Below are positions 1 through 26,854 of a stretch of DNA of 26,854 nt, one piece after another. The DNA comes from an uncultured Acidaminococcus sp. (GTDB lineage: Bacteria; Bacillota_C; Negativicutes; Acidaminococcales; Acidaminococcaceae), in NCBI GenBank assembly GCA_900314165.1, contig OMUE01000157.1, positions 1 through 26,854 on the forward strand. Direction: 5' to 3'. Below the pieces are notes generated by a model. It was not told where the DNA came from, did not search any database, and saw only the letters and a program-made list of their open reading frames with translations. The stretch's first letter is position 1. Every line of letters starts with the position of its first letter. The position numbers were made by a program, and so were the translations under genes.

Positions 1-56
1 AAATTGGGGTGTCTTTTTGCGTTTTAATTTCGGTCGAAGAGTATTTTCATAGTAAG

Positions 57-180
57 AGTAAAGAGCGAAGAGGCTGCTGCGCAGGGCAAGGTAGAAACAA
101 AAAGCGAAAAGCGAAAAGAGGTGCGCTGCACTGCCCCCTCGCCATCTGACGATGGCCCTCTCCCCCTACGGGGGCGACAG
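57..180. repeat. Hairpin-rich intergenic repeat, copy 1
   Basis: A purine-rich stretch of GCGAAAA/GCGAAGA units (57-120) is followed by a GC-rich part (121-179) that recurs almost unchanged at 17967-18029. The GC-rich part holds two adjacent hairpins: GCCATC-TGAC-GATGGC (141-156) and CCCCC-TAC-GGGGG (162-174). The first has a different sequence but intact pairing in the other copy. Open frames through this stretch are low-complexity and have no ribosome binding site, so I do not call a gene. Bases 1-56 show nothing recognisable. Confidence 0.75.
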
Positions 181-200
181 GCGCGCTGCGCATGGAACAA

Positions 201-238
201 AACAAGCCTGTGGAATCATGGCATTCCACAGGCTTGTT
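201..238 (-). terminator. Intrinsic terminator after flavodoxin
   Basis: A perfect 16-bp stem, AACAAGCCTGTGGAAT (201-216) with its complement at 223-238, closes a 6-base loop. Read on the minus strand it lies about 60 bases past the flavodoxin stop codon and is followed by CTTGTTTTGTTCC. It also has TTTTT on the plus side, so it may act in both directions. Confidence 0.85.
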
Positions 239-298
239 TTTCGTTGGGGTGAACTTGAAAGGTTTTCTCTTAGAAAAGAGGAGGTTGAACTGAATCTT

Positions 299-721
299 TT
301 AGGCGATGGCTTCGCCCAGGGCTTTGCATTGAGCCAGACCGTCATCATCGGGTGCGCCGTTCACGATGACAGGGTCGGCAGCCAGGCTGACGCCTTCTGC
401 TTCGCAGTCGGCTTTCCAGTTGTCCATCCATTCGCCGCTGCCCCAGCCGTAGGAGCCGAACAGGACGATCTTTTTGCCGGACAGTTTGCCTTTTACATCA
501 TCGAACATAGGTTGGAATTCCATTTCTTCCAGCACTTCGGAACCCATAGCAGGGCAGCCGAAAGCGATAGCATCATAGTCATCTACCTTGTCAGCGGAGA
601 AATCAGAAGCGGTCAGCACATCTACATCTGCGCCTTTGCCTTTTGCACCGTCGGCTACGGCATTGGCCATAGCTTCCGTGTTGCCGGTACCACTCCAATA
701 TACAACTGCGATTTTGCTCAT
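299..721 (-). CDS. Flavodoxin
   Basis: A 140-residue short-chain flavodoxin, a soluble FMN-binding electron carrier that replaces ferredoxin, typically when iron is scarce. The FMN phosphate loop SGTGNTE is at residues 10-16, and the GCPAMGSE and GSYGWGSGEWMD segments that wrap the isoalloxazine ring follow. The protein closely resembles the classical Megasphaera elsdenii flavodoxin as I recall it, and its length is normal. The ATG is preceded by AAAGGATG at a good distance. A small GCCGGA-TTT-TCCGGC hairpin (737-751) sits just upstream of that site. The gene lies 72 bases downstream of the DUF3793 gene on the same strand and is probably cotranscribed with it, ending at the terminator at 201-238. 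Confidence 0.95.
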   Translation of the reverse strand: MSKIAVVYWSGTGNTEAMANAVADGAKGKGADVDVLTASDFSADKVDDYDAIAFGCPAMGSEVLEEMEFQPMFDDVKGKLSGKKIVLFGSYGWGSGEWMDNWKADCEAEGVSLAADPVIVNGAPDDDGLAQCKALGEAIA

Positions 722-793
722 TTGAACATCCTTTCTGCCGGATTTTCCGGCAAGACACTATATAAGACGGAATAAATCCGAACTTATCAATCC

Positions 794-1366
794 TTACGCC
801 GCCTGGGCCACGGCTAATTTGCTGATGGGCGTACCGGCGCAGTAACAGCGCCAGTAGACCATGGTGCATTTCTTGCACTTGGCAAAGTAACAGGCTGCTT
901 TTTCTTTATTCCCATAGGCCTTCCAGCAGCCGGAGCAGACCCCTTTATCTTTGGGACAAGCCATATACGCCTGCACATCTTCTAAAGGATAATCGAGCAG
1001 GATGCCGATTTCGTGGGGGAAGGAGCCGCCACGGGCCAGGCGAAGGGACATTTCTTCAAAAATTTCCTGGCCAGTAGAGCCCTTGTAGCCCTGGCGTTTC
1101 AGGAAGGAACTGCTTTCCTTATCCTTTAGAATCCGGGCAAGCTGGTGTGGACGGAATACATATAGGAGGCAGCTGCGCCGGACTATGTCATAGCTGAGAA
1201 ATTCTATGTGGATTCCCTTGGGCTGCAGGTGCTGACGGATACCGACTACTAAAGCGACGGGATCTTCTCCTGCCAGAAAATTGTAGCGAAACAGGCTGGC
1301 TGCCTTTAACCCGGCCAGTGTAGGAGCACATTGCCGTACCAGCTCCAGTTCCAGGGTAATCGTCAT
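794..1366 (-). CDS. DUF3793 family protein
   Basis: A 190-residue protein matching the DUF3793 pattern: an N-terminal helical region, a central PHEIGILLDYPLEDVQAY-like segment, and a C-terminal CWKAYGNKEKA...C..CKKC..VYWRC part. The function of the family is not established. In anaerobic Firmicutes these genes often sit beside flavodoxin or iron-transport genes, as here. The C-terminus is cysteine-rich (nine cysteines in about 45 residues, including CSGC and CKKC), which could bind metal; this is inference. I chose the ATG at 1366 because GGAGG lies just upstream; a TTG four codons earlier overlaps that GGAGG and is unlikely. The gene is first in a two-gene unit read from the promoter at 1470-1498. 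Confidence 0.85.
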   Translation of the reverse strand: MTITLELELVRQCAPTLAGLKAASLFRYNFLAGEDPVALVVGIRQHLQPKGIHIEFLSYDIVRRSCLLYVFRPHQLARILKDKESSSFLKRQGYKGSTGQEIFEEMSLRLARGGSFPHEIGILLDYPLEDVQAYMACPKDKGVCSGCWKAYGNKEKAACYFAKCKKCTMVYWRCYCAGTPISKLAVAQAA

Positions 1367-1440
1367 GATAGCCTCCAAAATTAGTAATAACTAACTAAAA
1401 TATAAACAAATATGAAAAAACAATAAAGAAAATCATGAAT

Positions 1441-1464
1441 TGTAGTTAGCTTAAACTAACTACA
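1441..1464. promoter_or_regulatory. Palindromic operator over the DUF3793/flavodoxin start site
   Basis: A perfect inverted repeat, TGTAGTTAG-CTTAAA-CTAACTACA, begins six bases after the -10 box of the minus-strand promoter and so covers the expected transcription start. A second, shorter inverted repeat, TTAGT-AATA-ACTAA, is at 1381-1394. The TTAG/CTAA arms resemble DtxR/MntR-type iron or manganese repressor sites, which would suit a flavodoxin gene. The regulator is inferred and is not encoded in this window. Confidence 0.65.
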
Positions 1465-1469
1465 AACGA

Positions 1470-1498
1470 AGTATAGCAAATTTTATTTCCAATTGCAA
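1470..1498 (-). promoter_or_regulatory. Promoter of the DUF3793-flavodoxin unit
   Basis: On the minus strand TTGCAA (1498-1493) is separated by exactly 17 bases from TATACT (1475-1470), a good housekeeping-type promoter. The operator at 1441-1464 follows directly. Confidence 0.75.
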
Positions 1499-1549
1499 CC
1501 TGTTTTTTTAATAAGCTGCAACAAAAATAGGAGAGAGGAAAATAGACCG

Positions 1550-1578
1550 TTGAAAGTATTCTGGATATGGGGTATAAT
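1550..1578 (+). promoter_or_regulatory. Promoter of the efflux operon
   Basis: TTGAAA (1550-1555), a 17-base spacer and a perfect TATAAT (1573-1578). This lies 64 bases before the first start codon of the efflux operon, and the repressor-type site at 1589-1612 begins 10 bases after the -10 box. Confidence 0.8.
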
Positions 1579-1588
1579 TTACCATATA

Positions 1589-1612
1589 ATTAATCCTACA
1601 ATTAATTAATCG
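1589..1612. promoter_or_regulatory. Operator shared with the second permease operon
   Basis: Read on the minus strand, this 24-bp site is CGATTAATTAAT, then TGTAG, then GATTAAT minus its overlap. It matches the plus-strand site at 8292-8315 at 21 of 24 positions, with all three differences in the central five bases. Its position between the -10 box and the gene suggests a repressor site. E. coli ybhGFSR is controlled by the TetR-family repressor CecR, so a TetR-type regulator is a reasonable guess. Confidence 0.6.
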
Positions 1613-1642
1613 ATAACATGCTATTGAAATGGAGTGATCCCT

Positions 1643-3175
1643 ATGCGGTGGTGGAAACCTTTAGCTTTTGGCCTGTCCCTGGCCCTTTTGCCAGGCTGGG
1701 CAGCCTCCACAGAAGCAGCTAAGAAATCAAACCTTCAGCAGCTAAAACCTATGCCTGCCTGGACGGAGCTGGCGAAAAAAGGACCAGCCGGCCAGGAACA
1801 AGGAGCACAGGCTTCTGCTATGAACCAGGAAACTTTGTCCGTCTGGTGGGAAACCTTTCATGATCCTCAACTGAACCAGTTAATTGATAAGACCTTGCAG
1901 AACAACCGGAATCTGCAGGCCGCCCAGGCAAGGGTGGAGCAGGCCAGAGCCCAGCTAGGCATCAGCAAAGGGGAAATGCTGCCCTGGCTGAATGCCGGCG
2001 GCGCCTGGGTCAGGGGCCAGATTCCCGACTCTGCAGCAGAACCGCTGACGGAGATGAGCCCTATCCCTAATATGCCTTTGCGCTCCCCGAAACTGAACGA
2101 CCAGGCGGCCGGTCTGGGTATCGACGCTTCCTGGGAAATCGACTTCTTCGGACGATTGAAAGAAGGCAAGCGGGCGGCGGCCCACAATCTGGCAGCCCAG
2201 CAGGGAGCCTTGTACAGCACCTGGGTCACCCTTAGTGCGGAAACAGCCTTAAACTATATTTCTCTGCGAACCCTCCAGCAGGATCTGGCCATTGTCCAGC
2301 GCCATAGCGAGCTGGAAGGGGAAAAGGCGGAGCTGTTGGAGGATAACTATCAGGCAGGCCTGGCTAGTGCCTACCCTGTGGAAGCCATGAAAACCCAGCA
2401 GCAGAGTACCCAGGCAGAGATTCCTGCGTTGCAGCAATCCATCCAGGAAACTCTCACACGGCTTACGATCCTGACGGGCTCGGAGCCGGGACAGCTCAGC
2501 GACCTGCTGGAACCGGCGCCTCTGCCCAAGGTGGATGCTGCGCTGTACAATGCCATCCCGGCGGACAAACTGCGTCAGCGGCCGGATATCTATGCGGCCG
2601 AACAAAAAGTTCTGGCTCAGGCGGCCAAGACGAAGCAGGCCAAAGCAGAATTGAAACCTCGTTTCACCCTGGAAGGGTTCCTGGGACTCATTACCTTTGG
2701 CGGCGCCAATCTGTTTTCCTCCAAGGCCCATAGCTTTGCCATCGCACCTACCATGACCATGCCCCTGTTCCACGGCGGCGTGCTGCGGCAGAACGTGAAA
2801 CTGCAGGATGCCCGGACGAAGCAGTATCAGGCAGAATATGAAAATACGGTGCTGAAAGCAGCCGGAGAAGTCCAGGATGCCATGACCAGCATTGCCCAGG
2901 AAAGAGAACGGAAAGAAAACCTCACAGCCGGTCGGGAAAGTGCCCAACAGGCTTTTGACCTGGCAGAAAACCGGTATCAGGCAGGGCTTAGCGATTACCA
3001 ACCTGTGTTGGACAGCGAACGGACCCTGCTGAACCTGAAGCGGCAGGAGAACCGCAGCCAGGGCCAGGAACTGGCGGATATGATCCATCTGTTCAAGTCT
3101 CTGGGCGGCGGCTGGCAGCCACTGGAAGACGCACAGCTAAGTGAAGTTGCAAACGCAGGGGGGAAGGAAAAATGA
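1643..3175 (+). CDS. TolC-like outer-membrane efflux channel
   Basis: A 510-residue outer-membrane factor (OEP family), the channel through which a tripartite pump exports its substrate across the outer membrane. The first 22 or so residues form a signal peptide ending in GWAAS. There is no lipobox cysteine, unlike NodT-type lipoproteins. Two OEP repeats follow: one containing QARVEQARAQLGISKGEMLP and, past residue 330, one ending in the QEN-rich helices near residue 470. The motif LRQRPDI near residue 310 is typical. The ATG at 1643 has GGAG eight bases upstream; a GTG three codons earlier would overlap that site. The stop overlaps the adaptor start (ATGA). A TolC homologue in a Firmicute-like genome indicates a diderm envelope. 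Confidence 0.93.
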   Translation: MRWWKPLAFGLSLALLPGWAASTEAAKKSNLQQLKPMPAWTELAKKGPAGQEQGAQASAMNQETLSVWWETFHDPQLNQLIDKTLQNNRNLQAAQARVEQARAQLGISKGEMLPWLNAGGAWVRGQIPDSAAEPLTEMSPIPNMPLRSPKLNDQAAGLGIDASWEIDFFGRLKEGKRAAAHNLAAQQGALYSTWVTLSAETALNYISLRTLQQDLAIVQRHSELEGEKAELLEDNYQAGLASAYPVEAMKTQQQSTQAEIPALQQSIQETLTRLTILTGSEPGQLSDLLEPAPLPKVDAALYNAIPADKLRQRPDIYAAEQKVLAQAAKTKQAKAELKPRFTLEGFLGLITFGGANLFSSKAHSFAIAPTMTMPLFHGGVLRQNVKLQDARTKQYQAEYENTVLKAAGEVQDAMTSIAQERERKENLTAGRESAQQAFDLAENRYQAGLSDYQPVLDSERTLLNLKRQENRSQGQELADMIHLFKSLGGGWQPLEDAQLSEVANAGGKEK

Positions 3176-4218
3176 TAAAGGAATTTTGGCAGAAATTGTG
3201 TGCAGATAAAAAGAAGATGGCAGCTTTTGTAGCAGCGGTTGTGGTTGTTGCAGGCTTGGGCGGCTATGGTTATGAAAGCTATAAGACGAAGAAAGCTGCT
3301 GGCTCCCTGACTTTATATGGCAATATGGATGTGCGGGAAGTGGCTTTGGCTTTCCGGCAAAGCGACCGGATTGCAGAAGAGCTGGTGGAAGAAGGGGATA
3401 AGGTCAAAAAGGACCAGGTTCTGGCCAGACTGGAAACCGATGAACTGAAAATCAAACTGGGCAAACTGGAAGCTCAGATTGCGGCCCAGCAGGGTGTGGT
3501 GGATAAGCTCCATAACGGTACCCGTGCAGAAGACATTGCCGAAGCAAAAGCCAAGGCTGATGAAGCAGCTTCCCAGGCAGACCTGGCCAGACAGGACTTA
3601 GCCAGAGTGCAGCGTGCCTTTGGCAGCTCCGGCGGTAAATCCGTCAGCAAGCAGGACTTGGATAACGCCCAGGCTAAGGTAGAAGTCACGGCAGCGAAAG
3701 CGGAAGCGGCCAACCAGGCTTACGACAAGGCCGTCACCGGTCCCCGGGAAGAAGATGTGAGAAGCGGGGAACAGCAGCTGAAAGCCTTGGAAGAAGATAA
3801 GAAACATTTGGAATATCTGCTGAGCCAGTCCGAACTGAAGGCTCCTAACGACGGGGTTATCCGTTCCCGGCTGTTGGAAGTCGGGGATATGGCCTCTCCC
3901 CAAAAACCCGTGTTCAAAATGTCCCTGAATACGAAGAAATGGGCTCGCGTTTATGTAAACGAAAAAGATCTGGGCCGGATTTATGAGGGCATGAAAGCTA
4001 AAATCTATACGGACAGCCATCCTGACAAGCCTGTTGAAGGCCAGATCGGGTACATTTCTTCTACGGCAGAATTTACCCCTAAAACGGTACAGACCACGGA
4101 TCTGCGTACCTCCCTGCTGTATGAGGTCCGGGTGTATGTGACCGACGCAGACAATGTGCTGCGCATGGGTATGCCCGTCACCGTGAAGATTGATACCACG
4201 GAGAAGAACCATGACTGA
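3172..4218 (+). CDS. HlyD-family periplasmic adaptor protein
   Basis: A 348-residue membrane fusion protein that links the inner-membrane ABC transporter to the outer-membrane channel. A positively charged N-terminus is followed by one membrane anchor (about residues 16-33). A split lipoyl-like domain comes next (EELVEEGDKVKKDQVLARL near residue 65 and the returning strand ELKAPNDGVIRSRLLEVGD near residue 222). Between them is an alanine-, glutamate- and lysine-rich coiled-coil hairpin (about 90-215), then a beta-barrel domain. It resembles YbhG of E. coli. The start overlaps the channel stop by four bases, and the end overlaps the ATPase start by eight bases, indicating translational coupling. 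Confidence 0.92.
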   Translation: MIKEFWQKLCADKKKMAAFVAAVVVVAGLGGYGYESYKTKKAAGSLTLYGNMDVREVALAFRQSDRIAEELVEEGDKVKKDQVLARLETDELKIKLGKLEAQIAAQQGVVDKLHNGTRAEDIAEAKAKADEAASQADLARQDLARVQRAFGSSGGKSVSKQDLDNAQAKVEVTAAKAEAANQAYDKAVTGPREEDVRSGEQQLKALEEDKKHLEYLLSQSELKAPNDGVIRSRLLEVGDMASPQKPVFKMSLNTKKWARVYVNEKDLGRIYEGMKAKIYTDSHPDKPVEGQIGYISSTAEFTPKTVQTTDLRTSLLYEVRVYVTDADNVLRMGMPVTVKIDTTEKNHD

Positions 4219-5956
4219 GTGGGTGGTCCAGGCTGAAAAGCTGGACAAACTCTTTGACGATAAGCAGGGAAAGGTACATGCGCTACAGGCCATAGACTTC
4301 TGTGCGGAAAAAGGCAAAATGACGGCCCTCATCGGTCCGGATGGGGCGGGTAAGACTACGACCATGCGGCTTATCTGCGGCCTTATGGATCCTACAGGCG
4401 GCAGCCTGAAGGTTCTGGGCCTGGATTCTGTAAAGGGAGCCGAAGAAATCCAGTCCCGGATCAGCTACATGCCGCAAAAATTCGGCCTGTATGAAGACTT
4501 GACGATTCAGGAAAATATGGACTTGTATGCGGACCTGCATGGGATTCCCCAGGCAACCCGCAAAGCAAGATTCGCAAAACTCTTGGAAATGACCGGGTTG
4601 GCTGCTTTTACAGGGCGGTTGGCTGGGAAATTATCCGGCGGTATGAAGCAGAAGCTGGGCCTAGCCTGCACTTTGGTCCGTTCTCCGGATCTGTTGATTC
4701 TGGATGAACCTACCGTAGGCGTGGACCCTCTCAGCCGGGATGAGCTGTGGGTCATCATCAAGCAGATGGTCCGGGAAGAAAATCTTAGCGTCATCGTGTG
4801 CACAGCCTACATGAATGAAGCGGCCATGTGCGACCAGGTGTACGTACTGAACCTGGGCAAGATGCTGTTCCATGGGACACCTCAGGAACTGAGCAATGTG
4901 GCGGCAGGTAAATGTTTTGAAGTAGATCCTCCGGATACGCTGCCTTACCGGTTCCTTCAGGGAGCCTTGCTGGATGACAAGGAACAGATTATAGACGCCG
5001 TACCGGAAAGCGGAACGGTACGCTATATTGTCAGGACTCCGGGTGAGCCTGTGCCAGCTCTGACCCGCTGGAATCTGACGCCCCATGAAGTGGCACCCCG
5101 CCTGGAAGATGGCTTTATGATCCTGCTTCACCAGGCGGCTGGCCAGGAAAATGCCAATATTGCCCTGGCTCCTTTGGAAACTGTGCCCCCTAAAGCTTCT
5201 GATAATGAAGTGAGTATCGAGGTGAAAGACCTGGTGAAGAAGTTCGGCGACTTTACTGCTGTGTCCCATACGTCCTTCCAGGTCCATAAAGGGGAAGTGT
5301 TCGGCCTGCTGGGGCCTAATGGTGCCGGCAAGACCACCACGTTCCGCATGCTCTGCGGCCTGATTCCGGCAACGGGCGGCAAGCTCAGCGTGGCCGGGGA
5401 AAACCTGCGGACGGCTCGGACAGAAGCACGTGCGAAGATCGGATACGTGTCTCAGAAATTCGCTCTATACACGAAACTCAGCGTCCAGGAAAACCTGGAA
5501 TTCTACGGGGGCATGTACGGCCTGCCTAAGAAAAAACTGCAGGAACGGATTAAGACCGTTTTAAAAGAGTTTCAACTGAACGGTACCGAAAACCATAATG
5601 CCGGAGATCTGCCCGGAGGCTATAAACAGCGCTTGTCCATGGCCTGTGCCTTACTGCAGGAACCGGAAATCCTGTTTTTGGACGAACCTACCAGCGGTAT
5701 CGATCCACTGGCCCGGCGTATGTTCTGGCGGGAGATTACGGACCTGTCCTGCAAAGGCACGACGATCATCATTACGACTCACTTTATGGAGGAGTCGGAA
5801 TACTGTGATCGGATCATGATCCAGGACCATGGGAAGATGCTGATTATCGGCTCCACGGACGAAATCCGGGAAAAGCTGCATAAACCAGGAGCCAATATGG
5901 ATAGTATGTTTATCGATATTGTGAACCAGGCCCGTGCTAAAGAGGAGGCGTCCTGA
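4211..5956 (+). CDS. Double ABC transporter ATPase (YbhF-like)
   Basis: A 581-residue fusion of two ABC ATPase domains that should energise the ABC-2 permeases downstream. Domain 1 has Walker A GPDGAGKTT (42-50), signature LSGGMKQK (141-148) and Walker B LLILDEP (161-167). Domain 2 has Walker A GPNGAGKTT (368-376), signature LPGGYKQR (467-474), Walker B ILFLDEP (487-493) and a switch histidine in TTHFMEE (H524). Domain 1 has alanine where the switch histidine belongs (TAYMNEA), and the domain 2 signature has proline for serine; both changes fall in the same composite ATP site. A linker of about 100 residues separates the domains. The ATG at 4211 is preceded by GGAG at seven bases. A TTG seven codons upstream lies further inside the adaptor gene and lacks such a site. 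Confidence 0.93.
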   Translation: MTEWVVQAEKLDKLFDDKQGKVHALQAIDFCAEKGKMTALIGPDGAGKTTTMRLICGLMDPTGGSLKVLGLDSVKGAEEIQSRISYMPQKFGLYEDLTIQENMDLYADLHGIPQATRKARFAKLLEMTGLAAFTGRLAGKLSGGMKQKLGLACTLVRSPDLLILDEPTVGVDPLSRDELWVIIKQMVREENLSVIVCTAYMNEAAMCDQVYVLNLGKMLFHGTPQELSNVAAGKCFEVDPPDTLPYRFLQGALLDDKEQIIDAVPESGTVRYIVRTPGEPVPALTRWNLTPHEVAPRLEDGFMILLHQAAGQENANIALAPLETVPPKASDNEVSIEVKDLVKKFGDFTAVSHTSFQVHKGEVFGLLGPNGAGKTTTFRMLCGLIPATGGKLSVAGENLRTARTEARAKIGYVSQKFALYTKLSVQENLEFYGGMYGLPKKKLQERIKTVLKEFQLNGTENHNAGDLPGGYKQRLSMACALLQEPEILFLDEPTSGIDPLARRMFWREITDLSCKGTTIIITTHFMEESEYCDRIMIQDHGKMLIIGSTDEIREKLHKPGANMDSMFIDIVNQARAKEEAS

Positions 5957-7065
5957 TGAAAGATTTTATCCGGCGCCTGACGGCGCTGACCCATAAGGAA
6001 TTTTTGGAATTGATCCGCGACCGCAGCAGCCTGATTATGGGGATTTTGATGCCCATCATGCTGGTGTTTATCAATGGTTACGGGGTGTCTTTGGATGTGT
6101 ACCATTCCCGGGTGACTGTGGTCATGGAGGATATGTCCCCTACGGCTCACGACGTGGTGAGCTTCCTGGATGGTTCTGAGTATTTTGATCCGGTGTACGT
6201 GACCAGTATGAAGGAGGCCATGGACCGGATGGACAAGCGGCAGACGGAAGCTATCCTGCGGGTACCGCCCAATTTTTCCTCCAATCTCTACCAGGGAAAT
6301 AGCCATTTGCAGCTGCTGCTGTCAGGTATTGATACGACAACCGCTATGACAGTCCAAGGGTATGTAGAGGCCGGCCTTGCTGCCTGGGAAGCAAGACAAT
6401 TGAATACACGGGGCATAGGTACTGTGACCGTGGACAGCAGAATCTGGTACAACGATGCTAACTCCAGTACCTGGTACTTTATGCCAGGGCTCATCATGCT
6501 GACTATAACTATTATTGGGGTCTTACTGACCGCTATCGTCATGGCCCGAGAGTACGAAAGAGGTACATTTGAGTCGTTATTTGTGACACCAGTGCGGCCT
6601 ATGGAATTGATCCTTTCCAAAATCATTCCCTATTTTTGTATCGCCTGCGTCGGGGTGGTTATCTGCTTCTTTCTTTCAAGATATCTCTTCAATGTGCCTG
6701 TCCATGGCTCCATCATGGCCATCGTTATCCTGTCCGTCATCTATCTATTTGCGGCTTTGGGTGCCGGACTCATTATTTCCGTTTACACGAAGAGTCAGTT
6801 TCTGGCCTGCCAGACCGGCCTGACTATCACCATGATGCCCTGCCTAATGCTGTCCGGTTATATCTTTGATCTGCGGACTACGCCGGAAGTTGTGCAATGG
6901 GTGGGGCAGCTTCTACCCTTCAGTCATTATCTGACCTGCCTGAAGTCCCTGTTCTTGGCCGGAAATATCTGGAATATTACAGTACCCAACGGGGCTTTGT
7001 TAAGCCTTTACGCTTTAGGCTTTGTGGGCATTGCTTTTTCTATTACGAAGAAGAAGGTGGGCTGA
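5956..7065 (+). CDS. ABC-2 type permease, first pair, subunit A
   Basis: A 369-residue inner-membrane permease of the YbhS/YhhJ type. One membrane helix (about 27-46) is followed by an extracytoplasmic domain of about 125 residues, then five or so helices from residue 173 on. The ABC-2 motif AREYERGTFESLFVTPV lies between helices 2 and 3. It should form a heterodimer with the next gene product and work with the ATPase upstream. GAGGAGG precedes the start, and the ATG shares one base with the ATPase stop codon. The protein aligns without gaps to the product of 8332-9441 over its whole length, with more than half the residues identical by eye. Confidence 0.92.
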   Translation: MKDFIRRLTALTHKEFLELIRDRSSLIMGILMPIMLVFINGYGVSLDVYHSRVTVVMEDMSPTAHDVVSFLDGSEYFDPVYVTSMKEAMDRMDKRQTEAILRVPPNFSSNLYQGNSHLQLLLSGIDTTTAMTVQGYVEAGLAAWEARQLNTRGIGTVTVDSRIWYNDANSSTWYFMPGLIMLTITIIGVLLTAIVMAREYERGTFESLFVTPVRPMELILSKIIPYFCIACVGVVICFFLSRYLFNVPVHGSIMAIVILSVIYLFAALGAGLIISVYTKSQFLACQTGLTITMMPCLMLSGYIFDLRTTPEVVQWVGQLLPFSHYLTCLKSLFLAGNIWNITVPNGALLSLYALGFVGIAFSITKKKVG

Positions 7066-8189
7066 TGGATCTGAAAAAATGGAAAGAAATCTTTGTGCGA
7101 CAGGTCGTGCACATGTGCAAGAAGGAAATGCTGAGCACCTTCAAAGATCCCCGCTTTAAAAAAGTGCTGCTCATTCCGCCTATCCTCATGGGCTTCCTGT
7201 TCGGCTATGCGGCCAATTTCAACGTAGAGAACATCACGTACGCCGTGCTGGATAAGAGCCATTCTAAGGCCTCCGTGTCCTTGGTGGCCCATCTGGACGG
7301 GACGGATTTTTACCATAGAGTAGCTACCCTGCAAAATGAAAGCGAGATTGCGGATCCTGTCAACCGGGAAAAAGCCATGCTGGTTATGGTGATTCCGAAG
7401 GACTTTGTGGGTCGGTTGGAGAGGGGCGAAAATTCTCCTGTCCAACTTATTACAGACGGGCGGTATACGATGACGTCCAGCCTGGCTACGGCTTATACCA
7501 GCCGGGTTATCAGCAGGTGGATGCTGGAACAGTCGGGACAGGAAGCTCCCTTATCTCTGGAGGTACGGACCTGGTTTAACCCCAACCAGCTGACCCGCTG
7601 GTTCTTCAGTCCCGGTATCTTGGGCATCATGTGCTTTATCCAGGTAGTATTGCTGGCCGGCCTGTCCGTAGCCCGGGAACGGGAAGAGGGGACCTTCGAG
7701 CAGCTGCTGGTGACGCCGTCTCCCCCTGTGGTCATCCTTATCGGCAAAGCCTTTGCTCCTGTAGTGGTAGGCTTCATCGAAGGAACCATCCTGCTGCTCA
7801 TCGGCACGCTGTGGTTCCAGGTACCCTTTACGGGCAGCTTGCTGGCCCTGTATTTCACCATGCTGTTGTTCTTTATCGCTTCCGCCGGCGTAGGCCTGGC
7901 CATTTCCGCCAATTGCCAGAACATGCAGCAGGTACAGGTGTATACGTCCCTGTATTTGGTGCCTAACGGGGTACTGTCGGGCATGTTTACGCCTATCCGG
8001 AATATGCCGGAAGCGCTACAGCTTATTACCTATATCAATCCACTGCGGTTTGCCCTGGACGCCATGCGGCGGATCTATTTTCAGGGAGCTACGTTCTGGT
8101 CCCAGGGTTACAATTTCCTGCCCCTGCTGATCATTGCCTTGCTGACCCTGTCCTTTGCCGGCTATCAGTTTCGGCATAATTTGAATTAA
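7065..8189 (+). CDS. ABC-2 type permease, first pair, subunit B
   Basis: A 374-residue partner permease of the YbhR type. An N-terminal cytoplasmic helix is followed by a membrane segment near residues 40-58, an extracytoplasmic domain, and a C-terminal block of about five helices. The motif REREEGTFEQLLVTPSPP identifies the family. The frame stays open far upstream, into the previous gene, but the ATG at 7065 is preferred because AAGAAGGTGG precedes it and it shares a base with the preceding stop codon. It is a close paralogue of the product of 9442-10557. It ends the first efflux operon and is followed at once by a strong hairpin. Confidence 0.92.
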   Translation: MDLKKWKEIFVRQVVHMCKKEMLSTFKDPRFKKVLLIPPILMGFLFGYAANFNVENITYAVLDKSHSKASVSLVAHLDGTDFYHRVATLQNESEIADPVNREKAMLVMVIPKDFVGRLERGENSPVQLITDGRYTMTSSLATAYTSRVISRWMLEQSGQEAPLSLEVRTWFNPNQLTRWFFSPGILGIMCFIQVVLLAGLSVAREREEGTFEQLLVTPSPPVVILIGKAFAPVVVGFIEGTILLLIGTLWFQVPFTGSLLALYFTMLLFFIASAGVGLAISANCQNMQQVQVYTSLYLVPNGVLSGMFTPIRNMPEALQLITYINPLRFALDAMRRIYFQGATFWSQGYNFLPLLIIALLTLSFAGYQFRHNLN

Positions 8190-8194
8190 AGATT

Positions 8195-8250
8195 GACTGT
8201 AAAAAAGAAGGAGTTGTGAAATCACAGCTCCTTCTTTTTTACAGTCTTTT
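8195..8250 (+). terminator. Long-stem terminator after the first efflux operon
   Basis: The arm GACTGTAAAAAAGAAGGAG (8195-8213) pairs with 8228-8246, and inside it TTGTGA pairs with TCACAG (one G-T pair) around an AA loop. The whole is a 25-bp stem with a 2-base loop, unusually long for an intrinsic terminator. It starts five bases after the stop codon and is followed by TTTT, so it should separate the two permease operons. Confidence 0.8.
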
Positions 8251-8253
8251 CAT

Positions 8254-8282
8254 TTGTGGATATTCAATAGCTGATGTATAAT
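8254..8282 (+). promoter_or_regulatory. Promoter of the second permease pair
   Basis: TTGTGG (8254-8259), a 17-base spacer and a perfect TATAAT (8277-8282). The -35 box is weaker than that of the first efflux promoter. The shared operator starts nine bases after the -10 box. Confidence 0.65.
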
Positions 8283-8291
8283 AAGAACAAA

Positions 8292-8315
8292 CGATTAATT
8301 AATAGAACGATTAAT
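8292..8315. promoter_or_regulatory. Second copy of the efflux operator
   Basis: CGATTAATTAAT at 8292-8303 is followed by AGAA and then CGATTAAT at 8308-8315, so the site contains a direct repeat of CGATTAAT. It is 21/24 identical to the complement of 1589-1612 and has the same spacing to the -10 box. It lies just upstream of the AGGAGG ribosome binding site of the first permease gene. Confidence 0.6.
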
Positions 8316-8331
8316 AAAAGGAGGAAATCCT

Positions 8332-9441
8332 ATGAAAGATTCTTTGCGCCGGATCAAGGCGCTTACTATAAAAGAATTCCGAGAGGTTATGCGGGACAGC
8401 TCCAGCCTGGCCCTGGGCATCGTGCTGCCCATCGTGCTGATCCTGATCATCGGCTACGGTATCAGCCTGGATGTCAAGCATGCGCCTATTGGCGTTGTGC
8501 TGGAGGATGCGTCTCCGGAAGCCCAGCGGATGGTAGATTTTGTGGACGGGTCTGAATATTTCCAACCCACCTATTTTACAAATATGAATATGGCAGATAG
8601 AGCCATGAAGCAGCGGAAGGTAGATGCAATCCTGCGGGTACCTCCGGATTTCAACCGGCAGCTGCACCAGGGTGATGCCCGGCTCCAGCTGCTGCTGTAC
8701 GGAACGGATACCACTACGGCTATGAGTATCCAGAGCTACGTGGAAACGGCTGTGGCCCAGCGTTCGGCGGATCTGATGGCCAGCCAGGGTGTGGGGGCCG
8801 TGGATTTGGAAAGCCGGCTGTGGTTCAATGATGCCAACGAAAGTACCTGGTACTTTATCCCCGGCCTGATCCTCATGATTGTGACCCTGGTAGGGGTACT
8901 GTTGACGGCCAGCGTCATGGCCCGGGAATATGAGCGGGGTACCTTTGAATCCCTGTTCGTGACGCCGGTGAAAAAAGGGGAAATCATCGTGGCCAAGATC
9001 ATCCCCTACTTCTGCATTGCCATATTCGGCATCTTGATCTGCATGGTCTTATCCCGGACCCTGTTTCAGGTGCCTTTGGTAGGGTCTCTGGCTCTCGTAG
9101 CCCTTATGTCCGTGATCTATCTGTTGACGGCTCTGGGCATGGGCATGGTCATTTCTGTAATCACCAAGGCCCAGTTCATGGCCATCCAGGTGGCTCTGCT
9201 GGTCAGTTTCCTGCCCAGCATTATGCTGTCGGGCTTCCTGTTCGACCTGCGCAGCATTCCGGTGTGGATCCAATGGATTGCAGAATTCCTGCCCTTCAAG
9301 CATTATCTGGTGGTGCTGAAGACGCTGTTCCTGGCTGGCAATATCTGGCCTGTGCTGTTGCGCCGGGGCGCAGTCATGTTGGCCTTTATGGCGCTGTTTA
9401 CAGGACTGGCCCGCAGGATTATCCGAAAGAAGGTGGAATAG
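8332..9441 (+). CDS. ABC-2 type permease, second pair, subunit A
   Basis: A 369-residue inner-membrane permease with the same length and topology as the product of 5956-7065: one N-terminal helix, a large extracytoplasmic domain, then a block of about five helices with AREYERGTFESLFVTPV between helices 2 and 3. The start has AAAGGAGG at a good distance. It is the first gene of a second unit with its own promoter and the shared operator. No ATPase, adaptor or channel gene belongs to this unit, so it probably borrows those of the first operon; this is inference. Paralogue pairs of this kind may let one pump handle different substrates. Confidence 0.92.
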   Translation: MKDSLRRIKALTIKEFREVMRDSSSLALGIVLPIVLILIIGYGISLDVKHAPIGVVLEDASPEAQRMVDFVDGSEYFQPTYFTNMNMADRAMKQRKVDAILRVPPDFNRQLHQGDARLQLLLYGTDTTTAMSIQSYVETAVAQRSADLMASQGVGAVDLESRLWFNDANESTWYFIPGLILMIVTLVGVLLTASVMAREYERGTFESLFVTPVKKGEIIVAKIIPYFCIAIFGILICMVLSRTLFQVPLVGSLALVALMSVIYLLTALGMGMVISVITKAQFMAIQVALLVSFLPSIMLSGFLFDLRSIPVWIQWIAEFLPFKHYLVVLKTLFLAGNIWPVLLRRGAVMLAFMALFTGLARRIIRKKVE

Positions 9442-10557
9442 ATGACGGGTTGGCAGCTTTTTTGGCAACAGGTGAAATTTATGTGCCGGAAGGAACTGAT
9501 GGCCGTCTGGAAAGATAAGACCTTCCGGTCCATCCTGGTCATCCCCACCTTGGTCTTAGGCTTGATCTTTGGCTATACAGCAACCTTTAACGTGGAAAAT
9601 GTGACCTATGCTGTGTTGGACCAAAGCCATTCCCAAGAGGCTACGTCCCTTTTAGCAAAACTGGATGGTACCCATTTCTTCCACCGGGTGACCCAATTGG
9701 ACAATACGTCTCAGATTCAGGACCCCATCAACCGGGAAGAGGTCATGATGGTGCTGGTAATTCCTCAGGACTTTTCCCAACGGCTGGAACGGGGAGAGAA
9801 GGCACCGCTGCAGGTCATTACCGATGGCCGGAATACTATGACGGCGAATCTGGCCTCCGCCTATACAGGACGAGTGGTCCAGCAATGGATGGCTGAGCGG
9901 TCCGGACGGCGACCACCCATGAGCGTGGAAGCCCGGACCTGGTTCAATCCGAATCAGCTGACCCTGTGGTATTTTGCCCCGGGCATCCTGGGCCTTATGA
10001 GTTTTGCCCAGGTCATATTGCTGGCAGGCATGTCCGTAGCCCGGGAACGGGAAGAGGGAACCTTTGAGCAGCTGCTGGTGACGCCGGCATCTCCGGCCGT
10101 CCTGTTAATCGGCAAAGCCGTGCCGCCGGTAGTGGTGGGCCTGATGCAGGGCACCATCCTGCTGCTCATCGACCTGTTCTGGTTCCGGGTGCCCTTTGAA
10201 GGTTCCTATCTGACCTTGTACATCGTCCTGTTTATCTATTTCCTCAGCTCCACGGGCATCGGACTCAGCATTTCTTCTGTGTGCTCCTCCATGCAGCAGG
10301 TCCAGGTCTACACCTATGTGTACCTGATTCCCAATGCCCTGCTGTCCGGTGTGGCTACTCCCGTGCGGAATATGCCCCAGGTGCTGCAGATCCTGACCTA
10401 TGCAGATCCCCTGCGCTTTGCCCTGGACGCTATCCGCCGGATCTATTTCGAAGGGGCCGGCCTTAGCACCATTGCCTTCGACCTCCTGCCCATGACTATC
10501 ACCGCGGCCATTACGCTGGTGCTGGCAGGGAAGCTGTTTAGGAAGAATCTGGGGTAG
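9442..10557 (+). CDS. ABC-2 type permease, second pair, subunit B
   Basis: A 371-residue partner permease, paralogous to the product of 7065-8189, with the family motif REREEGTFEQLLVTPASP and the same N-terminal FNVENVTYAVLDQSHS stretch. The ATG follows the previous stop codon directly; AAGGTGG serves as ribosome binding site. The conserved pairing of an A-type and a B-type subunit in both operons points to duplication of the pair as a unit rather than of single genes. The second efflux unit ends here, and the next 425 bases are gene-free. Confidence 0.92.
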   Translation: MTGWQLFWQQVKFMCRKELMAVWKDKTFRSILVIPTLVLGLIFGYTATFNVENVTYAVLDQSHSQEATSLLAKLDGTHFFHRVTQLDNTSQIQDPINREEVMMVLVIPQDFSQRLERGEKAPLQVITDGRNTMTANLASAYTGRVVQQWMAERSGRRPPMSVEARTWFNPNQLTLWYFAPGILGLMSFAQVILLAGMSVAREREEGTFEQLLVTPASPAVLLIGKAVPPVVVGLMQGTILLLIDLFWFRVPFEGSYLTLYIVLFIYFLSSTGIGLSISSVCSSMQQVQVYTYVYLIPNALLSGVATPVRNMPQVLQILTYADPLRFALDAIRRIYFEGAGLSTIAFDLLPMTITAAITLVLAGKLFRKNLG

Positions 10558-10566
10558 AGACCTGGG

Positions 10567-10870
10567 TGAGATGATAGATGACAGATGATAGAACCTGTTG
10601 TCGGGGGTTAGAGGGTTACGAGCGATTGTTGGCGATTTTTATCGCCGACCGATGCTTCGGATAAGACTAAGAAAAAAGAGGCTGTGAAAAAATGAGTTGC
10701 TCATTGCTTTCACAGCCTCTTACTTATGCTGCCATGTGGCCTATCTAAGGGGAGCATATCATTATTTCACAGTCGCTTTTATTTTTCAAACCTATAGGCG
10801 ACATCCAACAAACTGGAGAGAGCTTCTAACCCCTGACTTCCCGTTCTGACTTCTATCATCTATCATCTCA
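10567..10870. repeat. 304-bp element with inverted ends (MITE-like)
   Basis: The left end TGAGATGATAGATGACAGA (10567-10585) matches the complement of the right end (10852-10870) at 18 of 19 positions. Further in, both arms share the block GGGGTTAGA. The left arm also has CCTGTTGTC, and related arms occur at 15561-15640 and 20645-20689. The middle carries a hairpin (10676-10721). No open frame looks like a gene. The structure resembles a miniature inverted-repeat element, but I see no clear target-site duplication. It fills most of the gene-free stretch 10558-10982; the rest is the promoter region of the next gene. Confidence 0.6.
10676..10721. terminator. Terminator-like hairpin inside the 304-bp element
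   Basis: AAGAGGCTGTGAAA (10676-10689) pairs perfectly with 10708-10721, and an inner AATGAG/CTCATT stem closes a TTG loop. On the plus strand no T-run follows; on the minus strand TTTTTTC follows. As a terminator it would therefore work best in the minus direction, although both neighbouring genes read plus. It is more likely part of the element, with termination of the permease operon as a possible side effect. Confidence 0.5.
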
Positions 10871-10886
10871 ATCCCCGCATCCCTCA

Positions 10887-10915
10887 TTGACACCGTTATA
10901 AAATATCTCTAAACT
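10887..10915 (+). promoter_or_regulatory. Promoter of the AAA+ cassette
   Basis: A perfect TTGACA (10887-10892), a 17-base spacer and TAAACT (10910-10915). A second possible -10 box, TATAAT (10948-10953), lacks a well-spaced -35 box. The site is 17 bases outside the 304-bp element and 68 bases before the first start codon. Confidence 0.6.
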
Positions 10916-10982
10916 AGAACTTGAAATAGATATATTTTCTGTAAATTTATAATAAATTCATCAGGAAAGAGGCGAGGGCCAT

Positions 10983-12707
10983 ATGGCACAGCAGGTCATC
11001 AGTACGGCGAATCTACGTTATATAGAGAACTGCCTAGGCAACATCAGTGCCAGGGTGGATACCATCGATGGCAGAGTGGAGACGGTCAATCAGGAAGTCA
11101 ACAGTGTGAGAAACGAGTTGGCCGCTCTGCGGGAGACCCTGGAACAGTTTGTGAACGAGCAGGGTCTGGCTAACAGAAGATCCGAAGCCGAGACAAGGCT
11201 TGTGAAAATCCGCCAGGAAATCGACAAGAAATTCGGCCATTATGATGAAATCCGCCGCAGGGTCATGGGCATCCTGGAGGCTACAGATCTGGGCATGGTG
11301 CACCAACAGAAACTCCTGGATACCTCGGAAAGCGATATGCTGTCTGTGCCGAAATATTGGCTGGTTCCCTGCCTGACGGCGCTGTCGGCTTGGATCTGCA
11401 ATAAGAAGGAGTTGGCTGAAAAGGCCCTGAAGGAAGCTATCCAGCGGGACGATGAAAAAACCTGCCTATTCTTTGCCCTGGTGTGCCGGCGGGCTGACCG
11501 GAAGGCAGCCGGCATGAAATGGCTCAACCGGTATCTGGCAGCCCAGAATGAGGAACAACTGGATAGGAATGCCATCATCGTATTGTCGGCCTATGCCAAT
11601 GGACTGTGGGGCAGCGATACGGAGGGCAAGGTCCTGAAGACCATAGATACCTGGCTGGACAACCTGAAATCCCGGCCGGGCTTCGAGGAAAAACAGCGGA
11701 AACAATGGAAACAGGTCTTTGCGTTGCAGCAGGCCAATGTGACACCGCAGCTGGATTATACGTACCTGAAAAAATACAGCCCAACCTGGCCTGCCTTGGA
11801 AGCCAGCATGAAAGGAGCCTTCCTGCATGAAAAAATGGACCAGTATTTCCACAAGGTATTTGATGAAGAGTATCCTACCAGGAAACTGGTGAACCAACTG
11901 GACGAAACCCTGACCACCCTCGTTAAGAATTTTGATGAAGAAGAGATTCCTTTACGGAAACAGGAACTGCTGGAGCAGGAGGTCCTGGCCTGCCATGGGG
12001 ACGAACAGATGGCTCAGCAGCACATGCCTGTGCGGTCCACGGCTCTGGAAACTCACCGGGACTTCCTGCAGATGCTGACGGATGCGGCTATGAATCCTCA
12101 GGATGCCCATGCGGATACGGCGACCCGGAAATTGGCCATCGCCCTTTCCCGGGACTGGATTTTGGAAGGATACCAGGATCTGATGGGTGAAAACCGGAGC
12201 AGGATTCCTGTAAATATCCAGCTGAAAATGGGAGATTTCCAGACGAAGACTATGGATGGGACGGATGAAGAAGCCCTGTTTTCGCAATATGACCAATTCC
12301 TGGATACCTGGAAAGCTAATGTGATGGCCGGCAAAGAGCTCACACCCCGGGACAATACTTTCAAAACCATCGGGCTTGTTGTCATGGCCGTAGGTGTCCT
12401 AGCCTTTCCTCTTGGTTCTGTCGGAATCGGCATCCTGCTGCTGATTATCGGTTACATTTTATATAAAAGCTATAAAAACAAAAAGGCTGCTTATGACGCA
12501 GCCGTGGCTCAATGCAACGAATTGGAAAAGCAGCGGGAGCCGGCTAAGGCCATTATCAGGGCCTTCTGCGCCGAAGTGGTGGATTACCGGCAGCAGTATC
12601 AGGAAAAAGACGGGGAAAGCCGCAAAGTCCTGGACTTCCTGCAGAGCATGGAGCCGCGGGAATTTGTCCAGAACAGAGCGGATGCACCCAGACGGGTCAT
12701 CATATAA
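10983..12707 (+). CDS. Coiled-coil protein with a C-terminal membrane hairpin, unknown function
   Basis: A 574-residue protein I cannot assign to a named family. Residues 15-85 form a likely coiled coil (heptad-like, rich in V, N, E, R). Residues 120-250 are helical with TPR-like spacing. Residues 461-496 are a hydrophobic pair of helices around LAFPLGSVGIG, followed by YKSYKNKK, so the protein probably sits in the membrane by a hairpin with most of its mass in the cytoplasm. No signal peptide or catalytic motif is visible. The start has GCGAGG upstream. It is the first gene of the cassette, and its TAA stop overlaps the ribosome binding site of the next gene. A scaffold or substrate-presenting role for the AAA+ ATPase is a guess. 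Confidence 0.85.
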   Translation: MAQQVISTANLRYIENCLGNISARVDTIDGRVETVNQEVNSVRNELAALRETLEQFVNEQGLANRRSEAETRLVKIRQEIDKKFGHYDEIRRRVMGILEATDLGMVHQQKLLDTSESDMLSVPKYWLVPCLTALSAWICNKKELAEKALKEAIQRDDEKTCLFFALVCRRADRKAAGMKWLNRYLAAQNEEQLDRNAIIVLSAYANGLWGSDTEGKVLKTIDTWLDNLKSRPGFEEKQRKQWKQVFALQQANVTPQLDYTYLKKYSPTWPALEASMKGAFLHEKMDQYFHKVFDEEYPTRKLVNQLDETLTTLVKNFDEEEIPLRKQELLEQEVLACHGDEQMAQQHMPVRSTALETHRDFLQMLTDAAMNPQDAHADTATRKLAIALSRDWILEGYQDLMGENRSRIPVNIQLKMGDFQTKTMDGTDEEALFSQYDQFLDTWKANVMAGKELTPRDNTFKTIGLVVMAVGVLAFPLGSVGIGILLLIIGYILYKSYKNKKAAYDAAVAQCNELEKQREPAKAIIRAFCAEVVDYRQQYQEKDGESRKVLDFLQSMEPREFVQNRADAPRRVII

Positions 12708-12718
12708 GGAGGCGCACT

Positions 12719-12892
12719 ATGGCAGAGGACGCATTCAGCAAAATGGGGACGGACGAAAATAAACAGTCGGATACCACAGCGGCTCAGAGCGGAAAGAAAG
12801 ACTTGCCGGAGGACCCTCTGGCTACGGGTCTGCCAGATTGGGACCTGCTGCCACCTCAGGTGGTCATCCGGAGAAAGGCCAGGAAATTCTGA
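12719..12892 (+). CDS. Small 57-residue protein with a PDWDLLPP motif
   Basis: A short gene with an excellent ribosome binding site, AAGGAGG (12706-12712), six bases before the ATG. Its TGA stop overlaps the ATG of the next gene. The product has an acidic, polar N-terminus (about 1-30), the motif PDWDLLPP (39-46) and a basic C-terminal tail ending RRKARKF. It looks like an unstructured adaptor or docking peptide rather than an enzyme. Position and coupling make it a genuine member of the cassette. I do not recognise a named family. Confidence 0.8.
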   Translation: MAEDAFSKMGTDENKQSDTTAAQSGKKDLPEDPLATGLPDWDLLPPQVVIRRKARKF

Positions 12893-13332
12893 TGAAGGCA
12901 CCCCGGAATTATAGTGAATGGGTGAGCGTACTGGAAGCACTGAAGGCGCATACTTCTGACGAAGAAGTCTGGGAAGCCATGCAGGACGGTACTTTGGTCT
13001 GGCAGGAAGGGGTGGCTCAGCGCTTTACCCAGCGTTTGGTGAATGCGGTGAATAGCCGGCTCAATGACGCTACGGATACGTTTCAAAAACAGCTGAAGCA
13101 CGGGAATACGCCCCAAAGCCTCATCCAGGCCCTGCTGCAGCTGCGGAGGGAATTCGTGTTCCTGGAAAAGATTATGGATCTGCCAGCCATTCCGGAAGAC
13201 CAGCGGCAGAAGTACGTACAGCTGGTCCGGGATCAGGCGGACAAAGTCCAGAAAAGCCTGGAGGACTCAGCCCGGGCGGATCGTACCGGCCGGCTGGCCA
13301 GCATCGTGCGGAATCACCCGGTGAATCGCTAG
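12892..13332 (+). CDS. Small helical protein of the AAA+ cassette, unknown function
   Basis: A 146-residue protein predicted by eye to be almost all helical and soluble, without a signal peptide, membrane segment or catalytic motif. Conserved-looking stretches are the tryptophan-containing N-terminus (NYSEWVSVLEALK and EVWEAMQDGTLVWQEGV) and the C-terminal DRTGRLASIVRNHPVN. I have the impression that similar proteins occur beside AAA+ ATPases in other Firmicutes, but could not check. The start at 12892 shares an A with the stop of the 57-residue gene (TGATG), so it is translationally coupled; in-frame starts further upstream lie inside that gene and lack a binding site. The AAA+ gene starts 18 bases after its stop. 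Confidence 0.85.
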   Translation: MKAPRNYSEWVSVLEALKAHTSDEEVWEAMQDGTLVWQEGVAQRFTQRLVNAVNSRLNDATDTFQKQLKHGNTPQSLIQALLQLRREFVFLEKIMDLPAIPEDQRQKYVQLVRDQADKVQKSLEDSARADRTGRLASIVRNHPVNR

Positions 13333-13350
13333 AAGGAGAGATAGGACAAC

Positions 13351-14925
13351 ATGACGGATTTGAAGAAGAGTATGGAACTGCTGCATCGCTACATGATAGC
13401 CCGGATCCCCTTTGTGACCCTGCATACCATAGAGCGGAGCAGAGTCCTGGAAAAATTGAAGGCGATAGGGGAAGATTTAGCCTTGCCCATCTATGTGCAC
13501 AGCCTGTCCAAGGGTGTGTACGACCTGGAGACAAATAAGGTCCTGAACGAAGATAAGTCCGTGTATGGAGCCGTGGATTTTTTCAGCGAACAGCTGAAGC
13601 GGCGGCAAAACCTGACCCTGGTCCTTACGGAGACACCGGACCTGACCGGGGACAACAGCGACACCCGGCAGCTGCTGGATCTGGTGAATCTGGCCAACGA
13701 AAATGGCGGCTCTCTGGTGGTCTTTACCAACAATCCCATCTGGAACCGGCTGCAGCGGACGGGCATGATTATCAAGATCGACCTGCCGGATGAAGAAGAG
13801 ATGTACCCCATCATTAAAGAATATATAGATGACTACCGGTCCGAAATTCCTATCGAGTGGGATGAACAGGATATCAAGGAAGCTGCGTCCATCCTGGCCG
13901 GCGTTACGACCATAGAAGCGGAAAACGTCATGGCGGCGCTCATTGCCAAAAAGAGCATTACCAAAGCAGATCTGGATGAGGTCCGCTATGCAAAAGACAG
14001 GCTGTTTTCGGATATTTCCGGTCTGGAGAAGATTGACGTGGACGATAGCGTGAAAGACGTAGGGGGCCTGGGCGGCCTGCGGCAGTGGCTGGACGAGAAG
14101 AAGCAGCTGCTGAAGCCGGAAAAACGGGAGGAAATGCGCCGCAAAGGGCTGCAGCCACCCAGAGGCATTTTGCTGGTAGGGGTACCGGGCTGCGGCAAAT
14201 CCCTGTCCGCCAAGTCCATTTCTGCTAACTGGAAGCTGCCCCTGTACAGGCTGGACTTTGCTACTGTCCAGGGCAGTTACGTAGGACAGTCAGAACAGCA
14301 GCTGAAGGATGCCCTGACTACGGCGGAAAACGTGTCGCCCTGCATCCTCTGGATTGATGAAATAGAAAAAGGCTTGTCCGGAGCGGGCAAGGCCAACGAT
14401 GGCGGCGTATCCACCCGCATGGTGGGCCAGTTCCTGTTCTGGCTGCAGGAATGTAAAAAGCAGGTGTTCGTGGTGGCTACGGCTAACGACGTGTCCCTGC
14501 TGCCTTCGGAGCTCCTGCGCCGGGGCCGTTTTGATGAATTGTTCTTCGTGGATCTGCCGACCGCAGAAGAACGGCGGGAAATCCTGTCCCTGTACATGAA
14601 GAAATATCTGCAGGTCCATTTTGAGGGGCCTGTGGCGGATGAATTGGTCCAGCTCAGCGAAGGATTTACAGGTGCAGATCTGGAATCCACCGTTCGGGAT
14701 CTGGCTTATCGGCAGATTGCGAACCCGGATTTTGCCCTCAGTCCGGAGAACCTGCGGGCAGCGTTCCAAAATGTAGTGCCCTTGTCCCAGACCAGTCCGG
14801 AGCGGATAGAAGCCATCCGGGCCTGGGGTCGGGAACGGGCGGTGCCGGCTTCCGGCAAACCCATCGGAGGCGGGGAACCTCTTGTGAAGAAGGATGGCTT
14901 GCGGACTCGCAAAGTCCTGGTTTGA
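13351..14925 (+). CDS. Ycf46-like AAA+ ATPase
   Basis: A 524-residue AAA+ ATPase of the Ycf46-like group, whose role is unknown; relatives remodel or unfold proteins. Residues 1-215 form the N-terminal domain typical of the group (an opening like MELLHRYMIARIPFVTLHT, then a degenerate nucleotide-binding fold). The AAA+ core has Walker A GVPGCGKS (277-284), Walker B CILWIDEIEK (331-340), sensor 1 ATAND (376-380), arginine fingers RRGRFD (390-395) and sensor 2 GADLES (441-446), so it should be active. A pore-loop candidate is YVGQS (310-314). There is no membrane segment or protease domain. AAGGAGAG precedes the ATG. The clustered small proteins are probably adaptors or substrates; this is inference. 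Confidence 0.92.
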   Translation: MTDLKKSMELLHRYMIARIPFVTLHTIERSRVLEKLKAIGEDLALPIYVHSLSKGVYDLETNKVLNEDKSVYGAVDFFSEQLKRRQNLTLVLTETPDLTGDNSDTRQLLDLVNLANENGGSLVVFTNNPIWNRLQRTGMIIKIDLPDEEEMYPIIKEYIDDYRSEIPIEWDEQDIKEAASILAGVTTIEAENVMAALIAKKSITKADLDEVRYAKDRLFSDISGLEKIDVDDSVKDVGGLGGLRQWLDEKKQLLKPEKREEMRRKGLQPPRGILLVGVPGCGKSLSAKSISANWKLPLYRLDFATVQGSYVGQSEQQLKDALTTAENVSPCILWIDEIEKGLSGAGKANDGGVSTRMVGQFLFWLQECKKQVFVVATANDVSLLPSELLRRGRFDELFFVDLPTAEERREILSLYMKKYLQVHFEGPVADELVQLSEGFTGADLESTVRDLAYRQIANPDFALSPENLRAAFQNVVPLSQTSPERIEAIRAWGRERAVPASGKPIGGGEPLVKKDGLRTRKVLV

Positions 14926-14941
14926 GGAAAGGTGACGAACT

Positions 14942-15418
14942 ATGCCGAGACCTATACTGAAAACACCAAAACAACAAGAAACGACCAGACTGTCCGCTGT
15001 CCATACCACGAAAACTGCGGCTAATTTGTCCGAATTGGAAAAAGACCGGCTGCTGCGGCGCAACCGGTCTAAAAAATATATGGAATTGGTACAGAGGCTG
15101 GATGCCGGAGGTCACGTAACGAACCGGGCCCAGGTGCAGCAGCTGCTTCAGGATCTTCAGGGAGAATTCACGGAACTGGAGTTGCCGGGCTATATGATTG
15201 GCATTGTAGCGAAATGCTATCTGGGAGAAGACTATCAGGTCCATACCCTGGATCTTATGGGCAGCATCATCCGGCATTTCCGGAGAGGGGAAGCTTTGCC
15301 GGAGGGCCTGGAGAAAGCCCGCTCCCTGGCCCTGTTTGGCGGCTACGCTTTTATAGAAGTGTACACGGACTGCTGCTGTGCCATCAGCGAAGATGGTACT
15401 GTCAGCGTAATCAAATAG
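14942..15418 (+). CDS. Last protein of the AAA+ cassette, unknown function
   Basis: A 158-residue protein of no family I recognise. The first 30 residues are polar and probably disordered, followed by a basic stretch (DRLLRRNRSKK, about 38-48). A helical domain comes next (50-135) and a C-terminal strand-rich end with three adjacent cysteines (TDCCCAISEDG). The start lies 16 bases after the AAA+ stop with GGAAAGGTGA upstream. The gene ends the cassette and is followed by short GC-rich hairpins and a clear terminator (15481-15529). Shared strand and spacing suggest that it works with the ATPase. Confidence 0.82.
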   Translation: MPRPILKTPKQQETTRLSAVHTTKTAANLSELEKDRLLRRNRSKKYMELVQRLDAGGHVTNRAQVQQLLQDLQGEFTELELPGYMIGIVAKCYLGEDYQVHTLDLMGSIIRHFRRGEALPEGLEKARSLALFGGYAFIEVYTDCCCAISEDGTVSVIK

Positions 15419-15480
15419 CGGGGAGAACCCACCACCATCCATCCGGATGGTCCCCCGCCCTTGAAAAGGGCGGACTTTAT

Positions 15481-15529
15481 AAAAAAGACCTGTTGTCAGA
15501 AGGCTAACCTCTGACAACAGGGCTTTTTT
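15481..15529 (+). terminator. Terminator of the AAA+ cassette
   Basis: CCTGTTGTCAGA (15489-15500) pairs perfectly with 15510-15521, flanked by AAAAAAG and CTTTTTT that extend the stem after one mismatch. It is followed by the T-run and works in principle in both directions. Read on the minus strand, 15521-15503 matches the core of the AGATGATAGA repeat family at about 16 of 19 positions. Confidence 0.85.
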
Positions 15530-15560
15530 CATCAATTGCTATTCCAAAGGTAGAACCATT

Positions 15561-15640
15561 CATAAAATCGCTAACAAGGGATCGTAAACTTCTAACCCCT
15601 GATAACAGGTTCTATCATCTGACTTCTATCATCTTACCCC
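15561..15640 (-). repeat. AGATGATAGA-family repeat, single arm
   Basis: On the minus strand it reads AGATGATAGAAGTCAG, ATGATAGAACCTGTTATC, AGGGGTTAGA and then TTTACGA...TTGTTAGCGATTTT. It matches the left arm of the 304-bp element (10569-10640) over nearly its whole length with scattered changes. Its first bases overlap the 3' end of the hydrolase gene. Confidence 0.7.
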
Positions 15641-16621
15641 AGTATCCTCATACACTGCAACCTGTCCGCACTCGACCCGTTTTACCTTGGCATGGTGCAC
15701 CAGGTATTCCAGGTGGGCTATGGTCTCGGCTAGGGCGAACCATTTCTGGGTCACAGGGAAATCTTCCCACTTCTTGCCCCGCATGGACCAGGTCAGGTGA
15801 GGGGCAAGCTCGTAAGCTGTTGCACCGGGATGATTTTCCACGGCCCGCAGGGTTTCGGCCAGGCGGTTATGGTGATGCTGCTTCAGCTCGTCAATCCGTT
15901 CCATAATGGACGTACGTCCTTTGCGATGGCCGGGCAGAGCCAGCTTTACAGGCAGCTCCCGGACCTTGTCCAGGCTGTGAAGGTACGTTTCCAGGGCATC
16001 GGGCATGTGGAGCCAGGATTGGATGTTGGGAGAGATGTCAAACAGGATATGGTCACTGGTGAAGAAGATTTCCTCCTTGGGCAGGTACAGGCAGCACAGG
16101 CCCTTCGTGTGGCCAGGAGTGTTGATGATGGTGAAATCCTCATCTGCAAAATGCAGCACGTCCCCATCGTCAACCAAGACTGCGGGAAAATGGGGATCCG
16201 GCGAAAATTTTCGGGCCTGGTTGTTCCGCTGCAATTCAATGTTTTCTTCCGGCATGCCTTCCTGGCGGAACCGGTTTTCCATATAGGGCCAGGTGATGCC
16301 TGCTGCGGTCAGCTGGAAATACTGGTAGTCTCCCCGATGCATGTAGACGGTGCTGCCACCTTTTACAAAATCGCCTGTAAGGCCCGTATGATCCGAATGG
16401 AGATGGGTCAGGAACAGGTCCGTGCGGGCAAGGTCCACGTTCAGCTCCTTCAGGCCGGCAAACAAGGCCTCCCGGCATTCCGGCCGGTTAAAGCCTGTAT
16501 CGATCACTAAAAACCGTTCTTTGCCCCGGACAACGTAGCTGTTCAGGTTTCGCAAAGGATTCTGGGGCAGGGGCACGTCAATCCGAAAAATATCCGGATG
16601 AGTATAAATCTGTTCTACCAT
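15629..16621 (-). CDS. Metallo-beta-lactamase-fold hydrolase
   Basis: A 330-residue cytoplasmic metal-dependent hydrolase. The metal-binding motif HLHSDH is at residues 73-78, with further ligands in PGHTKG (near 170), SDH (near 190) and LPGH (near 231). A C-terminal helical domain of about 90 residues follows, as in several uncharacterised MBL-fold enzymes; the substrate is not predictable. I chose the ATG at 16621 because GAGG lies five bases upstream; a GTG two codons earlier would sit on top of that site. The start is seven bases after the peptidase stop, so the two form an operon. The last codons and the TGA lie within a dispersed repeat. Confidence 0.88.
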   Translation of the reverse strand: MVEQIYTHPDIFRIDVPLPQNPLRNLNSYVVRGKERFLVIDTGFNRPECREALFAGLKELNVDLARTDLFLTHLHSDHTGLTGDFVKGGSTVYMHRGDYQYFQLTAAGITWPYMENRFRQEGMPEENIELQRNNQARKFSPDPHFPAVLVDDGDVLHFADEDFTIINTPGHTKGLCCLYLPKEEIFFTSDHILFDISPNIQSWLHMPDALETYLHSLDKVRELPVKLALPGHRKGRTSIMERIDELKQHHHNRLAETLRAVENHPGATAYELAPHLTWSMRGKKWEDFPVTQKWFALAETIAHLEYLVHHAKVKRVECGQVAVYEDTGVR

Positions 16622-16628
16622 GGGCACC

Positions 16629-17744
16629 TCACAGGTTCCAGATAAAGGCAGCCAGCTGCTTTAAGCCAAAAGGCACCGTACTCATATCCATTTCTTCGTG
16701 CACCGTATGGGCACCCCTGCCTTCGCAAACCCCGAAGGCCATAGCCGGAATGTGCCGGCTGAGAGGGATGTTGGCATCCGTGCTGCTGCCGTTAAAGGAG
16801 GTGTTCAGCCCTTCCCGTTTGCGGATGGCTGTAATGCGGTCGTAGATTTCGTGCTTCAGGATACCGTCGCTGCAGGGCCGTTCTCCCAGAAGCAGGGTTT
16901 CTACCTGCACATCGTTTTTTGTATGGGCCTTCAGGATGTCTTTGAAAGCATTGTCCAATTTCTTTAATTCTGTAGCGGACTCTGAGCGCATATCCACTGT
17001 GAATTCCACGTCTTCTGCAATGGAGTTCACTGTACGGCCACCCTGGATGGTGCCCACGTTGTAGGTGGTTTTAGGGGACTTAGGCACCCGCAGGGCATAC
17101 AGATCCCGGATCATGCCGGCGGCTTCGTTAATGGCATTGGCATTGCCGAAAGCGCCGAAGCTGTGGCCGCCCGGCGTAACTACGTGGACCGCATAGCGCA
17201 TGGAGCCTACAGCCAGGTTTACGAACCGGTTGCAGTTGCCATCCACGGCGATAAAGTAGGACAGCTTGTCCCCCCAGATATCCGTCAGATAACGGCTGCC
17301 CTTCAGGTTGCCCAGGCCTTCTTCCCCAACGTTGAAGGCAAAGACGGCGGGAGTCTGGAGCTTCATGGACAGCATCATGCGGATCAAAAACAGTAGGGCG
17401 GCTACGGAAGAGCTGTTGTCCCCGGAGGAAGGGGCCTTCAGGATATGGCCGTCGATGTCCGGGATGATTTCCGTGACACCGGCAAATACCGTGTCCATGT
17501 GGGCCGTGTACAGGGGAAACTTGCCTTCTTTGGGCAGGCAGTGAGGATAAACTACGTTGCCGGCTTCGTCGATGTAGGCTCCTTCTGCCCCCATGGCCTT
17601 CAGCTGATCCAGGATCCATTGGGCTTTCTTGTCCTCTTCGCCCGTAGGGGATGGCAGGGACGTAACATCATAGTGGACCTGGAAATATTCAGGAAGATTA
17701 TTATCGATATAATCGTAGATCATCTTACGCAATACTTCGTTCAT
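16629..17744 (-). CDS. M20-family metallopeptidase
   Basis: A 371-residue dinuclear zinc peptidase or amidohydrolase of the M20/M25/M40 group, resembling peptidase T-like enzymes. Visible metal and catalytic residues are AHMDTV (H82, D84), SSGDNSS (D109, the bridging position), NVGEEG (E141 catalytic, E142), AVDGN (D168) and a C-terminal histidine in GAHTVHEEM. A dimerisation domain lies between about 180 and 290 (starting PGGHSFGAFGNANA). There is no signal peptide, so it probably acts on short peptides in the cytoplasm. GGAGGTG stands four bases before the ATG. It is the first gene of a two-gene unit with the hydrolase. Confidence 0.9.
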   Translation of the reverse strand: MNEVLRKMIYDYIDNNLPEYFQVHYDVTSLPSPTGEEDKKAQWILDQLKAMGAEGAYIDEAGNVVYPHCLPKEGKFPLYTAHMDTVFAGVTEIIPDIDGHILKAPSSGDNSSSVAALLFLIRMMLSMKLQTPAVFAFNVGEEGLGNLKGSRYLTDIWGDKLSYFIAVDGNCNRFVNLAVGSMRYAVHVVTPGGHSFGAFGNANAINEAAGMIRDLYALRVPKSPKTTYNVGTIQGGRTVNSIAEDVEFTVDMRSESATELKKLDNAFKDILKAHTKNDVQVETLLLGERPCSDGILKHEIYDRITAIRKREGLNTSFNGSSTDANIPLSRHIPAMAFGVCEGRGAHTVHEEMDMSTVPFGLKQLAAFIWNL

Positions 17745-17775
17745 AGAGCACCTCCGAGATAGGTAGTATGGGATT

Positions 17776-17781
17776 ATTATA
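17776..17781 (-). promoter_or_regulatory. Possible -10 box for the peptidase-hydrolase operon
   Basis: TATAAT on the minus strand, 31 bases before the peptidase ATG. The -35 position falls at the edge of the tandem repeat region (TTTTTC-like) and is weak, so this is tentative. Confidence 0.4.
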
Positions 17782-17804
17782 ACAGAAATCAGGGGCTGGA
17801 AAAA

Positions 17805-17966
17805 GCGAAGAGCGAAGAGCGAAGAGCGAAGAGTGAAGAGGCGCCTGCGGCGGGCAAGGAAGAAACGAAGAAAGTGAAAAGCGAAAAGTGAAAAGTGAAA
17901 AGGCGCCTGCGGCGGGCAAGGAAGAAACGAAGAAAGCGAAAAGCGAAAAGTGAAGAGAGAAAAGGT
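17805..17966. repeat. Heptamer repeat and 62-bp tandem duplication
   Basis: Four copies of GCGAAGA and one GTGAAGA follow each other (about 17805-17840). Then a unit starting GGCGCCTGCGGCGGGCAAGG and continuing GAAGAAACGAAGAAAG occurs at 17840 and again at 17902, a period of 62 bases with almost no differences. The same motifs occur in degraded form at 57-120 and 20597-20760. Open frames here encode only Ser-Leu-Phe-Ala-rich low-complexity peptides and are not called genes. Confidence 0.75.
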
Positions 17967-18106
17967 GTGCGCTGCACTGCCCCCTCGCCAGATGCAAGCA
18001 TCTGGCCCTCTCCCCCTACGGGGGCGACACGCCCGCAGGGCAGCGCCCTGTCATCCCCGCAGGGGAGGGGAACCGGCGCAGCCGGTGGTGGGGCCGTCCG
18101 GAGGAC
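17967..18106. repeat. Train of six short hairpins, copy 2 of the GC-rich repeat
   Basis: In order: GCCAGATGC-AA-GCATCTGGC (17987-18006), CCCCC-TAC-GGGGG (18012-18024), CAGGGC-AGC-GCCCTG (18036-18050), CCCC-GCA-GGGG (18055-18065), ACCGGC-GCA-GCCGGT (18072-18086) and GTCC-GGA-GGAC (18096-18106). All have 2- or 3-base loops. The first 60 bases recur at 121-179. There is no T-run, so this is not an ordinary terminator. It occupies part of the 812-base gene-free stretch before trpE. Confidence 0.75.
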
Positions 18107-18166
18107 TATTAACCTGTTACATCCTTTACACCTATTAACGTAATAAGAAATTTTTAACAAAAATTT

Positions 18167-18195
18167 TTGACTTCCCAGGTCCTGAGTGCTAGTAT
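18167..18195 (+). promoter_or_regulatory. Promoter of the tryptophan operon
   Basis: TTGACT (18167-18172), a 17-base spacer and TAGTAT (18190-18195), about 35 bases before the start of the T-box structure. Confidence 0.7.
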
Positions 18196-18223
18196 GTATA
18201 CATAATTTCAAAACACACTGAAA

Positions 18224-18476
18224 CCGTTGAGATGGAGATAACGTCAGAGAATGTGCTGACAGAGAGTCCGGGATGGTGGAATCCGGATAGTAACAGGCTG
18301 GCAAATGGACCATCGAGGGCGCAATGAAATCTTCGGAAAGTATCCTGCGACGCAGCACCGACGTTACCGGTGAGGAATGTGTTGGCATTCTGCTGAGGGT
18401 GTAATGGGAAACCATTACATAACAGGGTGGTACCGCAGGTTATGAGCCTGTCCTTGTAGAAGGACAGGTGTTTTTT
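18224..18476 (+). promoter_or_regulatory. Tryptophan T-box leader with terminator
   Basis: A T-box riboswitch that senses uncharged tRNA-Trp. The base of Stem I is GATGG (18231-18235) with CCATC (18310-18314). The specifier codon TGG (18306-18308) lies one A before that strand, as expected for tRNA-Trp. The AGAGAG element follows at 18261-18266. A Stem III-like hairpin GTAATGG-GAAA-CCATTAC is at 18401-18418. The T-box sequence AGGGTGGTACCGCA (18424-18437) would pair with the tRNA acceptor end. The antiterminator arms ACAGG (18422-18426) and CCTGT (18447-18451) compete with the terminator stem at 18447-18468, which is followed by TGTTTTTT. Uncharged tRNA-Trp should thus switch on trpE-G-D-C-F-B-A. 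Confidence 0.93.
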
Positions 18477-18498
18477 GTTATAGGCCTCTTTTATGGTA

Positions 18499-18537
18499 CG
18501 GACATCCGGGTGGAATGACCAAAGGATGTCTGTTTTT
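18499..18537 (+). terminator. Second terminator-like hairpin before trpE
   Basis: A 9-bp stem with one G-T pair (arms 18499-18507 and 18524-18532, containing GACATCC/GGATGTC) is followed directly by TTTTT. It lies between the T-box terminator and the trpE ribosome binding site. No leader peptide with clustered tryptophan codons accompanies it. Confidence 0.6.
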
Positions 18538-18556
18538 CTATATAAGGAGGAAACTC

Positions 18557-20023
18557 ATGAGCCAGATGACTTTGGAACAAATCAAAAGCATAGCGGCAGG
18601 GTACCCGGCAGTGCCCGTGGCCCGGGAAATCTTTGCGGACACCATTACCCCTATCGGGCTGGTCAGCCTGGTCCGCAAGGCTACGGACAAGTATTTCCTG
18701 CTGGAAAGCCTGGACAAGGAAGACGAATCCGGCCGCTATTCCTTCGTAGGCTGCGAACCCATCGCCCGGGTCCGGGCCAAGGATAAGAAGGTCCAGGTGG
18801 AAATCGAAGGCAGCATCATTCCCGTAGATCCGAATCAGCCACTGGAGGCGGTGCGGGCCCTGTTGAAAGCCTATAAGATTCCGGAAGTACAGGGATTACC
18901 ACCCTTTACCGGTGGCTTCGTAGGGTATTTCTCCTACGACTTCATCCAGTACTGCGAGCCCAGCCTGCACTTTGATCCGGCCAAGGCTACGGATTTCCCG
19001 GATTTTGACCTGATGCTGTTTGACAAGGTCATCGTGTTTGATAACTTTACCCAGAAGCTGTTCCTTATTGTGAATATGAAGACGGACAATCTGGAAGCCA
19101 ATTACGCCAAGGCCGTGAAGGAACTGGACCAGCTGGAAGCCCTCGTCCGGCAGCCTGTGGAACCGCCACCGTTCACAAAAGCAGTTATGGGTCCCGTGTC
19201 CAGCAATCAGCCTAAAGAGCTGTACGCTGAGAACGTAAAGAAGGTGAAGGAACACATTCGCCAGGGAGATATTTTCCAGGCTGTGTACTCCCAATGTTTC
19301 TCCGCCGATTACGATCAGGACCTGTTCAACATGTACCGGGTGCTGCGGACCACGAATCCCTCCCAGTACATGGTGTACCTGAAAAACGAGAAGGTGGAAA
19401 TCGCCGGTTCCTCTCCGGAAACCCTGATCCGGGTCCAGGGCCGGACCATTACGTCCATGCCCATCGCCGGTACCCGCCGGCGGGGCCGGACCCTGGAAGA
19501 AGATAAGGCCCTGGAGCAGGAAATGATTACGGATCCTAAAGAACTGGCCGAACACAATATGCTGGTGGATCTGGCCCGGAACGATGTGGGCAAGGTTTCG
19601 GAATTCGGTTCCGTCACCGTGCAGGATTACCTGCTGGTGAAGAAATTCTCCCATGTCATGCACATTACCAGCCGGGTCATGGGCACGCTGAAGCAAGATA
19701 AGGACGCCATAGACACCCTGTGTGCAGCCTTCCCGGCAGGAACGTTATCCGGAGCTCCGAAAGTGAGAGCCTGCGAGATCCTGGACGAGCTGGAACCTCA
19801 GCGGAGAGGTCCCTACGGTGGCGGCATGGGGTATCTGGACTTTGCCGGCAACATGGACATCTGCATCACCATCCGCACGGCTGTGAAATACGGTAACAAA
19901 GTGTATTTCCAGTCCGGCAGCGGCATCGTAGCGGACTCCAAGATTGAAGACGAATTTATGGAAACGGTGAATAAGGCAGCCGCTGTGAAGACGGCTCTGC
20001 TGGCAACCACGGAGGGTGAGTAA
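18557..20023 (+). CDS. trpE: Anthranilate synthase component I
   Basis: A 488-residue enzyme that converts chorismate, with ammonia from TrpG, to anthranilate, the first step of tryptophan synthesis. The N-terminal tryptophan-feedback motif LLES is at residues 48-51. The chorismate-binding domain shows SSPETLIRV, PIAGTRRRGRT, DLARNDVGKV, FPAGTLSGAPK and GGGMGYLDFAGNMD in the usual order. Length is normal. The ATG at 18557 has AAGGAGG seven bases upstream; an in-frame start 14 codons earlier lacks one and overlaps the second hairpin. It is the first gene of the operon under the tryptophan T-box, and its stop touches the trpG start codon. Confidence 0.97.
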   Translation: MSQMTLEQIKSIAAGYPAVPVAREIFADTITPIGLVSLVRKATDKYFLLESLDKEDESGRYSFVGCEPIARVRAKDKKVQVEIEGSIIPVDPNQPLEAVRALLKAYKIPEVQGLPPFTGGFVGYFSYDFIQYCEPSLHFDPAKATDFPDFDLMLFDKVIVFDNFTQKLFLIVNMKTDNLEANYAKAVKELDQLEALVRQPVEPPPFTKAVMGPVSSNQPKELYAENVKKVKEHIRQGDIFQAVYSQCFSADYDQDLFNMYRVLRTTNPSQYMVYLKNEKVEIAGSSPETLIRVQGRTITSMPIAGTRRRGRTLEEDKALEQEMITDPKELAEHNMLVDLARNDVGKVSEFGSVTVQDYLLVKKFSHVMHITSRVMGTLKQDKDAIDTLCAAFPAGTLSGAPKVRACEILDELEPQRRGPYGGGMGYLDFAGNMDICITIRTAVKYGNKVYFQSGSGIVADSKIEDEFMETVNKAAAVKTALLATTEGE

Positions 20024-20596
20024 ATGGTCCTGATCATAGATAACTACGACAGCTTTACGTATAACCTGTATCAGCTCATCGGTACCCTGAATCCGGATGT
20101 GCGGGTCATCCGCAACGACGCCATTACGGTGGAAGGCATCCGCAAGCTGGCACCGGAACAGCTGATCTTATCCCCGGGCCCTGGGAGACCCTGCGATTCC
20201 GGGGTCTGCGAACCGGCTCTCCGGGAACTGAAAGGGGAATTCCCCATCCTGGGCGTGTGCCTGGGCCATCAGGCCATCGGGGAAGTGTTCGGTGGCACCG
20301 TCACCTACGCCCGGCAGCTCATGCATGGTAAGCAGTCCATGGTGACGTTGGACAAGACGAGCCCCTTATTTAAGGGGCTGCCGGACCATATCCTCGTAGG
20401 CCGGTACCATTCCCTGGCCATTGATCCGGATACCATGCCGGATGTGCTGAAGGCCACGGCGGTCACAGAGGACGGCGAAGTCATGGCCGTGGAACATCGG
20501 GACTATCCCATCTACGGCCTGCAGTTCCATCCTGAATCCATCCTGACGCCCAAGGGAATGACGATTCTGAAGAATTTCCTGGCACTGGGGAAGTGA
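20024..20596 (+). CDS. trpG: Anthranilate synthase component II (glutamine amidotransferase)
   Basis: A 190-residue class I glutamine amidotransferase that supplies ammonia to TrpE. The catalytic triad is Cys79 (GVCLGHQ), His169 and Glu171 (FHPES). The opening IIDNYDSFTYNLYQ and the oxyanion stretch SPGPGRP are typical. It is a single-domain protein, not fused to TrpD as in some enterobacteria. The ATG follows the trpE stop directly, with GGAGGGTGAG as ribosome binding site. A role shared with para-aminobenzoate synthesis (PabA) is possible, as in Bacillus, and cannot be excluded from sequence. A 231-base repeat-filled gap follows. Confidence 0.95.
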   Translation: MVLIIDNYDSFTYNLYQLIGTLNPDVRVIRNDAITVEGIRKLAPEQLILSPGPGRPCDSGVCEPALRELKGEFPILGVCLGHQAIGEVFGGTVTYARQLMHGKQSMVTLDKTSPLFKGLPDHILVGRYHSLAIDPDTMPDVLKATAVTEDGEVMAVEHRDYPIYGLQFHPESILTPKGMTILKNFLALGK

Positions 20597-20810
20597 AAAC
20601 AGAGAAAAGCGAAGAGTGAAGAGACCGCTGCGCAGAGCTTGGCGAGATGATAGATGATAGATGATAGAACCTGTTGTCGGGGGTTAGAGATTTGCGGCCG
20701 CAAGGTAGAAGAAAATAGACGTTAAAGGCTAGTGGCCTGCGGCAGCAAGGAAGAAAGAAAAAACCGTAGGGGCGCCCCAGAGCGAAGCGGCGGTGCGCCC
20801 GCATAAAGAG
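20597..20810. repeat. Composite intergenic repeat inside the trp operon
   Basis: The gap between trpG and trpD is a mosaic. A GCGAAGA/GTGAAGA stretch (20605-20624) comes first, then an AGATGATAGA-family arm (20645-20689) with AGATGATAGATGATAGATG, CCTGTTGTC and GGGGTTAGA. A degraded CTGCGGCAGCAAGGAAGAAA unit (20737-20758) and a GC-rich palindromic part (GGGGCGCCCC, 20770-20779) follow. No gene or clear terminator is seen. Confidence 0.7.
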
Positions 20811-20827
20811 ATTAGGAGGAAACAATT

Positions 20828-21850
20828 ATGATTAAAGAAGCGATTATCAAACTGGTGGATAAAGGGGACCTGACCTACGACGAAGCGAAGACCGTCATGC
20901 TGGAAATCATGGGCGGCAAGACCACGGCCACCCAGAATGCGGCGTTTCTGGCTGCTATGTCCACCAAGAGCACGAAGGCTGAGACCATAGACGAAATCTC
21001 CGGCTGTGCCGAAGCCATGCGTTCCCTGGCCACACCCGTGCCCCATCCGGGCCTGGAAGTGCTGGAAATCGTAGGTACCGGAGGCGACGGTGCCCACTCC
21101 TTCAACATTTCCACCACGTCCGCCATGGTGCTGGCAGCCGGCGGCGTAAAGGTAGCCAAGCACGGCAACCGGGCAGCTTCTTCTCTCAGCGGCACGGCGG
21201 ACTGCCTGGAAGCCCTGGGCGTAAACATCCAGCAGGATCCGGCCCTGGCCCTGAAGATGCTGCAGGAAACGAACTTCTGCTTCTTGTTCGCCCAGAAATA
21301 CCACGCAGCCATGAAATACGTGGGCCCCATCCGCAAGGAACTGGGCTTCCGGACTGTGTTCAACATCCTGGGACCTTTGACGAACCCCGCAAAACCGGAA
21401 ATGTTTGTGCTGGGGGTCTATGACGGCTACCTGGTAGAACCGCTGGCCAAGGTGCTGTGCTCCTTGGGCGTAAAACGGGGTGTCGTAGCCTATGGCCAGG
21501 AAAAACTGGACGAAATCTCTCCTAACGGCCCTACTACCATCTGCGAACTGAAAGATGGGGATTACCGGACCTCTGTGATCCGCCCTGAAGACTTCGGACT
21601 AGTGCCCGGCACGAAGGACGAACTGGTTGGCGGTACTCCTGCAGAAAATGCCCAGATTACCAGAAACATCCTGGCAGGCAAGCTCCAGGGCACAAAGCGC
21701 AATGCAGTGCTCATGAATGCCGGTACGGGCCTGTTCGTAGCCGGCAAGGCAGCCTCCATCAAAGAAGGCGTGGCCCTGGCTGCAGACCTCATTGACAGTG
21801 GTAAGGCTCTGGCTGCTCTGGAAAACGTCATCAAAGTCAGCAACGAATAA
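20828..21850 (+). CDS. trpD: Anthranilate phosphoribosyltransferase
   Basis: A 340-residue enzyme that transfers phosphoribose from PRPP to anthranilate. The PRPP-binding loop GTGGDG is at 83-88, followed by NIST (93-96) and KHGNRAASS (about 108-116). The helical N-terminal domain and length are normal. AGGAGG precedes the ATG, so translation restarts efficiently after the 231-base repeat-containing gap that separates it from trpG. The following gene trpC starts 12 bases after its stop. Confidence 0.97.
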
Positions 21851-21862
21851 GAGGGTGTCATA

Positions 21863-22648
21863 ATGATTCTGGATACTCTGGCAGATGTTTCCCGGCAGCG
21901 GGTAACAGAAGACAAAAAGAAAATATCCTTATTCGCTATGAGGGCAGAGGCGGAGGGCCTGCCGAAAGACCGGGCAGGAATCTTCCGCAAGGCCTTGTCC
22001 GGTCAGGGACTTCACTTCATTACAGAAGTGAAGAAGGCATCCCCGTCCAAGGGCCTCATCGCCCCGGATTTTCCCTACGTGCTCATTGCCAAACAGTATG
22101 AAGATGCCGGTGCCAGCGCCATCTCCGTATTGACGGAACCAAAATATTTCCTGGGGTCCGACCAGTACCTGCGGGAAATCCGGGAAAAAGTCCGGATCCC
22201 CCTGCTCAGGAAGGACTTTACGGTGGACGACTATCAGGTGTATCAGGCAAAAAACCTGGGAGCTGATGCGGTGCTTCTCATCTGTGCCATCCTCAGCGAC
22301 AGCCAACTGGAAGAATACAGGCTGGCAGCGGAAAGCCTGGGCATGGATGCCCTAGTGGAAGCCCACGATGCCCAGGAAGTGGAACGGGCCCTTCGGTCCG
22401 GTGCCAAAGTGGTGGGCGTCAACAACCGAAACCTGAAGGATTTCACGGTGGACATCCACAATAGCATGAACCTGCGGCAGCTGGTACCGCCGGAAATCCT
22501 GTTTGTAGCGGAAAGCGGCATCAAGAGCAGGGCCCAGACGGCGGAGCTGGAACAGGCCGGCGTCAATGGCGTGCTCATCGGGGAAACGCTCATGCGCAGC
22601 GGCAACATGAAAGAAAAACTGGATGAGCTGCGGGGGCGGTCCCTATGA
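21863..22648 (+). CDS. trpC: Indole-3-glycerol phosphate synthase
   Basis: A 261-residue TIM-barrel enzyme that closes the indole ring to give indole-3-glycerol phosphate. The active-site stretch EVKKASPSKG is at 55-64, followed by LRKDF, VEAHD, GVNNRNL and AESGI in the usual barrel order. Not fused to TrpF. GAGGGTG precedes the ATG, and its end overlaps the trpF start by four bases (ATGA). Confidence 0.97.
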   Translation: MILDTLADVSRQRVTEDKKKISLFAMRAEAEGLPKDRAGIFRKALSGQGLHFITEVKKASPSKGLIAPDFPYVLIAKQYEDAGASAISVLTEPKYFLGSDQYLREIREKVRIPLLRKDFTVDDYQVYQAKNLGADAVLLICAILSDSQLEEYRLAAESLGMDALVEAHDAQEVERALRSGAKVVGVNNRNLKDFTVDIHNSMNLRQLVPPEILFVAESGIKSRAQTAELEQAGVNGVLIGETLMRSGNMKEKLDELRGRSL

Positions 22649-23271
22649 CGAAAGTAAAGATCTGCGGCCTGAGAAGGCCGGAAGATGTGGCTATGGTGAA
22701 CCGTTGGCGGCCCGACTATGCAGGCTTCGTGTTTGCAGCGGGCAAGCGCCAGGTCACTAAAGAAAAAGCGAAAGCCCTGCGGCAGCAGTTGGATGTGAGC
22801 ATTCCTGCTGTAGGCGTCTTCGTGAGAGAACCGGTGGAAAAGGTAGCAGAATTGGCCAATGAGGGGATTATCCAACTGATTCAGCTTCACGGAGACGAGA
22901 ACGCCGCTTATATAGCCGCCTTGCGGAATTTGACGAAGGCTCCCATCATCAAGGTCCTCCGGGTCAAAGACAAAGAAAGCCTGAAGCGCTTGGATCAGTG
23001 GGACTGCGAATACTTCCTGCTGGACGCCTTTTCCAAGAGCCAGTTTGGAGGTTTGGGCAAGACCTTCGACCATAACCTGTTAAAAGACCTGAACCTGCCA
23101 AGACCATTTTTCCTGGCAGGCGGGCTGAATGAGGGAAATATAGAGGACGCCCTTTCCTGCGTACACCCCTACGCTGTGGATACCAGCAGCGGAGTGGAGA
23201 CGGACGGCGTCAAAGATGAAGAAAAAATCCGCGGATTCATCCGCGCAGTAAGAAAAGAGGAGCAACCATGA
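22645..23271 (+). CDS. trpF: Phosphoribosylanthranilate isomerase
   Basis: A 208-residue TIM-barrel isomerase acting between TrpD and TrpC in the pathway. The catalytic cysteine is in KICGL (C7) and the catalytic aspartate in LLDAFS (D127); the phosphate-binding end shows AGGLNEGN and DTSSGVET. The start overlaps the trpC stop and the end overlaps the trpB start, each as ATGA, so the three are translationally coupled. Confidence 0.96.
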
Positions 23272-24452
23272 GCAGAGGTAGATTTGGTAAACACGGCGGC
23301 CAGTATGTGTCCGAAACGTTGATGAACGCGGTCCTGCAGCTGGAAGAAGCCTACAATCATTATAAGAACGATCCGGAATTCCTGCAGGAGCTGAAGACCC
23401 TATACCACGACTATGCCAACCGTCCCAGCATGCTGTATTACGCAGAGAAAATGACGAAGGACCTAGGCGGCGCCAAGATTTATCTGAAACGGGAAGACTT
23501 GAACCATACAGGAGCCCACAAAATCAACAATGTGCTGGGCCAGTGCCTGCTGGCTAAGAAGATGGGCAAGAAGAGAGTCATCGCCGAAACCGGTGCCGGC
23601 CAGCACGGGGTTGCCGCTGCTACGGTAGCTGCCCTTATGGGCATGGAATGCGTAGTGTACATGGGCAAGGAGGACACCATCCGCCAGGCCCTGAACGTGT
23701 ATCGGATGCAGCTGCTGGGAGCTACGGTCGTTCCCGTCACTACCGGTACGGGCACCCTGAAGGACGCTGTCAGCGAGGCCATGCGGGATTGGTGCGCCCG
23801 GGTGGAAGATACGTTCTACGTACTGGGCTCTGCCATGGGTCCCCATCCTTATCCTACCATGGTCCGGGATTTCCAGAAGATCATCGGCGAAGAAGTGAAA
23901 GCCCAGCTCATGGAAAAAGAAGGCAAGCTGCCCGATGTGGTTATGGCCTGCGTAGGCGGCGGCAGCAACGCCATCGGCATGTTCTATGACTTCATTCCTG
24001 ATAAATCCGTCCAACTCATCGGCGTAGAAGCGGCCGGCCGGGGCATCGATACGGCCCAGACGGCAGCTACCATCGCCTGTGGCAAGCCCGGCATCTTCCA
24101 CGGCATGGAATCCTATTTCCTGCAGGATGAAGATGGCCAGATCGCTCCTGTGTACTCTATTTCCGCTGGCCTGGATTATCCCGGCATCGGACCAGAACAC
24201 GCCATGCTGTACGATACGGGCCGTGCCCAGTACGTGCCCATTACGGATGATGAATCCGTCCAGGCTTTTGAATACCTGTCCCGTACGGAAGGCATCATTC
24301 CTGCCATTGAAAGCGCTCACGCGGTGGCCTATGCCATGAAGCTGGCTCCCACCATGGCCAAGGACAAGATCATCGTCATCAATCTGTCCGGTCGGGGCGA
24401 TAAAGACGTAGCGGCTATTGCCAGATATAAGGGGGTTGACCTGCATGACTAG
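23268..24452 (+). CDS. trpB: Tryptophan synthase beta subunit
   Basis: A 394-residue PLP enzyme that joins indole and serine to give tryptophan, working as an alpha2-beta2 complex with TrpA. The PLP lysine is in [15 protein letters not shown] (K85), the catalytic glutamate in AETGAGQHG (near 107), and the phosphate cup in GGGSNAIG. It is the standard TrpB1 type, not the longer TrpB2. GAGGAGCAACC precedes the ATG. The trpA start lies eight bases before its TAG stop. Confidence 0.98.
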
Positions 24453-25230
24453 GATTACTGACGCGTTTGCCAACGCAAAAAATAAAAAGATCTTCATTCC
24501 ATTCCTGACCGCCGGGGATCCAGACCTGGAAACCACGGAAAAACTGATTTACGCTATGGCGGAAGCCGGTGCCGGCCTCATCGAAGTAGGGATTCCCTTC
24601 TCCGATCCTACGGCAGAAGGCCCCGTCATTATGGCCGCCGATACGAGAGCTCTGGAAAAAGGCTGCAAGATCTACCAGATCTTCGATATGCTGAAGAGAG
24701 TCCGGCAGCACACCCAGATCCCCATGGTGTTCCTGACCTACGTGAACCCCATTTTCACCTATGGCAAGGACAAGTTCTTCCGGCAATGCCAGGAAGTGAT
24801 GATCGACGGGGTCATCGTTCCGGACGTACCCTACGATGAAAAAGACACCATTGCTCCGGAAGCGGAAAAGTACGGTGTGGAAATTATTTCCATGATTGCT
24901 CCTACATCCCATCAGCGCATCCAGATGATCGCCAGGGAAGCCCAAGGCTATATCTACCTGGTCTCCTCTCTGGGCGTAACGGGCGTCCGGAAGGAAATTA
25001 CCACGGACCTTGGTACCATCGTGGCCAAAGTTCGGGAAGTGACGGACCGTCCTGTAGCGGTCGGGTTTGGCATTTCCACACCGGAACAGGCGAAAAAGAT
25101 GGCGGCCCTCAGTGACGGGGCTATCGTGGGCAGCGCCATCGTAAAACTGTGCGCCCAGTACGGTCGGGACTGCGTAGAACCGGTGAAGGAATACGTGAAA
25201 GCTATGGCGGAAGCTGTGGCGGAAGCGTGA
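24445..25230 (+). CDS. trpA: Tryptophan synthase alpha subunit
   Basis: A 261-residue TIM-barrel enzyme that cleaves indole-3-glycerol phosphate and passes indole to TrpB. FLTAGDPD (20-27), the catalytic glutamate E47 in [10 protein letters not shown] and the C-terminal GFGIST and GAIVGSAIV phosphate site are present. Where E. coli TrpA has catalytic Asp60 (DPLADG) this protein has glutamate (DPTAEG, E58), a change I believe is common in anaerobic Firmicutes. The ATG at 24445 overlaps trpB by eight bases and has AAGGGGG upstream; a TTG nine codons earlier is less likely. Last gene of the operon. Confidence 0.97.
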
Positions 25231-25241
25231 ATTAAGACGTC

Positions 25242-25279
25242 AGAAGTCAGATGTCGGAAATGACATCTGACTTCTTTTT
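25242..25279 (+). terminator. Terminator of the tryptophan operon
   Basis: AGAAGTCAGATGTC (25242-25255) pairs perfectly with 25262-25275 around the loop GGAAAT and runs into TTTT, 11 bases after the trpA stop. The arm AGAAGTCAGATG is identical to part of the dispersed repeat at 15561-15640. Confidence 0.9.
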
Positions 25280-25280
25280 G

Positions 25281-25300
25281 TCCTATTTATAGGATATAAT
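25281..25300 (+). promoter_or_regulatory. Promoter -10 region of the LCP gene with spacer palindrome
   Basis: A perfect TATAAT (25295-25300) lies 35 bases before the start. It is preceded directly by the inverted repeat TCCTAT-TT-ATAGGA (25281-25294), which fills the spacer. The -35 box would fall in the trp terminator's T-run (TTCTTT) and is poor, so an activator or a weak promoter is possible. Confidence 0.5.
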
Positions 25301-25335
25301 ACAATAAAGAAGAATCAACAAAGGAGGCGGGGACC

Positions 25336-26742
25336 ATAAAGAGACGATATAAAGAAATCCTGGCAGTACTGGCAGGTCTTTTAATGGTGGTTCTGGGCGT
25401 GTTTTACTTCCTGAAGCCTCCTACTGTAAAGGAAAAAGCAGAAAGCGAGACGCTGCTGCACGCGAAGAAGAACATCGTGGTCCTTGGCGTGGACCGGCGC
25501 AGCGGAGATACGGGCCGTTCGGATACACTGTTCGTGCTCATGTTGGATACCTCCAAGAATCAGGCGTCCCTGCTGTCCATTCCCCGGGACACCTTGGTAC
25601 GGATTCCCGGCCACGGCTGGGATAAGATCAACCATGCTTATGCTTTCGGAGGCTATGGCCTTACCATGAGCACGGTAGAAAATCTCCTGGGCCTGCGGAT
25701 CGATGACTACGTCATCGTGGATTTCCAGGGCTTCGTAAAGCTGGTGGACGCCATCGGCGGCGTGGAAATCGACGTGGAAAAACCTATGCAGTACCAGGAT
25801 CCCTATGATGGAGAAACAGGCCTGGTCATCAACCTGCAGCCTGGCCGGCAGCATATGAACGGACTGACGGCGATCCAGTACGTGCGGTACCGGGATGAAG
25901 AAGGGGACATCGGTCGCATTATGCGCCAGCAGAAGTTCATGAAGGCCGTGTTCCAGAAGCTGCGCAACATGAACCTGGTGGTGAAGGCACCGGAAATTGC
26001 GAAAATCCTGTTCGATACGGTACAGACGGATCTCAGCATTGGGGATCTGGGGTCCCTGCTCATGACCTTTGCGAAAAATGTCAGTGGTATTTCCCAGCTG
26101 GATACGGCCATGGTCCAAGGAACACCGGCTTATCTGGATGATATCAGTTACTGGATCCCTAATATGACGGCTTTGCGCCAGCAGGTGGCCCAGCTGCAGG
26201 GAGTCCAGCCAGGCAGCGGCTACCGGCAGGCAGCCCAGGATTACAAGCAGCAGTATGACCGGCTGCTGGGGTCTAACAGCGCGGAAGGCACCAATGGCAA
26301 GGGTCGGGAGCTCAAAGCTTCTACAAAAGAGCTGAAAGATACTGTAGCCCGGACTAAGAGCATGGATAAGGAACAGCATTCCCGGAAAAAAGAAGTGCTG
26401 GGTTCTGCCGGAAAAAATACTCAGGAAAGCACCGGTGCAAAATCCGTGCCGGTACCCAAGGCACCCAAAGCCAGAGCCTATAAGGCTACCATCGTCAACT
26501 GCAGTGGTAACAAGAATGCCGGTATTCAGGCAGCCACTCAGGTTAGCAGAGCGGGCTTTACCGTCCTGCAGGTCACGACGGGCAACCCCATGGACGAGAC
26601 CCAGGTGCTCATTAATGCCGTGGGTGGCAACGTGGAGGAACGGGTTCAGGCCCTGCCCTTCAACTACCAGCTTATGCGGGGCTCCGTCAGCCCTTCCTGG
26701 GGGGATGTAGTGGTTTATGTAGGCAAGGATTTTGGAGCATAA
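25336..26742 (+). CDS. LytR-CpsA-Psr (LCP) family cell-wall ligase with LytR_C domain
   Basis: A 468-residue membrane-anchored enzyme that attaches glycopolymers to peptidoglycan or related acceptors. Basic residues KRRYK and one anchor helix (about 8-26) are followed by the LCP domain: VDRRSGDTGRSDT (D53, D63), SIPRDT (81-86), KINHAYAFGG and GRIMRQQKF. A glutamine- and lysine-rich linker and a C-terminal LytR_C-like domain (about 375-465) follow. The first ATG (25384) would cut the anchor in half and has no ribosome binding site. ATA at 25336 is in frame, five bases after AAGGAGGCGG, and gives a complete anchor; no other standard start exists back to the stop at 25297. I therefore mark ATA as the probable start. 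Single gene after the trp terminator. Confidence 0.88.
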   Translation: MKRRYKEILAVLAGLLMVVLGVFYFLKPPTVKEKAESETLLHAKKNIVVLGVDRRSGDTGRSDTLFVLMLDTSKNQASLLSIPRDTLVRIPGHGWDKINHAYAFGGYGLTMSTVENLLGLRIDDYVIVDFQGFVKLVDAIGGVEIDVEKPMQYQDPYDGETGLVINLQPGRQHMNGLTAIQYVRYRDEEGDIGRIMRQQKFMKAVFQKLRNMNLVVKAPEIAKILFDTVQTDLSIGDLGSLLMTFAKNVSGISQLDTAMVQGTPAYLDDISYWIPNMTALRQQVAQLQGVQPGSGYRQAAQDYKQQYDRLLGSNSAEGTNGKGRELKASTKELKDTVARTKSMDKEQHSRKKEVLGSAGKNTQESTGAKSVPVPKAPKARAYKATIVNCSGNKNAGIQAATQVSRAGFTVLQVTTGNPMDETQVLINAVGGNVEERVQALPFNYQLMRGSVSPSWGDVVVYVGKDFGA

Positions 26743-26854
26743 TGCAGGAAAATGGAAAAAAATAAAGTTAGGTAAATTGCAAGTTGAATTTGAACACTCA
26801 TAATCAAGAAACACACTCAATAGCATAAACTTCATCGAGGAATGCATCAAATAG

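Follow-up and report, generated by a model that had tools for sequence, protein, structure and literature searches.

Five adjacent genes on the forward strand of a 26,854-nucleotide stretch of DNA (here, the window) from an uncultured Acidaminococcus sp. raise the question of whether they form a single system and, if so, what an AAA+ ATPase does in the company of four proteins that resemble no described family. The genes, here g1 to g5 (positions 10983-15418), follow each other with gaps of 11, -1, 18, and 16 bases, and a preliminary description of this DNA had placed them as a tightly spaced set between one promoter and one terminator. All coordinates and the tight packing were upheld, as was the terminator 3' of g5: a palindrome of 14 pairs at 15489-15521, with a T-run on the reverse strand and followed on the forward strand by GCTTTTTTC, is, judged by its sequence, a good predicted terminator. 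The promoter fared less well; a promoter-like match (TTGACA-17-TAAACT, forward strand, 10887-10915) does lie 5' of g1, but it is weak because such matches are no commoner in the window (three) than in its shuffles (mean 3.4). Genes for ABC-type transporters lie 5' of the module, and positions 3172-10557 hold a large efflux-type cluster with an HlyD-like gene, a tandem ABC ATPase, and four ABC-2-type permeases. On the 3' side lie, on the opposite strand, one gene resembling a metallo-beta-lactamase and one resembling a peptidase, and beyond them trp genes. All these neighbors were named by eye, and by the same inspection no mobile or effector gene adjoins the module in the window; an Rfam search of the window found nothing. 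The third-position GC of the module (0.59-0.69) is that of the other measured genes in the window (0.57-0.71), so the window bears no sign of a recent arrival.

The ATPase, g4 (13351-14925, 524 aa), is the only one of the five products with a family match (Pfam AAA, PF00004, E 2.8e-28), and about 230 aa form its N-terminal part. Its Walker A (GVPGCGKS, 14179-14202; G277, P279, G280, C281, G282, K283, and S284 invariant) and Walker B (WIDEIEKG, 14350-14373, invariant) motifs are intact, and K283, D336, E337, N379, R390, and R393 are invariant among 54 aligned sequences, the window included; N379 and R390/R393 we take to be the functional Asn and Arg residues of AAA+ proteins. With all of these residues in place the enzyme should be active, as had been proposed, and among solved structures its motor domain best matches a VCP-like ATPase (5vc7, E 2e-59, g4 residues 235-477). 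The label Ycf46-like, under which it was introduced in the preliminary description, is a provisional one.

The product of g1 (10983-12707, 574 aa) had been called a protein with a coiled coil and a membrane hairpin, and both features are seen: the protein starts with a coiled coil and carries a hydrophobic hairpin at about residues 462-498 (12366-12475), which agrees with the membrane association proposed for the set as a whole. A structure model of the orthologue in locus L031 adds a TPR-like helical repeat and has a helical pair at the place that matches the hairpin. The remaining products are a 57-aa peptide with a conserved LPxWDLxPP...RR pattern (g2, 12719-12892), a protein of 146 aa counted from its ATG (g3, 12892-13332, sharing one base with the g2 stop), and a protein of 158 aa with invariant C92, H101, H112, and E139 (g5, 14942-15418). 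For g1, g2, g3, and g5 no Pfam or NCBIfam model gave a score above its curated cut-off, and matches in PADLOC and PHROGs were weak or absent (in PADLOC 2.0, none for g2, g3, or g5, and for g1 a best E of 0.0027). Against PDB sequences g1 gave coiled-coil or other weak matches (best E 1e-4) and g5 a single chance-level match (E 2.4) and no clear fold match; a scan of 54 g5 sequences revealed no additional family. The spacing of Cys and His in g5 had brought the CheD deamidases to mind, a candidate for which Pfam and fold searches gave no support. These are nevertheless large families, with at least 435 significant relatives for g1 and at least 441 for g5 (about 8,000 candidates scored for each). 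Few of the best 120 relatives listed per protein have names, and these read "hypothetical" or "uncharacterized protein," the sole other name among the listed relatives of g1 being "DUF456 domain-containing protein."

The proposal that the five genes form one system was examined at 81 loci, namely the window plus 80 others, the top-ranked among at least 578 related loci from one scan with the ATPase, in which the partner genes were found by iterated profile searches. Beside the ATPase, g1 is present at 76 of the 81 loci, g2 at 71, g3 at 79, and g5 at 66, and several of the missing genes reflect contig ends, as L017, L021, L048, and L080 stop inside or beside the module. The small genes are thus present beside close relatives of the ATPase, which gives the one-system proposal strong support. 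The set spans at least five phyla (Bacillota, Pseudomonadota, Bacteroidota, Actinomycetota, and Fusobacteriota), and the recurrence of all five families across phyla rules out chance open reading frames. That the conserved five-gene set is a real system is nearly certain.

Gene order and the ATPase tree (54 rows) give some indication of how the set has spread. The order g1-g2-g3-g4-g5 is that of one Bacillota-centered clade, with Clostridia, Negativicutes, Streptococcus, Enterococcus, and others, and outside it the order is usually g5-g1-g2-g3-g4; in the tree the loci with g5 last form one side of a branch, and a Fusobacterium record outside the tree has g5 last too. Bacillota appear in at least three places, and in one of these Paenibacillus, Planomicrobium, Heyndrickxia, and Shimazuella group with Pseudomonadota (support 96/96), which points to horizontal transfer. 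The g5 gene is absent from a nine-row clade (Bacilli, Mycoplasmatota, and one record labelled Clostridium) and from the long-branched L079. Some operons have several copies of g1 (three in L079, two in L028), and a 20-kb stretch of Selenomonas felix holds a second, divergent g1 as a lone anchor protein with the end RRVQV and none of g2 to g5 (L112:9025-10743).

A feature that ties the otherwise dissimilar products together is a short Arg-x-aliphatic-aliphatic motif that keeps appearing at the termini of g1, g3, g4, and g5, which is to our reading a new observation. In the window, g1 ends in APRRVII (12684-12704), g4 ends in TRKVLV (14905-14922), and g5 starts with MPRPIL (14942-14959), the site of the motif in the g5 family; g3 ends in IVRNHPVNR, the R-x-aliphatic tail of g3 being seen in clades other than that of the window. 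For instance, in Flavobacterium (L044) the ends are RSII for g1, RKIIF for g3, and RSIII for g4. Counted as R-(x)-[VILM]-[VILMF] within the last 12 or the first 14 aa, the motif is found at the C-terminus of g4 in 68 of 81, g3 in 38 of 79, and g1 in 33 of 76 cases, and at the N-terminus of g5 in 35 of 66 and g1 in 20 of 76 (19 if the first residue is disregarded). Control open reading frames from the flanks have it in 42/513 cases at the C-terminus and 48/513 at the N-terminus, and none of 1,000 same-residue shuffles reached any of the five counts, either in the full or in the non-redundant set. The tested form occurs in only 1 of 71 g2 peptides. At least two proteins bear the motif in 40 of 54 non-redundant loci.

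There is moreover a tie between the tail of g4 and the presence of g5. That tail carries the motif at 64 of 66 loci with g5 vs. none of 11 without (four cut contigs excluded; non-redundant, 39/40 vs. 0/10), and the absence of g5 from L067 is taken from its relatives, since that contig is cut upstream. The tie is clear but amounts to few events, as it corresponds to two changes on the ATPase tree. AlphaFold models of g5 with g1, and of the g4 tail fused to g5, left the motif ends undocked at low confidence, which is weak counter-evidence to docking because the models come without an inter-residue error map. They show no interface for the small proteins, which the preliminary description had taken for candidate adaptors. 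Assembly by means of the motif, which we infer from these patterns, is the most specific new claim that we make.

Our preferred reading, to which we give a probability of roughly 0.4, is that the products form a membrane-anchored AAA+ machine, assembled through the motif, that acts as a sensor or switch in biological conflict. The anchor would be g1, by virtue of its coiled coil, TPR-like repeat, and membrane hairpin; g4, the ATPase, would be the motor, with g2, g3, and g5 as its dedicated partners in what may be a physical complex. The motif, borne on flexible ends of g1, g3, g4, and g5, would dock into one type of pocket and so join the parts, and the TPR-like part of g1 is the candidate motif reader. 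The unit would move horizontally as accessory DNA, respond as an ATP-driven sensor or switch to attack by phages or rivals, and pass its signal to lineage-specific effectors encoded alongside, such as the CHAT proteases and caspases of actinobacteria. Of the functions considered, a conflict role seems to us the likeliest, though we hold it tentatively, and membrane-protein quality control comes close behind. By analogy with RavA-ViaA at the inner membrane, g4 would in that case extract or remodel membrane or envelope proteins, with g1 as anchor and g2, g3, and g5 presenting substrates, in a quality-control or stress machine that has no part in conflict. This is a serious alternative, although one that we consider less probable, and the membrane hairpin of g1 and the Cdc48/p97-like motor domain of g4 suit it well, as does one Clostridia contig in which a Clp-like AAA domain and an FtsH-type M41 protease, in one chain of 1132 aa, are encoded directly 3' of g5 (L002:6758-10156).

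The distribution of the module is patchy. The g1 gene was found in 9 of 151 genomes in the family of a Selenomonas, in 5 of 197 of the genus Streptococcus, and in 4 of 249 of the genus Flavobacterium, with the center genome included in each count and some of the copies split or interrupted by stops. Carriage by about 2-6% of the genomes in three groups, together with carriage by a satellite phage, would be unusual for a core stress machine, and this speaks for a conflict role over quality control. The satellite phage is Streptococcus Javan368, the only one of 50,697 records in a phage collection with the module; g1 to g5 lie inside its called borders, at the end of the element. In four of the five Streptococcus genomes the module adjoins an rpsD-like gene (by eye) and decayed integrase pieces, and since such a decayed piece lies beside g1 in Javan368 too, the border of that element may be over-called. 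One further copy, found in a scan with one peptide pattern, is on an IMG/VR viral contig; two serine recombinases lie to one side of it, from a distance of 2.2 kb onward, and a DUF2201 metallopeptidase/vWA-like gene lies to the other, at about 6 kb. Plasmid copies, like phage copies, are rare, which counts against our preferred reading: they number 4 of 72,556 records, among them a Komagataeibacter plasmid and two records of one species, and one of the four, a 2.1-Mb record, is more likely a chromosome. The satellite phage, the viral contig with its recombinases, and the plasmids would also suit a fitness, addiction, or regulatory module of integrative elements, which would help the element rather than defend the host against phage. 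We give this explanation little credence, as a search of the fetched flanks with two probe proteins only turned up few that hold recombinase- or integrase-like open reading frames.

The neighbors that bear most directly on a conflict role are those of the actinobacterial modules. Of 10 actinobacterial genomes, 6 have a gene for a CHAT protein scoring over the family cut-off no more than 15 kb from the module, where about 0.2 would be expected by chance: three Streptomyces, a Pseudonocardia (two CHAT genes), an Umezawaea, and a Propionibacteriaceae MAG. The 80 fetched loci include 14 from actinobacteria, and these ten are drawn from them (L057, L070, L071, and L080 were left out); in L070 a relative of the CHAT protein adjoins the module, and one of the ten, G617, has an uncounted below-cut-off CHAT match with stops near its module. 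With Streptomyces counted once, the linkage holds in 4 of 8 (p about 2e-5, by a simple model of placement for which copy counts were combined manually), odds that are optimistic because the idea of CHAT was drawn from the same loci. None of the 39 other genomes has CHAT near its module, and 7 of these have it elsewhere. A caspase gene adjoins the module in 3 of the 10 actinobacterial genomes, all of them Streptomyces, and another lies near the Paractinoplanes module (L071). Such CHAT and caspase neighbors are seen, for example, in L150:12742-19165, L147:10981-15159, and L149:10226-14008. In Streptomyces an acidic protein of 170-190 aa is encoded directly 3' of g4 (L069:9600-10118, L070:9600-10139, and L072:9563-10132).

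Other neighbors are confined to fewer loci. A zinc-ribbon membrane protein family is encoded 5' of the module in L002, in L020, where one gene intervenes, and in five related actinobacteria (L054 and L057-L060), the L058 member having no zinc ribbon in the open reading frame as called; the linker carries a clear terminal-type motif in L002 (RKVLL), L020 (RRILV), and L054 (RAVIL), and a less clear one or none in the others. RAMP and Cas10-like genes, of type III CRISPR-like character, lie some 11-12 kb from a Lachnospiraceae module (L140:10411-15657), the Cas10 match being just under its cut-off. In Mogibacterium, a putative HNH-type toxin (by eye; Pfam gives no family) and a SUKH protein (SMI1_KNR4, E 2.3e-9) are encoded between g4 and g5, within an array of genes, all on one strand and over 40 kb long, that includes the module (G600, L138:431 to L139:19901). 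This array also holds two ADP-ribosylglycohydrolase-like genes (by eye), genes for a 2941-aa protein, a P-loop ATPase, and a HerA/DUF87 ATPase, and genes for a zinc-ribbon membrane protein, a vWA-like protein (by eye), and Tubulin_2 proteins. An apparatus for handling or exporting toxins in bacterial competition, which would load or move effectors encoded in or beside the operon, could account for the toxin/SUKH pair and for the HerA-, Tubulin_2-, and zinc-ribbon-type genes of the array. It is improbable as a general explanation, as the pair is seen in one locus and no relatives of it were found in the fetched loci, and g1 to g5 show no recognizable export signal or part of a translocon. HerA-type genes occur no more than 1 kb from the module at L006, L020, and L043.

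The defence role that the preliminary description had raised as one possibility thus has circumstantial backing, from mobile elements, patchiness, and the actinobacterial CHAT and caspase genes. The broader flanks tell against it, in that known defence families are not enriched there: among matches with E up to 1e-20, we counted 28 PADLOC families in 108 flanking proteins vs. 84 in 108 control proteins. The samples are small and the figures count families rather than proteins. The flanking sample (108 of 154 candidates, from 11 of 15 flanking regions) was picked by hand to drop near-duplicates, and the control sample is 108 random proteins of 140, from 11 of 16 regions that were random stretches of the same genomes. 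Flanking families are moreover little shared across loci, with the largest cluster reaching 6 loci. Both results are consistent with quality control. If a conflict role is nonetheless retained, the module could be pictured as a so far undescribed immune chassis, in which subunits tagged with R-x-[VI]-[LI] gather at the membrane along with some of the zinc-ribbon proteins (clearly those of L002, L020, and L054) and are plugged into lineage-specific effectors such as CHAT, caspase, toxin, and perhaps type III CRISPR-like proteins; in this full form we regard the picture as doubtful.

A five-subunit machine common to five phyla appears to have no function on record, and the family libraries that we searched lack four of its families. 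The recurring terminal tag, through its link with g5, suggests an assembly rule that can be tested directly. Given the mobile settings and the CHAT and caspase neighbors, a role in immunity or cell death can be tested as well, in ordinary laboratory strains. Our literature search, which covered few subscription journals and no bioRxiv, found no paper on a bacterial Ycf46 operon, no description of the gene set, and no experiments on any of the five members.

Among known systems, FtsH joins an AAA domain and an M41 peptidase in one chain; g4 scores 102 bits for TIGR01241, where the cut-off is 600, and it has no M41 match. Its motor domain is closest, among solved structures, to Cdc48/p97/VAT; g4 differs from that family in its whole-protein score (TIGR01243, 115.2 bits vs. 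a cut-off of 802.65), in the roughly 230 N-terminal residues outside the best match, and in having four partner families of its own. The anti-phage system IetAS (IteAS) is similar in that g4 is related to IetA, although by the ATPase domain only (PADLOC, E 3.4e-32, residues 256-477), the whole protein scoring 83.8 bits for NF042959 where the NCBIfam cut-off is 510. The partner in the IetAS operon is the subtilisin-like IetS, whereas g1, g2, g3, and g5 match no peptidase family in Pfam up to an E of 1. RavA-ViaA and NorQ-NorD are pairs of a MoxR ATPase and a vWA protein; the best family of g4 is AAA (PF00004) rather than a MoxR family, and g1, g2, g3, and g5 are without a vWA match in Pfam and NCBIfam. 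The likeness to such pairs lies in the overall plan. Kaur et al. (2020; PMC7159879) describe MoxR/GTPase and GTPase/tubulin conflict systems, and with these and the MoxR-vWA pairs the module shares an NTP-driven motor, dedicated partners, a membrane link, and variable effectors. Linked effectors of such conflict systems include caspase and CHAT proteases; CHAT genes are near 6 of 10 actinobacterial modules and 0 of 39 others. The Mogibacterium array recalls the GTPase/tubulin systems.
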